From a virus, in IMG/VR virus record IMGVR_UViG_3300037346_000419, positions 17,327-81,326 of that record: a stretch of DNA of 64,000 nt; one strand, written 5' to 3'. Shown one piece after another: positions 1 to 64,000 of the stretch; position 1 is the stretch's first letter; the number at the start of each line of letters is the position of its first letter. Under the pieces are notes generated by a model. It saw nothing but the letters and a program-made list of their open reading frames with translations. It was not told where the DNA came from and searched no databases. The translations under genes and the position numbers were made by a program.

Positions 1-2333
1 CTAGTTTTTTTATAAATGATACCAGGACCTGAAAATTTACCTTCTGATTCATCTAAGAAAACTTCATAAGGTTTATTATTTAATAATCCTACAATCCATT
101 TATAGACATGTCCTTGTGAGTGGCTTATAAATGCTTCTCCTTCTAATTCTCTAGGTCTTTTTATAGCATCATGTTCTTTAAAAGCAACTTCATCTTTAAT
201 ATCAGTATTAACTAATACACCAGTTCTACAGCCATCTCTATAAACAGTTACACCTTTAAGTCCCATTTCCCAAGATTTCATATAGATATTTGCTACTTCT
301 TCTTTAGTTACGGTATTTGGTAGATTAATTGTGGAGCTTATTGCACTAGTAGTATATTTTTGTAAAATACTTTGCATTTTAACTCTTTTTGTCCAATCAA
401 TATCATTTGCTGTGCTACCATACCAAGGTGACACTTTGAAATATAGTTCTAAAGAATCCTTAGTTAAAGCTTTTACATAAAGGTAAGCATTTTCCTTAGT
501 TTTATTAGTACCTTTTAATAAAGGATTAACATCAAAAGCTACTTCATTTTGAATTTGTATAATCATCCAATCTTTAAATTTAGGATGTAAAACAGAATAT
601 TCTGTCCAAGAATCTTTATTTTGGTCAATAAAATCTATTCTAACTCCTTCTTCTCCTGGATTAACTTTCTTTCTCCTAGTATAAAAAGGCATAAATAAAG
701 GCTCACAACCAGATGTTGTTTGAGTCATAATTGAAGTTGTTCCAGCAGGTGCAATTGTATTCCAATTTACATTTCTTCTACCATATTTCATCATTCTTAA
801 CTTTTGCTCTGGAAATTCTTCTATAAGCATTTGATAAAAATCATTTGCACCTTGAGTTTCTTTATCAGAAAAAATATTGGTGAATTCTAAATTTTTATCC
901 CAACCTTTAAAAGGTCCTCTAAGAATAGCTAAATCAATACTACAATCAAGTTCTGCCTTCATTTTTGTATGCATTACAAGTTCAACAGTATCTAAAGCTA
1001 CTTCTGAATCAAATTTTAAATTTAAAGCAGCTAACATATCTCCTAAAGCAGTTATACCACATCCAACTCTTCTACCTGATTCTGCAATATCTTTAACATT
1101 TAACCATAGAGTTTTTTCAATAGCTTTTTCTTCTTCAGGTAAATTATCAGATTCTATTTTTAATAGAATTCTTTCAATATACTCAATTTCTAAATCAACT
1201 AAATTATCTCCTTGTCTCATCATTTCATAAGTGATTTTATATAATAAATCATAGTCAATTACAGCTTCTTCAGTAAATGGGTTTTGTACCATATTAAATA
1301 GATTTAATAAAATTAATCTACAAGTATCATAAACTGCCATTGGCTGTTCTCCACAAGCATTTGTTCCATCAATAAAATATTTAGAATACACAGAGGAAGG
1401 GTCGTAATTAATAACTCTATCCCAGAAAAATAGTCCTGGTTCTGCATTTTCCCAAGCATTTTGTACAATTGCATCAAAATACTCTTTTGCTCTGATTTTT
1501 TTAGCATATATTTTAAAATCTAATGAAGAATCTTGTATTATTGTCAGTGTATTATACTCTAAATCCTCTCTTTGACATTCTACAATTTCAGAATTTATAT
1601 CACAAGGAAATCTAAGAATATAATCCTCATCATTTTTTACAGCTTCAAAAAATTTATCTCTTGTTTTTACAGAAATATTAGCTCCTGTAATCATAGTTCT
1701 ATCAATTTTTGAATTGATAAAATCTAAACTGTCAGGATGATTAATATCAATATCAAGAAGACAAGCTCCTCTTCTACCATCTTGAGCTACTTCTCTTGTT
1801 GAATTAGAATATCTTGACATAAATGATACTGGACCTGTTGAAGTACTTGAAGCATTTTTAACTTCAATTCCTTTTGGTCTAATATTAGAAATACCTAATC
1901 CATAACCACATCCTCTTTTAGCTGCTGATATCAGCATTGTGTCAGTGTACATTATACTAGAATAAGAATCTTTAGGTGGTGGTAATCTAAGGCAATTACT
2001 AAGGCTTCTATAACCTTCTTTATAACCTAAAGATGCCATAATTCTACCTTGTGGTACAATGTATTTAAAATCTTTAAACATATCAAAGATTTTTTCTTCT
2101 GTTAAAGGTATTCTTTGTAAAGCATAATCAGACATAATTTCTAAGTTAAAAGAAGCATCTTCATAATAATTTTTTTCTTTTTCAATATACTTAGATTCTA
2201 CTTTAGCAAATTCTTTTGCTAGTCTTCTGTGCATGTCATTAGGTGTTATATCATTTTCTTGTGCATATTTATTAAGCCACACATCTGAAGCTAATTCATC
2301 ATTATTAAAATATTCTAATAATTCTTTATTCAT
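1..2333 (-). CDS. nrdJ: Adenosylcobalamin-dependent (class II) ribonucleotide reductase, 3' end beyond window
   Basis: The open frame reads from an ATG at 2333 to base 1, about 777 residues, and continues past the window edge. It should reduce ribonucleotides to deoxyribonucleotides for phage DNA synthesis in the host cytoplasm. The class II cysteine set is visible: SLSNCLRLPP (C114), then NACGEQP with C327 as the thiyl radical cysteine, N325 and E329 beside it, and C338 eleven residues later as partner of C114 in the redox pair. No class I diiron subunit gene is nearby, consistent with a B12-dependent enzyme. The start overlaps the end of the GroES-like gene by 8 bases, so the two are translationally coupled and probably share the promoter at 2628. 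The family call is strong; the C-terminal region was not seen. Confidence 0.93.
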   Translation of the reverse strand, partial: MNKELLEYFNNDELASDVWLNKYAQENDITPNDMHRRLAKEFAKVESKYIEKEKNYYEDASFNLEIMSDYALQRIPLTEEKIFDMFKDFKYIVPQGRIMASLGYKEGYRSLSNCLRLPPPKDSYSSIMYTDTMLISAAKRGCGYGLGISNIRPKGIEVKNASSTSTGPVSFMSRYSNSTREVAQDGRRGACLLDIDINHPDSLDFINSKIDRTMITGANISVKTRDKFFEAVKNDEDYILRFPCDINSEIVECQREDLEYNTLTIIQDSSLDFKIYAKKIRAKEYFDAIVQNAWENAEPGLFFWDRVINYDPSSVYSKYFIDGTNACGEQPMAVYDTCRLILLNLFNMVQNPFTEEAVIDYDLLYKITYEMMRQGDNLVDLEIEYIERILLKIESDNLPEEEKAIEKTLWLNVKDIAESGRRVGCGITALGDMLAALNLKFDSEVALDTVELVMHTKMKAELDCSIDLAILRGPFKGWDKNLEFTNIFSDKETQGANDFYQMLIEEFPEQKLRMMKYGRRNVNWNTIAPAGTTSIMTQTTSGCEPLFMPFYTRRKKVNPGEEGVRIDFIDQNKDSWTEYSVLHPKFKDWMIIQIQNEVAFDVNPLLKGTNKTKENAYLYVKALTKDSLELYFKVSPWYGSTANDIDWTKRVKMQSILQKYTTSAISSTINLPNTVTKEEVANIYMKSWEMGLKGVTVYRDGCRTGVLVNTDIKDEVAFKEHDAIKRPRELEGEAFISHSQGHVYKWIVGLLNNKPYEVFLDESEGKFSGPGIIYKKT

Positions 2334-2616
2334 GAGTCCCTAAAATTTCATCATAATTAATAAGACTATATGTATGAATCTCTTTTTCAGAAATTTTATC
2401 ATGTTTTATGATATTACTACCTGAATAAGAGCTTATAAAAATTTTGTCTCCTTCTTTTACACCATTTTGTGGACATTCATTTCCTAAATTTAAAACAGTC
2501 CTTGTAATTTCAAACAAGTCTTCATCTGTTTCTTTTACATTATCCAATAGAATAATGTCTTTCTTTTTTTTAAGTGCTATAGTTTTAATTAGCACATTTT
2601 TTCCTATCGCTTTCAT
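2326..2616 (-). CDS. GroES-like co-chaperonin
   Basis: This 96-residue protein has the size and pattern of a GroES/gp31-type co-chaperonin: an N-terminal strand (AIGKNVLIKTI), a middle G-D-K-I turn (KEGDKIFISS), and a C-terminal strand with YSLINYDEIL. It would cap the host GroEL for folding phage proteins, probably capsid proteins. A TTG five codons upstream extends the frame, but the ATG at 2616 gives the normal N-terminus and lies just after the promoter-like box at 2628-2636. It overlaps the start of nrdJ by 8 bases. Confidence 0.8.
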   Translation of the reverse strand: MKAIGKNVLIKTIALKKKKDIILLDNVKETDEDLFEITRTVLNLGNECPQNGVKEGDKIFISSYSGSNIIKHDKISEKEIHTYSLINYDEILGTHE

Positions 2617-2627
2617 TTTGTGAACTT

Positions 2628-2636
2628 GCAAAGTTA
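2628..2636 (-). promoter_or_regulatory. Bacteroidetes-type -7 box upstream of the GroES-like gene and nrdJ
   Basis: The minus strand reads TAACTTTGC, a match to the Bacteroidetes -7 consensus TAnnTTTG. It lies 11 bases before the ATG at 2616, so the leader would be very short. No clear TTTG -33 element is visible at the usual distance. Confidence 0.45.
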
Positions 2637-2644
2637 ATATAACT

Positions 2645-3475
2645 TTACATATTTAAAAAATACAATTCATGTTTTGCTCTAGTTCTTGCAACATACTTTA
2701 AGTTTTGCTCTTGTTGTAGTTGCTCTTTACTTTTAGCAAATTTTGAAGGTATTAAATTCTCATTTAGTATATAAACTACATCAGATTCCAAACCTTTTGA
2801 TTTATGAATTGTACATAGCATTATACCATTTTCTTTTTCTTCAAATAGAGATTTTAATTTCTCTAATAAAACACTAACTAAATCATAGTCTCCACAAAAA
2901 TGCTTATATAATAAGGTAAAATTATTAAGATTCTCTTTAAAAACATAAAATTTAATTTTTCCTTCTTCAGAATAATCTTTTTCTAATTCTTCTGTTCTAT
3001 AAGTCATTTCAATAAAAGCTTGAGTAACTGTGTTTGTGGAATAAGCTTTTAAAAATCTAATTAAAGAATTTAAAATGTCTTCTCCTTTTAAATATACATT
3101 TTTATCTTCAGCTAACAACTGAAAATAAAGCTCTATTAAAGGATTTGTATTCCTGCAAATTACCATTGCTCCATTTTGTATCAATTTATAGTCAGTTATA
3201 GTCTTTACAATACCTTCTGAAGAATTAAAAGGTGTCATTACATCATAGACTTCATTTGCTTTCTTTATAATTGAGTCATCGCATCTGTAACAAATATCTA
3301 AAGGTAATTGTTTTACATTTGGTTTAGATAAAAATAAATCAAAAGAAGAGGTTGAAGCCCCAGAAAAACCATAAATAGCTTGATTTTTATCTCCAACACA
3401 AATAAATCTTTTAACTGATTGTTCAATTAACTTATCTACAATTTTATGTTGACAAATATTCAAATCCTGACATTC
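2645..3475 (-). CDS. UvrD-like SF1 helicase, 3' exon
   Basis: This is the second exon (277 codons with stop) of a split superfamily 1 helicase; the first is 4039-4671. Joining ...LMVD to ECQDLN restores the Walker B/motif II segment VDECQD. The exon then shows motif III (VGDKNQAIYGFSGA), motif IV-like CYRCDDSI, and near the C-terminus motif V/VI elements (CTIHKSKGLESDVV and YVARTRAKHELY). The spliced protein is about 487 residues, short for UvrD but usual for phage SF1 helicases in recombination or replication. Upstream of 3475 the frame stays open into intron sequence to 3523, but those codons do not belong to the protein. Confidence 0.85.
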   Translation of the reverse strand, partial: ECQDLNICQHKIVDKLIEQSVKRFICVGDKNQAIYGFSGASTSSFDLFLSKPNVKQLPLDICYRCDDSIIKKANEVYDVMTPFNSSEGIVKTITDYKLIQNGAMVICRNTNPLIELYFQLLAEDKNVYLKGEDILNSLIRFLKAYSTNTVTQAFIEMTYRTEELEKDYSEEGKIKFYVFKENLNNFTLLYKHFCGDYDLVSVLLEKLKSLFEEKENGIMLCTIHKSKGLESDVVYILNENLIPSKFAKSKEQLQQEQNLKYVARTRAKHELYFLNM

Positions 3476-4038
3476 CGTTTTTTTGTATAGTTTTAAAACA
3501 TGATAAAGATTAATTATTATCATTATACTATACCTTATACTTTCATATAAGACTAGACTATATCTTAAAAATTTCTAATTTTACATTTTTAATATTTAGA
3601 TTTTTTATTGTATGAGAATTTATCCAATTTCTTTTGTAAGTATTCTCCCTTTTAGAATCATATATATGCTGAGATAATCTTGCTTTTAAACTTGTGCAAG
3701 TTACCCCTACATACCTTACTTCTAATGTTTCTGGATTTTTTAAAACATATATTAAAAACTCTCTTTGTTTAATATTTTTTATTCTCTACATGTTAAATCT
3801 TGTGTTATGCAAAAACAGTAATTTTTCTCCCCGTTTCCAAATAAAATAATCAATTTTAAATGTACGTATTTCTACTAGTCGTTGAACCTTACCCATTTTA
3901 AAAGGTCTTGGCTGCTGATTGCCTATTTGACATCTCAATTATTTTTAACATTCACACTTATCTTTTCAGATTATGTTGTAGTTAATTGAGCTTTAAGGTA
4001 TTCCAGCAATTAAAGGAGTTTTAAGTGAACTAAATTTA
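3476..4038 (-). ncRNA. Group I self-splicing intron in the UvrD-like helicase gene
   Basis: On the minus strand the four conserved core elements appear in order: P (AATTGCTGGAATACC, 3997-4011), Q (AATCAGCAGCCAAG, 3907-3920), R (GGTTCAACGACTAGT, about 3873-3888) and S (AAGATATAGTCT, 3555-3566). The 5' splice site is set by exon end GTGGAT pairing with intron GTTCAC, with the conserved U-G wobble at the junction. The intron ends in G at 3476. Removing 563 bases fuses GAT to GAA and restores the helicase motif VDECQD. A GIY-YIG endonuclease remnant lies between R and S, in the P8 position. Confidence 0.88.
3558..3785 (-). pseudogene. GIY-YIG homing endonuclease remnant inside the group I intron
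   Basis: About 75 codons open to the stop at 3558 encode an N-terminal GIY-YIG domain: the GIY-like segment FLIYVLKN, the YIG-like segment VRYVGVT, then LKARLSQH with the catalytic arginine region. The C-terminal part, including the catalytic glutamate and any DNA-binding domain, is absent. There is no usable start: an in-frame ATG at 3791 is followed directly by TAG, and no other ATG lies in the frame. The stop codon is part of the intron S element. I read it as a decayed homing endonuclease. Translation from a non-ATG codon cannot be excluded. Confidence 0.72.
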
Positions 4039-4671
4039 ATCCACCATTAGATAATGAGGATATATTGGAATTTGAAGGCTTTTTACAACTGGTAAATAAA
4101 TCATATCATTAAAATCTATTAAAACTAAGTTTGATTCATAACTAGCATTTCTTAATTCTAAAAATCTTTGCCATAAAACTTTTAAATCAGGTGTGATAAC
4201 TAAACTTTTATCCATAGTTATAAAACAATCTCTAATAGATTCTACATCATCAATTAAAAATAATCTAGATATATCATTCATATCCATTAAATCATAACTC
4301 ATTTTAAGTTTATCTTTCCAAACTAGCTTTTTAAATATTCTTTTATTTTGAAATTGTAATTTTTTAATTAAACTAAAATTTTTACCATTATCTATTTTTA
4401 TATTCTTATAACTATTTCTTATTGCACTTAAACCTAAACTATGAATTGTCATAGCTTTTCCTTGAGTTAAATTTTTACTTTCTATTTTATTTTGAATTTC
4501 TTCTTTGATTGATTTATTAAAAGCTAAAAAAAGAGTTTTTTCTTGACAATGTTCTAATAACAGTAACAAAGTGGTAGTTTTACTACCACCTGCTACAGCA
4601 TTTATTAAAATATTACAATCTTCATTATTCCAAACATCTAAAATGTTTTGTTGTTTTTCACTTAGAATCAT
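4039..4671 (-). CDS. UvrD-like SF1 helicase, 5' exon
   Basis: This is the first exon (211 codons) of the split helicase. It begins with a Q-motif-like SEKQQNILDVW, followed by Walker A NAVAGGSKTTT (about residues 24-34), AFNKS (motif Ia region) and TIHSLGLSA (motif Ib region). It ends at ...YPHYLMVD, the first half of Walker B, where the group I intron starts. Unspliced, it would stop at TAA three bases later. The P-loop reads GGSKT where most family members have GSGKT or GGGKT, so the residue before the invariant lysine is Ser. It overlaps the preceding small gene by 14 bases. Confidence 0.85.
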
Positions 4672-4786
4672 TTTTTAATATTTTTATAATTTCTTCAATT
4701 TCAAACTTTTCATCAGTACCTAACCTATCAGACCAACTTACTAAGTTTTCTAATCTTTCGATACCTATTTTTACATTTTTTGGCAT
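4658..4786 (-). CDS. Small hypothetical protein (42 aa)
   Basis: A 42-residue frame starts at ATG 4786 and ends inside the first codons of the helicase 5' exon with a 14-base overlap, the tight packing seen throughout this strand. The product is charged and helical (IGIERLENLVSW... then EIEEIIKILK). No family is recognised. Confidence 0.5.
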   Translation of the reverse strand: MPKNVKIGIERLENLVSWSDRLGTDEKFEIEEIIKILKNDSK

Positions 4787-4787
4787 A

Positions 4788-5036
4788 TTATAATATTTCT
4801 ATAGTTAAATGAACCCATTCATCAATTATTTCAACTTCTGTTTTAACTTTATCTTTAAAAGTAACTATAACTTCATGTTGAATCTGTCTAGCATCTTCTA
4901 TATCAATTCTTGATGCTTTTTCTCTTCCTACATCTCCATTTTCTCTGGTTATATAAGTTATTGTGTTTTCATCTGCATCATCTAAATATAGATTAGTCAT
5001 TAATGTATCAATGAACTTTTTTATATCTTCTTTCAT
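4788..5036 (-). CDS. Hypothetical protein (82 aa)
   Basis: This acidic 82-residue protein begins KEDIKKFIDTLMTN and contains alternating strand-like segments (HEVIVTFKD, TEVEIIDEWVHLTIEIL). The start overlaps the stop of the upstream gene by 4 bases (ATGA type), supporting co-translation. No conserved motif was recognised. It lies between a secreted small protein and the helicase gene. Confidence 0.6.
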   Translation of the reverse strand: MKEDIKKFIDTLMTNLYLDDADENTITYITRENGDVGREKASRIDIEDARQIQHEVIVTFKDKVKTEVEIIDEWVHLTIEIL

Positions 5037-5272
5037 GGTCTTTTTTTAAGTGCTAAAGCAAATCCTCTTTTATACCCATCTTTATAGGTATCTTCATCTA
5101 AAACAATCATTGGACACATTGGAACAATTCCTAAAAAAGTACAATTATATTTATCAAAACACCAACCTTCAGTATAACCTTTTTTAAATCCTTCACAATA
5201 AGTTCCTGTTGTGTTATAAGCGTTTATATTTAACATATAAACGCTTAAACATATTAATATTAATTTTCGCAT
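5033..5272 (-). CDS. Small secreted or periplasmic Cys-containing protein (79 aa)
   Basis: The N-terminus MRKLILICLSVYMLNINAY is a clear signal peptide with a cleavage site near NINA-Y. The mature ~60 residues contain four cysteines (YCEGF, WCFDKYNC, PMCP), probably forming disulfides, and end in a basic helix (DGYKRGFALALKKRP). Export suggests an action at the host envelope, such as superinfection immunity or lysis, but no family was recognised. It overlaps its neighbours at both ends. Confidence 0.62.
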   Translation of the reverse strand: MRKLILICLSVYMLNINAYNTTGTYCEGFKKGYTEGWCFDKYNCTFLGIVPMCPMIVLDEDTYKDGYKRGFALALKKRP

Positions 5273-6204
5273 AATTTTTTTATTTTAGCATATATTTCAG
5301 TCCAAGTTGGTAAACCCATAATACACTTATCATCAATATAAACATCTGCTGAAATTTTTCTACAATCTGCTCCAAACTTTTGAATAAGATGTGGCATATT
5401 ACAATTTATATAATCATATTGTATGTCATTTTTATCTAAAAAAGCTATTGCAGCTCGTATTGTTGAAAATCTTTTCATATCATCTTTATAATTTTGAGTA
5501 TTACAAGCTTTTACTGAAAGTATATCACCATTTAATGAAGAAATCCAATAATAATAATCTTCCTGATAAATTGAATTTTGTCTTACAAGCATTTCTAAAT
5601 AACCTTTCCAAGTTACATAACCTTGAGCATCAGTTCCTGTTATATTAAAGTAATCTGCAACTTCACTAAAGTGTTCTTCTTTTATATTACTTATTTTCTC
5701 TATAGCTTTTCCATCATATGTTCTAAATAAAAATTTATCTAATAACTTAATAGAATGACCATCATTATAAAACATCATATGCTTTTGATTTTCAGCTTTA
5801 CCAATATAAAAATTTCTTATATAATCACAATCCTTGATGATTTCACCAACAGTAAATACTACACCATCTGACAATCTTTTTATAGAGTGAATATGATGGG
5901 AAAAATTTGAATTTAAATAATATTCTGCATTATATAGACCATCTCCTTTTCCATAAAAGCTCATTAATCCACTCACAGGATTAAGTATATAATGACCATT
6001 ATATCCATTTATTTCTATTATCTCATAATCTTTTTCAACAACTTTTTCCCAAAATTCTGGATTGTTTTCTACTAAATGAGAAGAAATTTCTGAAAACGTA
6101 CCACTTCCATTAAAATTGTAAATATTTCTACCTTCTAAGAAATTTACTACAGTATTTAATTTAACACTTCCTGGATATTTTTTAATTAATTTATATTTTT
6201 TCAT
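5260..6204 (-). CDS. Hypothetical protein (314 aa)
   Basis: This 314-residue protein begins KKYKLIKKYPGSVKLNT, followed by NNPEFWEKV, a short module I have seen at the N-terminus of various phage hypothetical proteins. The rest contains strand-rich segments (GYNGHYILNPVSGL, KHMMFYNDGHSI) and ends with YDYINCNMPHLIQKFGADC. No catalytic motif is evident. It overlaps both neighbours by a few bases, so it sits inside the operon. Confidence 0.62.
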   Translation of the reverse strand: MKKYKLIKKYPGSVKLNTVVNFLEGRNIYNFNGSGTFSEISSHLVENNPEFWEKVVEKDYEIIEINGYNGHYILNPVSGLMSFYGKGDGLYNAEYYLNSNFSHHIHSIKRLSDGVVFTVGEIIKDCDYIRNFYIGKAENQKHMMFYNDGHSIKLLDKFLFRTYDGKAIEKISNIKEEHFSEVADYFNITGTDAQGYVTWKGYLEMLVRQNSIYQEDYYYWISSLNGDILSVKACNTQNYKDDMKRFSTIRAAIAFLDKNDIQYDYINCNMPHLIQKFGADCRKISADVYIDDKCIMGLPTWTEIYAKIKKLCEN

Positions 6205-6382
6205 ATTTTATTTTTTCTAATTTAAATTCATATTTATCTCCAACTTTAGTTTCAATTATACCTGTCTTAAAGTCTATATTTTTTATTTCTTTATATATTT
6301 CACTATGAGGTATTTTTAATTTTTCACAAACTGCTTTTCTAAACATACTTCCTGCAATTCCATTTAATTTATATGCGTTCAT
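6191..6382 (-). CDS. Small hypothetical protein (63 aa)
   Basis: This basic 63-residue protein (MNAYKLNGIAGSMFRKAVCEKL...) overlaps the dNMP kinase stop by 4 bases and the next gene start by 14 bases. No family is recognised; a role linked to its neighbours is only inferred from overlap. Confidence 0.55.
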   Translation of the reverse strand: MNAYKLNGIAGSMFRKAVCEKLKIPHSEIYKEIKNIDFKTGIIETKVGDKYEFKLEKIKYEKI

Positions 6383-7215
6383 ATTATTTTTTCTTTAATT
6401 AAAATTTCTTTTACTTTTTCGATTAACTTTTCAATAGTACCATTATTATCAATTACATAATCAAACTCTGCATTATCTAAGCTTGCTTCGGATTTATGTT
6501 CATTAGACATTTCCACCATAGTTTTAGTACCTCTATTAACTCTAATAGTAATTCCATTTTCATCTTTAATAGCTTTTAACTCATTTGGGAAGCGCATATC
6601 AGTAATTATCCAATTAGGATAAATATCAATTATATCATTTTCATGAGGTTCATAATTTTCATTTACATTTTCTCCTGCTAGTTTGTGTTTTATATTTAAA
6701 AAAGATTTATACTCACTCATTAAAGCATTAACCCAAATATTTGGATGTATAATTTGTCTTCCACATTCAGTGCCTAATAATTGAAGTAAAAGTCTAGGTG
6801 TAAGTTTAACTATATACCATTTTAAATTATTAGCAATGTTTTTGTTGCCTCCTAAGTAAGGAACTAATACATTATCTTCATTATAAAATAAAGTTTTAGT
6901 ATAATACCACCATTCTTCTCCTAATTCTTTCTCTTTAAATTCTCTATCTTCTAGTTGTTCTCTAGTACAATTAAGTAATAAACAAACTATATCTTTTAAT
7001 TTATCAGCAAATTTTTTATTTTCCCAATTTGTTTCTTCTGGAAAATTTAAAGGTTCATTAGATTGTAAAAAATCTACACAATCTTTTATTGTAGTGGGTT
7101 TTCCAAAAGGTGTATTTCCTATATAAGCTTGACCCTCTTGGTCAATTAACCACTGTATTATCTTTCCAACTGTATCTTTTCCTGAACCTAGTTTCCCTGA
7201 AATTCCAATTATCAT
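6379..7215 (-). CDS. Deoxynucleoside monophosphate kinase-like protein
   Basis: This 278-residue P-loop kinase resembles phage dNMP kinases (T4 gp1 type). The Walker A is at the N-terminus (MIIGISGKLGSGKDTVGK). Further hallmarks are KFADKLKDIVCLLLNCTREQLEDREFKE, the LLQLLGTECGRQIIHPNIWV segment near the middle, and WIITDMRFPNELKAI as the Walker B/lid region. It would phosphorylate dNMPs for the phage dNTP supply, in line with nrdJ in the same strand group. Its start overlaps the upstream gene stop by 4 bases. Confidence 0.82.
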   Translation of the reverse strand: MIIGISGKLGSGKDTVGKIIQWLIDQEGQAYIGNTPFGKPTTIKDCVDFLQSNEPLNFPEETNWENKKFADKLKDIVCLLLNCTREQLEDREFKEKELGEEWWYYTKTLFYNEDNVLVPYLGGNKNIANNLKWYIVKLTPRLLLQLLGTECGRQIIHPNIWVNALMSEYKSFLNIKHKLAGENVNENYEPHENDIIDIYPNWIITDMRFPNELKAIKDENGITIRVNRGTKTMVEMSNEHKSEASLDNAEFDYVIDNNGTIEKLIEKVKEILIKEKII

Positions 7216-7832
7216 GTTATATCTCTCCCTCTATTAAAATATTTTTTATCACTTTCTGGCCAATTAAATATTTCTTCTACATTTACTAGAGGTAAATCTA
7301 ATTCAATATCATCAAAATCTTCAACAGTCATTAATGTTCCAAAAGTTTCATTTATAGTATTAATATATTTTTGTTTATAATCTGAATTTTTTAAAAGAAC
7401 ATTTCTTTCTTTATCTTTAGAAACTGAAAATAATAATTTTAACTCTTCAGAATTATACATCTCACTATATTTTCCTTTTATAAAACTATCATAAGCTTTA
7501 TGAAATCTTTCAGGAATTTCTATTACTAACATGTGTCTATTTGAATTAATAAAATCAGCTTCATAACTATAATCTGTTACATAAGATGGATGTTTTCTTA
7601 AATTCACTAAAGCTGTATTTGTTATTTCAGGTTTGTAATTTTTATTAAACATTACAATAATATTTTTACCTTGATTTAAATTTGAACCATTTAGAGTAAT
7701 ATCATGAATACCAACTGCCATTTTCCAAAATATATTAAAATTTAACACAAAATCATCACCATAACCTCTCAAACTTGGCATTAAATATTTATAAGTTTTA
7801 TTTATATATGTGCCATTATCTAATAATTCCAT
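7212..7832 (-). CDS. Hypothetical protein (206 aa)
   Basis: This 206-residue protein is of no recognised family. Visible features are an N-terminal segment with LLDNGTYINKTYKYLMPSLRGYG, strand-rich patches and an acidic C-terminal region (VEDFDDIELDLPLVNVEEIF). It overlaps the dNMP kinase start by 4 bases. Proteins with the LxNGTYI...YLMPSL opening recur in crAss-like phage genomes in my recollection, but I cannot name a function. Confidence 0.58.
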   Translation of the reverse strand: MELLDNGTYINKTYKYLMPSLRGYGDDFVLNFNIFWKMAVGIHDITLNGSNLNQGKNIIVMFNKNYKPEITNTALVNLRKHPSYVTDYSYEADFINSNRHMLVIEIPERFHKAYDSFIKGKYSEMYNSEELKLLFSVSKDKERNVLLKNSDYKQKYINTINETFGTLMTVEDFDDIELDLPLVNVEEIFNWPESDKKYFNRGRDIT

Positions 7833-7835
7833 ATT

Positions 7836-8663
7836 TTATATATTCATACATATTTCATAGGTTAAAGAATTATAATAAACTTCAGACTTCTCTGTTCTTG
7901 ATTTCAAAAATATAATATCTTCTGGCATATTATTTTCTAATTTGTAAGTTTTAATTCTTTGTTGAAGTGTTAGGTTTTTAATTGCTTCTTCTGAAGTGTA
8001 AAAAGCTTCTAACTCATAAGCACTTAAATTTCTAGTAGCTAATTCTAGTAATTCAGGAGGAGTTGGCATTAACACATAATCTAAAAAAGCATCTAAAGCA
8101 TCATATAAATGACAATAAGATATTAATTGCCATTTGTAAACACTATCAATTCCTGTTTTGTTCTTAAAACTTTTCCAAGTTTCAGGAACTTTACAATCCC
8201 TAATTATATCATGATACTTAATATCACACTCACCAGTTAAAAAACCTTTTGAAATTCTTTCAGTATTTTTAATATATTCAGTATTATTTAATTGACTTAT
8301 TATAGATATTGCTCCATCTTCACAATATCTGCCTTTCTGTAAACTAAAAGTACCTTCTAATAAACTTGCATCAAAGAATTTATAATTATTTTCTAACCAC
8401 AGTTCTTGTAAGTAAGTTTTTGCCCCATCTGGTAAAGGGTCTTCTACACTATTTGTATAATCTTTTTGTAATTTAATAACATCTCTAGCAACTAACATTA
8501 TACCATTAGTTTCAGAATAATCAATTAATTTATCTGGATTATAATCAGTTTTTAATTTTTCTTGGACTTTATTTTTCAATATATCCGTAGCTTTCTCTAA
8601 TTCCATTTTATCAAAAAATGGCCTATTAGTACAAACTCTATGTGAACTTGAAGCTCTAATCAT
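7836..8663 (-). CDS. YqaJ/RecB-like PD-(D/E)XK exonuclease
   Basis: This 275-residue protein matches the phage recombination exonuclease layout. It begins MIRASSSHRV (the region where YqaJ-like nucleases carry a SxS...R start), then has KGRYCEDGAI (Gx..E helix), LTGECDIKYHD (catalytic D with preceding strand) and IIRDCKVPETW (D-x-K equivalent of the PD-(D/E)XK motif), followed by YKWQLISYCHLYDA (the Q-x-x-x-Y helix). It should process double-stranded ends. A single-strand annealing partner is expected, and the Sak4-like ATPase may cooperate with it. It overlaps the upstream gene by 8 bases. Confidence 0.72.
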   Translation of the reverse strand: MIRASSSHRVCTNRPFFDKMELEKATDILKNKVQEKLKTDYNPDKLIDYSETNGIMLVARDVIKLQKDYTNSVEDPLPDGAKTYLQELWLENNYKFFDASLLEGTFSLQKGRYCEDGAISIISQLNNTEYIKNTERISKGFLTGECDIKYHDIIRDCKVPETWKSFKNKTGIDSVYKWQLISYCHLYDALDAFLDYVLMPTPPELLELATRNLSAYELEAFYTSEEAIKNLTLQQRIKTYKLENNMPEDIIFLKSRTEKSEVYYNSLTYEICMNI

Positions 8664-9051
8664 TTTTGTTTTTTATATCTAAGATTTTTTTAAAATCTTC
8701 AAAACTCATATACACTAAATCATCTAACTCTTGTCTTTTATTGCCTTGACCTACTGTTTTTCTATGAATTACTATTGTAGGTAATTCGTGTTCTATTTTT
8801 GTAGGTGGCATAAGTTCTTTTATTTGATTTTTTGTGTATTCTATAACATTTTTAATATTTAAACCTCTGTCATACCCCACTTTTACTTGAACATTAAATG
8901 GTAAATTTGTTAAATCTATACCACAATTGTCATGTAATCTGCTTTCTAACCTAGAAGTTTGACAGAAAATGTAGCCAAGTTCTCTAAATAACTTGGCATA
9001 CAATCTTTCTCCATTACTTCCTTTTCTTTTATTTGTTTTTCCTTGTCCCAT
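8656..9051 (-). CDS. Small PD-(D/E)XK-type endonuclease, possibly a Holliday junction resolvase
   Basis: This 131-residue protein carries NGERLYAKLFRELGY (catalytic E helix), CGIDLTNLPFNVQVKVG (D ... Q-V-K core) and a C-terminal strand region (PTIVIHRKT). That arrangement fits the Hjr/Hjc-like restriction-endonuclease fold used for branched DNA in phage recombination. The position beside the YqaJ-like exonuclease fits a recombination role. The family call rests on motif spacing only; another small nuclease of the same fold is possible. Confidence 0.6.
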   Translation of the reverse strand: MGQGKTNKRKGSNGERLYAKLFRELGYIFCQTSRLESRLHDNCGIDLTNLPFNVQVKVGYDRGLNIKNVIEYTKNQIKELMPPTKIEHELPTIVIHRKTVGQGNKRQELDDLVYMSFEDFKKILDIKNKND

Positions 9052-9054
9052 GTT

Positions 9055-9948
9055 TTAAAAAGGTAAATCTATTGGATTAATACTATTAGTACTGCTAGAA
9101 TCAATAGGGTCAATTCCAGCTATATATGCTGGATGAGGTAGATTTATATTATTAATATCATCAGAAAGATTATTAGATATTATATCTGAATTAAAAAAGC
9201 TATTTATTGCATCACTATTTAAATTCATTTGAAATAACGCTTTTTTAATTTCTTTAAGTTTACTTCTTTCTGTGTCTCGAAATGACAAAACAACTAAATT
9301 TTCTTCTTTACAAAAATCAGATAATATATCATTTTCAACTATATTGTTTAATTCTGTTATACTATTAAAATTTTCTTCAAAACCTTTTGAAAACAACTCT
9401 TCATCTATACTTTTTGTACTTTTAAATTGTACTGAAATACCTTTTTCATAACAACTATTTATTAAGTCTTTTTCTACTTTTTTATAAAAACTTTTATATA
9501 TAGGATTTAATAAAAACTCAGTTGCTACAAGTAATTTAAAATATTTATATATGGGGACATCATTATCAAAAATTTGGTTTCTTTCATAATTTTTACAACA
9601 CAAAATTAATAAGATGTTTTCTTTATCATCTAAAATAGAATAGTGACCTGAAGAAATTTCAACATCTTTCCCTTGAACTTTAAATCCATATTTTCGTATT
9701 CTATCTTTATATTTAAAGTTTTTTAAAAATTCACTATAAGTTTTTGTTTTATAAAATCTAATACTTAAATGTTTATAATAAAATTTAATATCAGTTAAAA
9801 CAGGAAGAAAAACTGAGATGTTAAAAGGGCTTATATACATAGTATCATCACAAATTGTATAATAAGGCATATATTCTCCCAAACTTTTCACTCCTATTTT
9901 TAAAATATCAGGGTGTGCTTGAGCATCATAAATTTTGTCTATAATCAT
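9055..9948 (-). CDS. Unknown protein of the ubiquitin-like operon (297 aa)
   Basis: This 297-residue protein starts 4 bases inside the end of the E1-like gene, so it is translated with the conjugation module. The N-terminal 180 residues look globular and strand-rich (HPDILKIGVKSLGEYMPYY). The middle is charged and helical, and the C-terminal ~50 residues are low-complexity, rich in Asn, Ser, Asp and Ile. I see no RING, U-box, zinc or HECT-type cysteine pattern. It could be a target, adaptor or E3-like component, but that is guesswork from position. Confidence 0.6.
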   Translation of the reverse strand: MIIDKIYDAQAHPDILKIGVKSLGEYMPYYTICDDTMYISPFNISVFLPVLTDIKFYYKHLSIRFYKTKTYSEFLKNFKYKDRIRKYGFKVQGKDVEISSGHYSILDDKENILLILCCKNYERNQIFDNDVPIYKYFKLLVATEFLLNPIYKSFYKKVEKDLINSCYEKGISVQFKSTKSIDEELFSKGFEENFNSITELNNIVENDILSDFCKEENLVVLSFRDTERSKLKEIKKALFQMNLNSDAINSFFNSDIISNNLSDDINNINLPHPAYIAGIDPIDSSSTNSINPIDLPF

Positions 9949-10631
9949 GATATAACATTTGTATATGTGACTGGAATAAAAAACTCATAAAAAAATGGTA
10001 TATCCCTAACTTTTTCTCTTTCATGAATATTTGTTAAATGATTTGTAAAAAAAGCTGTCATTAAAGAACCTATCATTGCTGCACAATGACTTGTCTGTTT
10101 TAATGTGCATGGTGCATCTTCTACTTCATCATCATCAAAAAGATATTTTTCATACTCTTCAATTTTATCTGGAGTCACACAAAATATTTGTAATTGTTCT
10201 AATTCCAATCTACCATCTATGAAAATAGGAGTTACAGGACAATTAGGAATACTTTTTTTCCAAACTTCAAACATATCTTTTCTAGCTTTCATATTATCAA
10301 AAGCAGAAAACATAAAATAATGTGTAGGAGAATTTCTATCAATTTTTTCATTAAAAATATGAGGTGTTTTACCACAAAATTCATAAATAATATTACTAAT
10401 AGCATTTACTTTTGGTATGCCTAAATCTTTTACTTTAAACATTTGACCTCCCATATTATGTTCTTCTATTAAATCATCATCATAAATAACACAATTATTT
10501 CCTATTCTACTAAGAAAAAAACTTAACCATGTGCCAATACCTCCTGCACCCCCTATCATTACTGTTTCAGGATTTTCAGAAAACCATAAAGCATCTTTAA
10601 ATCTATTATACTGCGCTTCCATATTCTTCAA
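9945..10631 (-). CDS. E1/ThiF-like ubiquitin-activating enzyme homologue
   Basis: This 228-residue protein has the ThiF/MoeB/E1 adenylation fold: nucleotide-binding loop VMIGGAGGIGTWL (about residues 24-36), then YDDDLIEEHNMGGQMF with the conserved D-x-D..N..Q pattern, LGIPKVNAI, and the later SAFDNMKARKDMF. Near the C-terminus PCTLKQTSHCA supplies candidate catalytic cysteines. It should adenylate the C-terminus of a ubiquitin-like protein, here probably the gene product at 12993-13652. The gene overlaps the JAB gene by 26 bases. Within the family it most resembles the ThiF member of PRTRC clusters by context. No zinc CxxC pair is evident. Confidence 0.83.
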   Translation of the reverse strand: MKNMEAQYNRFKDALWFSENPETVMIGGAGGIGTWLSFFLSRIGNNCVIYDDDLIEEHNMGGQMFKVKDLGIPKVNAISNIIYEFCGKTPHIFNEKIDRNSPTHYFMFSAFDNMKARKDMFEVWKKSIPNCPVTPIFIDGRLELEQLQIFCVTPDKIEEYEKYLFDDDEVEDAPCTLKQTSHCAAMIGSLMTAFFTNHLTNIHEREKVRDIPFFYEFFIPVTYTNVIS

Positions 10632-11856
10632 ATTTTTGTAAGAAAAACTTTATTGCTAATTTTATTTTACTAACAACTTTATATTCTATTTCTAACTCTT
10701 CAAGTTCTTCAACTATACGATTTGTAATGTAAATAAAATTTTCATCGTCTTCTTCTTCTGTAAACATATTTTTATATAAAGGTACAAAATTCTCTAATAT
10801 TTGTCTACAAATTTCTTCTATTTTTACTGCTCCAATTGTCACATTTAATTCTAAATCTTCTAAAACATCATCAATAGTTTTTGTATCATCTTCTTTAGTA
10901 TTAGTATAATTTAATAAAGCATAAATAAAATCTTGTATTAAATCTAATTCATCTTCTTCTAAAAAAGTATCATTATCAATTTCTTCAAAATCTATGTCAT
11001 CAACAAATTCTTGAAATAAATCAATTTGTTTTTTATTTGTAGTGACAACTTTTGTTAAAGGACTATTAGGAATTATAGGATTATTTGGGATAATGTTTGC
11101 AAAACCTTTAATAGGATTTCTATTTTGAGGAGGAAAAGTTTGAACATAAATAGGTTTTTCAGCTTTCTTTATAATAGCTTCTACTCCTTCTTTAAATTCT
11201 TGATTAACTATTATTTCTTCTTGTTCAGATATAATGTCACAATTATAAATAAATAATTTTTCTTTTTTAAATTTTAAATCTTCTTTAGATATTGTATATT
11301 TTTTACCATTTTCATCTAAAGAAATATATGGTGTTTTTGTAATATCTTTTTGTATAGCTCCTCTAAAAGCAACTTTAGCTTCAAAATCCATATAGTTATT
11401 TACTATTAAAGAAAGATAAAAATTGTGAGAATCTGAATTATCATTTAATTCACTCATATCTGTTCCAGAGAAAAAAACATTCATTGTATTGTGGCTATGT
11501 ATATGCCCAATTTTCCAATTCATTCTTTCTTCATCTTTCATCATATAATCTACAAATCTATTATCAAATTCGTATTCTGTAAAAGCTTGTGTGCCTTTAT
11601 CCATTGGTAAAATATCTCTTATAATAAGAAGCATATTTTCGGGTTTTCTTATAGAGCCTATTATTTCATAAAATAATATTCCTGACCACTCTACCTTTGC
11701 TATTTTTTTACACAGGTACTTGATTTTGAATAATATTTCTTTGGATATTTCTAATTTTATTCTCTTTTCTAATTGCTCTATTGACAACGACTTGTTTATA
11801 TAAATGTTGTTCGAGGGCATTACTTGCGGATTTTGTGTATTTTGGTAATAATTCAT
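10606..11856 (-). CDS. JAMM/JAB-domain metalloprotease (deubiquitinase-like)
   Basis: This 416-residue protein carries a complete JAMM zinc protease signature: E56 in KVEWSGILFYE, then H120-S-H122, S130 and D133 in HIHSHNTMNVFFSGTD, exactly H-x-H-x7-S-x2-D. It would cleave isopeptide bonds or process the ubiquitin-like protein. The JAB domain covers about residues 35-190. The rest is a Pro/Asn linker and an acidic helical C-terminal region with many Glu/Asp, of unknown role. The start overlaps the E2-like gene by up to 149 bases; ATG codons at 11856 and 11820 are both possible, the latter leaving a shorter overlap. Expected partners are the E1 and E2-like products on either side. Confidence 0.85.
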   Translation of the reverse strand: MNYYQNTQNPQVMPSNNIYINKSLSIEQLEKRIKLEISKEILFKIKYLCKKIAKVEWSGILFYEIIGSIRKPENMLLIIRDILPMDKGTQAFTEYEFDNRFVDYMMKDEERMNWKIGHIHSHNTMNVFFSGTDMSELNDNSDSHNFYLSLIVNNYMDFEAKVAFRGAIQKDITKTPYISLDENGKKYTISKEDLKFKKEKLFIYNCDIISEQEEIIVNQEFKEGVEAIIKKAEKPIYVQTFPPQNRNPIKGFANIIPNNPIIPNSPLTKVVTTNKKQIDLFQEFVDDIDFEEIDNDTFLEEDELDLIQDFIYALLNYTNTKEDDTKTIDDVLEDLELNVTIGAVKIEEICRQILENFVPLYKNMFTEEEDDENFIYITNRIVEELEELEIEYKVVSKIKLAIKFFLQKFEEYGSAV

Positions 11857-12949
11857 ATTTTACTTTTATTTCTTCTTTTGTTTCTTGTTTTTTTTCATAA
11901 ACTTTAAAATCTATAATTTTACTTCTAAAAATTATAGAAGGAATTAAATTTTGATTTTTCAAATCTTTATTTATTTCTTTTACGTTTTCTTTATAATCAT
12001 CTTTATTAAATTGATAGTATATATCTTCTATTTTTGTTACAATAAGATTTTTTATATTGTCATAATCAAACTTTTTAATTATATTTATTATTGTGTTTTT
12101 AAAATTATCATTTATTATAAATTTAAGACTTCTATTTTGTACTATAACACGTAAATTTTTTATATCATTCTCATTTATATTTTTAATTAATTGAATATTT
12201 ACTATATTAAACATATTTTTAGCATCAGTTCTATCTATTGATATACTACTACTTTCTGCATTTGTTATAACATCTCTCATTTTTATATGGGGGCCACCTT
12301 CTAAGGATTCCCAAGATAAATAGTTATCTAAAGTAATAATAAATAATTCAAATGCTTCAGGAGTACATTCATTTCTATTTATAGATATTATATCAGAAAT
12401 TTCACTTTCTCCATAACAAAAACTTGAACTATAAAAATTTTTATTATATTTATAACTCATTGTATTAGTATGAGAGTGTCTATAAGCATTGTGAAATTCT
12501 TGTTTATTAACTGATAATCTAATACCTTTAAAATCTTTAAAAAAGATGGATGAAGTAAATTTATGTATAGGTAAAACTATTAATAAATCTTTTATAAGAT
12601 GTTCTTCTTCTACACTATTTTTAATTGTGATAGAAGGATATAATATAAAAATATTTATTTGTATAGAATTTATTAAAGTATTATCTTGCTTATTAGAAAA
12701 ATTATCTATAATACTTAAATTAATATCCCAATTATCTTTATGATGTGCATTTAAAATTGGAGTAATTAAATTTATAAAATTAGAAAATCTTATTTTATTT
12801 CTAACCCCTATACCACATACATAATCTTTTTGTATTAAAGTTTTTAAAAAATTTATGTCTCTTGATTTTCCTGATTTGTTCCAATTATTGCATAATTTAA
12901 TAATTGTATTTTCATAAGTAGTTCCTATTGTGTTTATATTTAACTGCAT
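11708..12949 (-). CDS. Candidate E2-like (PRTRC-B type) conjugation protein
   Basis: This 413-residue protein sits between the Ubl and JAB genes, where PRTRC clusters place their E2-like member. The segment LLIVLPIHKF, then NAYRHSHTN, then SSSFCYGESEIS resembles the prokaryotic E2-like pattern of a hydrophobic strand, an HxH turn and a catalytic cysteine in a C-x-G context, followed by LSWESLEGGPHIKM. The N-terminal ~90 residues and the helical C-terminal ~170 residues are not assignable. The assignment as E2 is an inference from motif shape and gene order; there is no strong sequence signature. The last ~49 codons are read in a second frame by the JAB gene. Confidence 0.55.
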   Translation of the reverse strand: MQLNINTIGTTYENTIIKLCNNWNKSGKSRDINFLKTLIQKDYVCGIGVRNKIRFSNFINLITPILNAHHKDNWDINLSIIDNFSNKQDNTLINSIQINIFILYPSITIKNSVEEEHLIKDLLIVLPIHKFTSSIFFKDFKGIRLSVNKQEFHNAYRHSHTNTMSYKYNKNFYSSSFCYGESEISDIISINRNECTPEAFELFIITLDNYLSWESLEGGPHIKMRDVITNAESSSISIDRTDAKNMFNIVNIQLIKNINENDIKNLRVIVQNRSLKFIINDNFKNTIINIIKKFDYDNIKNLIVTKIEDIYYQFNKDDYKENVKEINKDLKNQNLIPSIIFRSKIIDFKVYEKKQETKEEIKVKYELLPKYTKSASNALEQHLYKQVVVNRAIRKENKIRNIQRNIIQNQVPV

Positions 12950-12958
12950 AATTTTTTA

Positions 12959-12978
12959 AAGGGGTGTTTCCACCCCTA
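12959..12978 (-). terminator. GC-rich hairpin between the Ubl and E2-like genes
   Basis: The stem AGGGGTG/CACCCCT with a short loop stands out in AT-rich sequence, directly after the Ubl stop and before the E2-like start at 12949. The U-tract is weak (TTTAAAAAATT), so it may be an attenuator or processing site that raises Ubl over enzyme levels instead of a full terminator. Confidence 0.5.
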
Positions 12979-12992
12979 TCTAATTTGTTTTT

Positions 12993-13652
12993 TTAAAAAC
13001 CTTTATTAATTTCTGCTAATTCTCTAGTTAATCTTTCAGTTTCTTCTCTGTCATCAATAGCTGCTTGGGCTGACTCAGAATTACTATAAGTTTCAATTAA
13101 ATTTAACACTCTGTTATATTTTCTTGAATCTACTAAGTCTTCCCAAGCTGTTGTCAAATCATTTTTATCAATTACTAAAACAACTTCTGCTAGATTATTC
13201 TCAACAGAAAGAATAGCTAAAGAAGATTGAGAAGGACTAATTTGTTCTGAAACTGCTTCTGGCTCTGGAGTTTGAGTTAAATTGTTAAAATAGTTTTTTA
13301 AATCTAAAGTTGAACATTGTGTCCAACTAACTTTACAGTTGAATTTAGCCACTCCAATTTTATCAGCAGGACTTAGTTGATTTCTTAAATCATTATAATT
13401 CATATTGTTATAATCTACTCCAGATTTAGTTTTAATAGGACTGATAAACAAAGTAAAAGCTGTAGTAGGCAATATTGCTATACTACTTTCTAAACTTGTT
13501 CTATTTACACTTTCTAAAGCTTTGAATTGATTCATATCAAATCCTTTATTTTCTACAACACTTTTCAATTCACCCCAAGTTGTTGCTGATGATTGAATTT
13601 TAATTTTTTCACCTTTTGTGGTGAATATGGTGATTTCTCTTTCGTTACTCAT
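12993..13652 (-). CDS. Ubiquitin-like beta-grasp protein (PRTRC-C type)
   Basis: This 219-residue protein has an N-terminal beta-grasp pattern of about 72 residues: ITIFTTKGEKIKIQSS (beta hairpin), TTWGELKSVVENKG (central helix), KALESVNRTSLES, and TAFTLFISPIKTKSG as the last strand. This is the pattern of the prokaryotic ubiquitin-like PRTRC system protein C. A linker rich in Pro/Glu/Ser follows, then a helical C-terminal region ending INKGF. There is no terminal Gly-Gly, so either maturation by the JAB protease exposes an internal end or the whole protein is used. It is first in the order Ubl, E2-like, JAB, E1. The ATG follows a long A/T-only leader. Confidence 0.75.
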   Translation of the reverse strand: MSNEREITIFTTKGEKIKIQSSATTWGELKSVVENKGFDMNQFKALESVNRTSLESSIAILPTTAFTLFISPIKTKSGVDYNNMNYNDLRNQLSPADKIGVAKFNCKVSWTQCSTLDLKNYFNNLTQTPEPEAVSEQISPSQSSLAILSVENNLAEVVLVIDKNDLTTAWEDLVDSRKYNRVLNLIETYSNSESAQAAIDDREETERLTRELAEINKGF

Positions 13653-13691
13653 TTTATTTTTTATTTATTTTTTATTTATTTTTATTACTCT

Positions 13692-14726
13692 TTATAGAAG
13701 ATTTATATTTTTATCTCTTAAAAAATCTATTAAATTTTGTTTTCCTTTATTTTCTATTAAATCTGATGCATCTGAAATTTTATCTTTTAATAAATTTTCA
13801 TTTAACCATATTTTTTCTATATTATTAATACCTAATGATATTAATAAATCATATAGTTTTATAGAAGCTTTTATTCCAGCTTTATCATTATCAAAAAAAA
13901 TAATAATTTTATTAAAAGAATTTAATAAATTTTTTAATATTTCCTTATCAGGAAACATTCCTTCATTTTGAAACCAAATTACATTTAAATTTAGATTTTT
14001 TAATACTCTATAATCTTTATAAGATTTAGTAATTATTATATTATCTGAATTATTATCTATGAAATTTATTCCCCCAATATCATTATTATCACAATTAGTT
14101 ATAAATTTTTTAACTTTTTGCTCAGGTCTATAGATTTTCTTTTTATTATCTTTAAAATCTGTATAGCAATAACATAAATCGATGGGTCTAACAGTTATAT
14201 CTCCTTTTCTTGTATTCAATAGTTTGAATTTTTGAATTGGAAAAACTTTATCATCTATTAAATTTTGTTTAGTAATTTCATAAGGAGTCCAATAAAGACC
14301 ATCTATTTTACTGAAATTTCTTGTTGCAATTAGAATCTTAAAATCTTTTTTAATAACATTGACTTTTTTGACTTTTTTTACAACTGGTTTTATAACAAAA
14401 TTTTTATTTTTTATGATATTTTTATTTATAAAAGCTAAAGTTTCATAAAAATTCTTTAAATTGTATTTTAGTTTGATTGCATCAAAACAATCAATTTTTA
14501 GATTATCTGCATAATCAACAAATCTTAGGGTGTTAGCATCTAATTCAAACCAACACCCTGGATTTGTATCATCTCTAAAAGGAGATATGATATATTCAAA
14601 TTCTATAGGTTCAAAACCAAATACATAAGCAAATATATCTTGTTCAGATACTTTATTAAGTATAGATTCTTTACTAATAAAACCTTTAACTTCTATATTA
14701 TCTGTTATTTTATCATAAATAGACAT
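13692..14726 (-). CDS. DnaG-type DNA primase with Toprim domain
   Basis: This 344-residue primase begins with a DnaG N-terminal-like region (SPFRDDTNPGCWFEL, FVDYADNLKIDCFDAI) but lacks an obvious Cys/His zinc set. The Toprim domain follows in the second half: NIIITKSYKDYRVL in place of the usual acidic EG motif, then KIIIFFDNDKAGIKAS with the D-x-D metal ligands. It would prime phage DNA synthesis with the DnaB-like helicase. A -7 promoter box lies directly upstream of the start. The Lys-Ser in the first Toprim motif is a variant I associate with phage primases. Confidence 0.82.
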   Translation of the reverse strand: MSIYDKITDNIEVKGFISKESILNKVSEQDIFAYVFGFEPIEFEYIISPFRDDTNPGCWFELDANTLRFVDYADNLKIDCFDAIKLKYNLKNFYETLAFINKNIIKNKNFVIKPVVKKVKKVNVIKKDFKILIATRNFSKIDGLYWTPYEITKQNLIDDKVFPIQKFKLLNTRKGDITVRPIDLCYCYTDFKDNKKKIYRPEQKVKKFITNCDNNDIGGINFIDNNSDNIIITKSYKDYRVLKNLNLNVIWFQNEGMFPDKEILKNLLNSFNKIIIFFDNDKAGIKASIKLYDLLISLGINNIEKIWLNENLLKDKISDASDLIENKGKQNLIDFLRDKNINLL

Positions 14727-14730
14727 CTAA

Positions 14731-14738
14731 CAAAGTTA
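14731..14738 (-). promoter_or_regulatory. Bacteroidetes-type -7 box upstream of primase
   Basis: The minus strand reads TAACTTTG four bases before the primase ATG, matching TAnnTTTG. Transcription from it would give a nearly leaderless mRNA covering primase and the Ubl module. No -33 TTTG is seen at the normal distance, so it is tentative. Confidence 0.35.
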
Positions 14739-14751
14739 AGGAATATATTTG

Positions 14752-15477
14752 TCACCCCCAAGAAGCTTTACTAGAATCTGTTATAGGACTATCAGTAGGT
14801 TTAACTTTATCGTTTTGCTCATTAGCTTTTGGGCTTTCCATGTAATTAGTATTTCTAGTAATTACATGTGTTTCTCCTTTTGAATTAACATATTTTAATC
14901 CATCAGCATCAACAACTTTTTCCCAAGGCCCTGGCATAGCAGGAGATAAAAATTTACCACCTTTCATGTTTTGAGGTAATTGAAGAAAAGTTCTTGTGTT
15001 ATCAGCTTTTATAGCCCATTGATATTCTAAAAACACATCTACATCTCTATCTGCAAAATTTGCTGGTAATAAAGATACTAAGATTTGCGCCCAAGATTTA
15101 AAATCTGTAGGAGGAGTTGCTAAAGATTTCTTAATTTGTTCATCTGTAACTCCAAGAGCTTTTAAAGCATGGATTACTACTGCTCCATTTTGAGTCATTT
15201 CAGCTATTTTAGCTTCTTCATAACCTTCTCCACCTGGCTCTGTTAAAGCTCCACTTACATATAAAGCTCCAGTAATATCATAAATTCTATTTCTGTATTC
15301 TTTATTAGGTGTAGTAACAGTTAATAGGATAGCATCTGCTGCTGCTCCATCTTTTCCTGCTGTTTCACTAAATTCAAAAGTTGTAATTTTACCTGAAGTT
15401 AAACCAAAAGTATCATAACTTGAAGATTTACCTTGAAGATTTTCATCTTCATCATTTACATATCCAAATACTGACAT
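14752..15477 (-). CDS. Probable phage single-stranded DNA-binding protein
   Basis: This 241-residue protein lies between the HTH gene and primase, where crAss-like phages usually carry a divergent SSB. The sequence is strand-rich (GKITTFEFSETAG, AILLTVTTPNKEYRNRIYDI), has a central helix region (DEQIKKSLA) and ends with a flexible tail (KPTDSPITDSSKASWG) like the disordered C-terminus of SSBs. The call is from context and general pattern; no OB-fold signature is diagnostic. Its start overlaps the HTH gene stop by one base. Confidence 0.5.
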   Translation of the reverse strand: MSVFGYVNDEDENLQGKSSSYDTFGLTSGKITTFEFSETAGKDGAAADAILLTVTTPNKEYRNRIYDITGALYVSGALTEPGGEGYEEAKIAEMTQNGAVVIHALKALGVTDEQIKKSLATPPTDFKSWAQILVSLLPANFADRDVDVFLEYQWAIKADNTRTFLQLPQNMKGGKFLSPAMPGPWEKVVDADGLKYVNSKGETHVITRNTNYMESPKANEQNDKVKPTDSPITDSSKASWG

Positions 15478-15782
15478 TATGCTTCTTCTCTTTCTTGTAA
15501 TATTGAACTTAAATGAACTACTTCTCTTTCTGGTTGTAATTCTTCTGTGATTTCATTTTCATTTTCAATTTGCGTATCTGATATAGATTCTTCATCTGTA
15601 TCATCCACTAAAACTGAAGTTAATGGTTTGTGCATTCTTAACCCTTTTAATTTAGGATGTTTAAAATGTTTTTTTAATTCGCCTAAAGTAATACCATACT
15701 CATTTGCGATTTCTTGTCTTGTTTTTCCTTGCTCTAAGAGAGATTTAATCCCACTTATGCTTATTTTAACTGGTTCTTGCAT
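15477..15782 (-). CDS. Small HTH DNA-binding protein
   Basis: This 101-residue protein has a clear helix-turn-helix: ISGIKSLLEQGKTRQEIANEYGITLGELKKHFKHP (residues about 9-43), a resolvase/homeodomain-like layout. The C-terminal half is acidic (DDTDEESISDTQIENENEI). It may regulate the replication genes around it. The leader before the ATG is A/T-only, and the gene is coupled to the SSB-like gene. Confidence 0.65.
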   Translation of the reverse strand: MQEPVKISISGIKSLLEQGKTRQEIANEYGITLGELKKHFKHPKLKGLRMHKPLTSVLVDDTDEESISDTQIENENEITEELQPEREVVHLSSILQEREEA

Positions 15783-15811
15783 TAGTTTTATTATTTATTA
15801 TTTATTGTTTA

Positions 15812-16300
15812 TTAATATGTTAGTAATTTTTCAATTATAAAATTGTAGTCATTATCAATTATAGGTTCAAATAGTTCCATTGGACTTCTAACTGTATTAA
15901 AACCATCATTTTGAGTTTCTAATATATATTTTGATTCACTATTTTCTTTAATAACTTTGGCATAAAGTACAGTTTCATATTTACCTTCAAGTTGCATTTT
16001 AGTTGCCATATTACCTAAAGTTTTCAATCTATATCTCATGTCATTTCCATGTTTATACTCTTCAAGATGTGCTGTTAAAATAGCATATCTCTCTTCTTCA
16101 AACATATTTTTTGATAGTCCCATTTTTATGTGATTTGTAATATCATCATAAGTTTTAGGTATTACATGATAGGGTATTATAGGGTTATTTTTTTTACCAT
16201 ACTCTTCTTTTCCTCCTACCCAAACAGGATTCTTATTATCTGCATTAAACCATATATTAGTTTTACTAGGTAGTGTTCTCATACCAGTACTTTTTCCTGT
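15812..16300 (-). CDS. Sak4-like RecA-fold ATPase, 3' exon
   Basis: This second exon (162 residues) begins with TGKST, the second half of a Walker A P-loop whose first half, VGSPG, ends the 5' exon. It continues GMRTLPSKTNIWFNADNKNP, then a strand ILTAHLEE (the sensor strand of the RecA fold), LKTLGNMATKMQLEGK and LETQNDGFNTVRSPM, the pattern of Sak4-type phage recombinases. The spliced protein is about 225 residues, the usual length. The first ATG in this exon (16282) lies after the P-loop, so a product made from the unspliced exon would be inactive. No Walker B appears in this exon. Confidence 0.78.
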   Translation of the reverse strand, partial: TGKSTGMRTLPSKTNIWFNADNKNPVWVGGKEEYGKKNNPIIPYHVIPKTYDDITNHIKMGLSKNMFEEERYAILTAHLEEYKHGNDMRYRLKTLGNMATKMQLEGKYETVLYAKVIKENSESKYILETQNDGFNTVRSPMELFEPIIDNDYNFIIEKLLTY

Positions 16301-16696
16301 CTTTATATTCTTTTAAGTTCGTTACTTCTTAAAATGTTCTCTAATGAACTACTTGTATTCTCACACAAGAATAGACTATATCTTTATCCTATAAGGATAA
16401 TCCCCTTTTCCACCCACTTGGGTGTACAGCTTCCAACAGCTTAGTCGTTGAACCTTACCCTTATTATTTTCATAACTTAGAGTCTTGGCTGCTGATTGTC
16501 ACATAATAAGAAATTTTCAAACATTCATAGTGTAATTTCTTCACTATTGTAGTTTTCTTATCTTCGAGATATTCCAGCAATTAAAGGATTTCATTATATA
16601 GATTACTCTATATAAGGGCTATATTTTAAATATTTATTGTATTTTCTATCTAAATAAATTGTAGCATTATCAAATATACAATAATTAATTAACATA
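16301..16696 (-). ncRNA. Group I self-splicing intron in the Sak4-like ATPase gene
   Basis: On the minus strand the conserved core elements appear in order: P (AATTGCTGGAATATC, 16568-16582), Q (AATCAGCAGCCAAG, 16484-16497), R (GGTTCAACGACT, 16443-16454) and S (AAGATATAGTCT, 16373-16384). Q and S are identical to those of the intron at 3476-4038, so the two are related. The boundaries are set by the protein: joining GGT to ACA gives GSPGTGKST, a perfect Walker A, and the intron ends in G. I could not find the P1 pairing for this 5' site. No endonuclease reading frame is left in this copy. Confidence 0.85.
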
Positions 16697-16885
16697 ACCT
16701 GGACTACCCACAATTAGAATTGTTTCAAAACCTAAAGATTGTAAATCAGATTGTAATTGCCATATTGACATACCATAGTCTTTCCACTTATCGTGTCCTG
16801 GCTTTTTTAATGAAGTCATGTATTCTTCATTTTGAATACCTGTTAAGGTATCAATACAGACTGTTCTTATTTTTGTTTCATTCAT
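16697..16885 (-). CDS. Sak4-like RecA-fold ATPase, 5' exon
   Basis: This first exon (63 codons) starts at an ATG after an A/T-only leader. It reads KIRTVCIDTLTGIQNEEYM, a Walker B-like strand with Asp and the region that usually follows it, then KPGHDKWKDYG and a helix (SIWQLQSDLQSLGFE), and ends ILIVGSPG, the first half of the P-loop. In ordinary RecA-fold ATPases the P-loop comes before the Walker B strand; here the order is reversed. Unspliced, translation stops four codons later. It is the next gene downstream of the DnaB helicase. Confidence 0.75.
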
Positions 16886-16899
16886 TTATTTTTTTATTT

Positions 16900-18030
16900 T
16901 TATTTATTTGGTATTATTAATGGTTCAAAATTTTTCCAACCCCCATACATATTAACTCTAAAGTGTTGTGGAAACTCACAATGTCTGCTTTCCACTAAAT
17001 GTAAAGTTCTTAGTTTAGGATATAAAGGATTACCTTTACTGTCTTTTATTTCTGCACCAAAATGTTTCATTAAATTATATCTTGTATCATTTGGATTTAA
17101 CATAGTTATTAGATAATCACAATCTTCAGCTACATTACCCGAATCTTTCACATCATCACTTGAGGGATGTAATTCATCTCCAAATTGTTTAAATCTTTCT
17201 ACACTTGTTAAACTTCTATTTAAATGTATTACATTTACAAAGTTATAATTTATTAAATTTTTTAATATTACACTGTATTCAGACATTTTATCTACAGTTT
17301 GTTTCATTTGCATTTGCCTTTCAGGAATCAGTTTTCTTAAATGGTCTATTAATACAACAGTGAATTTTTTTGAATCGTTTTCAACATAACTTGTTAATCT
17401 TTCATATCCTTTTTCACCTGTATATATGAGTTTACCATTTGCTTCTGCATGTTTTAAAAGGTTTTTATAAACTCCTGTAGGATTATCTGTACTTGTAATA
17501 AAAATTATTGCTCCTCTTTTAGTTAAAATATTACTATCATTATATTCTCCAAATAAAGGTATTATTCTATCTGGATATATTTTAAATAGTAACTCTTCAA
17601 TCTTTTCATCTACTTTAATTAATTCATCATTATCATCTAATAATTTCCCAAGTAAGTAATCTGCATCTAATTCTATTACATTCTTACCTTTTTTTGTAAT
17701 CCCTGGGGGTAAAGTAATATATGTAATATTGTAATCATGATACAAAAAATAACAAGCAAAATTAAATTCTTGTGTTATCCTATCCATTTCTAATGAGTAA
17801 TATATAAATTCAATAGGAATGTTATTAGCTAAACAAAATAGATAAGGTTGAATGATAAAAGCATAATTTATAAAAGTGGATTTACCTGTTTTAGGAGGAG
17901 AAGCAATACCATAGTACCTAGCTTTTTGCAAACCGTTTAACGCTTTAGTAAACGGAGCTAAACCTGGCCCAAAGGGTATTCCTCTATTTTCTCCTAATTG
18001 ACCTTTTTTGTAATTTTTTATAAAAGTCAT
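16900..18030 (-). CDS. DnaB-like replicative helicase
   Basis: This 376-residue protein contains the RecA core of a DnaB-type hexameric helicase: Walker A ASPPKTGKSTFINYAF (about residues 43-58), FIYYSLEMDRITQEF as the strand/helix with catalytic Glu, KKFTVVLIDHLRKL as Walker B, and VIHLNRSLTSVERFK with the DnaB-like motif 4 region. The N-terminal primase-binding domain is very reduced. It would unwind the phage replication fork ahead of the family A polymerase. Its start overlaps the upstream gene stop by one base. Confidence 0.82.
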   Translation of the reverse strand: MTFIKNYKKGQLGENRGIPFGPGLAPFTKALNGLQKARYYGIASPPKTGKSTFINYAFIIQPYLFCLANNIPIEFIYYSLEMDRITQEFNFACYFLYHDYNITYITLPPGITKKGKNVIELDADYLLGKLLDDNDELIKVDEKIEELLFKIYPDRIIPLFGEYNDSNILTKRGAIIFITSTDNPTGVYKNLLKHAEANGKLIYTGEKGYERLTSYVENDSKKFTVVLIDHLRKLIPERQMQMKQTVDKMSEYSVILKNLINYNFVNVIHLNRSLTSVERFKQFGDELHPSSDDVKDSGNVAEDCDYLITMLNPNDTRYNLMKHFGAEIKDSKGNPLYPKLRTLHLVESRHCEFPQHFRVNMYGGWKNFEPLIIPNK

Positions 18031-18560
18031 TATTGCATAGTGTTAGTTATGTTGTTTCTACCTAAAATATCTGTATTTAAATTTTTATATTTATTAATCC
18101 AAGTTAATATATCACATATTTTATTAACACCTGCTCCTTTCTCAATAAAATAATGAGGTAATCTTATAAAATTTAAATCTGAACTTCTTAAATACAAATT
18201 TGTACCTTGAATAACATCTTCTTTTCTTATTTCAGGGTTGTTTGCAAAGAGTTTTTTCATTCTAATTACAGATTCTTTTTCATAACTAGCTTTTTTAGGG
18301 TTAGCTTTTTCAAATAATTTTATATATTCTTTTTCTACCCATTCAAAATTTGTTTCTGATTCTTCATATAAACCTACTTTCCAAGTTAAGCCTTTAGAAT
18401 CTCCAGTAACAATATTTGTTACATTAATTTTTTTCTTTAATTCATCTGGAATATAACTTGGTTTATATCCGTAATATAAAGATATTAAATAACAAATAGC
18501 ATCATCTTTATTTATATTGTAAGCTCTTAATGTTTCAATTATTTTTTCATTAATTTTCAT
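18030..18560 (-). CDS. Hypothetical protein before the DnaB helicase, possible loader
   Basis: This 176-residue protein lies directly upstream of the DnaB helicase gene with a one-base overlap. It is helical and charged (EKIIETLRAYNINKDDAICYL; EKESVIRMKKLF) with a C-terminal LRSSDLNFIRLPHYFIEKGAG. The position suggests a helicase loader or an N-terminal partner supplying the domain missing from the short DnaB. There is no P-loop. Confidence 0.5.
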   Translation of the reverse strand: MKINEKIIETLRAYNINKDDAICYLISLYYGYKPSYIPDELKKKINVTNIVTGDSKGLTWKVGLYEESETNFEWVEKEYIKLFEKANPKKASYEKESVIRMKKLFANNPEIRKEDVIQGTNLYLRSSDLNFIRLPHYFIEKGAGVNKICDILTWINKYKNLNTDILGRNNITNTMQ

Positions 18561-18709
18561 TCTTCATCTGTCCCATGTATTTCATTAATATTAATTATAA
18601 TTCCTAATTTAAAAGAATTATTAGCTTCTTCTATACTATTAGCTTTTATATTAATCCACTCTTTATCTTGTTTACCAATAGGTAAATATATTATTCTATA
18701 AGTTTTCAT
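18557..18709 (-). CDS. Small hypothetical protein (50 aa)
   Basis: A 50-residue frame (MKTYRIIYLPIGKQDKEW...) ends with an ATGA overlap into the next gene start at 18560, so it is probably real. No family is recognised. Confidence 0.5.
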   Translation of the reverse strand: MKTYRIIYLPIGKQDKEWINIKANSIEEANNSFKLGIIININEIHGTDEE

Positions 18710-18730
18710 AATTTTTTTAGTATTAATTCT

Positions 18731-19837
18731 CTAAATTTTCTCATTTATATATTTTATTTTTTCTTTATTAAAATTTTCTAATGTGGAAGCTACCCACTTT
18801 TCATCTTGTGTGTTTTTTAAACAAATTATCCATATAGTAGCTTTATAATTGATTTGTTCTAATAATACTCTACTAATTTTTTGACTTGTCATACCATTTT
18901 TATCTGAATCAGCTTGTATTAAAATTAAATGGTCAATGTTCTTATAAGTAAATCCTATACCTCCAGAATTTACCATAGCAATTGTGTCAATTTCTCCTGA
19001 TTGAAATTTTTTTAAATCCTCATTTGTAGTTTTACTATGATAAGTATTTTTACAAATATCTTCAGCTTGTTTAATATTTGCTGTAAATATTAATTTCTTA
19101 CCTTTCAACTGACTTATTAAAATTTTTGCAGCTTTAAATTTACTTGTAGAATTATGAATTAATCTCATTCTATTTAGTATTTTAAATTTTAAAAATTTAT
19201 TCTCATTATTTTCTATTGCTATTGCTATACTTTGAGATAAATAATTATAATTAGCTAGTTCTGAAGTTAAAAAAGTATTGTTTTTATTTCCTACTTTTAA
19301 ATTCTTTTCATTACTAAGATTCACATTTAAAACTTTAATTTCATAATTAGATAATATTCCAATATTAACAGCTTCATTTATAGATAATCTATATAATAAA
19401 GGTAGTTTTAATTTTCTATACAAATCTTTCTTATTTTCATGTTTTGTTTGTGTTCCTGTCATAAAAATTGTTTGATTACTTTTTAATTTACCATTTAACA
19501 TAGTTTCTAAATTATTTTCAGTAGCAAATTGTTCTTCATCACCTATAATTATATCGTAGTGTCCTTCAATTTTATTTAAAGATGCCCAGGTAACAGTTGT
19601 TAACTTTTTAAGATAAGCTTTAGCTTTCCACTTTACAAATTCTTGAGGTATATCTTCTTCAGCTAATTTAGCAGAAGGAGTAATCCAAAGAATTGTTTTT
19701 GGTTTTACTTTTTTGATAATATCAATCGCAATTTTTGTTTTTCCACATCTAGGAGCTAATAGAAGTCTACCATGTAATTTTGAAGGTAAACTATCTAATA
19801 TTTCTTTTTGAGTTTGATTTTTTTCTTTACTTGTCAT
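18731..19837 (-). CDS. Superfamily 2 DNA helicase
   Basis: This 368-residue protein has the SF2 helicase motifs: Walker A LLLAPRCGKTKIAID (residues about 24-38), ILWITPSAKLAEED (motif Ia), YDIIIGDEEQFATE (motif II with DEEQ), FMTGTQTKHENK (motif III-like TGT), KKLIFTANIKQAEDIC (motif IV), MVNSGGIGFTYKNIDHLI (motif V) and a QKISRVL motif VI. Phage homologues act in replication or recombination. The start overlaps the upstream small gene by 4 bases. Confidence 0.8.
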   Translation of the reverse strand: MTSKEKNQTQKEILDSLPSKLHGRLLLAPRCGKTKIAIDIIKKVKPKTILWITPSAKLAEEDIPQEFVKWKAKAYLKKLTTVTWASLNKIEGHYDIIIGDEEQFATENNLETMLNGKLKSNQTIFMTGTQTKHENKKDLYRKLKLPLLYRLSINEAVNIGILSNYEIKVLNVNLSNEKNLKVGNKNNTFLTSELANYNYLSQSIAIAIENNENKFLKFKILNRMRLIHNSTSKFKAAKILISQLKGKKLIFTANIKQAEDICKNTYHSKTTNEDLKKFQSGEIDTIAMVNSGGIGFTYKNIDHLILIQADSDKNGMTSQKISRVLLEQINYKATIWIICLKNTQDEKWVASTLENFNKEKIKYINEKI

Positions 19838-20037
19838 GCTATAGCTGTTATTCGATATTTAATTGTTATTAAAAAACACTCTGGTTTAAAGTCTTCAGGT
19901 AACATAGGAGAAGTAAACAAATCACTATTCTTATCTGTTATAATAAGAATAGGAATTTGCATATTTTTTAAAAGTATATCTGGTAAAAGATTTAATTGTT
20001 CTGTATTAAATACAGCATAAATATTTACATCAAACAT
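19834..20037 (-). CDS. Small hypothetical protein (67 aa)
   Basis: This 67-residue protein (MFDVNIYAVFNTEQLNLLP...) has a VRR/Toprim-like alternation of strands and helices but no motif I can name. Its stop overlaps the SF2 helicase start by 4 bases, and its start overlaps the small gene at 20030-20122. Coupling to the helicase suggests a helper role, by inference only. Confidence 0.52.
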   Translation of the reverse strand: MFDVNIYAVFNTEQLNLLPDILLKNMQIPILIITDKNSDLFTSPMLPEDFKPECFLITIKYRITAIA

Positions 20038-20122
20038 CTTTTTTAATTAAATTAAGTGCTTTTTGTAATCCTTTTTCTTTAGTTAAAACTGTTGTTTCAA
20101 ATTTTATAATTTCATCTTTCAT
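20030..20122 (-). CDS. Very small hypothetical protein (30 aa)
   Basis: A 30-residue frame (MKDEIIKFETTVLTKEK...) fills the gap between the zinc-binding small protein and the next gene, overlapping the latter by 8 bases. Support is from packing only. Confidence 0.35.
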   Translation of the reverse strand: MKDEIIKFETTVLTKEKGLQKALNLIKKDV

Positions 20123-20123
20123 T

Positions 20124-20267
20124 TTAAATAATTTTTAATTTTTCATTTTGCTGCTGTACTTTTTCTACACATTTACCACATAAGTCTCGCATATAAAATA
20201 GGTAGTAAGAAACATAAAATGGTTTACCACAAAGACATTGTTTTAATCTATCTTTCGTATCTTTCAT
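20124..20267 (-). CDS. Small zinc-ribbon-like protein (47 aa)
   Basis: This 47-residue basic protein carries CLCGK and CGKC, a C-x-C...C-x2-C set spaced about 18 residues apart that could bind one zinc ion. It lies just downstream of the DNA polymerase stop side in the replication cluster and fills the space between polymerase and helicase genes. Its function is unknown. Confidence 0.5.
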   Translation of the reverse strand: MKDTKDRLKQCLCGKPFYVSYYLFYMRDLCGKCVEKVQQQNEKLKII

Positions 20268-20270
20268 ATC

Positions 20271-22268
20271 TTAATGGCAATCTGCATAATTTAAACCCCA
20301 ATCCATACTAATATTAATTTCTACATTTAACTTAATTTGTTCATTTGTTTCTATAATACTTTTCTCTAATATTTTTTCCATTTTTTCTTTTTTATCTTTT
20401 TTACATAAAAGTAATATTTCATCATGATACTGTAAAAGTATATTCATATAATTAGTATCTAATTTATTTTTTACATTTCTAACCCAAGTATCAAAAAAAT
20501 AAACTCCTGCACTCTGATTGAGGGTCGAAAATTTATCTTTATCTGCTTTAAGAAAATAATAAAAACCACTAACAGGGTTATATAACCATTTTTGTTTTTG
20601 GTTTATTACTACATATTCTTTTTTATAAACTTTATTACCTTTTTCATCTACAAAATCTAAAACTAATTTTTGTACCCAATTTTTACTATCAACTATTATT
20701 ACTTTTGTGTCTTTTGCAGTCTGTTTAACTGCTTTATTTCTTTCCCAATAAGTTTTATGTAATATTGTAGCAAAAGCTATATCACATTTAAGTGTTAAAG
20801 CTATTTTAGCTGGGCCAGCACCATAAGTTGCAGAAAAATTAACTACTTTAGCTTTATTTCTAACAACTTTAATAATTTTTAATCTACCCTGTTCATCAGA
20901 GGTAAAAATATAAGTTTTATCTTTAGATTCACACCATTTAAAAAATACTTCATCATCTTTAGTTAGCATACCTGCTAAAACAGCTATATCAATATGAGGG
21001 TCAAATCCTGGTACTCTCATTGCATTTACATAATCAGGGTCATAAAAATATATAAAATGCTGTTTGGTATTATCCTCTAAACCACTAACATCACTACCAC
21101 ACATAATATAAGAATCATCAGGTACTATTAAAGCCCCTCTAATTTGTTCTCCATAATATGTATTTACTTTTGGTAAATTTGATATAGGTTTCTTATGTTT
21201 TAACCTTATAGTATTAGTAAAACCTTGAGCAGAAGCATAAACTTTGTTATTTTCATCTTTATTTTCTATATAAGATTTAAATAATCCATATCTATGTTTT
21301 GCTTTATACAAACCTTCAAGAGATTCTAAATAAGGATAATCTTCAAATAAATATTTTACACTTTGACATAATCCTCCTCCAAATGGTAAAGATACTTGAG
21401 GTAAATTTTCACCTGTACTTTTACTAATTTTAAAAGTTTGAGGTTGCCAATTTAAACTAAATAACCAAGTTTGTAATTGTTTATGAGAACCTGGATTAGG
21501 TCTTTCTCTTACTTCTTCAGTTTCTTTAGGTAAATTATTCTCTTTTAAATAATCAAACCATTTTTCTCCATAATTAGATAATGTTCCATCTATTTTATAT
21601 AGTTTTTTTGGTTTAGATTTTAACAATTTACCTAATTCTTTTGGCATATTTAAAGATAATTCTTCTATTTTTTCTTCAATTTCAAACTCTAAGTTTAACA
21701 TTGATTCTTGAATTAAATTAATATCTAAATCAATACCAATACTTTCTTGGTCTTTTAAACAAAGCATTTTAAAATTTAAGTAAGAAAACACTCTATTTAT
21801 TTTATCTAAATTTCCATAGACATTCATAGCATAATCCATTTGATAGTGGAACAATCTAGTGTTTATTTCAACATCAGATTCACACCTATTAATATAAACA
21901 GCTACTGGTTGATTTCCCCAATCAGTTATTTTAGGTTTTAAAAAACCTAATCTTTCTCCCCAAAATTCTAAACCATGTTTGAAACCTTTTACAGGATATT
22001 GATACCAAGATATAGCTAGAGTATCATATACTTTATTAAGAATTTTAATATTTAATATTTTTTCTAAAGCTGGTATATCATATCTTATAATATTATGTCC
22101 AACTAAAATATAATCTTTTTGTATAAATTCAATTATATCTTTATGTAACACTAGACTGTTTTTTTCAATTAAAGTTTTGTTTTCATAAATAGCATAAGAA
22201 AAACAGTGTGTTTTAGTGATTTTATCTAGTAAGTTATCAGCTTCAATATCAAATATACAATACTTCAT
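20271..22268 (-). CDS. Family A DNA polymerase with 3'-5' exonuclease domain
   Basis: This 665-residue replicative polymerase resembles T7-type PolA. The N-terminus has a DnaQ-like exonuclease: CIFDIEADN (motif I D and E), VGHNIIRYDIPAL (motif II) and CESDVEINTRLF (motif III region). The polymerase part shows motif A MCGSDVSGLEDN, motif B NKAKVVNFSATYGAG and motif C QYHDEILLL. A TPSNP-like KNRY segment is replaced by LKHKKPISNLPKV, as in phage enzymes. It is the main replicase of the phage and is encoded with DnaB helicase and primase in the same strand group. Confidence 0.95.
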   Translation of the reverse strand: MKYCIFDIEADNLLDKITKTHCFSYAIYENKTLIEKNSLVLHKDIIEFIQKDYILVGHNIIRYDIPALEKILNIKILNKVYDTLAISWYQYPVKGFKHGLEFWGERLGFLKPKITDWGNQPVAVYINRCESDVEINTRLFHYQMDYAMNVYGNLDKINRVFSYLNFKMLCLKDQESIGIDLDINLIQESMLNLEFEIEEKIEELSLNMPKELGKLLKSKPKKLYKIDGTLSNYGEKWFDYLKENNLPKETEEVRERPNPGSHKQLQTWLFSLNWQPQTFKISKSTGENLPQVSLPFGGGLCQSVKYLFEDYPYLESLEGLYKAKHRYGLFKSYIENKDENNKVYASAQGFTNTIRLKHKKPISNLPKVNTYYGEQIRGALIVPDDSYIMCGSDVSGLEDNTKQHFIYFYDPDYVNAMRVPGFDPHIDIAVLAGMLTKDDEVFFKWCESKDKTYIFTSDEQGRLKIIKVVRNKAKVVNFSATYGAGPAKIALTLKCDIAFATILHKTYWERNKAVKQTAKDTKVIIVDSKNWVQKLVLDFVDEKGNKVYKKEYVVINQKQKWLYNPVSGFYYFLKADKDKFSTLNQSAGVYFFDTWVRNVKNKLDTNYMNILLQYHDEILLLCKKDKKEKMEKILEKSIIETNEQIKLNVEINISMDWGLNYADCH

Positions 22269-22270
22269 AT

Positions 22271-22540
22271 TTATACTATTTCAAAACCATGTATTACATT
22301 ACCATCTGTAAGTGTTACATTATTTATATATTTATTTCTTGGAGATAATTGAATTTCTTCATTAGTCCAACATAAAAATATTTCTTTTTCAATATAATTA
22401 TCTTCTTCATTATTTATTAAAGCATATACATATATTTTATTATTATGGGTTGTAAGTTTTAAAATTTCATGTTGAATTGGTAGCTTAATTATATTTTTTC
22501 CTCTTATTTTAAGAAGATATTTATGTATTTTTTGTGACAT
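22271..22540 (-). CDS. Hypothetical protein (89 aa)
   Basis: This 89-residue protein begins MSQKIHKYLLKIRGKNIIKLP and is strand-rich (NKIYVYALINNEEDNYIEKEIFL). The stop lies two bases before the polymerase ATG, and the start is inside the preceding gene. No family is recognised. Confidence 0.52.
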   Translation of the reverse strand: MSQKIHKYLLKIRGKNIIKLPIQHEILKLTTHNNKIYVYALINNEEDNYIEKEIFLCWTNEEIQLSPRNKYINNVTLTDGNVIHGFEIV

Positions 22541-22799
22541 TTTCTTTTTTTAATTTATCTAATTTAATAATTTGTGGTCTACCCTTAAAAAATAAAGAGG
22601 TCATATTACCTTTTGGTCTACTACGATAAAAAATTTTATATTCATTATTGTATATAATATGACTGCTTAGTAAATATATACCTCTTATTTTTCTAGGTCT
22701 CATAAACATTTTACTTTTATTCCAGTTATTTACTTTAAATAGTAAACAGTAAATAAAACAATTTCCGTATTTAAGATTAAATGTCTTGATGTTTCTCAT
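22521..22799 (-). CDS. Hypothetical basic protein (92 aa)
   Basis: This Lys/Arg-rich 92-residue protein (MFMRPRKIRGIYLLSSHIIYNN, FYRSRPKGNMTSLFFKGRPQIIKLDKLKK) has the charge of a nucleic-acid binding protein. It overlaps the next gene by 20 bases. No family is recognised. Confidence 0.5.
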   Translation of the reverse strand: MRNIKTFNLKYGNCFIYCLLFKVNNWNKSKMFMRPRKIRGIYLLSSHIIYNNEYKIFYRSRPKGNMTSLFFKGRPQIIKLDKLKKENVTKNT

Positions 22800-22802
22800 T
22801 GG

Positions 22803-22970
22803 CTAATTTTTATTTTCAGAATACCTATCTATAATAGATACTAACATTTTTAGGTTTTTTCTATACGTTTTTCTATTTTCTTTTGCATACTTTAACTGTA
22901 GTTCAAGGTTTTTAATTTTATCATTAAACTCATTTTCCATTTTACTAATAGTTACACTTACACCAGTCAT
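22803..22970 (-). CDS. Small coiled-coil protein (55 aa)
   Basis: A 55-residue frame from ATG 22970 is a predicted coiled coil (SKMENEFNDKIKNLELQL, heptad-like). It ends three bases before the ATG of the next gene. No family is recognised. Confidence 0.5.
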   Translation of the reverse strand: MTGVSVTISKMENEFNDKIKNLELQLKYAKENRKTYRKNLKMLVSIIDRYSENKN

Positions 22971-23041
22971 AAAACTTTTTTTATTTTCAGCTTCATTGTA
23001 GCATATTTGCGAAGGGCAAACCTGCGCCTATACCCGATACG

Positions 23042-23143
23042 TTATATATCAATCGTAAATAGTTTAACTTCCTGTCCATCCAAAAGGCCTTTTTTATTGG
23101 CTAACTTAGCACTAACTTTTTTTATTGGCTTGCGTGGTTTCAT
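23042..23143 (-). CDS. Very small basic protein (33 aa)
   Basis: A 33-residue Lys-rich frame (MKPRKPIKKVSAKLANKKG...) starts within the stop of the membrane protein gene (ATGA overlap at 23140). It belongs to the more GC-rich stretch 23.0-23.75 kb. About 70 bases after it (22971-23041) hold only a short TTTGC/GCAAA hairpin. Confidence 0.38.
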   Translation of the reverse strand: MKPRKPIKKVSAKLANKKGLLDGQEVKLFTIDI

Positions 23144-23715
23144 AATGCTAATTTTAAAGCTGCAACTATTGCTAATCCGCTTCTCCAAAACCAATTCTCT
23201 TTTTTACTGGCTTTTAACTTCTTACTTTTTTTGGCTAACTCACTATCTTTGGTCAAAACCTTATTAGCTAAAATTTGGTTTTGTTTTGTTACCAATGCTA
23301 TGCTGCTATCCTGATAACGTATTATTTTTGTTTTGGCTCGGCTTTCTACTTTGCACCCCTCATTACTTTCAAAGTAGTATAAGGCAGTTTGTTGGCAGCT
23401 ATCCAGCTCACTCATTAAGTAATCAGTATCAAAAAGCAATTCATCAATTTTGCCCTCATTTTCTATGGTGTAATACTTCCAAATGACTTTGGGTATCTCT
23501 TTGTACCTTTTAATAGCTTGTGTACGTGATAGCGTTCTTAATGCGCTATCCTTTAATCTGTTTTGCTCTATGTAGAAGATTAAGCTATCCTTGCTTATTG
23601 TGATGCTATCCTTGTAGTGGTTTTTTATTATTGGCTCAACTGGCTTTTTGCAGTACATCACACCGCAAAATATTGTAAGCAAGCCAAGGATTATAATTAT
23701 TGTTCTATTGCTCAT
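23140..23715 (-). CDS. Membrane-anchored coiled-coil protein, candidate i-spanin
   Basis: This 191-residue protein has an N-terminal membrane anchor (RTIIIILGLLTIFCGVMY), a long helical, Asp/Ser/Lys-rich region with coiled-coil character (residues about 40-160), and a short C-terminal hydrophobic segment (SGLAIVAALKLAL). An anchored periplasmic coiled coil fits an inner-membrane spanin that acts with the lysis genes, or a small membrane exclusion protein. Base composition is clearly less AT-rich than its neighbours, suggesting recent acquisition. The neighbouring exported peptide gene at 23739 could be its partner. Confidence 0.5.
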   Translation of the reverse strand: MSNRTIIIILGLLTIFCGVMYCKKPVEPIIKNHYKDSITISKDSLIFYIEQNRLKDSALRTLSRTQAIKRYKEIPKVIWKYYTIENEGKIDELLFDTDYLMSELDSCQQTALYYFESNEGCKVESRAKTKIIRYQDSSIALVTKQNQILANKVLTKDSELAKKSKKLKASKKENWFWRSGLAIVAALKLAL

Positions 23716-23738
23716 ATACTTTCTTAATCAAAATTTCC

Positions 23739-23858
23739 TCACCACTTGATTATGGTGTCTGTTTGGCTAATCGAGCCAAGAACACCACTTAAATTTGTTG
23801 TTGTTGCACTCACACTTACTGCAATTAGCATGGTGAAAATTAATATTATCTTTTTCAT
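23739..23858 (-). CDS. Small exported peptide (39 aa)
   Basis: The frame encodes a signal peptide (KKIILIFTMLIAVSVSA) and a mature peptide of about 20 residues (TTTNLSGVLGSISQTD...). There is no lipobox cysteine, so it does not match a typical outer-membrane spanin. It precedes the membrane coiled-coil gene by 24 bases, and the two may form a pair. Confidence 0.42.
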   Translation of the reverse strand: MKKIILIFTMLIAVSVSATTTNLSGVLGSISQTDTIIKW

Positions 23859-23869
23859 TTTGTTTATTA

Positions 23870-24082
23870 TTAATAGTTTTTTAAAAAATTCTCTGTTCTT
23901 TTAAAATAACCTCTAGTAACAGATATAAAGTGTCCTGAGTTTTCATTTATATCTAATTTTTTTTTAGTTGTTTTAAACATCTTTGGTAAAGATGGATATT
24001 TGTTTTTATCTTTTGGTAATGCTTTTAACATTTTATGTATTTTAAATACATTTTTTACTTTAAATTCTCTTTCTATTTTCAT
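23870..24082 (-). CDS. Small basic hypothetical protein (70 aa)
   Basis: This very basic 70-residue protein (MKIEREFKVKNVFKIHKMLKAL...) follows the tmRNA 3' end by 24 bases in the direction of transcription. An A/T-only leader precedes the ATG. No family is recognised; a nucleic-acid binding role is possible from charge. Confidence 0.5.
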   Translation of the reverse strand: MKIEREFKVKNVFKIHKMLKALPKDKNKYPSLPKMFKTTKKKLDINENSGHFISVTRGYFKRTENFLKNY

Positions 24083-24105
24083 TTTTATTTATTTTAATTT
24101 TTTTG

Positions 24106-24485
24106 AGGAGCTGGAGGGTATTGAACCCTCGTCTAGCCTAACTTTTAGTAATAAAATTATACAAGTTTTTATTATATTTCTTTTAATTCTTTATATTAGA
24201 ATATAGGGGTCAACCAGTTAAGATTAACTTTCACCAATTGATTTCTTTTATACTTATAAATCAATAAATAAGTTTTTTGTCATAAGAACTACTACGCAGC
24301 AGTTAACACTAACTCTTCTGTTTCTACCTGAGCTAAGGCAATCGTTTTAGGATTAGAAATCTCTAAAGACGAAATGATTACATTACTGTTGCCATTTAAA
24401 ATTTAATAATCAATTTTTAATGTGTAGATTATCAACCACATACTTGTTTTATTACCTATATTATCTATCAAATCCATTCAGCCCC
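24106..24485 (-). ncRNA. ssrA: Phage-encoded tmRNA
   Basis: The minus strand begins GGGGCTGAATGGATTTGAT at 24485, matching the conserved tmRNA 5' end. It finishes with a T-arm GAGGGTTCAATACCCTC and CAGCTCC at 24113-24107, which pairs with GGGGCTG to form the acceptor stem. The 3' CCA is not encoded. A short open tag frame with two TAG stops lies at 24339-24289. Total length is about 380 nt, normal for one-piece tmRNA. It would rescue stalled ribosomes and tag nascent proteins during infection. The mirrored promoter-like palindrome at 24599-24637 lies about 110 nt upstream. Confidence 0.88.
24289..24339 (-). other. tmRNA proteolysis-tag reading frame
   Basis: Inside the tmRNA the minus strand can be read as ALAQVETEELVLTAA followed by TAG TAG. 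The resume codon is either GCC at 24339 or GCT at 24333. The C-terminus is LTAA instead of the usual ALAA/LAA, so recognition by ClpXP may be altered. Confidence 0.7.
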
Positions 24486-24598
24486 TGATAATAAAATACA
24501 TGTTTGTTTATAAGTTTTTCTCATTAATTTCTTGAGTAAACAACCTGGTATTAATTTTTGATAAGCTACCAGAACTTTCTCTTATCTACATGTATTAA

Positions 24599-24637
24599 AT
24601 TAGTGCAAAGATAAGTAAAATTTATCTTTGCACTAAT
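24599..24637. promoter_or_regulatory. Perfect 16-bp inverted repeat with mirrored promoter-like boxes
   Basis: ATTAGTGCAAAGATAA at 24599-24614 is mirrored exactly at 24622-24637 with a 7-base loop, flanked by T-rich sequence. On both strands it contains TTAG, 19 bases, then TATCTTTG, close to the Bacteroidetes TTTG-N19-TAnnTTTG promoter. It can also form a strong terminator hairpin. It sits upstream of the tmRNA. Confidence 0.6.
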
Positions 24638-24641
24638 ATTT

Positions 24642-24806
24642 TTAAAGTCTTTGCATACTATTTATAGCAGAAAGATTAAGTTTTTCAATGTAAGTAGAAT
24701 TTAATCTCTTACTGATTTTTGTTCCAAGCTCTTTCATATCCATGATGGCTTGTTTTTTTGCTTGTTTAAAAGCTGTGTCTGTGTTAATTTTTGTTAAGTT
24801 TTGCAT
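24642..24806 (-). CDS. Small hypothetical protein (54 aa)
   Basis: A 54-residue frame (MQNLTKINTDTAFKQAKKQ...) has a helical, basic character. The ATG follows the recurrent A/T-only leader. It ends just before the inverted repeat at 24637. No family is recognised. Confidence 0.5.
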   Translation of the reverse strand: MQNLTKINTDTAFKQAKKQAIMDMKELGTKISKRLNSTYIEKLNLSAINSMQRL

Positions 24807-24818
24807 TTTATTTTTTAT

Positions 24819-25028
24819 TTATAATTCTTCAATATTTAAATTTGTTACTTCTTCACTAATAGATTCTAAATATTCTATAGTTTCTCGTTGTGTTTCTGTA
24901 AAATTTTCTTCATAAAACTTTTTATATTCATGAATTTCATCCTGTAATAAAGCGTTTAAATTTTTAATTTCTTTTAAAAGAATTACAAATTTTTTAGCAT
25001 ACTTTATTTTTTCGTAGTTTATTGCCAT
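24819..25028 (-). CDS. Small helical protein (69 aa)
   Basis: The frame can extend upstream through the tRNA-Leu, but the likely start is ATG 25028, giving MAINYEKIKYAKKFVILL... The product is helical with coiled-coil character (LKEIKNLNALLQDEIHEYKKF) and an acidic end. It lies between a tRNA and another small gene. Confidence 0.52.
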   Translation of the reverse strand: MAINYEKIKYAKKFVILLKEIKNLNALLQDEIHEYKKFYEENFTETQRETIEYLESISEEVTNLNIEEL

Positions 25029-25044
25029 GTTATTTTTTATTTTG

Positions 25045-25127
25045 TGGTCAAAGCGAGAATCGAACTCGCACTCCAAATTGGAACAAGATTTTAAGTCTTG
25101 CGTGTCTACCTATTCCACCATTTGACC
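25045..25127 (-). tRNA. tRNA-Leu (anticodon UAA)
   Basis: On the minus strand GGTCAAA pairs with TTTGACC as acceptor stem. The D-arm, an anticodon arm CAAGA-CTTAAAA-TCTTG with UAA, a class II variable arm (TTCCAATTTGGA) and a T-arm GCGAG-TTCGATT-CTCGC all fold. CCA is not encoded. UUA is the favoured leucine codon in these AT-rich genes, which explains carrying this tRNA. Confidence 0.92.
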
Positions 25128-25134
25128 AACTTAC

Positions 25135-25371
25135 TTATTGTAAGTTTTCTTTTAAATCTGATATACTAATTAAAGTCATTTCAGTTTTAAAATCTTTAAG
25201 ATTATTATAAGCATTATATCCTCTATGAACATTTGAATTATCAAATCCATAATAAGTATATAAGTGTGTTACAATAATACCTGAATTATCTCTAAACCAT
25301 CTTGCAAACCATGTTGCATCAGGATTAATAGAATCTATTATAACAACCCAATTTTCTGGAAACTTATTCAT
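25135..25371 (-). CDS. Hypothetical protein (78 aa)
   Basis: This 78-residue protein (MNKFPENWVVIIDSINPDATWFARWF...) is compact with hydrophobic strands and ends KENLQ next to the tRNA-Leu. It starts two bases after the stop of the lipoprotein gene, suggesting co-transcription. No family is recognised. Confidence 0.52.
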   Translation of the reverse strand: MNKFPENWVVIIDSINPDATWFARWFRDNSGIIVTHLYTYYGFDNSNVHRGYNAYNNLKDFKTEMTLISISDLKENLQ

Positions 25372-25373
25372 AT

Positions 25374-25772
25374 TTAAAATTTAAAATCCCAAGATTTACC
25401 CAAATTTAAATGAGCATCAAAAGAATCTATTAATTTTCCCGTTTGAATATTTTTAATCTTCCAGGATATATAGACTTTATTACCTGTTGGTACACCTACA
25501 TATAAATATTTAGTTTCTAAAGGTATATTAAAAGTTGTAAAAGAACTATCAGAGTAGTCTTTTTGAACTAGAGTTTCAGTCCAACCTGATTTATACTCAA
25601 CTTGAGCTGAAACTCTGTAAATAGCTTTATTATCTTTAACTTTTATTGAAAAAACAAGTTCTTCTTGAGGAAGTAATGTTTTTTGTGGTATAACTTCTTT
25701 TTGACAAGAAGTTAAAATAAAAGCTACTGACAATATTGTTATTAATTTTAGTAAGTTATTTATTTTTTTCAT
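25374..25772 (-). CDS. Lipoprotein (132 aa)
   Basis: The N-terminus is a type II signal peptide with lipobox LTSC (residues about 20-23) after the hydrophobic core LLKLITILSVAFI. The mature protein (~110 residues) is all-beta in character (IKVKDNKAIYRVSAQVEYKS; TKYLYVGVPTGNKVYISWKI). A phage-encoded envelope lipoprotein in an accessory region is typical of superinfection exclusion or receptor-masking factors, but that is inference. Its upstream and downstream neighbours are uncharacterised. Confidence 0.65.
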   Translation of the reverse strand: MKKINNLLKLITILSVAFILTSCQKEVIPQKTLLPQEELVFSIKVKDNKAIYRVSAQVEYKSGWTETLVQKDYSDSSFTTFNIPLETKYLYVGVPTGNKVYISWKIKNIQTGKLIDSFDAHLNLGKSWDFKF

Positions 25773-25783
25773 GTTATTTATTT

Positions 25784-26173
25784 TTACGAATTTAACATTT
25801 TTAAGATATAATCTGTAAATTTCTTTTGAAGTTTTCTAGCTTGTTCATGAGAAATTTCTATAATTAAGTTTGACCAACCTCTAACAATAAACATATCTAT
25901 TTTATTTTGATTTTCATCTAAAATATAAAAATCTGTGTTGTTTTCTAAATAAAACTTTTTATTAAGACTGTTAGGGCCACCATTAATTATATTTACTATT
26001 TGTTTACAAATGTCTTCTTCTAAATCAAACTCAAACATTAAAGATACATTTCCTGTATCTGACATAGCAAAACTTCCAAATTCATCATACTCTAAAGGAA
26101 GTTTGTAATAATTTTTTACTTTTATACACATTAATACTTCTGTATTAACTAATTGATTTTCTTTTTGTTCCAT
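25784..26173 (-). CDS. Hypothetical protein (129 aa)
   Basis: This acidic 129-residue protein begins MEQKENQLVNTEVLMCIKV, with strand-rich stretches (NVSLMFEFDLEEDI, NLIIEISHEQARKLQ). The ATG follows an A/T-only leader and the stop is 12 bases from the lipoprotein start. No family is recognised. Confidence 0.55.
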   Translation of the reverse strand: MEQKENQLVNTEVLMCIKVKNYYKLPLEYDEFGSFAMSDTGNVSLMFEFDLEEDICKQIVNIINGGPNSLNKKFYLENNTDFYILDENQNKIDMFIVRGWSNLIIEISHEQARKLQKKFTDYILKMLNS

Positions 26174-26207
26174 TTTTTTATTATATGTTTAAGTTTTTAT
26201 TTTAAAT

Positions 26208-26465
26208 TTAATTAACTGTTTGATATATTGGGTACTTTGGACTTCTATCTATTTCAATTCTTATATCTATAGTCTTTTGAATAAAGATTGGATATAAAGG
26301 TTTTAAATTTGATTTAATTATTTTTTCTCCTTTGTAATTCTCTCTTTCTATCCAATATTTTCTTAATCTGGATAAATTTATTGAGCAAATTCTCTTGCTT
26401 TCAATATTTTCCACTTCTTTTTCAGAAAATTCCCAATTTTTGGATTTTATATTTTTTACACTCAT
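26208..26465 (-). CDS. Hypothetical protein (85 aa)
   Basis: A TTG twelve bases upstream extends the frame, but ATG 26465 is the likely start. The basic 85-residue product (SVKNIKSKNWEFSEKEVE...) has no recognised motif. Its start lies within five bases of the upstream gene's stop. Confidence 0.5.
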   Translation of the reverse strand: MSVKNIKSKNWEFSEKEVENIESKRICSINLSRLRKYWIERENYKGEKIIKSNLKPLYPIFIQKTIDIRIEIDRSPKYPIYQTVN

Positions 26466-26469
26466 TTTA

Positions 26470-26610
26470 TTAGTCAATTATTTTAAATGTGGAACAATCA
26501 AAGGCTTTGCAAATTTCTGCTTTGGTTAGTTTTTTTGGCTCGTTACCTTGCGCCACTTGTTCTACTAATGCCATTTCTTTGTATGGGCTTATTAAATCTT
26601 TAATTTTCAT
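26470..26610 (-). CDS. Small hypothetical protein (46 aa)
   Basis: A 46-residue frame (MKIKDLISPYKEMALVEQVA...) contains LTKAEICKAFDC, a helix pair like part of an HTH. Its codons are less AT-rich than those of its neighbours. No family is recognised. Confidence 0.48.
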   Translation of the reverse strand: MKIKDLISPYKEMALVEQVAQGNEPKKLTKAEICKAFDCSTFKIID

Positions 26611-26621
26611 ATTTTTAATTA

Positions 26622-26846
26622 TTATTTCTTTATTATTACACCATTTGGATAAAGTTCTTTTTGAACTCCTATATACAAGTCATTTATTTCTTCCCAATCC
26701 TCTTCTACTGGTAATATTATTGTTTGATTTAAAATTTCTTCATATATTTCTATATAACTATGATACTCATATTTTCTTTCACTTTTAAGTTTAGCTATTT
26801 TAGAATCTAGTTCTTCTTTTCTTTCTTTTGTTATGTATATACTCAT
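26622..26846 (-). CDS. Small helical hypothetical protein (74 aa)
   Basis: This 74-residue protein has an N-terminal charged helix (KERKEELDSKIAKLKSERKY) and an acidic middle. The start lies between the malformed tRNA-like gene and the next small gene. No family is recognised. Confidence 0.52.
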   Translation of the reverse strand: MSIYITKERKEELDSKIAKLKSERKYEYHSYIEIYEEILNQTIILPVEEDWEEINDLYIGVQKELYPNGVIIKK

Positions 26847-26884
26847 AATATTTTATTTTTCATATTTTCTATTTAATTTATTTG

Positions 26885-27013
26885 TAGTGAGGACAGGACT
26901 CGAACCTGCACTGCTGTTTTTACCCCAAGGTCAAGCCATTTCTGACACGGCAACCTTTATCGAAATTATTTTGGGTAGGTTGATAATTGCGTTTACCAGT
27001 TCCGCCACCTCAC
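26885..27013 (-). tRNA. Malformed tRNA-like gene, class II type, about 40 bases too long
   Basis: The minus strand gives an acceptor stem AGTGAGG/CCTCACT, a D-arm (GCG...CGC with GGTAAA) and a T-arm (GCAGG-TTCGAGT-CCTGT), the frame of a Leu/Ser-type tRNA. About 80 bases lie between D-arm and T-arm instead of roughly 40. Several mutually exclusive stems (TTATC/GATAA, CAACCT/AGGTTG, AAGGT/ACCTT) prevent assigning an anticodon. It may hold an insertion, or be a decayed or specialised tRNA. Confidence 0.6.
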
Positions 27014-27077
27014 TATTTAAAATAAAACCACTTTGTCTTTCTAATTGAGAGTATTAAATAATAAATGTTATTAACAA

Positions 27078-27623
27078 TTACTCAACACATATATCTAATT
27101 TACCTTTTTTTTGTTTAGCTAATTCAATGTATTTATCTAAATCTTTTTGAGTGTAATTATCTTCAAGTTTAGGCAATTTAATTTTAAGGTTAGGTTCTAT
27201 TTCAGACATATTTATATGTCTTGCTATATGATTATAATCAGTAAGAAGCCCTTGTCTTAAATAATTAATAGCTACTTCAAAATATTTTACATATAATTTA
27301 TTATCTGAATTATTTATTTTTAGTAAATTATATAAAGATGTACGATATCTAATAATTGAGTCGTCATATCTAATAATTGAGTCGTTATAAGGCTTACATA
27401 TCTGTTTTTGTAAGTTTTTATGTAAGTTTTCAGAGTTTATATTACAAATTTTTAATATAGTATTGGTTGCAGCACAACCATAGCATATTTTTTTATTGTT
27501 ATTATAGTTTCCAAATGTGAACATGTCAATTTCAGTTATTGGATTTTGAAGTCCTTCTACCATTGCCATAATGATTTCTTTTGCAGTCATTGACTGGATT
27601 GTTTTTTTAAATGTTTTTTTCAT
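27078..27623 (-). CDS. Hypothetical protein (181 aa)
   Basis: This 181-residue protein starts MKKTFKKTIQSMTAKEIIMAMVEGL and includes CYGCAATNTILKICN, a segment with paired cysteines. The middle contains a seven-residue tandem repeat (DSIIRYD) encoded by two 20-bp direct copies. The C-terminus is Lys-rich. No family is recognised. The tandem repeat may be a recent slippage product. Confidence 0.55.
   Translation of the reverse strand: MKKTFKKTIQSMTAKEIIMAMVEGLQNPITEIDMFTFGNYNNNKKICYGCAATNTILKICNINSENLHKNLQKQICKPYNDSIIRYDDSIIRYRTSLYNLLKINNSDNKLYVKYFEVAINYLRQGLLTDYNHIARHINMSEIEPNLKIKLPKLEDNYTQKDLDKYIELAKQKKGKLDICVE
27345..27385. repeat. Two-copy 20-bp tandem repeat inside a coding region
   Basis: ATATCTAATAATTGAGTCGT occurs at 27345-27364 and again at 27366-27385, a 21-base period that keeps frame and encodes a repeated DSIIRY unit on the minus strand. 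Confidence 0.85.
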
Positions 27624-28029
27624 GTTTAATTTACATGTTTATGAGTTTAAATAATTGTGAATAAAAGGCTATTATTAATATGGCTATAGAAAAGCTATAT
27701 TTTAAATAGTTTAAAAAAGTGTGAATGGGGTTAGCACAACACTCACTTAACAAACTGATTATAAACAAGTTACAACTGAAAAATCAACATAAAATTGACT
27801 CAATTTAACACTTATTTATTGCATACCATGACATATTGTTAATAAAATGTTAGTAAAATAATCTATGAATAAGAAAAACTATGAAATAATTGAAATAAAA
27901 CAATTATTTTACATACCTCATTTATAATCAGTAACTAACCCCGAAATTTTCACACCGTTATCTTGATTGGATTTAATTGTTTACATTCAAAAACAAAAAA
28001 ATAAAAATTAGTAAGGCGTTTTAATAAAA
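27624..28029. other. Intergenic stretch without a supported gene
   Basis: About 400 bases between the gene at 27078-27623 and the terminator at 28030 hold no frame I can support. The sequence is AT-rich with short imperfect repeats (GTTAGTAAAATAATC, AATAATTG) and one copy of AATTAGTAAGG at 28006-28016. It could carry the promoter for the minus-strand block; no consensus box was found. Confidence 0.4.
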
Positions 28030-28059
28030 ATAACAGCAGAGATTACTCCCTGCTGTTAT
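28030..28059 (-). terminator. Intrinsic terminator after the gene at 28070
   Basis: ATAACAGCAG and CTGCTGTTAT form a 10-bp stem with a 10-base loop. On the minus strand it is followed by TTTTTATT, so it should end transcription of the gene at 28070-28501. Confidence 0.72.
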
Positions 28060-28069
28060 CATTTAATTA

Positions 28070-28501
28070 CTACAAAGCATTTGTAGCTGCGTTTTCAGCT
28101 TCTGTGGTAACAGACTCTGCAACATCTTCAGTAATCCAAGTATCAAAAGCATTCATGTCCTCAGTATACACTGTTTTCATAAATGATTCTTTACCATTTG
28201 TCAAAACTGATTCACCTGTTGTTGGGTTAATCTTTGGTGCTTGACCTGGAATAAAAGGCTCAAAAGATTGCAAAAGAATAATCTTACCTGGAAGGATTTG
28301 ACCATCTTTTAAGTCACGAGATTGCATTGATTTGGTTTTACCCATAATCATAGCACTGCGATTGGATTCTACTTCCCAACCATTTTTGTCATAAGATAAG
28401 CTCTTAGACTTTACAACATAATAGCTAAACTCTGGGTTTGCTGTTTGTGTAGTTACGGCTCCTGTTTCAGGATGCGCTGAGATTCTAACTGTATTCTTCA
28501 T
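28070..28501 (-). CDS. Hypothetical protein (143 aa)
   Basis: This 143-residue protein (MKNTVRISAHPETGAVTTQT...) has balanced codon use, distinctly less AT-rich than the other minus-strand genes, and its own terminator. Segments FSYYVVKSKSLSY and LPGKIILLQSFEPFIPGQAPKI suggest a beta-rich fold, and the C-terminus is Ala/Glu-rich. Strong terminators on both sides imply a separately expressed, possibly abundant protein such as an ssDNA- or RNA-binding protein. I do not recognise the family. Confidence 0.58.
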   Translation of the reverse strand: MKNTVRISAHPETGAVTTQTANPEFSYYVVKSKSLSYDKNGWEVESNRSAMIMGKTKSMQSRDLKDGQILPGKIILLQSFEPFIPGQAPKINPTTGESVLTNGKESFMKTVYTEDMNAFDTWITEDVAESVTTEAENAATNAL

Positions 28502-28532
28502 GTGATTCTATATATAACGCCTTATTGGCCTA

Positions 28533-28549
28533 AATTAGTAAGGGTAATT
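28533..28549. repeat. 17-bp intergenic repeat, copy 1
   Basis: AATTAGTAAGGGTAATT is found here and identically at 28833-28849, with the 11-base core AATTAGTAAGG a third time at 28006-28016. This copy lies 32 bases upstream of the start of the gene at 28501. Confidence 0.75.
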
Positions 28550-28575
28550 GCTGTGAGCTTTTTATGAAAAAAGAA

Positions 28576-28599
28576 AAAGAGAGGTTTTACCCTCTCTTT
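28576..28599 (-). terminator. Intrinsic terminator after the small membrane gene cluster
   Basis: AAAGAGAGG and CCTCTCTTT form a 9-bp stem with a 6-base loop. The minus strand continues with TTCTTTTTTC, giving a U-rich tail. Confidence 0.72.
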
Positions 28600-28610
28600 A
28601 TATATTGTTT

Positions 28611-28730
28611 TCATACATTACTTGTTATTAGCCAGGATTGTATTATCAATACAACAGTCAATGCTACTATTATAATAGCAATGATTGTGGCTAATATTTT
28701 CTCTGATAGTGGTCTGTTATCTTCTTTCAT
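28611..28730 (-). CDS. Small single-span membrane protein (39 aa)
   Basis: A 39-residue frame has a short charged N-terminus (MKEDNRPLSEKI) and one hydrophobic span (LATIIAIIIVALTVVLII). It is last in a run of three small membrane proteins before a terminator. Confidence 0.55.
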   Translation of the reverse strand: MKEDNRPLSEKILATIIAIIIVALTVVLIIQSWLITSNV

Positions 28731-28733
28731 AAT

Positions 28734-28826
28734 CTAAGTTATAAATGGTAATACACAGAAACAGAACACTATTGTAGTTGTTACTACAAAGATTAGAAGT
28801 TGTCGGATTAATTCTTTCTTAGTCAT
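28734..28826 (-). CDS. Very small membrane protein (30 aa)
   Basis: A 30-residue frame (MTKKELIRQLLIFVVTTTIV...) is one hydrophobic helix after a short basic stretch. It lies three bases before the next small membrane gene, with a copy of the 17-bp repeat just upstream. Confidence 0.48.
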   Translation of the reverse strand: MTKKELIRQLLIFVVTTTIVFCFCVLPFIT

Positions 28827-28832
28827 ATCTTT

Positions 28833-28849
28833 AATTAGTAAGGGTAATT
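28833..28849. repeat. 17-bp intergenic repeat, copy 2
   Basis: This is an identical copy of AATTAGTAAGGGTAATT. On the minus strand it begins inside the stop codon of the gene at 28848-29072 and lies upstream of the ATG at 28826. Confidence 0.75.
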
Positions 28850-29072
28850 ATTTGTTATGATGATAGATGTTATACGCTAGTGGTATAATAGAACAAACCA
28901 AGAGCCATTTATATATGACAACAATAGATTGTTCTCTAGGAGACAGAGGATAGCAATCACTACACTCTTCAATTGGTAGAGATGTGTAGTGAAAATACAT
29001 GATGATGATAGCTGAGATGATAGCTACCAATGCTAGTAGAATGAGTAGGATAATTTTTAAGTATTTATTCAT
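28848..29072 (-). CDS. Two-span small membrane protein (74 aa)
   Basis: This 74-residue protein has two hydrophobic segments (IILLILLALVAIISAIIIMY and SIVVIYKWLLVCSIIPLAY) joined by a short acidic, Cys-containing loop (IEECSDCYPLSP). It is the first minus-strand gene after the divergent region. A holin or membrane-modulating role is possible, but the lysis genes are on the other strand. Confidence 0.58.
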   Translation of the reverse strand: MNKYLKIILLILLALVAIISAIIIMYFHYTSLPIEECSDCYPLSPREQSIVVIYKWLLVCSIIPLAYNIYHHNK

Positions 29073-29440
29073 GACTGTAAAATTTATTTATTATAGTAAT
29101 TGGGTAGGGGGACTTTCCTTTTCCAAAAATTGGTTGGGGAAATTTATAGGGTACTCTACACTCTCATTAATTTTCAAAAATATCACACCTCTAAAAAATT
29201 TTTTACATAAATTTTTTTTTCATATTATACCTTTCTATAATATGCTAAAAGAAAAAGAACCAAAAAGAAAAACTAAATATGATACCCTATTAGGCTGAAG
29301 CCTAGTAGAGTTTCGCTTCTGCTAAGAAGCAGTAGTTGAAAAACTACGTTACGAAGTTACACTATATTTTTGACATTATTGCAAGAAATACGTAAAAGTT
29401 TTCCACATTATAATCTTTTAAGGTTTTTATCACTCAATAG
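29073..29440. other. Divergent intergenic region between the two genome arms
   Basis: No gene is supported here; an 18-codon frame at 29242 (MLKEKEPKRKTKYDTLLG) is too short to trust. The region holds T- and A-runs, an inverted pair ATAGGGTA (29146-29153) and TACCCTAT (29283-29290), and the hairpin cluster at 29291-29347. As the switch point between leftward and rightward transcription it is a candidate control or replication-origin region. Confidence 0.5.
29291..29347. other. Cluster of adjacent short hairpins
   Basis: TAGGC-TGAA-GCCTA (29291-29304), then CTGCT-AAGA-AGCAG (29319-29332) competing with AGTAGAG/TTCTGCT (29304-29323), then GTAGTT-GAAA-AACTAC (29332-29347) lie end to end. A direct GTTAC repeat follows. 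The stems have 4-base loops, one a GAAA tetraloop, suggesting a structured RNA or a protein-binding DNA element. Confidence 0.5.
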
Positions 29441-29472
29441 TTGCATACTATTCAAATTTAACTTAACTTTGC
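29441..29472 (+). promoter_or_regulatory. Promoter of the rightward (virion) arm
   Basis: TAACTTTGC at 29464-29472 matches the Bacteroidetes -7 box, with TTGC at 29441-29444 at the -33 position (19 bases apart). The first rightward gene starts at 29484, 11 bases after the box. Confidence 0.65.
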
Positions 29473-29483
29473 TTCATAAATAT

Positions 29484-29753
29484 ATGAATACACAAAAAAC
29501 ATTAGGACAAAAAAGAGTTATGGCAGAGTTTAACCCAGCAAAGAATGGGGTTGTAGACCAGATTAAGAATAAGACAGCAGAGCTTATTGATTTGTTAGAA
29601 GCTCTTAAAAATGATGAAGTTAGTAAAACTTATGAAGAATCTCCTACTCAATTACAAGCTACAAGTGGTGAGAAGTTAAGAGTTATAGCTTTAGCTCAAA
29701 CTAAATATGAGACTGCTTGTATGTATGCAGTTAAATCAAATTTTGTAAATTAA
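29484..29753 (+). CDS. Acb2/Tad1-like anti-CBASS cyclic-nucleotide-binding protein
   Basis: This 89-residue protein starts at ATG 29484, just after the promoter; the longer frame from 29370 starts before it and is not used. The sequence KTLGQKRVMAEFNPAKNG, VVDQIKNKTAELIDLLEAL and KLRVIALAQTKYETACMYAVKS follows the two-helix hairpin pattern I know from Acb2/Tad1-domain proteins, many from gut phages. Those proteins act as sponges that sequester cyclic oligonucleotide signals of CBASS and other defences. Being the first gene behind the rightward promoter fits early expression. The residues that define ligand choice were not assessed. Confidence 0.72.
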   Translation: MNTQKTLGQKRVMAEFNPAKNGVVDQIKNKTAELIDLLEALKNDEVSKTYEESPTQLQATSGEKLRVIALAQTKYETACMYAVKSNFVN

Positions 29754-30115
29754 TGATTATTACAAAGAGTTTAGAGTTAGAAAAGTATGATTACTATAAG
29801 TATCATATTTCTTTAACTAATGTATTATTGAATAAAGACTTATCTAGTAAGGAAATAGATGTATTAGCTGCTTTTTTATCTTTTGAAAAAAAGTATATTG
29901 AAGAGGATATGTTTAATACTTATGTTAGGAGAGAGGTAAGAAAGAAAATGGGCTTATCTCCAGGAGGTCTTGGCAATCATTTAAAAAGCTTATTATTAAA
30001 AAAGTGTATAGATAAAAATGAGATTACAGAAAAAATAACTGTAAAGCCTTATTTTATACCTACTGAATTTGGACAAGGTTATCAAATAAAGTTAAAACTT
30101 AAAAATGAATTATAG
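29753..30115 (+). CDS. Winged-helix DNA-binding protein (120 aa)
   Basis: This 120-residue protein has a replication-initiator/regulator-like winged helix: LSSKEIDVLAAFLSFEKKY (first helices), REVRKKMGLSPGGLGNHLKSLLLKK (turn and recognition helix) and a beta wing (ITVKPYFIPTEFGQGYQIKLKL). It overlaps the upstream stop by one base (TAATG). It may regulate rightward transcription or serve as small terminase-like DNA recognition; context alone cannot decide. Confidence 0.6.
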   Translation: MIITKSLELEKYDYYKYHISLTNVLLNKDLSSKEIDVLAAFLSFEKKYIEEDMFNTYVRREVRKKMGLSPGGLGNHLKSLLLKKCIDKNEITEKITVKPYFIPTEFGQGYQIKLKLKNEL

Positions 30116-30329
30116 ATATACATTAGCTGCTGTGGATAGTTATTATTATAACACTGAAACAGGTAGAGATGAATATATGCACACAAAAGAAATTAGTCAA
30201 GATGTAATGGATTGGTTAGAAATTCATGATGTTAAAATTGATAATTCTGGAAATAAGGTTTATATTTGCAATGATATACATTATGTTGTAACAGAAATGA
30301 TATTACAATTAGATGGCCCTGAAGAGTAG
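30105..30329 (+). CDS. Hypothetical protein (74 aa)
   Basis: This acidic 74-residue protein (MNYRYTLAAVDSYYYNTETGRDEYM...) overlaps its neighbours by 11 and 17 bases. It contains QDVMDWLEIHDVKID and IHYVVTEMILQ. No family is recognised. Confidence 0.52.
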   Translation: MNYRYTLAAVDSYYYNTETGRDEYMHTKEISQDVMDWLEIHDVKIDNSGNKVYICNDIHYVVTEMILQLDGPEE

Positions 30330-30618
30330 AGATTTAATAATTGAGTATTACGAGAAAGAAAAAGATAAGTACTCCAATTTAGATTTTTCACATTTTGAAG
30401 AAATAGCTTCTACCCCCTGGAAAATGGTAAAAGAGGAGATGCAAAACAATAACTTTTTAAATGTGAGATTGAAATACTTTGGGGTATTTAAAGTTTATAA
30501 GAAAAGAGTAGAGTTCATGCTTAAAAATATTAAAGAAAGATTTAATAATAATAAACTTTCTGAAACTGAGTATAATGAGTTAAAAAATAAATTAGATAAA
30601 TACATAAATGAAAATTGA
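30313..30618 (+). CDS. Hypothetical protein conserved-style before TerL (101 aa)
   Basis: This 101-residue helical protein contains STPWKMVKEEMQNN and LKYFGVFKVYKKRVEFMLKN, a pattern like short IHF-neighbour phage proteins whose last helix binds DNA (xxFGxFxv). It is translated in an overlapping chain with its neighbours. The function is not known. Confidence 0.52.
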   Translation: MALKSRDLIIEYYEKEKDKYSNLDFSHFEEIASTPWKMVKEEMQNNNFLNVRLKYFGVFKVYKKRVEFMLKNIKERFNNNKLSETEYNELKNKLDKYINEN

Positions 30619-30925
30619 AGACATAAAACATTATTTTATAGGACACATAAGAAATAAAATTTACCAATCAAAATATAGGAATATTATTAGACAACATATA
30701 ATAGAACAAATAGAATATAGATTAAAAGTAGTTGATAGAGTATGTTATAATAGCGGTTCTTGTAAAATGTGTGGTTGTGCAATGCCAGCTTTACAGATGG
30801 CGAATAAGATGTGTCACAAACCTTGTTACCCACCTATGATGTCAAAGAGTAAGTGGATAAAGTTTACTAATGGAGAAAAAATTAAAATAGATTATAAAAT
30901 TTATGATTTGGGAATGTTCAAATAA
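30608..30925 (+). CDS. Cys-rich zinc-binding phage protein (105 aa)
   Basis: This 105-residue protein has a basic helical N-terminus and a compact Cys cluster CKMCGCAMPALQMANK followed by CHKPCYPPMM, likely one metal site. I recall the CGC.xP.LQMANK..PCYP pattern as common in Bacteroides phage genomes just upstream of the DUF1573-like gene. The 23-base overlap with that gene supports a functional pair. Confidence 0.6.
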   Translation: MKIEDIKHYFIGHIRNKIYQSKYRNIIRQHIIEQIEYRLKVVDRVCYNSGSCKMCGCAMPALQMANKMCHKPCYPPMMSKSKWIKFTNGEKIKIDYKIYDLGMFK

Positions 30926-31208
30926 AGATTTAGGTGTTGTACCTAAAAATACTAAGCTAGAAGTAGAGTTTGCTTTTATAGGAAATAAAGAAGAAATAAA
31001 TACTATCACTACTTCTTGTTCATGTGCAAATTATAAGTTACATAATAATAAGTTAGTTCTAAGACATACTACTGGAGCTGTACCATTTTATTTAAAAAGT
31101 GTAGGAGAATATACAACAGAAATATCAGCTAATGTATTTTACAAAGATGCTCCAAAACAAATATTAACCTTTAAAGTAACTGTAAAAGAAGATGTCATTC
31201 CTGTTTAA
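30903..31208 (+). CDS. DUF1573-like Ig-fold protein (101 aa)
   Basis: This 101-residue protein has the DUF1573 pattern: DLGVVPKNTKLEVEFAFIGN, then TSCSCANYKLHNNKLVL with the C-x-C pair, and strands ending in LTFKVTVKE. The single Ig-like domain has no signal peptide. It overlaps the Cys-rich gene before it and the gene after it, so it is translated in a chain. It may be a virion or assembly protein. Confidence 0.65.
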   Translation: MIWECSNKDLGVVPKNTKLEVEFAFIGNKEEINTITTSCSCANYKLHNNKLVLRHTTGAVPFYLKSVGEYTTEISANVFYKDAPKQILTFKVTVKEDVIPV

Positions 31209-31764
31209 AATAGAAGGTAAATTAATATTTCCAAATGAAGAGACTCTATTAATAGAACCTTTCAAAACTATATGGAAAAGAGATAAGTCAAAAAATAAAG
31301 AGTTTGCTATTGAAGATTTTGCTTACATAGAGTTTATGACTTCTATGAAAAAGAGTAATCCTTATAAGCAATATCCTGAAGAGAGAAAGGAAAAAGTTAT
31401 ACTTGAAGAAATTATAACTAGGAAAGATTGGACTCCAGATGATTTAATAAAAGAAGGTATAGATAAGTTAATCAAATTTCAAAAAGAAGCATCAACTACA
31501 TATAATTATTATATAGCAGCTAAGACTGCTGCTGAAGGAATGCAAAAATTCTTTCTTGAAGTGGATGTAACAGAAGTAAATGAGAAAACAAGAAATCCTA
31601 TTTATAAACCTAGAGATATTACTTCAGCTTTAAATGATACTGAAAAAGTATTAAGTAATCTAAAAGCATTAGAAAAGAAAGTAGAAGAAGAGTTGTATGA
31701 AGAAACAAAAAACAGAAGTGACAAACAAATTAGTCCTTTTGCTAACCGAAACAGTTTAAAATAA
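31192..31764 (+). CDS. Hypothetical protein upstream of terminase genes (190 aa)
   Basis: This 190-residue helical protein (FIEFMTSMKKSNPYKQYPEER; RNPIYKPRDITSALNDTEKVL) lies two genes before TerL. Size, helical content and position would suit a small terminase or packaging accessory, but no DNA-binding motif is clear. The start overlaps the upstream gene by 17 bases. Confidence 0.5.
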   Translation: MSFLFKIEGKLIFPNEETLLIEPFKTIWKRDKSKNKEFAIEDFAYIEFMTSMKKSNPYKQYPEERKEKVILEEIITRKDWTPDDLIKEGIDKLIKFQKEASTTYNYYIAAKTAAEGMQKFFLEVDVTEVNEKTRNPIYKPRDITSALNDTEKVLSNLKALEKKVEEELYEETKNRSDKQISPFANRNSLK

Positions 31765-31765
31765 T

Positions 31766-32938
31766 ATGATAAGTAAGTGGAGTATATACGATAAAATAAT
31801 TGAAGATACAGTTCTCGATGGAGATTCTAGGTCTTGGAATACAATAGCAAGAGACATATTTAAAAGTCAAAATAAAAAATTTATTAGAAAAGATGTAGAT
31901 TTATTTAGAACTTATATAAAAAGAAAAGTTTTAAGAAATAGAAATACTATTATAGATGATACTTTAGATAAAATAAATTTAGAGGAAAAAGATTGGAGTA
32001 TAGGGTGGATAAAAGAAAAAGGTATATCTTTATTAGTTAAAAATCCTAAAGGGGGAGTAGGAATATCTCTTGAACAAATGAGAGAAGATTTTGTAAAAGA
32101 AATGATAGAGTATTCTCCTAACTATGATGCACCTATATTAGATAAAGTAGAAGAAGCTCACTTATTAACTATAGACATAGCTGATTTACATATAGGTAAA
32201 TTATCTACTATAAGTGAACATGGAGAAACATATAATGTAAGTGTAGCTGTTGACAGAGCATTGACTGCTGTCATGTCTTTAGTTGACAAAGCTAGTGGTT
32301 ATAATATTGAACAAGTATTATTTGTTATAGGAAATGATGTTTTACACACAGATAATATAAACAGGCAAACTACAAATGGAACAAATCAAGATACAGATGG
32401 CACTTGGTATGATAATTTTAAAATGGCTAGAAACCTATATGTATCTATCTTAGAATATTTAAGTCGCAAGTTTAAAGTGCATGTAGTACATAATCCTAGT
32501 AATCATGATTTTGTAAGTGGTTATATGTTAGCTGATTCAGTGTATAGTTGGTTACATAAAAATAAAAATATTACTTGGGATATATCTACTAGACATAGAA
32601 AATATTATAAGTATGGAGTTAATTTAATTGGAACATCTCATGGAGATGGTGCAGCTTTAGATAAATTACCATTATTAATGGCTGAAGAAGCTAAAGAAAT
32701 GTGGGGTACAACAATATTTAGATGTATATTTTTACATCATTTACATCACATGAAAAAATATAAATTTCAAACAGGAGCTGATTTTCCTGGAGTGACAGTT
32801 GAATATTTAAGAAGTCCAAGTGGTTCAGATAGTTGGCATCATAAAAATGGGTATCAACATGCTCCAAAAGCTATAGAAGCTTTTATTAATAGTTATAAAA
32901 ATGGGCCTGTAGCTAAATTAATACATATGTTTAGATAA
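31766..32938 (+). CDS. Calcineurin-like metallophosphoesterase
   Basis: This 390-residue protein has metallophosphoesterase motifs in order: DIADLHIGKLS (D-x-H), VIGNDVLHTDN (GN/GD-like), NPSNHDFVSGY (the GNHD equivalent) and, near the end, GTSHGDG and FLHHLHHMKK (metal-binding histidines). The N-terminal ~110 residues look like an HTH-containing region (SWNTIARDIFKSQNKKF). Such genes sit directly upstream of TerL in several crAss-like phages in my recollection. The stop overlaps the TerL start by one base. Confidence 0.72.
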   Translation: MISKWSIYDKIIEDTVLDGDSRSWNTIARDIFKSQNKKFIRKDVDLFRTYIKRKVLRNRNTIIDDTLDKINLEEKDWSIGWIKEKGISLLVKNPKGGVGISLEQMREDFVKEMIEYSPNYDAPILDKVEEAHLLTIDIADLHIGKLSTISEHGETYNVSVAVDRALTAVMSLVDKASGYNIEQVLFVIGNDVLHTDNINRQTTNGTNQDTDGTWYDNFKMARNLYVSILEYLSRKFKVHVVHNPSNHDFVSGYMLADSVYSWLHKNKNITWDISTRHRKYYKYGVNLIGTSHGDGAALDKLPLLMAEEAKEMWGTTIFRCIFLHHLHHMKKYKFQTGADFPGVTVEYLRSPSGSDSWHHKNGYQHAPKAIEAFINSYKNGPVAKLIHMFR

Positions 32939-35900
32939 TGGAAGATTATTTAGAAGGAAAATTAGACTCAATTAGAAACCCTCAAGGAATTTGGATTAAT
33001 TCTTCTGTTTTTCAAGAAGCAGGAAAAGAATTTATAAAGAAAGGATATTATTGTCCTGACCCTTGGGGTTCTCCTGCTTGGTTTAATTTTTGGACTAAAG
33101 AAAGAGAAAGAATAATAAATGGTTACTCAGTAGGAGGAGTAAAGATTACAGGAGACCATTATTTTTATTTAAATTATTGTCCTATTCAAAAAGTTGAGAA
33201 TACTTCTGGTCATAAGTCTGATAAAGTAAAAGGTTTTCCTGATTTTTGGGATGGAGATTATAATTACTTTTGGGTTAGAGAAATAGCAAGAAATGGAGTT
33301 GTTGACTCTATATATTCTGAAGGTGGAGAAGAAAGTGAAAAGATATTTAGTTTAAATTCTTTAGAAAAAACAGTAGCTTTAAAAAGATTATTTAAAGGTC
33401 TTCATTTAGAAGTAAAAATTGAAACAAATTTTTTAAATGGAGGTTTTAATCTTATTGTGGGAAAATCCAGGAGAAAGGGTTATCAACTTCCTCATTCTGA
33501 GGTAGTTATGACACCTTTTGGTAAGAAGACAATGGGTGATATAAAAGTTGGGGACATTGTTTCAACCCCCACAGGAGAAGCTAACATATTAGAAGTTTAT
33601 CCTCAAGGATTAGATGATGTTTATAAAGTTACACTTTTTGATGGAAGAGAAGTTAGATGTGGAAAAGAACACTTATGGAAAATATTTTCACAATCTTTTA
33701 GAAAAAATTACAGACAAGAAAAAGTAGTACAAACTGATTTTTTATTAAATGAAAAATTAAAAACTAAAAAAGGTTATAAGTGGTTTCTACCAATAAATGA
33801 AAAAGTTATAAATAAAAATATAAAAGCTCTTCCAATACCTGCTTATACTTTAGGGTGTATTTTAGGGGATGGTAATGTAACTAAACAATTAAAAATATCT
33901 GGAGCTGATGAACAAATATTTGACAATATTATAAGTGAGTTAGGAAATAAATATTACTTTAAAGATTCGTACTTATATAACAAACAATTAAAATATAATT
34001 TCACAAAAGAAGAAATTAAAGATTATAAAAGAAAAAACTTATTAAGTAAGTTTACCAGCCCTTTTAATCCTCTATTTATAAAATTAAAAAATTTAAAGTT
34101 AAATTATAAATCTGATTTTAAATATATCCCTGATGTATATAAATATCATAGCTCTATAGAAGATAGATATAAATTAGTCAAGGGCTTAATGGATACTGAT
34201 GGCTCTATAAATGAAAATGGTGCATCTACTTTTGGAAATGTTTCTAAAAAATTAGTAGAAGATTTACAGGAAGTTTTATATTCTTTAGGTATAACTTCTA
34301 CCCTCAGAAAAAGAAAAGATGATTTATTTATTATTTATATAAATACTAACAAAAATATATTTGGAATAGATAGAAAAATAAATAGAGTAAAAAATAAAGA
34401 ATGTAGAAAATTTATACCAATAGTTAAAGTAGAAAAATTACAACAAAAAGAAGAATCTTCTTGTTTTTTATTAGACTCTGAAGACCATTTATTTTTGACA
34501 AATAAATATGTAGTAACTCATAATAGTTATAAAAATGCTTCTGTTGGTGTAAGAAACTACTTTACAAAACCTGATTCTTTAACTATATTAAATGCTTATG
34601 AAAAAAAGTTCTTGTACCCAAAAGGTATTATGACTATGGCAGTAAGTTATATTAATTTTATTAATAAACACACAGGTTTTATTATGCCAGCAGATGTTGT
34701 TAGTAAAACTGACCACATAAGAGCTTCTTATATTCAATATCAAAATGGAGTTAGAATAGAAGAAGGGTTTATGTCTGAAATAATTGCTTTAACTTGTAAA
34801 GATAACTCAGATGTAAATAGGGGGAAAGATGCAACAGATATTATTATAGAAGAATCAGGAGCATTTGGTACACCTGGATTATTAAAAGCTTTATATTCTG
34901 CATCTGAAGATTGTGTAAAAGCAGGGGCAATTCAAACAGGACAAATAACTATATTTGGAACATCGGGAGATATGGAAGGAGGTACAGCAGATTATGCTGA
35001 TATGTATCAAAGACCTGAAGCTTTTGGTTTATTACCTTTTAATAACATATGGGATAAAGATAGTTATAAACAAAAAGTTGGTTTTTTCCATCCTATTCAA
35101 TGGAATATGGAAGGATTTTATGATTCTGAAGGTAACTCTAATCAAGAAGATGCTAAGAATTTAGAATATGAAGCTAGAAAAAACCTAATTGAAAATGGAG
35201 CTACTTCTGAAGAAATACAAAGAAGACTACAAGAAAAACCTACAAGTCCTAGTGAAGCTTTTTCTGCTATATCTACAAATAATTTCCCTGTAGTTGAATT
35301 AAAAGCTCAATTACATAAAGTCAAAGCTAACAATTGGCAGACTATAAAAGGTGTGCCTGTTACTTTTAAACATGAAAATGGAAAGTTAACAGCTAAACCT
35401 GTACTAGATGGTAAGAAAGAACCTATAACAAGTTTACATAATATACCAATAAATAAAAAAGGATGCGTAGTAATATATGAACAACCTGTTCCAGATGTTC
35501 CTAAAGGACTTTATAAAATTGGTTATGACCCTGTTAGACAAGATGAAGGTTCTTCATTAGCTGCAATAATTGTTTATAAAAGTAAACATATCGGAACAAT
35601 TCATCATAGTATTATAGTTGCTGAATATGTTGGAAGAATGGAGACTCCAGAAGAAATGGATAAGATAGCTGAAACTTTAGCTGATTATTATAACACAACT
35701 ATAATGCATGAAAATGAAGTAACAGGTGTAAAGAATTATTTTAGAAGAATTAAAAGATTAAATCTATTAGCTGCACAACCTGATGCAGTTATTAGTAAAA
35801 ATATAAAGAAATCTAAAGTGGCTAGAGTATATGGATGTCATATGAATACTCAGTTAAAAGATGCAGGAGAAAGATACACAAAAGAGTGGTTATTAACTAT

Positions 35901-36141
35901 ATTAGATTATGATGAAAATGGTAGTCCTATTTATGTTATTGATAAAATATATTCTATAAGATTATTAGAAGAACTTATAAGTTATTACAGAAAAGGTAAC
36001 TTTGATTTACTTTCAGCTTTATTTATGTGTTTATTTCAAGTACAAGAAGAAGAGTTAGGAATAGAGTATAATGAGAAGAAAGAAAATAAAAATGTAAAAC
36101 TACTTTTAGAAATGGCTAAAGATATGCATAAAAAAGCTTAA
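32938..36141 (+). CDS. terL: Large terminase subunit (TerL) with in-frame intein
   Basis: This 1067-residue precursor encodes a 720-residue TerL after removal of an intein at residues 183-529. It is the ATP-driven DNA packaging motor and genome nuclease. Walker A reads VGKSRRKGY-SYKNAS across the insertion. Walker B is DIIIEESGA (about residue 635). The nuclease domain begins YKIGYDPVRQDEGSS (about residue 860) with later acidic residues such as the E of MHENEVTG. The N-terminal half carries the terminase-typical HYFYLNYCPIQ. It lies between the phosphoesterase and portal genes, the standard packaging order. Confidence 0.92.
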   Translation: MEDYLEGKLDSIRNPQGIWINSSVFQEAGKEFIKKGYYCPDPWGSPAWFNFWTKERERIINGYSVGGVKITGDHYFYLNYCPIQKVENTSGHKSDKVKGFPDFWDGDYNYFWVREIARNGVVDSIYSEGGEESEKIFSLNSLEKTVALKRLFKGLHLEVKIETNFLNGGFNLIVGKSRRKGYQLPHSEVVMTPFGKKTMGDIKVGDIVSTPTGEANILEVYPQGLDDVYKVTLFDGREVRCGKEHLWKIFSQSFRKNYRQEKVVQTDFLLNEKLKTKKGYKWFLPINEKVINKNIKALPIPAYTLGCILGDGNVTKQLKISGADEQIFDNIISELGNKYYFKDSYLYNKQLKYNFTKEEIKDYKRKNLLSKFTSPFNPLFIKLKNLKLNYKSDFKYIPDVYKYHSSIEDRYKLVKGLMDTDGSINENGASTFGNVSKKLVEDLQEVLYSLGITSTLRKRKDDLFIIYINTNKNIFGIDRKINRVKNKECRKFIPIVKVEKLQQKEESSCFLLDSEDHLFLTNKYVVTHNSYKNASVGVRNYFTKPDSLTILNAYEKKFLYPKGIMTMAVSYINFINKHTGFIMPADVVSKTDHIRASYIQYQNGVRIEEGFMSEIIALTCKDNSDVNRGKDATDIIIEESGAFGTPGLLKALYSASEDCVKAGAIQTGQITIFGTSGDMEGGTADYADMYQRPEAFGLLPFNNIWDKDSYKQKVGFFHPIQWNMEGFYDSEGNSNQEDAKNLEYEARKNLIENGATSEEIQRRLQEKPTSPSEAFSAISTNNFPVVELKAQLHKVKANNWQTIKGVPVTFKHENGKLTAKPVLDGKKEPITSLHNIPINKKGCVVIYEQPVPDVPKGLYKIGYDPVRQDEGSSLAAIIVYKSKHIGTIHHSIIVAEYVGRMETPEEMDKIAETLADYYNTTIMHENEVTGVKNYFRRIKRLNLLAAQPDAVISKNIKKSKVARVYGCHMNTQLKDAGERYTKEWLLTILDYDENGSPIYVIDKIYSIRLLEELISYYRKGNFDLLSALFMCLFQVQEEELGIEYNEKKENKNVKLLLEMAKDMHKKA
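33484..34524 (+). mobile_element. Intein with LAGLIDADG homing endonuclease in TerL, class 3-like
   Basis: Residues Q183-N529 of the TerL precursor (347 aa) form a Hint/intein module. Block A is QLPHSEVVMTPFG and IKVGDIVSTPTGE, block B is RCGKEHLWKIF, block F is SSCFLLDSEDHLFL and block G is VVTHN before Ser+1. Trp in HLW, Cys in SSCF and Thr in VTHN form the WCT set of class 3 inteins, and residue 1 (Gln) is not a nucleophile, as in that class. Two LAGLIDADG motifs are present: TLGCILGDGNV and LVKGLMDTDGS. It splits the Walker A loop of TerL. Confidence 0.88.
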
Positions 36142-36153
36142 TTTTGTAAAATT

Positions 36154-38601
36154 ATGAATGAAAAGAAAAATCCAAAAAATCAAATGCTTTCTACAAAAGA
36201 GAAAAATGCAGATGACAAAAGGTGGTATAAAGATTTTGCAGATGACTTAGATAGTCAACATAACTCTTTATTATATAGTGAAAACAATAGAAATAGTAGA
36301 ATTTCAGAATTAAAAAGAATGAAAGTCAATTATGATTTATTTAATGACATATTAGATATTTCAGAATTAGCTTATGTGTGTCAACCTTTTGGAGCTAGTG
36401 TAGGAGAACTTCCTGCAAGCATGGTAAATAGAGATATATCTTCTGGAAAGATTAAAGCTATCCTCGGTATGGAAAGTAAAAGACCTTTTGATTGGAAAGT
36501 TGTTGCAGTTAATCGAGAAGCCACAACAAGAAAAGAAGGAATTTATTTTTCTAAAATAAGAGAGTCTGTTGTAAATGATATTATGCAACCTATTAGAGTA
36601 AGAGTAGAACAAGAATCTGAAGAACAAAATAGAGGTAAAGAATTAACTCAAGAAGAAAAAATTAAAATTCAAAAAGAGATTGAAGAGAGAATAAAATCTG
36701 AAACACCTGAAGAAGCAAAAAAGTATATGGAAAGGGAACATCAAGACCCTGCTGAAGTGTTATATCATCAATTACTTGAATATTTAATTGAAAAATGTCA
36801 ATTAAAAAGAAAATTTAATAAAGGTTTTAAACATTTAAATCTAAGTGCATCAGAAATTTATTATGTGGGAATATTAAATAAAGAACCTGAAGCTTGGGTT
36901 GTTAATCCTATGAGATTTTCTTGTGACCCCAATTCTGAAAACGATTTTATTGAAGAAGGAGAGTGGGCTGTATGTGAATATAAAATGTCTCCTTCTATTA
37001 TTATAAAATATTTAGGTGATGAATTATCTGAAGATGAAATAAAAACTATCTATGAATCTTGGCATGGAGATACTGCAATTAACTATAAAGATTTTTTTAG
37101 TATAGATGAAGGATATAATAATTACGATAATAATAATAATATATCTGTATTACACTGTGTTAAAAAATCTTTAAGAGAAGTAGCATTTTTAACTTACTTA
37201 GATGAAAATGATGAAGAGCAAGTAGTGCAAGTTAATGAAGAGTATGAGTTAAATGCTGATGCAGGAGATATTAGTCTAGAATATGAATGGCTACCTGAAG
37301 TTTATGAAGTTTGGAAAATAAAAACTTATGAACCAATTTATGTAAAAGCTAGACCTATACCTGGACAACTAAGAGATATGGATAATTTATATCATTGTCC
37401 TTTACCTTATTATGGTGCAAAAATAGATGCTCTAAACTCTAAAGCTACAGCATTAATGGATAGATTAAGAAACTATCAATATTTTTATAATATTATTAGT
37501 TTTAGAGTAGAGCTGTTGATAGCGTCTGATAAAGGTAAAAAAGTATTAATGAATATAAATACTATACCAGATTCAGCAGGAATTAATATAAAACAGTGGC
37601 AATACTTTATGGAGTCTTCTCCTTATATGTGGTATGACCCAAGTGAAGAAGGTAATTCAGGAGGATATACAGATGCAAGCACTGTAGCTAAAGTAATAGA
37701 TTTATCTTTAATTTCAGACATACAAAAATACATAGACATACTAGAACATATTAGAATTAGTGCAGGAAAAAGTGTAGGTATAACAGATGCAGTAGAGGGG
37801 CAAATAGGGCCAAATGAAGCTGCATCAAATGCTAGACAAAACTTAACACAAACCTCTCATATATTAGAGCCTTACTTTGAGTTGCATAATCATGTTAAAA
37901 AGAATGTGATGCAAGCTTTAATAGAAATGGCTAAAATTACTTATGCAGAACACAAACCTAAAAAATTAACTTATTTATTAGATGATATGTCTTTGAGAAC
38001 TTTAGAATTAGACATAGATTTACTAAGTGAAACTTCAATTGGTTTATTTGTTTCTAATTCTACTAAAGCTGAAGATACTAGACAATTAATGATACAGTTA
38101 GCACATGCAGCTTTACAAACTCAAAAAATTGAATTATCTGATGTTATATCCACTATTAATCAAAGTAGTGCTACTGAAGCTGAAGAAGTTTTAAAGGTTG
38201 CAGAACAAAACAGAAAAGAGTTTGAAATGTCTATGAGTCAACAAAATCAAAAAGCTGCTGCTGAAGAAGCTGAAAGAGAAAGACAAAGAGATAGAGAAAA
38301 ACATGAAGAAAATTTAGAAAAAATTAAATTAAAAGGAGAAATTGATTTAAATAAAGAGATAGTAAAATCTTCTTTAATAGGAGCATCTTTTAATCCTGAC
38401 CAAGATGCAGATAATGATGGTGTGAATGATTTTTTAGAAATAGCTAGAGATGGTCTAAATGCAGAAGTTAAAAGAGAAAATGTAAAACTTCAAAAAGATA
38501 AATTTGAACATCAAAAAGTTGTAGATGATAAAAAATTAAAACAAGTAGATAAAAAGTTAAAAATAGATGCTAAAAAAGCAGAACAAAAAAATAATAGTTA
38601 A
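36154..38601 (+). CDS. Portal protein
   Basis: This 815-residue protein follows TerL by 12 bases and has the size and layout of crAss-like portals. Its clip and stem segments include ISELAYVCQPFGASVGELPAS and NARQNLTQTSHILEP, and a long helical, charged C-terminal barrel (EEAERERQRDREKHEENLEK) is present. It forms the dodecameric ring at one capsid vertex through which TerL packages DNA. A Glu/Lys-rich insertion is present in the N-terminal third (QESEEQNRGKELTQEEKIKI), perhaps a coiled coil. A calcium-binding-like DADNDGVNDF stretch lies near the C-terminus. Confidence 0.82.
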   Translation: MNEKKNPKNQMLSTKEKNADDKRWYKDFADDLDSQHNSLLYSENNRNSRISELKRMKVNYDLFNDILDISELAYVCQPFGASVGELPASMVNRDISSGKIKAILGMESKRPFDWKVVAVNREATTRKEGIYFSKIRESVVNDIMQPIRVRVEQESEEQNRGKELTQEEKIKIQKEIEERIKSETPEEAKKYMEREHQDPAEVLYHQLLEYLIEKCQLKRKFNKGFKHLNLSASEIYYVGILNKEPEAWVVNPMRFSCDPNSENDFIEEGEWAVCEYKMSPSIIIKYLGDELSEDEIKTIYESWHGDTAINYKDFFSIDEGYNNYDNNNNISVLHCVKKSLREVAFLTYLDENDEEQVVQVNEEYELNADAGDISLEYEWLPEVYEVWKIKTYEPIYVKARPIPGQLRDMDNLYHCPLPYYGAKIDALNSKATALMDRLRNYQYFYNIISFRVELLIASDKGKKVLMNINTIPDSAGINIKQWQYFMESSPYMWYDPSEEGNSGGYTDASTVAKVIDLSLISDIQKYIDILEHIRISAGKSVGITDAVEGQIGPNEAASNARQNLTQTSHILEPYFELHNHVKKNVMQALIEMAKITYAEHKPKKLTYLLDDMSLRTLELDIDLLSETSIGLFVSNSTKAEDTRQLMIQLAHAALQTQKIELSDVISTINQSSATEAEEVLKVAEQNRKEFEMSMSQQNQKAAAEEAERERQRDREKHEENLEKIKLKGEIDLNKEIVKSSLIGASFNPDQDADNDGVNDFLEIARDGLNAEVKRENVKLQKDKFEHQKVVDDKKLKQVDKKLKIDAKKAEQKNNS

Positions 38602-38605
38602 AAAG

Positions 38606-38636
38606 TTTGTAATATTAATATTTAACCTTAAATTTG
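38606..38636 (+). promoter_or_regulatory. Promoter before the acidic protein and major capsid gene
   Basis: TTTG at 38606-38609, 19 bases, then TAAATTTG at 38629-38636, matching the Bacteroidetes TTTG-N19-TAnnTTTG consensus exactly. It is 6 bases upstream of the ATG at 38643, giving strong independent expression of the capsid genes. Confidence 0.68.
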
Positions 38637-38642
38637 TAAGCA

Positions 38643-39677
<1,035 letters not shown>

Positions 39678-39697
39678 AATAACATATAAAAATAAAA

Positions 39698-41179
39698 ATG
39701 GCACAATTAATCAACCAACTACAAGTAAGACAGGCTAAGTTCGATTCTACAAGAATGACTGACCTCAATCATTGGAGCAAAAACATGGCCTTAAAACCTG
39801 AAGTTTTTGAAGGCCCAAATCGTGAACTATTTGCATCTAAGACAAACAGTTTAAATTTATCAAAAGGTAATATACTGGAAAGTATATTTGGTTTAAGTAA
39901 AACTAAATACATTGATGATTTAACTTGGTCTTGGAAAATGAAAGCAAAAGGTTACAGACCTATCACTATTCTTGAAAACAGAACCACAGCTAATCCATCA
40001 ACTCCAGGTAAATTTCGTTTACCAATAGTTGTTTTAGTAGATTCTGATTTAGGAGCAATTGGAGAATCTTGGGGGCCAGGCTCTTCTGATAAATCTCAAG
40101 TTGTTGTTATCAAAAATAAAGTAAAAGAATCTAGAGGTTATGTTTACACTTTGCAAACATATACTGATAGTAATGAACATTATATTAAGCCAAATTATTT
40201 AGCTGCTGGTCAAAAGTGGACTAGAATGTATTCTATTCGTGGAGAAGCTGCTGAAAGTGGTGGACACACTGAAATGTCTACAGACATTGAGTACAAAAAC
40301 AATTTGGTTAAACTTCGTAAACAATATCAAGTTACTGATTTTGGTGCACAAGCTGTATTAGAAATTGCTTTTTCTGATGAAAATGGTAAAGTTTATCGTT
40401 CTTGGATGGATATGCAAGAAGCTGAATATCAAATGGCTATGAATAAAGAAGTTGCTATGTTAGCAATGTATTCTAGACTTAGTGATACTCCAATGACTGA
40501 CCCTGATAGTGGTTATCCTATTGTTCCTGGAGCAGGTTTGCAACAGCAAATAGGTTTTGGTGGTAATGTTGAAAGATTTACTACTATGTCTGCTGAATTA
40601 ATTGAAGCTTTTTTTGATAAGATGGTTTATTCTCGTATTAGCCCAGGTGATTTAGGCCAAGTAATTGGTTTTTCTGGACACTATGGTATGAAAGAATTTG
40701 CTAAAGCTCTTGATATTTGGACAGGTGGAAAAGCTATTGTTAGAAATAGTGAAGACTTTTTAGCTAAAGATGCAGAAGGAGTTAATAAAAATTCTTTAAG
40801 AACAGGGTATCAATTTACTGAATATGCTTTACCTAATGGTGGAACATTTAAGTTAGTTCATAATCCTATGAATGATGATAAATCAATTCACAGAGATATT
40901 GACCCTCTAACAGGTTATCCTAAAGAGTCTCAAAGAATTACTATTCTTGATGTTACTGGTGGTAATGGTCAGTCTATTAACTCTAAAGATAACATCTGCC
41001 TTGTTAGAAAAAACAAAGTAGCAGGTACAACTATTGTTGAAGGTAGAGTAGGCCCAGGTGGAATACCAACTGGCTCAAATGCTAAACATTCAGGAGATTA
41101 CTACAGAGTAGATATATCTGATAGTATCGGAGTTCAAATTACTGATTCAACTTGTACAGGAGAATTAGTTAAAGCATAG
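39698..41179 (+). CDS. Major capsid protein
   Basis: This 493-residue protein matches the crAss-like MCP in length and pattern. It starts MAQLINQLQVRQAKFDST, then has WSWKMKAKGYRPITILEN and the HK97-type E-loop and P-domain segments (FRLPIVVLVDSD; WTRMYSIRGEA). A central long helix (LNAG-like AEYQMAMNKEVAMLAMYSRL) and an A-domain with FDKMVYSRISPGDLGQVIGFSGHYG follow. Codon use is less AT-biased (CGT, GGC used) than its neighbours, as expected of a highly expressed gene. An A/T-only leader precedes the ATG. It ends in TAG, evidence that TAG is a stop here. Confidence 0.87.
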   Translation: MAQLINQLQVRQAKFDSTRMTDLNHWSKNMALKPEVFEGPNRELFASKTNSLNLSKGNILESIFGLSKTKYIDDLTWSWKMKAKGYRPITILENRTTANPSTPGKFRLPIVVLVDSDLGAIGESWGPGSSDKSQVVVIKNKVKESRGYVYTLQTYTDSNEHYIKPNYLAAGQKWTRMYSIRGEAAESGGHTEMSTDIEYKNNLVKLRKQYQVTDFGAQAVLEIAFSDENGKVYRSWMDMQEAEYQMAMNKEVAMLAMYSRLSDTPMTDPDSGYPIVPGAGLQQQIGFGGNVERFTTMSAELIEAFFDKMVYSRISPGDLGQVIGFSGHYGMKEFAKALDIWTGGKAIVRNSEDFLAKDAEGVNKNSLRTGYQFTEYALPNGGTFKLVHNPMNDDKSIHRDIDPLTGYPKESQRITILDVTGGNGQSINSKDNICLVRKNKVAGTTIVEGRVGPGGIPTGSNAKHSGDYYRVDISDSIGVQITDSTCTGELVKA

Positions 41180-41189
41180 AATTAATTAT

Positions 41190-42014
41190 ATGAGTTTAAA
41201 AGAAAATTTAATAATTGAAATTCGACCCATTCCAGGTAGAGATGGTATCCGAAAGTTTTCTGAAAATTTAGAATACTTTTCTGGAAGCCACACTATATCT
41301 GCTTTTGTTGACCCTGTAACAAGAAAGTTTGCTACAGGGTTATCAGAAGAAGACATTGCATATTTAAAGGATAATAACTTTCCTTATGATATTGATAATA
41401 ACTACACAGGTAAAGAGCCACATCCTTTTTGGGAAAGTCAGTTAATAAAAACTGATTTAAAAAATGGCCCTATATTTTTATATCCATCTAAAAGTTTAAT
41501 TGATTTCATTAAGTATAAATACTTACTTGTAAACGATTATATTTATAAATCAGAAAAAGAACTAGAAAGTGGGTCTAAAAGTGAAGCTACTCATTATATC
41601 TATAATGAAAGTGAAGAATTAGCTACAAAAGCTACAACTTTAAATAAAAAGAATAATTTACTTGCAAAAGTAAATGATTTAAGTCCACAAAGAAAAAGAG
41701 ATTTAATTCTTATCATATTAAACGAAGTTACTGAGAATAAAGATGAAAATTATTTAGTAGTTAGATTTGATGATATACTAAATAATAAAGACAACTCTAA
41801 ACAATTAGAAACTTTATTAAATAGAAAAGAAGAAGAAACCACTTTAGCTGCGGAAATTAAACTAGCTATTCAAAAAAATGTCTTACAAAGAACTAAGCAA
41901 GGAATATTTTACTTTGAAAATAACTTAGGTTATGGAGAAGAAGATGTTTTTACTTTCTTAAACAAAAAAGAAAATCAAGAAATTTTAATAAACATTAAAG
42001 AAAAATTACAATAA
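41190..42014 (+). CDS. Virion-associated hypothetical protein (274 aa)
   Basis: This 274-residue protein follows the MCP by 10 bases. It begins IIEIRPIPGRDGIRKFSENLEYF and is helical and charged in the second half (LSPQRKRDLILIILNEV). The position right after the capsid gene is held in crAss-like phages by a head accessory protein. I recognise no domain. Confidence 0.55.
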   Translation: MSLKENLIIEIRPIPGRDGIRKFSENLEYFSGSHTISAFVDPVTRKFATGLSEEDIAYLKDNNFPYDIDNNYTGKEPHPFWESQLIKTDLKNGPIFLYPSKSLIDFIKYKYLLVNDYIYKSEKELESGSKSEATHYIYNESEELATKATTLNKKNNLLAKVNDLSPQRKRDLILIILNEVTENKDENYLVVRFDDILNNKDNSKQLETLLNRKEEETTLAAEIKLAIQKNVLQRTKQGIFYFENNLGYGEEDVFTFLNKKENQEILINIKEKLQ

Positions 42015-42016
42015 TC

Positions 42017-43222
42017 ATGAAAAGTACATTATCAGATAACAAACAGCTTTTTAACGTAAAAGCTATTGCAGTAGCTGGAAAAACTCCAGACCAACTTGTT
42101 GAAGGTGAGATGGGTATATTCCCTCTAACTGGTGGAACAAGTATTGCAGACACTACAGCTTTTGCAGCACTTCCTAGTGAAGTAATGCTGATTAGCAGAG
42201 TGGGAGGTAAAATATACATCTCAATAGACCCAATTAAAAAAAGTACAATTGCTAATCAATTAGCAAAAACTTATACAGCCCCTGTAGTAAACATATGGGA
42301 AACTGTTGTGGATAATTGTGAATGTATCACAAGTTTGCGTTTAAATCTTAATTTAAATGAACAAAGCTTAATTCAAAGAGATGGTTTAACCTGGACTCAT
42401 AATGATTTCGTAGTTGAAGTTGCTCCTGAAGAATTGAAATGTCTTTGTGATTTAACTAAGAAACCTGAGTACCATAACAACGTTATGACTCAATTATTAG
42501 ATGCAAGTGTTAATGCAATTAACTCTCCATTTTATGAATCAGAAGTAAAAATTGATGTAACTGGTGTTACAGTATATGCTGACCAAGCTGCTTTAGATAT
42601 TGCAATTCCTTCTCCTACTGCTGGTGCTGTTGCTGTAGTTACAGCAGATTTAGCTACTAAAGTTTATGATGGAAGTGCATGGATTATAGCAGGAGATTTA
42701 ACTGGACTTATAGCTGATGTTCCTGCTTATGTAGAAGCACTTAAAGCTGTAAACACAAATGAATCAGGTACTACTTTTGGCCCTAAACTTACTTTTGTAA
42801 TTAAAGGTAAAGTTCAAGCTGCAGGTTTATATAGAGATTTAGAAGTAAATTATATTTATCCAAGAGGAGTAGCTTTGTCTCCTGCAATGACAGTAAATTC
42901 TAATTCAGGTAATGCTTTCACTGAAACTCAAGCTATGGTGTTTGAAATAGGTGCAGGTTATGACCTTAGAGCTGAAGAATTTGAATGTATGTCTCTTTAT
43001 ACTAATTTGAACAACTATAATCGTCTTTGTGATGGTATAGCTGCTCCTGAGTTAGTATATCAATTCGAGAATAACACAAATTATGATACTCTTACTTTTG
43101 AGTTTGATACTCTTAAAGTAGAAAGAAGTGGTAGTGCAGATACAAAACGTTTTAGTATGCTTTTAGGCTCTGAAGTAGGAAGTGGAGTCCATGCTAAATT
43201 AGTAACAATGTTTATACCCTAG
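42017..43222 (+). CDS. Capsid accessory/structural protein (401 aa)
   Basis: This 401-residue protein has balanced, less AT-rich codon use like the MCP, suggesting an abundant virion protein. It contains VADKAVAVTAGK-like beta-rich segments (ISFAALPSEVMLISRV; LATKVYDGSAWIIAGDLTG). The middle part (TGAVAVVTADLATKVYDGSAW) resembles small repeat domains found in tail or head fibres, possibly an immunoglobulin-like insertion. Placement after MCP suggests a head fibre or auxiliary capsid protein. Confidence 0.6.
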   Translation: MKSTLSDNKQLFNVKAIAVAGKTPDQLVEGEMGIFPLTGGTSIADTTAFAALPSEVMLISRVGGKIYISIDPIKKSTIANQLAKTYTAPVVNIWETVVDNCECITSLRLNLNLNEQSLIQRDGLTWTHNDFVVEVAPEELKCLCDLTKKPEYHNNVMTQLLDASVNAINSPFYESEVKIDVTGVTVYADQAALDIAIPSPTAGAVAVVTADLATKVYDGSAWIIAGDLTGLIADVPAYVEALKAVNTNESGTTFGPKLTFVIKGKVQAAGLYRDLEVNYIYPRGVALSPAMTVNSNSGNAFTETQAMVFEIGAGYDLRAEEFECMSLYTNLNNYNRLCDGIAAPELVYQFENNTNYDTLTFEFDTLKVERSGSADTKRFSMLLGSEVGSGVHAKLVTMFIP

Positions 43223-43230
43223 TTACTAAC

Positions 43231-43932
43231 ATGACAATAGAGGAAATGCAATATGACTTCAAACAGAAGTTAAATAAAGGAGATAGCCAACAATATAAGA
43301 ATCTTTTGATTCCTGAAATTGATTGGTTATTAAATGAAGCACAAGAACTCTTTGTCAAATTAGTAGCTAATCCAAGAGTAAGAAACCAATTAGGTTTTGA
43401 AACTTCTCAAAGAACCATAGATGATATTAGAACAATAGTTGTAAATAACTATTGTTCTACTGTCACTACTAACATAGTAACTTTACCCGCAGATTATTGG
43501 TACTTCTTAAAAGGAGATGTAACAATGACAAAAGGCACTTGTGTAAATGTAAAAGGTAATTTTTATGTTAAACAACATGATGATGAATTTGAAAAAAGTC
43601 CTTTTGACAAATCAAATTTTGAATGGAGACACGTAAATGGAGTATTCTATGAAGATGGAATAAGATTATTTACAGATGGGTCATTTACAATTTCAAATTT
43701 TTGTTTAAGTTATATAAAACGTTTACCATATATTCATAATGCAAAAGATTTTACAGGTGGTACATATACTTTGCCTAGTGGTGTTGTTTTAACCACTTTT
43801 GAAAATTGTCCTTTACCTGAAGGAACACATAGAGAAATAGTTGACTTAGCTGTGCTAATTGCAACTGGTAATCTTCAAATAGCTGATTACCAAAATAAAT
43901 TAAATAAAATAAATTTAACTGAGTTAAAATAA
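43231..43932 (+). CDS. Head-tail connector/ring-type protein (233 aa)
   Basis: This 233-residue protein begins MTIEEMQYDFKQKLNKGDSQ, then has IDWLLNEAQELFVKLVANP and a beta part (TLPADYWYFLKGDVTM; VLTTFENCPLPEGTHREIVD), the pattern of P22 gp4-like/ring adaptor folds used in crAss-like connectors. It should join portal and tail. The stop overlaps the next start by one base. Confidence 0.6.
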   Translation: MTIEEMQYDFKQKLNKGDSQQYKNLLIPEIDWLLNEAQELFVKLVANPRVRNQLGFETSQRTIDDIRTIVVNNYCSTVTTNIVTLPADYWYFLKGDVTMTKGTCVNVKGNFYVKQHDDEFEKSPFDKSNFEWRHVNGVFYEDGIRLFTDGSFTISNFCLSYIKRLPYIHNAKDFTGGTYTLPSGVVLTTFENCPLPEGTHREIVDLAVLIATGNLQIADYQNKLNKINLTELK

Positions 43933-44525
43933 TGGTTACTATAAACGAATTAAAAATAAGTGAAGACTGTAAAACTATAGAAATTAATGTTAGTACTGAA
44001 GTAGCTAATACTATAGATAAAATTTTATTATGGAATCATTTAACTTATAAAAATGAAGCAAAAGCCTTTGATTTAAGTAGCCACTTAGTTCAAACTGGGC
44101 CAAATGAAGTTCTTTCAATACTTGCTACAGATATTGGATTAACTAATATATATGGAATATTTTATTTAGAATTTACATCTTCTGAAGCTGCTTCAATAAA
44201 TACTACTTTAGGTATAGCTACGAATTTTGTAAAAGTTCATAATTGTTTCTTAAATAAAATATTAAAAATTGAAAAAATAAAAGGTTGTTTATCTGTTTCT
44301 AGCAGTGATTGCTTTAGTTGTGAAAATGATATATTTTTACTTTCTGGATTATTAGAAAGTATATATGTTTCCATACCTTTACAATTTTTTGAAGAAACAA
44401 ATAAAATATATACTTTAATAGAAGATACATGTGATATATGTGACACTTGTCCTGATTACACAGAATTAAATTTAGTGCCTGGTTTTGGCTTTAAAACAGT
44501 AAATAATCTTATAACCCTAGTTTAA
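43932..44525 (+). CDS. Hypothetical structural protein (197 aa)
   Basis: This 197-residue protein is translationally coupled to the connector gene before it. It contains several cysteines (SDCFSCENDI; CDICDTCPDYTEL), a possible metal site or disulfide cluster near the C-terminus, and beta strands. No family is recognised; the C-C-C pattern recurs in other proteins of this cluster (44527, 49587). Confidence 0.52.
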   Translation: MVTINELKISEDCKTIEINVSTEVANTIDKILLWNHLTYKNEAKAFDLSSHLVQTGPNEVLSILATDIGLTNIYGIFYLEFTSSEAASINTTLGIATNFVKVHNCFLNKILKIEKIKGCLSVSSSDCFSCENDIFLLSGLLESIYVSIPLQFFEETNKIYTLIEDTCDICDTCPDYTELNLVPGFGFKTVNNLITLV

Positions 44526-44526
44526 T

Positions 44527-45099
44527 ATGGAGCAAAAAGATAAAATATTAATGGGGAGTGTAATAAACTTAGTTAATAAACAATTAATTTTAGGTAACAA
44601 TATAAATATTAAGTCTTTAATATTATTAGGAGGATTAAATTCTTCTATTAATTTTTGTGAGCAGCAATTTATAAGCACTCAAGATAATACATATACAGAT
44701 AAAATAAAAACTTTGGAAAAAACTAGATTAGACCTAAGTAGTAAATGTGAAGACATTTGTGCTTACAATAAAAGAATAGAAAGTAAAATGACTTTCTTTA
44801 ATACAGATGCAGAACATTTTATTGCTTTAGGAGATTGTTTTAATAATATAACTTCTTGGACACCTGTTTATTTAAGTGAAGGTGTAGATTTTGTAACAGG
44901 AACTACAATTTTATTTTTAGATAAAGAAAAAACAATTACCTTTGTGGGTAGTACCACATTACCTTTAACAGATGCAACAGATATTATTATTAATGAATAT
45001 ATTCTCGCCAAAAAAATTGATGGAGAATTATTTAAATTTATCGGAGCTTTATATAGTGTTACTGATGCAGGTTTAATATATACAGAAATAAATTGTTAA
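44527..45099 (+). CDS. Hypothetical structural protein (190 aa)
   Basis: This 190-residue protein has a helical N-terminal half with Cys-rich part (LSSKCEDICAYNKRIESKM) and a beta-rich second half (WTPVYLSEGVDFVTGTTILFLD). It follows two bases after the previous gene, in the connector/fibre cluster. No family is recognised; a tail or head decoration role is possible. Confidence 0.5.
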   Translation: MEQKDKILMGSVINLVNKQLILGNNINIKSLILLGGLNSSINFCEQQFISTQDNTYTDKIKTLEKTRLDLSSKCEDICAYNKRIESKMTFFNTDAEHFIALGDCFNNITSWTPVYLSEGVDFVTGTTILFLDKEKTITFVGSTTLPLTDATDIIINEYILAKKIDGELFKFIGALYSVTDAGLIYTEINC

Positions 45100-45100
45100 G

Positions 45101-45523
45101 ATGAAAGAAATACAAAAACTAAGAAATGACATAAGATTGTTATTTAACGGAAAAAAGAATGTGAACACAACCCCTTCAGCTTTTATGGTAGTTTGTTCAG
45201 ATGAAATAACAGCTTTAGAAGTAAACACTAATACTAGGACTTTTTCTTCTCCTTTTAATTTTAAATTAGAGAGTGTAGAAATATCTTTAACTGTTCCCCA
45301 AACAGGTGGTACAGTATTAACAGTGGATGTTTTTAAAAATGAGGTTAGTATTTTAACAACTAAAGTTACAATAACAAATGGAGAATACGATAGTAGTACT
45401 TCTATAAAACCTATTATAAATTTTCCATTTTTTGAAAAAAATGATAAAATAAGAATTGCAATAACTCAAGTTGGAGATGGAACTGCTATGGGATTAAAAA
45501 CAAACTTAATAGGAAAAATATAA
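45101..45523 (+). CDS. Beta-rich structural protein (140 aa)
   Basis: This 140-residue protein begins with a short helix (KEIQKLRNDIRLLFNG) and continues as a regular beta-sandwich-like sequence (FNFKLESVEISLTVPQTGGTVLTVDVFKNEVSI; FEKNDKIRIAITQVGDGTAMGLKTNLIG). The pattern resembles head-fibre or tail decoration domains. It is immediately followed by another beta-rich gene. Confidence 0.55.
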   Translation: MKEIQKLRNDIRLLFNGKKNVNTTPSAFMVVCSDEITALEVNTNTRTFSSPFNFKLESVEISLTVPQTGGTVLTVDVFKNEVSILTTKVTITNGEYDSSTSIKPIINFPFFEKNDKIRIAITQVGDGTAMGLKTNLIGKI

Positions 45524-45524
45524 T

Positions 45525-46430
45525 ATGATTTGTTTAATAGATTCATATAATTTAGTAGACTATTCTGACCCTCCAAGTTACGATACTAATGCAAAACTAT
45601 TTAGTGATACAATTTTTACTAATGAAGGAATATCACTTTTAAATTCTGAAAAAGTAGCAATTAACAATTTTGTAAAAAGAGCAAAAGGTTTAGACCCTGG
45701 ATATGCCAATTTTGGTAGTTCTGCTATATGGGATGCAGGTATTTTATTTTGCCCTAATAGGGGAGGTAGTTTAGCTACAGCTAAATACAATGTATTTGAC
45801 CCTACTATATTAATACAAAATTATTTTGGTGGTATTACTTATGACCCTGGATATGGAGTTAAAGGTAATGGAGTAAATGGAGGTATTAATTCACAAGTAG
45901 CTGTAAGGAATTATACAACAGGCCTTACACAATTAAATCAAGAAAAAGGATTAGTAGGAATTGTTTATAAAGATACTGTAAATGCTTCAAGAAGGGATTT
46001 TGGTAACTATGGAAGTAATGTAGGAATAGATGGAAACATGTGGTTAACAGCATCAAGAGGAGGAGTAGTATCTCCTGCAATGAGATACTATACTCATGAT
46101 GAAAATATTACTATAGTACCTGCAAATACAAATGGACATTGGTGTCTTAAAGGTACACTAGGTAGTCCTAATTTAGGAAAAGTGTATTACAATAAAACAT
46201 TAATACATACTTCCAATGGAAATAATCCTAGAACAGCAGCACAAGCACTTTCATTACCTAATGCAGAAATTCTATTTTTATGTTTAAATTTTAATAGTAG
46301 AGCAGTAGTTAACTACGCAAATGCAACTGATATTTGTCATTATGTATTAGGAGATATAGGAGCAAACATAGGAGCTTGGAATGATATGATTGAAGATTTT
46401 TGCATAGAAACAGGAACAAAAACATGGTAG
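45525..46430 (+). CDS. Beta-rich fibre or receptor-binding candidate (301 aa)
   Basis: This 301-residue protein is Gly/Asn/Tyr-rich with a concanavalin-like alternation (IGFFYKDTVNASRRDFGNYG; GHWCLKGTLGSPNLGKVYYN; AEILFLCLNFNSRAVVNYANATD). Phage head or tail fibre tips with LamG-like folds often look like this. It has no enzymatic motif and no signal peptide. The position after small beta proteins and before the lysis genes supports a virion surface role. Host-range function is inferred only. Confidence 0.55.
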   Translation: MICLIDSYNLVDYSDPPSYDTNAKLFSDTIFTNEGISLLNSEKVAINNFVKRAKGLDPGYANFGSSAIWDAGILFCPNRGGSLATAKYNVFDPTILIQNYFGGITYDPGYGVKGNGVNGGINSQVAVRNYTTGLTQLNQEKGLVGIVYKDTVNASRRDFGNYGSNVGIDGNMWLTASRGGVVSPAMRYYTHDENITIVPANTNGHWCLKGTLGSPNLGKVYYNKTLIHTSNGNNPRTAAQALSLPNAEILFLCLNFNSRAVVNYANATDICHYVLGDIGANIGAWNDMIEDFCIETGTKTW

Positions 46431-46660
46431 TACAGGTATATAAATTTCCAGAGGGATTAACACCTGAAGAATTAATCAATATTCTTAGTAGTGTTCAAAC
46501 AAATATAAAAATAAATCCTATACAAGATATAGATGACAATTGGATTATATCTAAAGAAGAGTGGAATGAACCTAAATGGCAAGATTTTAAAAAAGAATAT
46601 ATAGAATTAACTTCACTTTTTACATTAATAGATTTTAAAGAAAAACCCTCTCCAATATAA
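46424..46660 (+). CDS. Small protein (78 aa)
   Basis: The ATG at 46424 overlaps the preceding stop by 7 bases. A TTG at 46400 would extend it but is less likely. The product (MVVQVYKFPEGLTPEELINILSS...) ends acidic. No family is recognised; it precedes the holin-like gene. Confidence 0.52.
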   Translation: MVVQVYKFPEGLTPEELINILSSVQTNIKINPIQDIDDNWIISKEEWNEPKWQDFKKEYIELTSLFTLIDFKEKPSPI

Positions 46661-46662
46661 TT

Positions 46663-46959
46663 ATGATTTTACAAATGACAGAAGTAAATGCTAAATTACT
46701 TGACCAAGGGGTTTTAGGATTAGTTGTAATTATACTTTTAAGTACAGTTGTGTATTTACAAGTAAGAATAGTAAAAAAAGATGAAAAAATATTAGAATTG
46801 ACTGAAAAATATGTAGAGTCTTTTAATGTTATAAGTAATTTAATTGCTTCTTTAAGTGCAGTAGCTATAGCTGTTCCAGAAAGAGTTCGTGAAAAAATTG
46901 TGGAAGATTTAAGAAAAATTGAGGATGCAATTCAAACGATTAAATTAAATAAACAATAA
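46663..46959 (+). CDS. Holin-like membrane protein (98 aa)
   Basis: This 98-residue protein has one strong transmembrane helix (GVLGLVVIILLSTVVYLQVRI, residues about 16-36), then a charged helix and a weaker hydrophobic stretch (LIASLSAVAIAV). This is the layout of phage holins, and it lies three genes before the putative lysis enzyme. A later in-frame ATG at 46675 would shorten the N-terminus by four residues. Confidence 0.6.
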   Translation: MILQMTEVNAKLLDQGVLGLVVIILLSTVVYLQVRIVKKDEKILELTEKYVESFNVISNLIASLSAVAIAVPERVREKIVEDLRKIEDAIQTIKLNKQ

Positions 46960-46960
46960 A

Positions 46961-47398
46961 ATGAAAAATAAAATTGATAAAGCTCTGAATAAAATGAAAG
47001 AGTGTTGGTTCAAATTTGGGGTGAAAGATGAACCAGTGAGTATTAAAGAAATTGCTTATGACTGGGAATCATTTGGTGCAATTGAAGGAGATTCTGCAAA
47101 AAGATTAGATATTATAGATAAAGAATTTTATACTATCACTTATAGATGTCCAAAAGGAGTTTTTAAAAAACACTACCATAAAGAGATAGAATCTGGGATA
47201 GTTTTAAAAGGAGAAATTATAATTACAACTTCTTTAGGAAATGCTCATATTTTTGAAGGTGGTACTTTTTGTTTAAAGTCTGATGAATGGCACGAAGTAA
47301 GATTTATTAAGTCGGATAATGTTTTAATTTTAAACTTTCATCCACCTTTTGAATCTGATAAATGGGAAGGAAAAACAAATTGTGAAGAGAAAATATAA
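46961..47398 (+). CDS. Cupin-fold protein (145 aa)
   Basis: This 145-residue protein has a cupin barrel signature: CPKGVFKKHYHKEIESGIVLKGEI (metal-binding His-x-His and Glu, Gly turn), AHIFEGGTFCLKSDEWHEVRF (second His motif). It lies between the holin-like and patatin-like genes. A sugar- or lipid-modifying or sensing role is possible, and the enzyme activity is unknown. Confidence 0.68.
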   Translation: MKNKIDKALNKMKECWFKFGVKDEPVSIKEIAYDWESFGAIEGDSAKRLDIIDKEFYTITYRCPKGVFKKHYHKEIESGIVLKGEIIITTSLGNAHIFEGGTFCLKSDEWHEVRFIKSDNVLILNFHPPFESDKWEGKTNCEEKI

Positions 47399-48254
47399 TA
47401 AAAAAAGAGATATAATTTGCATGTCGGGGGCAGCTACTAAGATAGTTGCACACATAGCTCATTGTCAAAATTTAGAAGAAGATGGATATAAGCCTACAGT
47501 TTTTGCAGGTGTTAGTTCAGGTATTTTAGCTACAATAGCTTGGGCTTTTAATAAGTTACCACAAGCTGAAAACCTAGCAAAAAATCTTGAATACAAACAT
47601 ATTTTTGGAAAAGTACCAGTTAATAAAAATGGTAAAATATCAGTAAGAGGATATGCCAGGGGTTTATTTACAGGTTATTTTGGAGACTCAGAAGGTTTAT
47701 TCAAAACACTAAAAAGTTTTATAAATGAGCAAGAATGGAATGACTTTGTAAAAAAAGAAGATAAAGATTTATATTGTGGAGTATATAATATAACATTGAG
47801 ACATTATGAATTAATTTACTTAAATATATGTGACTACGAGACATTCTTAAAATATACAGTAGCATCATGTACTATCCCAATGTATTGTAAACCTATAAAA
47901 ATTGGTAATTATTTATATTGGGATGGAGGAGTTCAAGAACATAATCCATCAGGACAGATTCTTAATATATATAAAGGGCAAGTAAAAAATTTAGTTAGTA
48001 TTTATAGTAGACCAAAAGATAAATTCCAAACAGCAGATTGGGGGTATTCAGGCAAAAGTATAGGTAGAAGTTTATCAGTATTAACTGATGCAATGCAAGA
48101 TGCTATAAGCTATTCAAATCAGGAAGAAGAAGTAATAATGTGTGAGTTAAATAAGATTAACTTAATTCAATTATTTGCTCCTAGAATAATGAAAGGTATT
48201 TATGATATTGATAAAACAAGACTCAACGAATTATACGAAGCAGTAAAAAATTAA
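47382..48254 (+). CDS. Patatin-like phospholipase
   Basis: This ~290-residue protein has the patatin motifs: oxyanion-like strand IICMSGAATKIVAHI (instead of GGG), nucleophile elbow TVFAGVSSGILATIAW with the G-x-S-x-G serine, and YLYWDGGVQEHNPSG with the catalytic Asp of the DGG pair. The frame is open back to a TTG at 47349; GTG at 47382 overlaps the cupin stop by 17 bases and is a reasonable start. It likely hydrolyses host membrane lipids at lysis or modifies the envelope. It is grouped with holin-like and lysis genes. Confidence 0.75.
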   Translation: MKRKYNKKRDIICMSGAATKIVAHIAHCQNLEEDGYKPTVFAGVSSGILATIAWAFNKLPQAENLAKNLEYKHIFGKVPVNKNGKISVRGYARGLFTGYFGDSEGLFKTLKSFINEQEWNDFVKKEDKDLYCGVYNITLRHYELIYLNICDYETFLKYTVASCTIPMYCKPIKIGNYLYWDGGVQEHNPSGQILNIYKGQVKNLVSIYSRPKDKFQTADWGYSGKSIGRSLSVLTDAMQDAISYSNQEEEVIMCELNKINLIQLFAPRIMKGIYDIDKTRLNELYEAVKN

Positions 48255-48258
48255 GACT

Positions 48259-48849
48259 ATGGTAAAAAATTATACAACAAAAGAACTTTTAGAAAAAGTT
48301 AAAGCAGCTAAAGGTTTTACTCATATTCCTGAGCATTGGATATTAGGTGTTAGGTCTAAAGGAGGTAATCCAGATGAGATGAATGATAAGATATTCTACT
48401 TTGAAGGAGAAAAAGATTTATTTGTAACTACTGGAACTACTCACACAGGTATTTGGGGTTTGGCTAATTTCTTTAAATGGGATAAAAGAGGAGCCGCTAT
48501 AATAAAGTCAGGTATATGGAATTATAATGCTTATGAAAAGTCTGATGGAGTTAAAGTCAGACACCATAAAGATAAGATGCAATGTCTGAGACAAGTAGCT
48601 TCTATTTTTATGCACAGAGATAATAACAAAAACACTTTAGCTGAAGAGATTGGGCCTGTTTACCATGAAAATAATTCTACGAACTTCCACTTAAATTCTT
48701 ATGTTGCCTTAGCAGGTGTTGTTAGATGGCTTATAGGTAGATGGGGAGTAGGGTGTATTGTATCAAACAATGCCACAAAGTACTGGCAAATCATAAAAAG
48801 AGTGCCTTTAAAGAAACGAGTTAGTATGATTATTATATTAGAAGATTAA
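48259..48849 (+). CDS. Putative lysis enzyme or structural hydrolase (196 aa)
   Basis: This 196-residue protein starts ELLEKVKAAKGFTHIPEHWILGVRS and has GIWGLANFFKWDKRGAAIIKSG, then YEKSDGVKVRHHKDKMQCLRQ and a C-terminal segment with GPVYHENNSTNFHLN. I recall this pattern from Bacteroidetes phages annotated around lysis functions (peptidoglycan-type hydrolase or structural protein), and it comes right after holin-like, cupin and patatin-like genes. The catalytic class is not identifiable from motifs. Confidence 0.5.
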   Translation: MVKNYTTKELLEKVKAAKGFTHIPEHWILGVRSKGGNPDEMNDKIFYFEGEKDLFVTTGTTHTGIWGLANFFKWDKRGAAIIKSGIWNYNAYEKSDGVKVRHHKDKMQCLRQVASIFMHRDNNKNTLAEEIGPVYHENNSTNFHLNSYVALAGVVRWLIGRWGVGCIVSNNATKYWQIIKRVPLKKRVSMIIILED

Positions 48850-48861
48850 ATAATTTCTTCG

Positions 48862-48870
48862 TATCTTTGC
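48862..48870 (+). promoter_or_regulatory. -7 box upstream of the RecB-like nuclease gene
   Basis: TATCTTTGC lies in the 24-base gap between the lysis gene stop and the GTG start at 48874, one of the few gaps in this strand. It matches TAnnTTTG, but no -33 box fits. Confidence 0.4.
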
Positions 48871-48873
48871 TGT

Positions 48874-49590
48874 GTGCAGCTTGAAAAAAATCAGATAATA
48901 AAATTCTTTAGTGATTTAGAATTTAATGAACCTTTACACGAGTATAGTGTAAAAGGTGAAAAGTTGAATTTTTCAGTTTCTAAACTGTATCAAAACTTTA
49001 CAGAAAAAACAGATTTTGATTCTATAGCAAAAGCAATAGATAAGAGAGACAAATTACCTGATGGATTTACAAAAATTTATTGGGATTTAAATTCGCAAGT
49101 ATCATTGGCTATTGGAACAAAGGCTCACTATTTTGGTGAGACCTTTGTTTATAATAGAAATTTAAAACCTACTGATGGTTATGAAGAAGCTATAGTAAAG
49201 TTTTGGAAAAGTTTACCCAAACATATAGTTCCTTTTTGTATGGAACTTAAAATGTACCATAAAAAATATAAATTTGCAGGTACTGGAGATATTATACTTT
49301 ATAATACAAAAACAAAAAAGTTTATAGTTTGTGATTATAAAACAAATAAAAACTTATTTAAAAATTTTAAAAAAAAAATGATGCTTAGTATATTTAGTCA
49401 TTTACTAGATATGCCTATTAGTCATTATAAACTTCAACTTTCTTTTTATCAAATATTATTTGAGCAAACAGGTTTTGAAGTTGAAGCAAGAAAAATAATT
49501 CACTTAAAAAGTGATGGAAATTACATAATGTATGATTCAGATAACTATACATTAGAGTTAAAAACCTATTTAGAAAATAATACCTTATGA
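48874..49590 (+). CDS. PD-(D/E)XK (RecB/Cas4-like) nuclease
   Basis: This 238-residue protein has the RecB-family nuclease core: GTKAHYFGETFV (helix with Gly-x-x-x-H), ELKMYHKKYKFAGTGDIILYN (E-V...G-x-D) and IVCDYKTNKN (D-x-K). SHYKLQLSFYQILFEQ is the Q-x-x-x-Y helix typical of exonucleases of this type. It starts with GTG right behind a promoter-like box. A role in packaging-end processing or recombination is possible, and crAss-like genomes often carry one near the tail genes. Confidence 0.72.
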   Translation: MQLEKNQIIKFFSDLEFNEPLHEYSVKGEKLNFSVSKLYQNFTEKTDFDSIAKAIDKRDKLPDGFTKIYWDLNSQVSLAIGTKAHYFGETFVYNRNLKPTDGYEEAIVKFWKSLPKHIVPFCMELKMYHKKYKFAGTGDIILYNTKTKKFIVCDYKTNKNLFKNFKKKMMLSIFSHLLDMPISHYKLQLSFYQILFEQTGFEVEARKIIHLKSDGNYIMYDSDNYTLELKTYLENNTL

Positions 49591-50291
49591 TTACTAATGA
49601 AATTTTACAAAGAATACATTCCTTATATAGTAAAGGTGTTCAATCTGATGATTCAAGATTATCAGATAGACATATATACAATAAAGTACTCACTGTTAGG
49701 AGTAAACTTATATCTCAAGAAGCTAAAAAAACACAGAAAGTAAATCAATGGAATTATCAAACTTTACCTTGTGTAGAGTTAATAAAAGCTCCTATTCATG
49801 AATGTCCATGTTTACCTCCTATTGGGTGTCAAATATTAAAAAGTAAATACCCAATACCTAAACCTTTAACTGATTTAAATATACATTTATTTCAATCTGT
49901 TACAAACTTAGATGGTACTATAATATATTCTGAGATTAGTTGGGAAAATAAAAAATATAAAAAAGGAAATAAATATACAGCTTTTAAAGCTGACTTTTTT
50001 ATTAAAAGTGGTCACTTATATATTACATGTAAAAGTGAGCCTAAAGTAATTACAATTACTGGACTATTTCAAAATCCATTAGAAGCTTTTAGCTATCCTT
50101 CATTTTGTAATGAGGATTGCGTAGATTGTCAAGACTGTGAAAGTCCTTTAGATAAAGAATTTCCTATTGATAATGATATGTTAGACACTTTAATAGATAT
50201 ATGTAAAGTGGAATTACTAGAACAATTTAGTAAATTTCCAGAAGATAAAACTAATAATAGTGTAGATTCTTCAATTGAACAAAGTAAATAA
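49587..50291 (+). CDS. Structural protein of the tail module (234 aa)
   Basis: This 234-residue protein begins MITNEILQRIHSLYSKGVQSDDSRLS, a helical start common to tail adaptor proteins of crAss-like phages. It continues with a Cys-rich beta part (CVELIKAPIHECPCLPPIGCQI) and CNEDCVDCQDCESPL. The paired Cys segments may bind metal. It overlaps the IHF-like gene by one base. Confidence 0.55.
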   Translation: MITNEILQRIHSLYSKGVQSDDSRLSDRHIYNKVLTVRSKLISQEAKKTQKVNQWNYQTLPCVELIKAPIHECPCLPPIGCQILKSKYPIPKPLTDLNIHLFQSVTNLDGTIIYSEISWENKKYKKGNKYTAFKADFFIKSGHLYITCKSEPKVITITGLFQNPLEAFSYPSFCNEDCVDCQDCESPLDKEFPIDNDMLDTLIDICKVELLEQFSKFPEDKTNNSVDSSIEQSK

Positions 50292-50755
50292 TGATAAAGA
50301 ATATTAGAGCTAGTTACATATTATATAAAAAGAGTAATAAGAATTTTGTAGATTTTAAAACTTATAATGACATTTCAACAGGTTATATAAAGTTTTTAAT
50401 GCAAAAAATATTTGATGGTAAAGAAGTAACTTTGCCAAAAAATCTTGGAGAATTATCTATTGTAGGTAAAAAACAAGTAATAAAAAAAGATGAAGAAGGA
50501 AATATAAAAGGTTTAGCCCCTAATTGGAAAGAAACAAAAGAAATGTGGAAAGAAAATGAAGTGGCTAGATTAAATAAAAAAATGATTTATCATTTAAACA
50601 CTGAAACAGGAGGTTACAGATATAGTTTTTACTGGAGAAAGACACAAGTTTTAATTAAAAATAAAACTTTATATTCTTTAAGAATGACTAGAGAAAATAA
50701 AAGAATGGTAACAAAACAATTAAATAAGGGTGCAAAATATAGAACAACATTATAA
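50291..50755 (+). CDS. IHF-like DNA-binding virion protein (154 aa)
   Basis: This 154-residue protein occupies the place where crAss-like phages encode an IHF subunit-like protein, directly before the tail tubular protein. It is Lys-rich with a helix-beta pattern (DISTGYIKFLMQKIFDGKEV, then KNLGELSIVGKKQVI where IHF/HU proteins have GFGxF) and a basic C-terminus. Assignment is from position and general resemblance. Confidence 0.55.
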   Translation: MIKNIRASYILYKKSNKNFVDFKTYNDISTGYIKFLMQKIFDGKEVTLPKNLGELSIVGKKQVIKKDEEGNIKGLAPNWKETKEMWKENEVARLNKKMIYHLNTETGGYRYSFYWRKTQVLIKNKTLYSLRMTRENKRMVTKQLNKGAKYRTTL

Positions 50756-51768
50756 TGTCAGAATTACAATATACAACAATAGATAGATTATTTGCTAAGT
50801 TTAGCAGAGATTTAAGAGGCACAACCCTTAATGAGTCTGATGTAATAGAGTGGATAGGAGAAGCTTTAGAGTTTTTAAAAGTATTTCAATTTCAAGAACA
50901 AGCTGTTGCTTTTTTAGAAGTTAAAGATTTTGTTTCAGAATTACCTGTAGGTTTTCAAATGGTTCTTCAAATAGCTAGAAATAATGAGTGGAGTTCAGAA
51001 AATCAATGTAAACCATGTGATATTATAAGTGCTATAGATACTACATCTGATATTGACCCATGTGCCACAAAAGTATTAACTACAAATTGTAATGGTTATA
51101 TTTTAAATGGAGAAGATATTGTAGCTTATAGACCTCAATTTGATATAAATTTAAATTATGAAAATTGGCAAAATAATCCTGCAAGAGTAAATAATTTTAC
51201 TCCTGTTAGATTAGCTAATCACACTTTATTTAATACTATAGTTTGTAAGGAAAAAGATTTTGAAGGTTTATATCAAGGAGTAGAAGATGAATATACCATA
51301 GTTGGTATGTTTGAAAAACAATTAAGATTTTCTTTTAAAGAAGGCCAAATAGCTTTAGCCTATTTAAAAAGTGCCATAGATTCAGAAACAGGCTATCCTT
51401 TAATTCCAGATGAAATATCTTGTATTACTGCTATATCTTATTATGTAAAGTGGAAAATTGCAGAGTGGTTTGCTTGGAATAAAAGAGAAGGTTATAATAG
51501 TATAGCTCAAAACCAGGAAAGATTATGGATTAAATATGTAAAACAAGCTAAGAATAAAGCTAAAATGCCTAAAACTTTAGATGACTATCAAGATTTACTA
51601 GAACAATCTCACTCTTTAATCCCTAGTCATAAAAAGTATTATGGATTTTTTGGTAATTTAGGTAAAGGTGGAACTAATTTGTATAACAACTCAAGTACTC
51701 ATTTTAATGTTAATAATAATGATATTAACTTAAATCAAAAAAACTCTTGGGATAACACAGCTTGGTAA
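50755..51768 (+). CDS. Tail tubular protein, P22 gp4-like
   Basis: This 337-residue protein matches the P22 gp4-like tail accessory protein of crAss-like phages. It starts YTTIDRLFAKFSRDLRGTTLNESDVIEWIGEALEFLKV (the helical bundle that binds the portal), then a beta region (FVSELPVGFQMVLQI), ISCITAISYYVKWKIAEWFAW and a long C-terminal helix. It forms the ring between portal and muzzle. Confidence 0.75.
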   Translation: MSELQYTTIDRLFAKFSRDLRGTTLNESDVIEWIGEALEFLKVFQFQEQAVAFLEVKDFVSELPVGFQMVLQIARNNEWSSENQCKPCDIISAIDTTSDIDPCATKVLTTNCNGYILNGEDIVAYRPQFDINLNYENWQNNPARVNNFTPVRLANHTLFNTIVCKEKDFEGLYQGVEDEYTIVGMFEKQLRFSFKEGQIALAYLKSAIDSETGYPLIPDEISCITAISYYVKWKIAEWFAWNKREGYNSIAQNQERLWIKYVKQAKNKAKMPKTLDDYQDLLEQSHSLIPSHKKYYGFFGNLGKGGTNLYNNSSTHFNVNNNDINLNQKNSWDNTAW

Positions 51769-54700
51769 TGAAAAAAAATATAACAAAACCGAGTTTAGGT
51801 TTACATAATGATAATGCTTTATCAGAGCAACCTAAAGATACTTACAGATTTGCTTTAAATGCAGTTAATGAAACTGAAATAGGAGACCTATTTGTTAATT
51901 CAAATGAAGAAAGTAATGAAGAATGTGCTGAATTACCTCAAAGATTTTTTGAGTCTCATGTTCCATTAGGTAAAGTATATGTAGGAAATGGGGAAACAAT
52001 TATTCTATCTACTTCTTTAGATGAAGCTGTTTCAGAAATTGGTATAAGAGACTCTGAATGTAAATATACAACTCTTGTTAATCACCCTTTAGGATTTAAA
52101 GTTACAAATCAAATTGATGTTGTCTTTAGATTAAGAAGAGGATGTGAAAGAGTTATATACTGGGTAGATGGAGATAACAATAAACCATATACATATAACT
52201 TAGATAAACCAGAAGCTTTTAAAACAGCAGGAGATTGGGATAGAAATAAATTTGAATTAATTAGAAGTTATAATTCTATTCCAAGATTTGAAAATATTGA
52301 AGTTCAAAACAACAATGGACAATTACCTCCAGGTTCTTATAACATAGCTATAAGGTATTTAGATGAAAGTTTAAATCCAACAGAATTTATTACTACTTCA
52401 GAGACAATTAACATTTATAATGATAATACTACAAGAGATTTTTTAAAGATTAATGGTAGTATTAATCATCCTGAAGATTTTAGAAAATTTCCAACAACAA
52501 ATAAGTCTATAAAAGTTACTTTTAGTGATTTAGATGAAACTTTCTTATTTTATCAATTGGCCTTTATTGAAGCTACAAACTCAAGTGGTTTAGCTTCAGA
52601 TATTAATTATACAAAGTTAATTCCAACAACAAAAGATTTTTTTGTTTATACAGGTATTAATTTTGAAACTAAAGGTACTGAGAATGAAATATTAGCTTTT
52701 AATACTTTAATTGATTCAGCAGACCATATAGAACAATCTGAAAACAGATTATTACTAGCAAATGTTAGAGGTAGTAGAGTAAATTTTTGTAAATTACAAC
52801 AATATGCTTCAAAAATAAAAACAGATGTAATAACTAAAAAAGTGTTTACAAATGTATTATCTAATAGTAATACAAAAAGTCCTACAGTTAATTTTGATGG
52901 TGTAGGTTATATGCCAGGAGAAATCTATTCATTAGGTATTGTTTATGTTTTTAAAGATGGTTCATTAAGTCCTGCATATCATATTCCAGGAAAAAGTCCT
53001 GGAGTTAATTCAGCAACAGTTTTTAAACCAGGGGTTAATACTTATCCAATGGATAATAATAACAATAGTTTAAATAGTCTCTATACAGAAAGTACAAGTT
53101 GTAATAATGAAATGTATTGGGGTTATGATTCTGAAGGTTTAGCTTTAAAAGATGCACCTGTTAGGCATCACAGATTCCCTTTAAGAAGTGCTATAGGTTT
53201 AGATTTAGTAAAAGAAGAAGGACTTAGTGTAACTACTACAGCTACTTTTTATCAATTAAAATTATCTGTAAATGGTACAATTAATACACCATGTACTGTT
53301 GACCAACAAGCTGCTGGTCAATGTCCTGTAGTTCAAGCTGCTCCTCCTTTTCAAGCACAAGTAGAATACACTGTAGATGGAGTCACAAAATTTTTAGCTA
53401 TAAATATTGACCCAGCTAAATATTTTAATTCAACAGGAACTTATCTTCTTAATTTAGACATATTGTCTGAATCATATACATCAGCTACTATTGTAATTGT
53501 AAAAATAGAAGAAGCTAATGAAGTAGGATTTGTAACAGATGTTAGTGGTGCTATATTATCTCCTAAAGGTTTAGTTTATACTACTTCAATTGAAGCTAAT
53601 AGTTTTGAAGTAGACAATAAAGTTTATTCTACTGAAATTTTAGGTTTACAATTTTCAGGTATTGAATTACCTCCTATAGCTGAAACAAATGGTAAAGAAG
53701 TAGTTGGTTATTATATAGTTAGAAATGAAAGAACTGAAAATGAAAAAACTGTTTTAGATAGTGCTGTTTTAACTCCACTACTAAAAAATAATAAGTATAT
53801 TTCTCATGGTTTAATGGGGCCTGATTTATTAGATGATTCAAGAATATCTAAAGGAGTTTATGGATTAATTACACCTGAACATAAATTTAAAGGTAGACAA
53901 TATAGTCAATACACTGAAATTGTTCAAGAAGGAACTTTTGATATTATAAGAAGAACTACAAGTAAGTCAAGATATTTAGATGTACAAGATGGAACTTCTT
54001 TTGATGCAGAAAATAATAAAACTTCTGATGATGATGGTTGGTCTTTAAAGGCTATAACTAGAGATAATGAGACTGAATTTACAAGAGGTGGAAATAAGTT
54101 TGATATTCCAAACAGTCAAATTGAAGATACTTTTTATCTCAATTCTTTAGAAAGTAGAGATGTAAATAATGATGTAGATACAATATATAATACTTCAGGA
54201 GATAATAAAATTGGAATAGTGCAATTAAATTCTGATAATCCAAATACAATGTTAAATAAATTTCCTTATGTTTATTTAAAGAGAGATTTAGCTGACCCAT
54301 ATTCAACTTTTAGAATATTACCTTATATAAAAATATCTTCTAATGTAGAAACAAATGAAACTACTACAGTATTTGGTGGTGATAGTTATGTATCTCCTAT
54401 GAGATATTTAAGTACTTGTTTTTGGGATAATAGGATAGCTAAGAGAGCAGTTAAAGAAAATGTCTGGAGAATTATTGTAGGTTCTTTAATTGTGTTAGCA
54501 GGAGCTTTATTAATAGCTTTTCCTGTATTAAACATAGCAACTCCTTTAATAATAGCAGCAGGTATTTCTGTAATAGGTGGAGGGGCTTTATTTATTAGTT
54601 CTGGAATTAAAAAAGAAACTTGGGCAAAAGCTTATTTAGAAGAATATTCTAAAGGTTTAAAAGATACTCTTTTAGATGAATGGGTAAATAATGAATTAAA

Positions 54701-57512
54701 TTATGCTCAATATCCTCAAGAAGATACTCCTGAAGATGATGAAATTCAATGGATAGCTGATTGTGTTACTGATTTATGGTTTGAATCTCAAATTAACACT
54801 TCTTTGAGATACAAGATGAATGTTGAGACTCCTACTTTTTTAGATGCTCCAGGAAAAATTGAGACAGGTAGAGAAGGCCCTGAAGAAGTTGGTAAAGATA
54901 ATGTTAAACTATCAGCATCTTCTGATGTATTTTATGTAAAAGATGTTTCTTTATACCCATTTACTAAATTAGACAAACAAGTAATGGATAAATTATTAGC
55001 TTTTAATTCAAATAGAAAAGATAATAGATTATATATTGGACATTGTTTAGGAGAATGGTATGAAATAAATCCAGATTATGAAAGAGTTAATAGGCAAAAA
55101 TTATTTTTTCATTTAGGAATAGAATATGATTGCTGTTCAAAATGCCAAGAAACTTTTCCTCATAGAATACACTATTCTGAACAAGCTTTTCAAGAAGAGT
55201 TAACAGATAACTATAAAGTTTTTTTACCAAACAATTATAGAGATATAGAAGGAGAGACAGGTGAAATAACAGATTTATTTAAAATACAAAATAATATTTA
55301 TATTCATACTGAAGAAGCTTTATGGCACTTACCTCAACAATATCAAGAAAGAATAACTGATAGTATAGTTTCTTTTATAGGTAGTGGAGAATACTTTGCT
55401 ACACCACCTAGAAAAATATTAGATGAAAATCATTCTTCTGGTGGAACTAGACATAAGTGGGCAACTATAAAAACTAAATATGGAGTGTTTTTTATATCTG
55501 AATTAGAAAGAAAAGTTTTTAAGTTTAATGGAAATGATTTAGTAGCTATAAGTGATATAGGCTTATCTAATTGGTTTAAAGAAAAAGGTGGTATAAATTT
55601 ACTAAAAGAGTATTATCTATTAAATGGTAATCCTTATCCTTATTATAATAATCCTTCTAATAAAATAGGAGTAGGTTATATATCTACTTATGATAGTAAA
55701 AAAGAAAGAGTCATATTTACTAAAAAAGATTATATTCTTTCTGATGAGTTTACTTTTAATGAAGATGTTGAGATATGTATAAAAAATAATGTAGTTACAG
55801 TTTTTCCTGATTTTAATACAATATTACAAAACTACAATGACTTAGGTTTTATTTATAAAGGTTTAGAAAATTGTAGAATGAAGTTTGAAAAACAAACTTT
55901 AGAAACATTTACTGAATTAAGACAAGTAACTACTGTTATAAAAAATACTGCTGATATTGTAGTACATATGGATATGTCAGGTTCATTTAGTGCAGGAATT
56001 AGAACACAAATAAAAAATGCTGTTTTAAATTGGAAAACTAACTTTTTAGTAGATAACCCTGATTGGATAGGAAATTTGTATTTTTCTGAACAAGGAGTAT
56101 CTTACACTTCACAAAGAGCTTGGAGAATTTTAAATTTTATTCAAACAACCACAAACATTTTTGATGAATTTGGAGGAGTTGTTACCCCAGGAACAATTGG
56201 AAATGATATTATTGTAGTTTCTTTTGTAAATGAAAATGATGTAGCAATAGCAGGTGGCCCTGCTGCTTATCACACAGCAGGTATAAATAATCCAGTGCAA
56301 AATGGTTTAGCTGATTTTTATACAGATTATGCAGACCATGTAGCTAGACATGATAGTTTAGTTTTAGGTGGAGGAAGTTTTACAGGTTTAATTTATCCTA
56401 TAGTTTATAATAGTGGCCCAGCTTCTATAATTGCTGCTACAAATGGATTCTTACAACATGCTTTAGCTGCTGTAAGAGGTATTCCTTATACAGCAGGAGA
56501 ATTTAGTGTTATACCTGAGAACCTGTTTTGTAGTGATTGGGCTTTATTGGGAACAAGTTTACAGGGTGTTAATCCTTATCCTGATGATGGTTTAGAATTA
56601 TATGGTTGGGAAGGTAAATGGAACAGAGGTTGGAATGGTGCTGGAGATGTAATTACTTCTACTCAATTTCAAGAAGATATGGATGAGTTTTTAATAGGTG
56701 GAGCTATTACAGAAATTAAATTAGTAGAATATCAAAAAGTAGTTTCTACTATAGAATATGTAGATGGTAATAATATAGAAATTTTTGCTAAAGCTAATAA
56801 TGCTTGGACTATTAGTTTTTCTTTAAAAGCTAATCATTGGGCTTCATGGCATTCTTATTTACCTAATTTTTATTATAATATTCCAGAGAAATTTTATTCT
56901 TGGATTCAGGGTTCTACTAAATTATGGAGACATAATAAAATTGGAGAGTATCAAAAGTTTTATGGAGTGTCACATCCTTATATTGTAGAATTTGTATCTT
57001 TATCAGATGCTTTACAAACTAAAGTGTATGAAGACATCATGTTACATACTGAAGCTAAAAAATATAACTCTACAACTAAAGAATACACAGATGAAAGATT
57101 TATTACTTTCAATAAAGCCATTATGTATAATACAAGACAATGTACTGGAGAATTAACATTACAAGTAAAAGATAATAACGCTCAGAATTATATGTCTCAA
57201 CAAGTAGTTAGTTTAGCTCCAGGAACAATTGCAATAGATAGAAATGAAAGAAACTGGACTTTAAATGATATTAGAGATGTTAGAATTGATTATACTCAGT
57301 CTATATTTAATTCTGATATACTTTCAGTTCAAGATGAATACTACATAGATAAGGTACTAAATGCAGCTACTATGAGCTTTGCAAAAGATTGGAAAGAAAA
57401 ACAAAGTTTAAGAGATAAATATTTGGTAATACGACTTATTTTTGATAATTTTGAAGACGTTAAATTACTAATGAATTATTCAATAGAAAATGAAACAGAA
57501 TCTTTTAGATAA
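51768..57512 (+). CDS. Tail stabilisation/muzzle protein, P22 gp10-like, with vWA-like domain
   Basis: This ~1914-residue giant starts KNITKPSLGLHNDNALSEQPKDTYRFALNAVNE, the typical opening of crAss-like tail stabilisation (P22 gp10-like) proteins. The N-terminal ~850 residues are a beta-propeller-like body. A glycine/alanine hydrophobic stretch (VGSLIVLAGALLIAFPVLNI, about residues 900-945) could insert in a membrane or be an ejection helix. Near residue 1400 a vWA-like domain appears: DMSGSFSAG with D1402-x-S1404-x-S1406 forming a MIDAS pattern. The C-terminal 300 residues are beta-rich again. The ATG at 51768 is preferred over an upstream TTG. Confidence 0.72.
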   Translation: MKKNITKPSLGLHNDNALSEQPKDTYRFALNAVNETEIGDLFVNSNEESNEECAELPQRFFESHVPLGKVYVGNGETIILSTSLDEAVSEIGIRDSECKYTTLVNHPLGFKVTNQIDVVFRLRRGCERVIYWVDGDNNKPYTYNLDKPEAFKTAGDWDRNKFELIRSYNSIPRFENIEVQNNNGQLPPGSYNIAIRYLDESLNPTEFITTSETINIYNDNTTRDFLKINGSINHPEDFRKFPTTNKSIKVTFSDLDETFLFYQLAFIEATNSSGLASDINYTKLIPTTKDFFVYTGINFETKGTENEILAFNTLIDSADHIEQSENRLLLANVRGSRVNFCKLQQYASKIKTDVITKKVFTNVLSNSNTKSPTVNFDGVGYMPGEIYSLGIVYVFKDGSLSPAYHIPGKSPGVNSATVFKPGVNTYPMDNNNNSLNSLYTESTSCNNEMYWGYDSEGLALKDAPVRHHRFPLRSAIGLDLVKEEGLSVTTTATFYQLKLSVNGTINTPCTVDQQAAGQCPVVQAAPPFQAQVEYTVDGVTKFLAINIDPAKYFNSTGTYLLNLDILSESYTSATIVIVKIEEANEVGFVTDVSGAILSPKGLVYTTSIEANSFEVDNKVYSTEILGLQFSGIELPPIAETNGKEVVGYYIVRNERTENEKTVLDSAVLTPLLKNNKYISHGLMGPDLLDDSRISKGVYGLITPEHKFKGRQYSQYTEIVQEGTFDIIRRTTSKSRYLDVQDGTSFDAENNKTSDDDGWSLKAITRDNETEFTRGGNKFDIPNSQIEDTFYLNSLESRDVNNDVDTIYNTSGDNKIGIVQLNSDNPNTMLNKFPYVYLKRDLADPYSTFRILPYIKISSNVETNETTTVFGGDSYVSPMRYLSTCFWDNRIAKRAVKENVWRIIVGSLIVLAGALLIAFPVLNIATPLIIAAGISVIGGGALFISSGIKKETWAKAYLEEYSKGLKDTLLDEWVNNELNYAQYPQEDTPEDDEIQWIADCVTDLWFESQINTSLRYKMNVETPTFLDAPGKIETGREGPEEVGKDNVKLSASSDVFYVKDVSLYPFTKLDKQVMDKLLAFNSNRKDNRLYIGHCLGEWYEINPDYERVNRQKLFFHLGIEYDCCSKCQETFPHRIHYSEQAFQEELTDNYKVFLPNNYRDIEGETGEITDLFKIQNNIYIHTEEALWHLPQQYQERITDSIVSFIGSGEYFATPPRKILDENHSSGGTRHKWATIKTKYGVFFISELERKVFKFNGNDLVAISDIGLSNWFKEKGGINLLKEYYLLNGNPYPYYNNPSNKIGVGYISTYDSKKERVIFTKKDYILSDEFTFNEDVEICIKNNVVTVFPDFNTILQNYNDLGFIYKGLENCRMKFEKQTLETFTELRQVTTVIKNTADIVVHMDMSGSFSAGIRTQIKNAVLNWKTNFLVDNPDWIGNLYFSEQGVSYTSQRAWRILNFIQTTTNIFDEFGGVVTPGTIGNDIIVVSFVNENDVAIAGGPAAYHTAGINNPVQNGLADFYTDYADHVARHDSLVLGGGSFTGLIYPIVYNSGPASIIAATNGFLQHALAAVRGIPYTAGEFSVIPENLFCSDWALLGTSLQGVNPYPDDGLELYGWEGKWNRGWNGAGDVITSTQFQEDMDEFLIGGAITEIKLVEYQKVVSTIEYVDGNNIEIFAKANNAWTISFSLKANHWASWHSYLPNFYYNIPEKFYSWIQGSTKLWRHNKIGEYQKFYGVSHPYIVEFVSLSDALQTKVYEDIMLHTEAKKYNSTTKEYTDERFITFNKAIMYNTRQCTGELTLQVKDNNAQNYMSQQVVSLAPGTIAIDRNERNWTLNDIRDVRIDYTQSIFNSDILSVQDEYYIDKVLNAATMSFAKDWKEKQSLRDKYLVIRLIFDNFEDVKLLMNYSIENETESFR

Positions 57513-57542
57513 ACAGTTTTAAATTTAAAAGTTAATAATAAT

Positions 57543-59207
57543 ATGAAAAACAAGAAAAGAACTAAAAAATATGCTACTGGTACAGGGAAACAAGGTATAG
57601 TTAGAAATTATATTGAAGACCCTAGTATTGCTTTGTTTGAAAATCAAATTGATAAAACACAAGCTGATAGTAAAATGCTAAATAATCCTTGGACTAGAGG
57701 ACTAGATTTTCTTGGTAATGCAGGTATTCAAGTAGGAGGAATGATTAATCCTAAGGCAGCTTTACCTGGCTCATTAATAAAAGGAGCAAATGGAACTTTT
57801 GGTTTAGGTGGAACAACTAATAAATCAAGAGTTGAAGTGGAAGGAGAAGAAGTAGCTGAAGACCCAAAAGGTAATCTTATGGAATTTAAGGGGCCTAAAC
57901 ATGAAAGAGGTGGAATTGATGTAATGTTACCTGATGGTACTGATATATACTCTGATAGAATAAAAGTTGATGATGTAACAATGGCTGAAAGAAAAAAGAT
58001 TAGAGAGAAAAAAGAAGCCAAACTTAGAAAACTTTTATCAAAGAATCCTTATGATACACTAGATAGAAACACTTTAAAAAGAACACAAAAAGTAAATGAG
58101 ATTCAAGAAGAGACAGATAAAAAAACTCAAGAAGTGATAGGAAAAATGTTAAAAAAAGAAGAAGAGCAAGAATATGCTCAAATAAAAGGAGCAAATGGAA
58201 CTTTTGGTTCAGAAAGAACTAAAAAATATGCTACTGGTACAGGGAAACGTGGAACAACTAATAAATCAAGTGGAGGTCCTGTTTTTGGTACTCTACCTTT
58301 ACCTTTAACACCAACAATAGATGAACTAACAAATGATTTTAGTTTGTTTCCTCAAATAAATCCTTTAGTTACTCCAGGAAAGGATTTGTTTGAGGAATTT
58401 GAACTAATTTCTCCTTTAACACCAGAACCTGTATTAGATTTTGGAGGTAAAAGTGAAGAAGATATGATAGCTAATGCTTTAGCTCAATATGAAGAAAGTT
58501 TAAAAAAGAAACAAAGTAAGTTATTAAAAATTCTAGCTGCTGGAGCAAAAGGTGTTACAGCAGGGGATGCTGTAGGTTTAGGTGGAGATTTACTTTCTAC
58601 TTTTGGGCCTATGAGAAACACAAAAAGAAATAGAGCAGGAGATACACCTAACATTAATTACTATAGAGATTTTGGTAAAGATGGCTTAGATGTATTAGAT
58701 GAATCTAAAACTTACATTGCTGGACAAAGAGATAATGCTTTAATGGACTTAGAAAAGAATAGAGCAAGTTTAACTTCAAGAAATAGAAATTCAGCTAGAG
58801 GAGCTAATACCATGAGAGCTTTAGATTTAGCTTCTGCTTCTCAATCAAATGATGCAGTTAAACAATTATATGATGCTTTTTCAAGACAAATGATGGGCAT
58901 ATTAGGTCAAGAATCTCAATTAGAAACAGGCCAAGACTCAATGGTAATGCAAGGTGAAGAAAAAAGAGACCTTGGAGACAGACAAGATAGAGATTCTTAT
59001 TACAAAGCTTTAGCAAGAGATTTAGCTACTAAAGGTCAAGGTTTACAAGAAACTGGAAAATCTTTAAATAAAATGTATCTTAATAAAGATAATGATAAGT
59101 TATTAAAAATGTTAATAGAATCAGGTATAGATGCAAATACAGCTCAAGTGTTTTTAGAAATGATGTATGGTGCTGAACCTGTTAATAATAAAAAAAACAA
59201 AAAGTAA
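57543..59207 (+). CDS. Hypothetical virion protein with shuffled repeats (554 aa)
   Basis: This 554-residue protein is basic and Gly-rich at its N-terminus (RTKKYATGTGKQG) and contains DPKGNLMEFKGPKHERGGIDVMLPDGTDIYSD, a sequence style of crAss-like tail assembly proteins. The C-terminal half is helical (YIAGQRDNALMDLEKNRASL). Three short sequences recur in a different order between the N-terminal 100 residues and residues about 210-245. Neighbours suggest an ejected cargo or tail assembly protein. Confidence 0.58.
   Translation: MKNKKRTKKYATGTGKQGIVRNYIEDPSIALFENQIDKTQADSKMLNNPWTRGLDFLGNAGIQVGGMINPKAALPGSLIKGANGTFGLGGTTNKSRVEVEGEEVAEDPKGNLMEFKGPKHERGGIDVMLPDGTDIYSDRIKVDDVTMAERKKIREKKEAKLRKLLSKNPYDTLDRNTLKRTQKVNEIQEETDKKTQEVIGKMLKKEEEQEYAQIKGANGTFGSERTKKYATGTGKRGTTNKSSGGPVFGTLPLPLTPTIDELTNDFSLFPQINPLVTPGKDLFEEFELISPLTPEPVLDFGGKSEEDMIANALAQYEESLKKKQSKLLKILAAGAKGVTAGDAVGLGGDLLSTFGPMRNTKRNRAGDTPNINYYRDFGKDGLDVLDESKTYIAGQRDNALMDLEKNRASLTSRNRNSARGANTMRALDLASASQSNDAVKQLYDAFSRQMMGILGQESQLETGQDSMVMQGEEKRDLGDRQDRDSYYKALARDLATKGQGLQETGKSLNKMYLNKDNDKLLKMLIESGIDANTAQVFLEMMYGAEPVNNKKNKK
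57556..57829 (+). repeat. Three near-exact repeat units, set 1
   Basis: 36 bp at 57556-57591 (encoding RTKKYATGTGK), 29 bp at 57776-57804 (KGANGTFG) and 20 bp at 57810-57829 (GTTNKS) each recur identically in set 2, but with different spacing and order. Confidence 0.85.
58181..58270 (+). repeat. Three near-exact repeat units, set 2
   Basis: The same units occur at 58181-58209 (KGANGTFG), 58213-58248 (RTKKYATGTGK) and 58251-58270 (GTTNKS), now directly adjacent. This points to a duplication with rearrangement inside the gene. Confidence 0.85.
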
Positions 59208-59213
59208 ATAGAA

Positions 59214-60908
59214 ATGGCAAGATTTTATGAAACCGCAGCTCCTACTTTTACTGATTTTGTATTTCAACCAAATTTAGATTTAAAGTTAGGGCTTGCTGAA
59301 CAACAAGTGGCAACAGATTATTTGCAACAAAAAATGCTTAATGATGTGCCAGATATTAATATAGACCACATTGCTTATGATAATGATTTAGTTAATAAGA
59401 AAAGAGACTATTATAATAATGCTATTAATGAAGCTACACAGAATATTATAAAAGACCCTGTTAATAGAAATAAACATATGGCTCAAGTAAAAAATCTTAA
59501 AAGAGAAATGAATACAGATTTTTCCACTGGAGAAATAGCTAATATACAAAAAAATGCCCAAGTTTATAGAGAATTTGAAAACACATTAAAAACTTTACCA
59601 AATGCTATGGATAGAGAAGCTTATACAAAAAAGTTTAATGAGTATATGCAGAATAATAAAGAAGCTAGAGATAAAGGAGAATTTGGACAAGTTTTTAATT
59701 ATGGAGAGTTATATGAAACTAAACCTTATTGGAATGCTTTTATAGCTTCAAAATCTTTTACTGAGATAGGTAAAGATGTAAATGGTAAAATAACTCAAAA
59801 CACAAATGGTAAGTGGTTAATAACAAAAGATAATAAAACTACAGAATTAAAAGCTGAAGATATTATGTCAGCTTATAAATCTTATATTGAATCTTCTCCT
59901 GATGTAATGGGTAGAGCTAAAGCAGGTAGTCAATATTTTGGAGAAGATAATTGGTTAGATGAAAATGGTCAATTAGATTTTTCTGAAAATGGAAAATTAG
60001 GTAAAGAGTTAATTAATGGTTTAAATAGTTATACTTACAAAGAAGATTTAAGTAAGAAAACTATGGACATAGACCAATATGGGCTGTTAGATGCACAAGA
60101 AACAAAAGCTATTAGAGCAGAGTCAAGACAAAGAAAACTTGCAGAGGCAATAGAACTAGCTAATATGCCACAAGGAACTAAAAAAATAAATGAAAATATA
60201 ATTAAAACTGCTCAAAGTGTTATTGATTATGAAAAAGATATGATTGCAAAATTTTCTGCTGAAGTTGGTTTAAAACCAAGAGATAATGTGAAAACTTTTT
60301 CAGATGCAGCAAAAGCTGTTGAAAAACACATACCAAAAGATGCAGCAGGTAAAGTTATATACACAAATAACCCTATAAAAGATAAATTAATTAGAGATAG
60401 AGTAAATTTAGTTCAACATTTTAAAGATGAACAAAATAAATTGAAATCTGCTATATATGCTACTTATGAGCCTTTAAAATTGTATGGTTATACTGATGCT
60501 GAAATAATTACATATAGAAATAATACAAATAATTTTGTTGAGGATAAAGGTCAAACAGTTTTAGGAAATATAGATATAACAACTTTACCTCCTAGTTTAC
60601 AAAGCTTAATTAAAAATAATACAAATATGACTAAAGTTTCTATAAATAAAATTAATGAAATTTTAGGAAATCGAGGTTTTGTTAAAATAAGACCTAATAG
60701 TGGTGTTCCTCATATATTAAGTGAAAATGATAATCATAATCAATTACAAATTTCTATAGATATTGTATATAATGAAAATGAAGTAAAAAACACTTCAAGT
60801 GATAATAAACTAGTGGTAGAAACTTCTGAATCAGAAGGTAAAACTTATACTACTGATTTTTATATACCTATGAGAGAAATAGCTGGGGACTCAAAAAATA
60901 TAAAATAA
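59214..60908 (+). CDS. Probable ejected cargo (internal virion) protein (564 aa)
   Basis: This 564-residue protein starts ARFYETAAPTFTDFVFQPNLDLKLGLAEQQVATDYLQQKML, an opening I recognise from crAss-like phage genes next to the tail stabilisation protein. It is mainly helical and coiled-coil (RKRDYYNNAINEATQNIIKD; QAKAMIAEQLANMPQG-like ELANMPQGTKK) with a beta C-terminus. Crass cargo proteins are stored in the capsid and ejected into the host; this fits position and composition. Confidence 0.62.
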   Translation: MARFYETAAPTFTDFVFQPNLDLKLGLAEQQVATDYLQQKMLNDVPDINIDHIAYDNDLVNKKRDYYNNAINEATQNIIKDPVNRNKHMAQVKNLKREMNTDFSTGEIANIQKNAQVYREFENTLKTLPNAMDREAYTKKFNEYMQNNKEARDKGEFGQVFNYGELYETKPYWNAFIASKSFTEIGKDVNGKITQNTNGKWLITKDNKTTELKAEDIMSAYKSYIESSPDVMGRAKAGSQYFGEDNWLDENGQLDFSENGKLGKELINGLNSYTYKEDLSKKTMDIDQYGLLDAQETKAIRAESRQRKLAEAIELANMPQGTKKINENIIKTAQSVIDYEKDMIAKFSAEVGLKPRDNVKTFSDAAKAVEKHIPKDAAGKVIYTNNPIKDKLIRDRVNLVQHFKDEQNKLKSAIYATYEPLKLYGYTDAEIITYRNNTNNFVEDKGQTVLGNIDITTLPPSLQSLIKNNTNMTKVSINKINEILGNRGFVKIRPNSGVPHILSENDNHNQLQISIDIVYNENEVKNTSSDNKLVVETSESEGKTYTTDFYIPMREIAGDSKNIK

Positions 60909-60913
60909 AAAAC

Positions 60914-63900
60914 ATGCCTGAAAATAGAAATAAAAGAGAAAACATAAAGTACTTTATCACAGATGAAGAACAACGTGCAAATTTAAATAAATATAATTCT
61001 TATAGTAATGAAGAATTAAAAAAACTTTTTGAAGAAGACCGTAAACAAGAAGAAGCTATTGAAAAATATGCAAAAGCTATGGCCAAACAAAAAGTTATGA
61101 GTGATAATCTAACTGAGTTTGACCAAAAAGCAGTAAGTGGTTTTTTAGAAAGTAAAAATAAAAACTTAATGACTCTTGATGGTGAAGATGAAATCAAAGT
61201 AGATGACTTTACAAAAAGAGCTAAAAGAATTAAAGAGATAGAAGACAGAGATGTACATGTTAAAGAAGCAAGAAAAGCTGAAAAAAAATGGCAAGAATCT
61301 GAAGGATTTTCCATGATAGGTGCTGGCTTTGATAACTTATTACAAGGATTTCAAGCTAGAATTCATCCTGTAGGAGAAAATAGAAAAGAAGATGAAGAGT
61401 ACAAAAGACTAACTAGAGAACAATTAAAATTTAAAGCTCCTATATTAAATAAACTTAAAAGTGAATATGATGAAAAAAATAACAATATATCTAAATTACA
61501 AGAACCTTGGAGAAATTTAGATATTGAAGTTAAAAAAAGTATAGGAAGAGTAGAAGAAGCTACTGACCAACATATGTTATCTCAAGCTAGAAAAATATAT
61601 GAAAATAAAAGTAAAGCTATTGATAATGCAGTAAATTCTAATTCTAATTTTGTTCCAGATTTTTTTAAAGGCTTAGGTGAAGTAACTTATAATCCTACAA
61701 CTGATGTAGAGATGAATATGACAGCTTTAAAAGTTAAGAAAAAATTAGATGATGGAAAACCTTTAACACAAGCTGAAGATGTTTTTTATAAAGCTTATTC
61801 AGATGGTTTAAATTTTGATAAAAATGTTGCTGAAGATTTAACTAAAGGTAGATATGGCGCAAAAATAGGAATAGGTGTTGGAGAGTCTGCAAGTTTTATG
61901 GGAGAAATGATGATTACTTCTCCTATAGGTGCAGCTGCACAAAAAGTAGCTAGACCTTTATTTTCTGCTATAACAAGAAGTCTTGTTAAAAATTCTTATA
62001 GAATTGCCAATAATCCTATTGCAAAAAAAGCAATAGGAATACTTGCTAGAACTCCAGGTTATATTATTGATAAAGGTAGTTATTTAACAGCTAGTACTGC
62101 TGTTATGCCTTCAACATCAAGTAAGTCTATGGAGAAATTAGTTGGAGACATATCTTATATTGAAACTCCTGATAAAGGAACTAAATACATGTTTGATGAA
62201 TCAAGTAAAAATGCTTGGTTAAAAGAAGGTGCAGCTCAGATAGCTATTGATGAAGCTGTTATAGATAAATTAGAAAATAAAGAAAACAGAACTGAAGCTG
62301 AGGAATTAAAATTATCTCAACTTCAACAAAGTGTAGAAACTATACATAAATCTTTTGATAACATTTATGAAACTGTTGAAGATAAAGATGGTAATCTAGT
62401 TAGACAAGTCCCTGAAGATTGGGGAACATTAGAGTCTATTTGGTATGGTTTTTCTGAAAACTTAAAAGAAAATGCTTCAGAACTTTTAGTTGGTGGAGCT
62501 GCTGATAAAGTTTTTGGGTTTTTAGGTTCTAAAATAGGAAAAGGATTAAATAAACTTCCTGGTAAAAAATATATTGCTCCTATTGGAAATAAAGCACAAA
62601 AAGTTTGGGATGCTGCAAAAGGAGTAATACCAAACAATAAAGTAGGTCAAATGGCTTTTGGTAAATTAAGTACCAATGCTATGTTTCACACAGGAGTTGG
62701 TAAAATATTTAACGGATTACCTTCTGAGATTGTAGAAGAAATTGCAGTTCAACTTACTCCAACATATAAAGAAGATTATGAAAAACAATTAGAAGAATTA
62801 AAAAATCCTCAATTTTATTTAGATGTAGCTTTACAAACATTAATAATGGGTGCTGGTTTTGCTTCTTTAAATAAATCTCAACAAGCAGGACTTTATATAT
62901 CTTCTAAAGAACATAGAGATAATATAAAAAATAGAAAAGCACATGCTGCAAAAGTTAGAGAGTTATATAATAATATTGATAATAGTGTTAATGACGATGA
63001 ATTAGCAAATCATATATTAATGAACACTCAAGGTACTTTATATGAAAATGTAGATTATGCTAAAAAAATAGCTGAATTAAAAAAAGAAGGTAAAAAAGAA
63101 GAAGCTGCAAAACTTGAAAGTAAATCTTTTACAAATGTGATTGCTAATGCTTTTGCTACAAATACTTTAGAAGATTTAGAAAAAAGTTTAATATCAGCTT
63201 CAACAAAAACTGATATAGCTCCTGAGACTAAAGTTAATATTATTAAAGCTATTGAAGAAGTAAATTCTTTTAAGAAAATAAAAAATCAACATAAAGATAA
63301 AATCAATAGTGCTGATTTATTTAACTTAAAAATAAATAGAATATTTAATTCAAAAAGTCAAATAGAAATAGATGAACAAGTAAAAAAGATTGAAGAAGAT
63401 TTAAAAGAAGTTGAAAATGCTCATAAATTATCTTATCCACAACATGAAGAGTTCTCGTTAGCTGATTTAAATACTATGTATGATAATGGTAATGTTGAGT
63501 ATGACAATTTTGTTAATACTATAGCTATTGTTGATAGAGAAAGTGTTCAGAAATTAGCAAATTTACATGGTTTAAAAGAAGCTTATAAAGTGACTGATAA
63601 AAACATGTTAGAAGATATAAGAGAACAAGCTTCTACAAAATATCAAGAAAAACTAGCTGATGAAAGAAGTAAGAAAACTATTTATGAAATAAAAAATGCT
63701 TCTAATACAGAAGTGTTAGATACAATTGAATCTAATAATGAAGATGAATATTTACAAACTTTAATAAATAAAAAACGAGGAGATTTAGAATTAAAAAAAA
63801 CACTTGCTCCTAAAGAAAAAACTACTACAGATAGTGTACCTACTCCTCCTGTTGCAGCTCAAGAAGAGTTTTCTCAACCTATGAGTGAAGCTACTCAGAG

Positions 63901-64000
63901 TTTTATGTTTGATGAAGAAGAAGTTCCTCAAGATGTTATGGACTCTGTAACAAGAGAATCTATCAAATTAAATGAGCAAGAGAATGCTTCTAACTCTGTA
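60914..64000 (+). CDS. Large virion (cargo) protein, 3' end beyond window
   Basis: The frame is open from ATG 60914 to the window edge, at least 1029 residues. The N-terminal 250 residues are charged helices (EEDRKQEEAIEKYAKAMAKQ). A central part contains hydrophobic, Gly-rich segments (IGIGVGESASFMGEMMITSPIGAAAQ; LTSASTAVMP-like YLTASTAVMPS), and long charged helices follow. This composition matches the large ejected proteins of crAss-like phages, which may form a channel or carry enzymatic domains further downstream. No peptidase or transglycosylase motif was seen in the visible part. Confidence 0.65.
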   Translation, partial: MPENRNKRENIKYFITDEEQRANLNKYNSYSNEELKKLFEEDRKQEEAIEKYAKAMAKQKVMSDNLTEFDQKAVSGFLESKNKNLMTLDGEDEIKVDDFTKRAKRIKEIEDRDVHVKEARKAEKKWQESEGFSMIGAGFDNLLQGFQARIHPVGENRKEDEEYKRLTREQLKFKAPILNKLKSEYDEKNNNISKLQEPWRNLDIEVKKSIGRVEEATDQHMLSQARKIYENKSKAIDNAVNSNSNFVPDFFKGLGEVTYNPTTDVEMNMTALKVKKKLDDGKPLTQAEDVFYKAYSDGLNFDKNVAEDLTKGRYGAKIGIGVGESASFMGEMMITSPIGAAAQKVARPLFSAITRSLVKNSYRIANNPIAKKAIGILARTPGYIIDKGSYLTASTAVMPSTSSKSMEKLVGDISYIETPDKGTKYMFDESSKNAWLKEGAAQIAIDEAVIDKLENKENRTEAEELKLSQLQQSVETIHKSFDNIYETVEDKDGNLVRQVPEDWGTLESIWYGFSENLKENASELLVGGAADKVFGFLGSKIGKGLNKLPGKKYIAPIGNKAQKVWDAAKGVIPNNKVGQMAFGKLSTNAMFHTGVGKIFNGLPSEIVEEIAVQLTPTYKEDYEKQLEELKNPQFYLDVALQTLIMGAGFASLNKSQQAGLYISSKEHRDNIKNRKAHAAKVRELYNNIDNSVNDDELANHILMNTQGTLYENVDYAKKIAELKKEGKKEEAAKLESKSFTNVIANAFATNTLEDLEKSLISASTKTDIAPETKVNIIKAIEEVNSFKKIKNQHKDKINSADLFNLKINRIFNSKSQIEIDEQVKKIEEDLKEVENAHKLSYPQHEEFSLADLNTMYDNGNVEYDNFVNTIAIVDRESVQKLANLHGLKEAYKVTDKNMLEDIREQASTKYQEKLADERSKKTIYEIKNASNTEVLDTIESNNEDEYLQTLINKKRGDLELKKTLAPKEKTTTDSVPTPPVAAQEEFSQPMSEATQSFMFDEEEVPQDVMDSVTRESIKLNEQENASNSV

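Follow-up and report, generated by a model that had tools for sequence, protein, structure and literature searches.

A predicted ubiquitin-like conjugation module in the replication block of a crAss-like phage genome

The window analyzed here, a 64,000-nucleotide stretch of the virus record IMGVR_UViG_3300037346_000419, comes from a crAss-like genome, in agreement with the first-pass annotation: its capsid, terminase, portal and primase all have crAss-like relatives. Four minus-strand genes lie in a row at 9945..13652, where that annotation had also placed them, and encode a ubiquitin-like protein (Ubl), an E2-like protein, a JAMM metalloprotease and an E1/ThiF-like enzyme. The structural genes lie on the other strand, and the module, as originally described, is flanked by the primase on one side and by resolvase-like and exonuclease genes on the other. 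The features of the locus are given below, with comparisons to PRTRC (ParB-related, ThiF-related cassette), which is carried by plasmids and integrative elements and fits operon type 6d of Iyer et al. 2006 (PMC1779556).

7836..8663, minus strand: exonuclease, flanking (phrog_5715, 1e-30)
8656..9051, minus strand: Holliday-junction-resolvase-like nuclease, flanking (phrog_244, 3.4e-8)
9055..9948, minus strand: gene X, conserved, directly downstream of the module (phrog_15446, 5.6e-14; related ORFs in most near relatives)
9945..10631, minus strand: E1/ThiF-like activating enzyme, 228 aa (PF00899, 4e-10; hhalign to PRTRC ThiF 98.8%, E 4e-16, global)
10107..10109, minus strand: Cys175, candidate E1 thioester Cys (invariant; matched in the alignment by the conserved Cys of PSCS in PRTRC ThiF)
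10533..10553, minus strand: GGAGGIG nucleotide-binding loop of E1 (G28, G30, G31, I32 and G33 invariant in 18)
10606..11856, minus strand: JAMM metalloprotease, 416 aa, start uncertain (Prok-JAB in 31/31; hhalign to PRTRC A 89%, E 2.5e-6)
11458..11499, minus strand: JAMM signature H120-S-H122-x7-S130-x2-D133 (columns invariant)
11689-11691, minus strand: E56 of JAMM, upstream of the signature (invariant column)
11708..12949, minus strand: E2-like protein, 413 aa (occupies the PRTRC B slot, flanked by Ubl and JAMM; AF2 topology)
12416..12418, minus strand: Cys178 of the E2-like protein, within FCYG, candidate thioester residue (invariant, 40/40)
12470..12478, minus strand: HSH motif, residues 158-160 of the E2-like protein (S159 and H160 invariant, H158 at least 90%)
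12993..13652, minus strand: Ubl precursor, 219 aa, beta-grasp domain 1-78 and C-terminal tail 79-219 (phrog_15560, 2.5e-19; AF2; Foldseek)
13419..13433, minus strand: KTKSG, proposed processing/conjugation site, with Gly78 the proposed mature C-terminus (Gly in 73/73 homologues)
13692..14726, minus strand: DNA primase, constant upstream neighbour (phrog_12622, 1e-81; upstream in 71/72 loci)

A survey of the neighbourhood in relatives compared 77 distinct phage E1 loci. The order Ubl, E2-like, JAMM, E1 is kept in 73 of them, so the genes do not stand together by chance, and the primase lies upstream in all but one of 72 phage loci. The identical order is found in cultured phages, both Flavobacterium Fpv and Steigviridae crAss, and replication genes are the module's neighbours in the loci examined. 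The module was not found in some crAss-like families (Suoliviridae), and its function is thus dispensable or replaceable within the crAss-like group. A scan of genome contigs yielded five loci. Three of these are distant E1s; the other two are a short contig and a phage-like contig from a MAG. Gene X was considered as an E3/RING protein and ruled out, as conserved Cys/His residues are absent from it, and no small RING was found with the phage module.

For the 219-aa protein, AlphaFold2 predicts a confident beta-grasp over residues 1-72 (pLDDT about 95), and the best PDB matches of this model in Foldseek are ubiquitin, UBX and SUMO, bearing out the Ubl identity and the beta-grasp fold proposed at first pass. 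The protein thus combines the fold and the Gly at the C-terminal end of the domain that characterize ubiquitin-like beta-grasp proteins. This Gly is kept in 73 of 73 distinct homologues and is followed by 1-252 residues, with all eight short Ubls terminating exactly one residue past it; judged from the E1 tree, the change of form behind these short Ubls took place separately at least five times. The conserved Gly with its exact tail boundary is a new observation, as is the relation between JAMM and Ubl tails in PRTRC loci described below. The further proposal that this Ubl resembles PRTRC protein C holds for the fold and for the K-x-K-(S)-G pattern at the C-terminus, but not at the profile level, where the hhalign comparison was not significant; likewise, PF14454 (Prok_Ub) has no match in the Ubl of the window or in its genome. 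Among 41 members, just 2 gave a match to a SAP-like DNA-binding motif in the Ubl tail, at an E of 0.052 at best, and no such motif is claimed.

The JAMM protein carries the full E..H-x-H-x7-S-x2-D arrangement of JAMM/MPN+ proteases, with E56, H120, H122, S130 and D133 all invariant, so the complete site reported at first pass is intact. The signature is present in 75 of 76 JAMMs, the remaining one having a 3-residue insert, and a Prok-JAB match is found in each of 31 relatives; the PADLOC JAB profile matches at 2e-7, and a DUF2016 match was not found in the JAMM of the window. The ORF overlaps that of the E2-like protein by 149 bp, and its true start is therefore perhaps further in. In bacterial PRTRC loci lacking a JAMM, the Ubl ends exactly at the Gly (11/11), whereas in those with a JAMM it is tailed in seven of eight, the exception (L122) having a JAMM and no tail; these are raw counts over PRTRC loci, uncorrected for phylogeny. 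From this correlation, and from the short phage Ubls that end one residue past Gly, the most likely role of the JAMM is to mature the Ubl precursor, with deconjugation of the Ubl a probable second one. There is an archaeal precedent in CsRpn11, a JAMM that processes a ubiquitin precursor (PMC6043591). In a jumbo phage of Xanthomonas that encodes a related E1, a JAMM was not found and a small nearby protein already ends in GG.

A phage Ubl with a C-terminal domain paired with a JAB peptidase is also known from the tail genes of lambda-type phages, including lambda and T1 (PMC1779556), where the pair has been proposed to process structural proteins. We consider a virion-assembly device of this kind extremely unlikely here, since the lambda/T1 pair comes without an E1 or E2 and sits among tail genes, whereas the present module includes both an E1 and an E2-like member, lies in the replication block opposite in strand to the structural genes, and adjoins replication genes in the loci examined.

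The E1 assignment of the first-pass annotation is upheld by the PF00899 match, by the GGAGGIG loop with its invariant residues, and by profile matches to the structures of MccB, UBA5, SAE2 and NEDD8-E1. The GxGGxG loop, the D-x-D..N..Q..K residues and the candidate Cys of the E1/ThiF superfamily are all present, although the arginine in the N-x-G-R-Q motif of PRTRC E1 is replaced by Gly in the phage enzyme (N-x-G-G-Q). The ORF begins with TTG, and comparison with relatives makes the in-frame ATG at residue 4 the likelier start. In relatives, the catalytic JAMM/E1 pair is intact. Databases label the module genes of related phages, cultured human-gut phages among them, only as 'thiamine biosynthesis' or hypothetical; the name 'thiamine biosynthesis protein ThiF' given to the E1, and a match to the ThiF NCBIfam model at 1e-11, under that model's cut-off, would suit a sulfur-carrier system (ThiS/ThiF or MoaD/MoeB-like) in which a Ubl thiocarboxylate serves cofactor, RNA or DNA thiolation. 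We regard this as very unlikely: ThiG was not found in the three phages tested while control genomes were positive, the JAMM and the Cys-bearing E2-like protein are constant partners, and the E1 Cys is conserved at the PRTRC position.

The 413-aa protein as an E2 is the weakest assignment in the module, circumstantially supported by motif, position and predicted topology. Of the original proposal of an E2-like protein with an FCYG motif, the invariant Cys and the position stand (exceptions to FCYG retain C-x-G in all cases on inspection), and the AF2/DSSP topology, helix-4 strands-[HSH..Cys]-two helices, is compatible with an E2 fold, with an HSH-to-Cys spacing that exceeds the one between the HPN-like motif and the Cys in classical E2s. 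What did not follow was a significant fold or profile match in any search, and we have lowered the E2 claim for this reason. Foldseek of the AF2 model against the PDB gave no match with E below 0.07, the PDB profile search gave no significant match, and Pfam and NCBIfam found no E2 (PF14460 included) over 40 members. Comparison with PRTRC B by hhalign, full and domain-trimmed, was not significant, the best alignment covering 14-25 columns around C-x-G at about 2% probability. Significant BFVD Foldseek matches are uncharacterised proteins, some from crAss-like relatives. Minimal E1-like enzymes are able to work without a dedicated E2. Together with the missing UBC-fold and Pfam/NCBIfam matches, this leaves some room for real Ubl processing and activation in which the E1 transfers directly, or in which the 413-aa protein is an adaptor or substrate. 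We judge this unlikely, in view of the invariant C-x-G after HSH, the predicted topology with its active loop, the location of the protein in the Prok-E2_D slot of PRTRC, and the HPH..CLG of the neighbouring protein in the Xanthomonas jumbo phage.

The closest relative of the module is the PRTRC core (Prok_Ub - Prok-E2_D - JAB - ThiF), and the C-B-A-ThiF order named at first pass matches the PRTRC loci compared. Profile checks show the E1 and JAMM to be homologous to their PRTRC counterparts; those against proteins C and B were not significant. The two sets also share the Ubl C-terminal pattern, a C-x-G motif at the E2 position, and surrounding DNA-maintenance genes. The module is nevertheless not PRTRC proper, because it has no ParB, no protein F and no E2 of the PF14460 type: ParB and F were found in the control plasmid and not in the three phages, and TIGR03737 (protein B) had no match in these phages compared to 1.7e-76 in the plasmid. 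The phage E1 scores 32.8 bits against TIGR03736 (PRTRC ThiF), below the cut-off of 144.75, and the phage JAMM reaches E 0.024 and 14.2 bits against PRTRC_A (cut-off 101.8). Furthermore, the phage E2-like and JAMM proteins are larger, the phage Ubl is always a precursor with at least one extra residue and has no detectable profile relation to PRTRC C, and the module is encoded within the replication block.

Host defence of the Ubl type does exist, as in type II CBASS (PMC10097602), whose Cap2/Cap3 share the chemistry of E1, E2-like and JAMM components, and PRTRC Ubl loci occur in 9 of 297 sampled Bacteroidota genomes, with which the phage Ubl or JAMM could interact. A counter-defence role, in which the phage pathway would modify or strip host defence proteins of, for example, the CBASS Cap2/Cap3 or Bil type, is nevertheless rather improbable. 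The E1 and E2-like proteins are separate here and fused in Cap2, the CD-NTase that marks type II CBASS (SMODS, PF18144) was not found in the three phages tested, and plasmid-borne E1 matches are mostly PRTRC ThiF. Moreover, counter-defence genes are usually patchy, whereas this module keeps its gene order and replication-block location across deep divergence, a fixed place that makes it look like core machinery. With its own Ubl and processing site in addition, the CBASS interference suggested at first pass finds no support.

We therefore prefer the reading that the phage probably encodes a self-contained Ubl conjugation pathway, whose fixed place in the replication/recombination block would point first to replication-repair proteins, of phage or host, as substrates. 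In such a pathway, the Ubl would be made as a precursor and cut by the JAMM after Gly78, exposing the C-terminal glycine; the E1 would adenylate Gly78 and take it up as a thioester on Cys175; transfer to Cys178 of the E2-like protein would follow, from which the Ubl could be joined to target amino groups, with the JAMM probably also removing it. The Ub-E1-E2-Rpn11 genes of Caldiarchaeum (PMC6043591) form a similarly compact, operon-like set whose JAMM matures the ubiquitin precursor, but in an archaeal cell rather than a phage; the phage set differs in that no small RING was found and that its E2-like protein lacks fold confirmation.

That the substrates are replication/recombination proteins is a guess, somewhat more apt to be wrong than right. 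Related settings are in line with it: the jumbo phage E1 also lies among DNA-metabolism genes (DNA ligase, gyrase B), as do PRTRC clusters (ParB, and in one case a DNA polymerase III beta clamp). Under this reading, the tagging would be a viral counterpart of the ubiquitylation or SUMOylation of PCNA. More tentatively still, a large crAss-like clade, cultured gut phages included, may run a complete Ubl pathway with a JAMM-matured tag that modifies DNA replication/recombination proteins, one related lineage having swapped it for a different amide-ligating cluster. In the crAss-like phage cr108_1 (L118), the slot downstream of the primase holds an amidoligase/ATP-grasp/glutamine-amidotransferase cluster, whose enzymes are likewise predicted to form amide bonds but are unrelated to the phage Ubl module; Ubl, E1, E2-like and JAMM genes were not found at that locus.

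Sets of Ubl, E2, JAMM and E1 are already known from bacterial mobile elements and defence systems. Here, such a set is a conserved core component of a major phage lineage with cultured gut phages (crAss001, DAC15); in the literature consulted it has escaped notice under names like 'thiamine biosynthesis protein'. The tail/JAMM rule predicts which bacterial Ubls require processing, and the cultured carriers would open PRTRC-type biochemistry, predicted in 2006, to direct testing. If the proposed pathway is correct, bacterial viruses would employ ubiquitin-like tagging within their own life cycle.

The four open reading frames that the first-pass annotation had assigned to a ubiquitin-like (Ubl) conjugation module are indeed present on the minus strand, in a segment that reads primase, Ubl, E2-like protein, JAMM protease, E1, gene X (a conserved gene 3' of E1), resolvase-like nuclease and exonuclease.

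9945-13652, minus strand: Ubl, E2-like, JAMM and E1 genes
13692-14726: primase, the first gene in the listed order, before Ubl
14752-15477: conserved 241-aa protein (phrog_15339), upstream of primase

The 241-aa protein has no Pfam match and is possibly a ssDNA-binding protein. The source record, an IMG/VR virus of 81,326 bases, yielded family assignments for terminase, portal and DNA polymerase, and its capsid protein is nearest to those of Flavobacterium Fpv phages and next to those of crAss-like phages.

Of 77 distinct E1 loci of the phage type, 73 hold all four genes in the same order (the four incomplete ones include some on contigs broken off at one end), with the primase upstream at 71/72. 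Cultured or named E1 carriers include Flavobacterium Fpv phages, crAss001, DAC15 and cr85_1, and the complete module was verified in Fpv2, DAC15 and cr85_1. The module is absent from Suoliviridae cr1_1 and cr4_1, where primase lies near resolvase, and in Steigviridae cr108_1 (L118:9244-16300) its slot holds ATP-grasp, COOH-NH2 ligase, glutamine amidotransferase and amidoligase genes. We also note a contig binned as Clostridium sp. that carries primase and the entire module and, in the E1 tree, groups with crAss phages; it is probably a phage contig within that bin.

The AlphaFold2 model of the Ubl (41 homologues) shows strand-strand-helix-strand-strand over residues 5-72 at pLDDT of about 95, with ubiquitin, UBX or SUMO as top PDB matches (target-normalised TM mostly 0.6-0.74). 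In most homologues K-x-K-S-G follows the domain, and the domain-end Gly, the proposed mature C-terminus, is present in 73/73 distinct sequences, followed by tails of 1 to 252 residues. All eight short Ubls (72-94 aa) end exactly one residue past this Gly, and the short form requires six changes on the E1 tree, at least five of them forced by well-supported branches. The boundary stays exact despite tail gain and loss, which is the pattern expected of a processing site.

The JAMM protein carries E56, H120, H122, S130 and D133 invariantly (n = 31), with Prok-JAB matched by 31/31 members. Of 76 distinct relatives, 75 show H-x-H-x7-S-x2-D; the remaining one has a three-residue insert. In Fpv2 (L030:6042-7073) a group I intron-like element, which scores 43.4 bits (slightly below the family cut-off of 50) and carries a LAGLIDADG endonuclease ORF, splits the gene precisely at its H-x-H codons; in the near-identical Fpv3 the gene is uninterrupted. 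Separately, in another locus, a group I intron at L012:9715-9995 (RF00028, 89 bits) separates the JAMM gene from what is intact of the E1 ORF, an ORF from which the E1 N-terminus is absent. In the window, the E2-like ORF shares 149 bp (11708-11856) with the JAMM ORF, read in a different frame; such overlaps, of 60-160 bp, are frequent in relatives, and reflect either a true dual-coding stretch or a JAMM that starts further in.

The window E1 matches the ThiF family (4e-10), and a profile of 18 relatives matches MccB, UBA5, SUMO E1, NEDD8 E1 and ubiquitin E1 structures. Invariant positions comprise most of GGAGGIG, D51/D53, N59, Q63, K74, the FDNM..R segment and Cys175, the last aligned to the conserved PSCS Cys of ThiF proteins from PRTRC (ParB-related, ThiF-related) cassettes. 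The two E1 families align over their full length (98.8%, E 4e-16), and the phage JAMM aligns to PRTRC protein A (E 2.5e-6). The arginine of N-x-G-R-Q in PRTRC E1 is glycine in the phage enzyme, and the phage module lacks several of the PRTRC membership features tested.

The E2-like protein, whose place in the gene order is taken by Prok-E2_D in PRTRC loci, probably has the predicted E2 function. Its residues Y156, S159, H160, C178, G180, S215 and G218 are invariant (n = 40). It has no Pfam or NCBIfam match, its alignment to PRTRC protein B, centred on C-x-G, is not significant, and its AlphaFold2 model (mean pLDDT 81.5), which gave no significant PDB fold match, appears to us to pass from a helix through a meander of four strands and an active-site loop to a pair of helices and an additional C-terminal domain.

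Our PRTRC comparison set comprised 19 loci, 8 with JAMM and 11 without (three gamma-proteobacterial plasmids and eight Bacteroidota genomes). All 11 JAMM-less Ubls terminate exactly at Gly (KTNG, KTKG, GTKG, GVKG), including those of the Bacteroidota loci L149-L156, which lack protein A, whereas residues follow the Gly in 7/8 JAMM-bearing loci, the exception being PRTRC locus L122 (exact test ~1.6e-4, kinship among loci ignored). Tail and JAMM co-occur; we infer that the constant role of JAMM is Ubl maturation, for which there is an archaeal precedent (PMC6043591).

E1 genes also occur in other phages. Xanthomonas jumbo phage PhiXhv-15 (L121:4739-8618) has an E1 related to the module E1, amid DNA ligase and gyrase genes, with a 141-aa protein ending KASGG upstream and an 892-aa protein with HPH..CLG and a Cys-rich end; these motifs suggest a putative Ubl and E2. 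A JAMM was looked for there and not found, and the set is likely a second type of phage Ubl module. In huge phage LR756511 (595 kb; L133:6617-8542), an E1 lies near a JAMM protein (Prok-JAB 8e-8).

In the literature we found, in a search that covered a minority of subscription papers, no paper names a Ubl pathway for crAss-like phages, and the terms ubiquitin, ThiF and JAB are absent from the main text of the paper on phiCrAss001, of a genome survey from 2021 and of a review from 2023. We read the module as one that would form a working Ubl pathway, on the grounds that its active sites are intact, its members stay together and the processing boundary is kept. It lies inside the phage replication/recombination block, and the PhiXhv-15 version likewise has DNA ligase and gyrase genes around it; PRTRC clusters neighbour ParB, in one plasmid also SSB, helicase and RdgC genes, and a gene for the DNA polymerase III beta clamp sits within an Aeromonas cluster (L124:2355-3509). 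Guilt by association from this setting tentatively points to replication/recombination proteins as substrates, a suggestion we hold at somewhat less than even confidence, with counter-defence as the main rival. To the extent that sequence can tell, the phage module would work like the PRTRC core.
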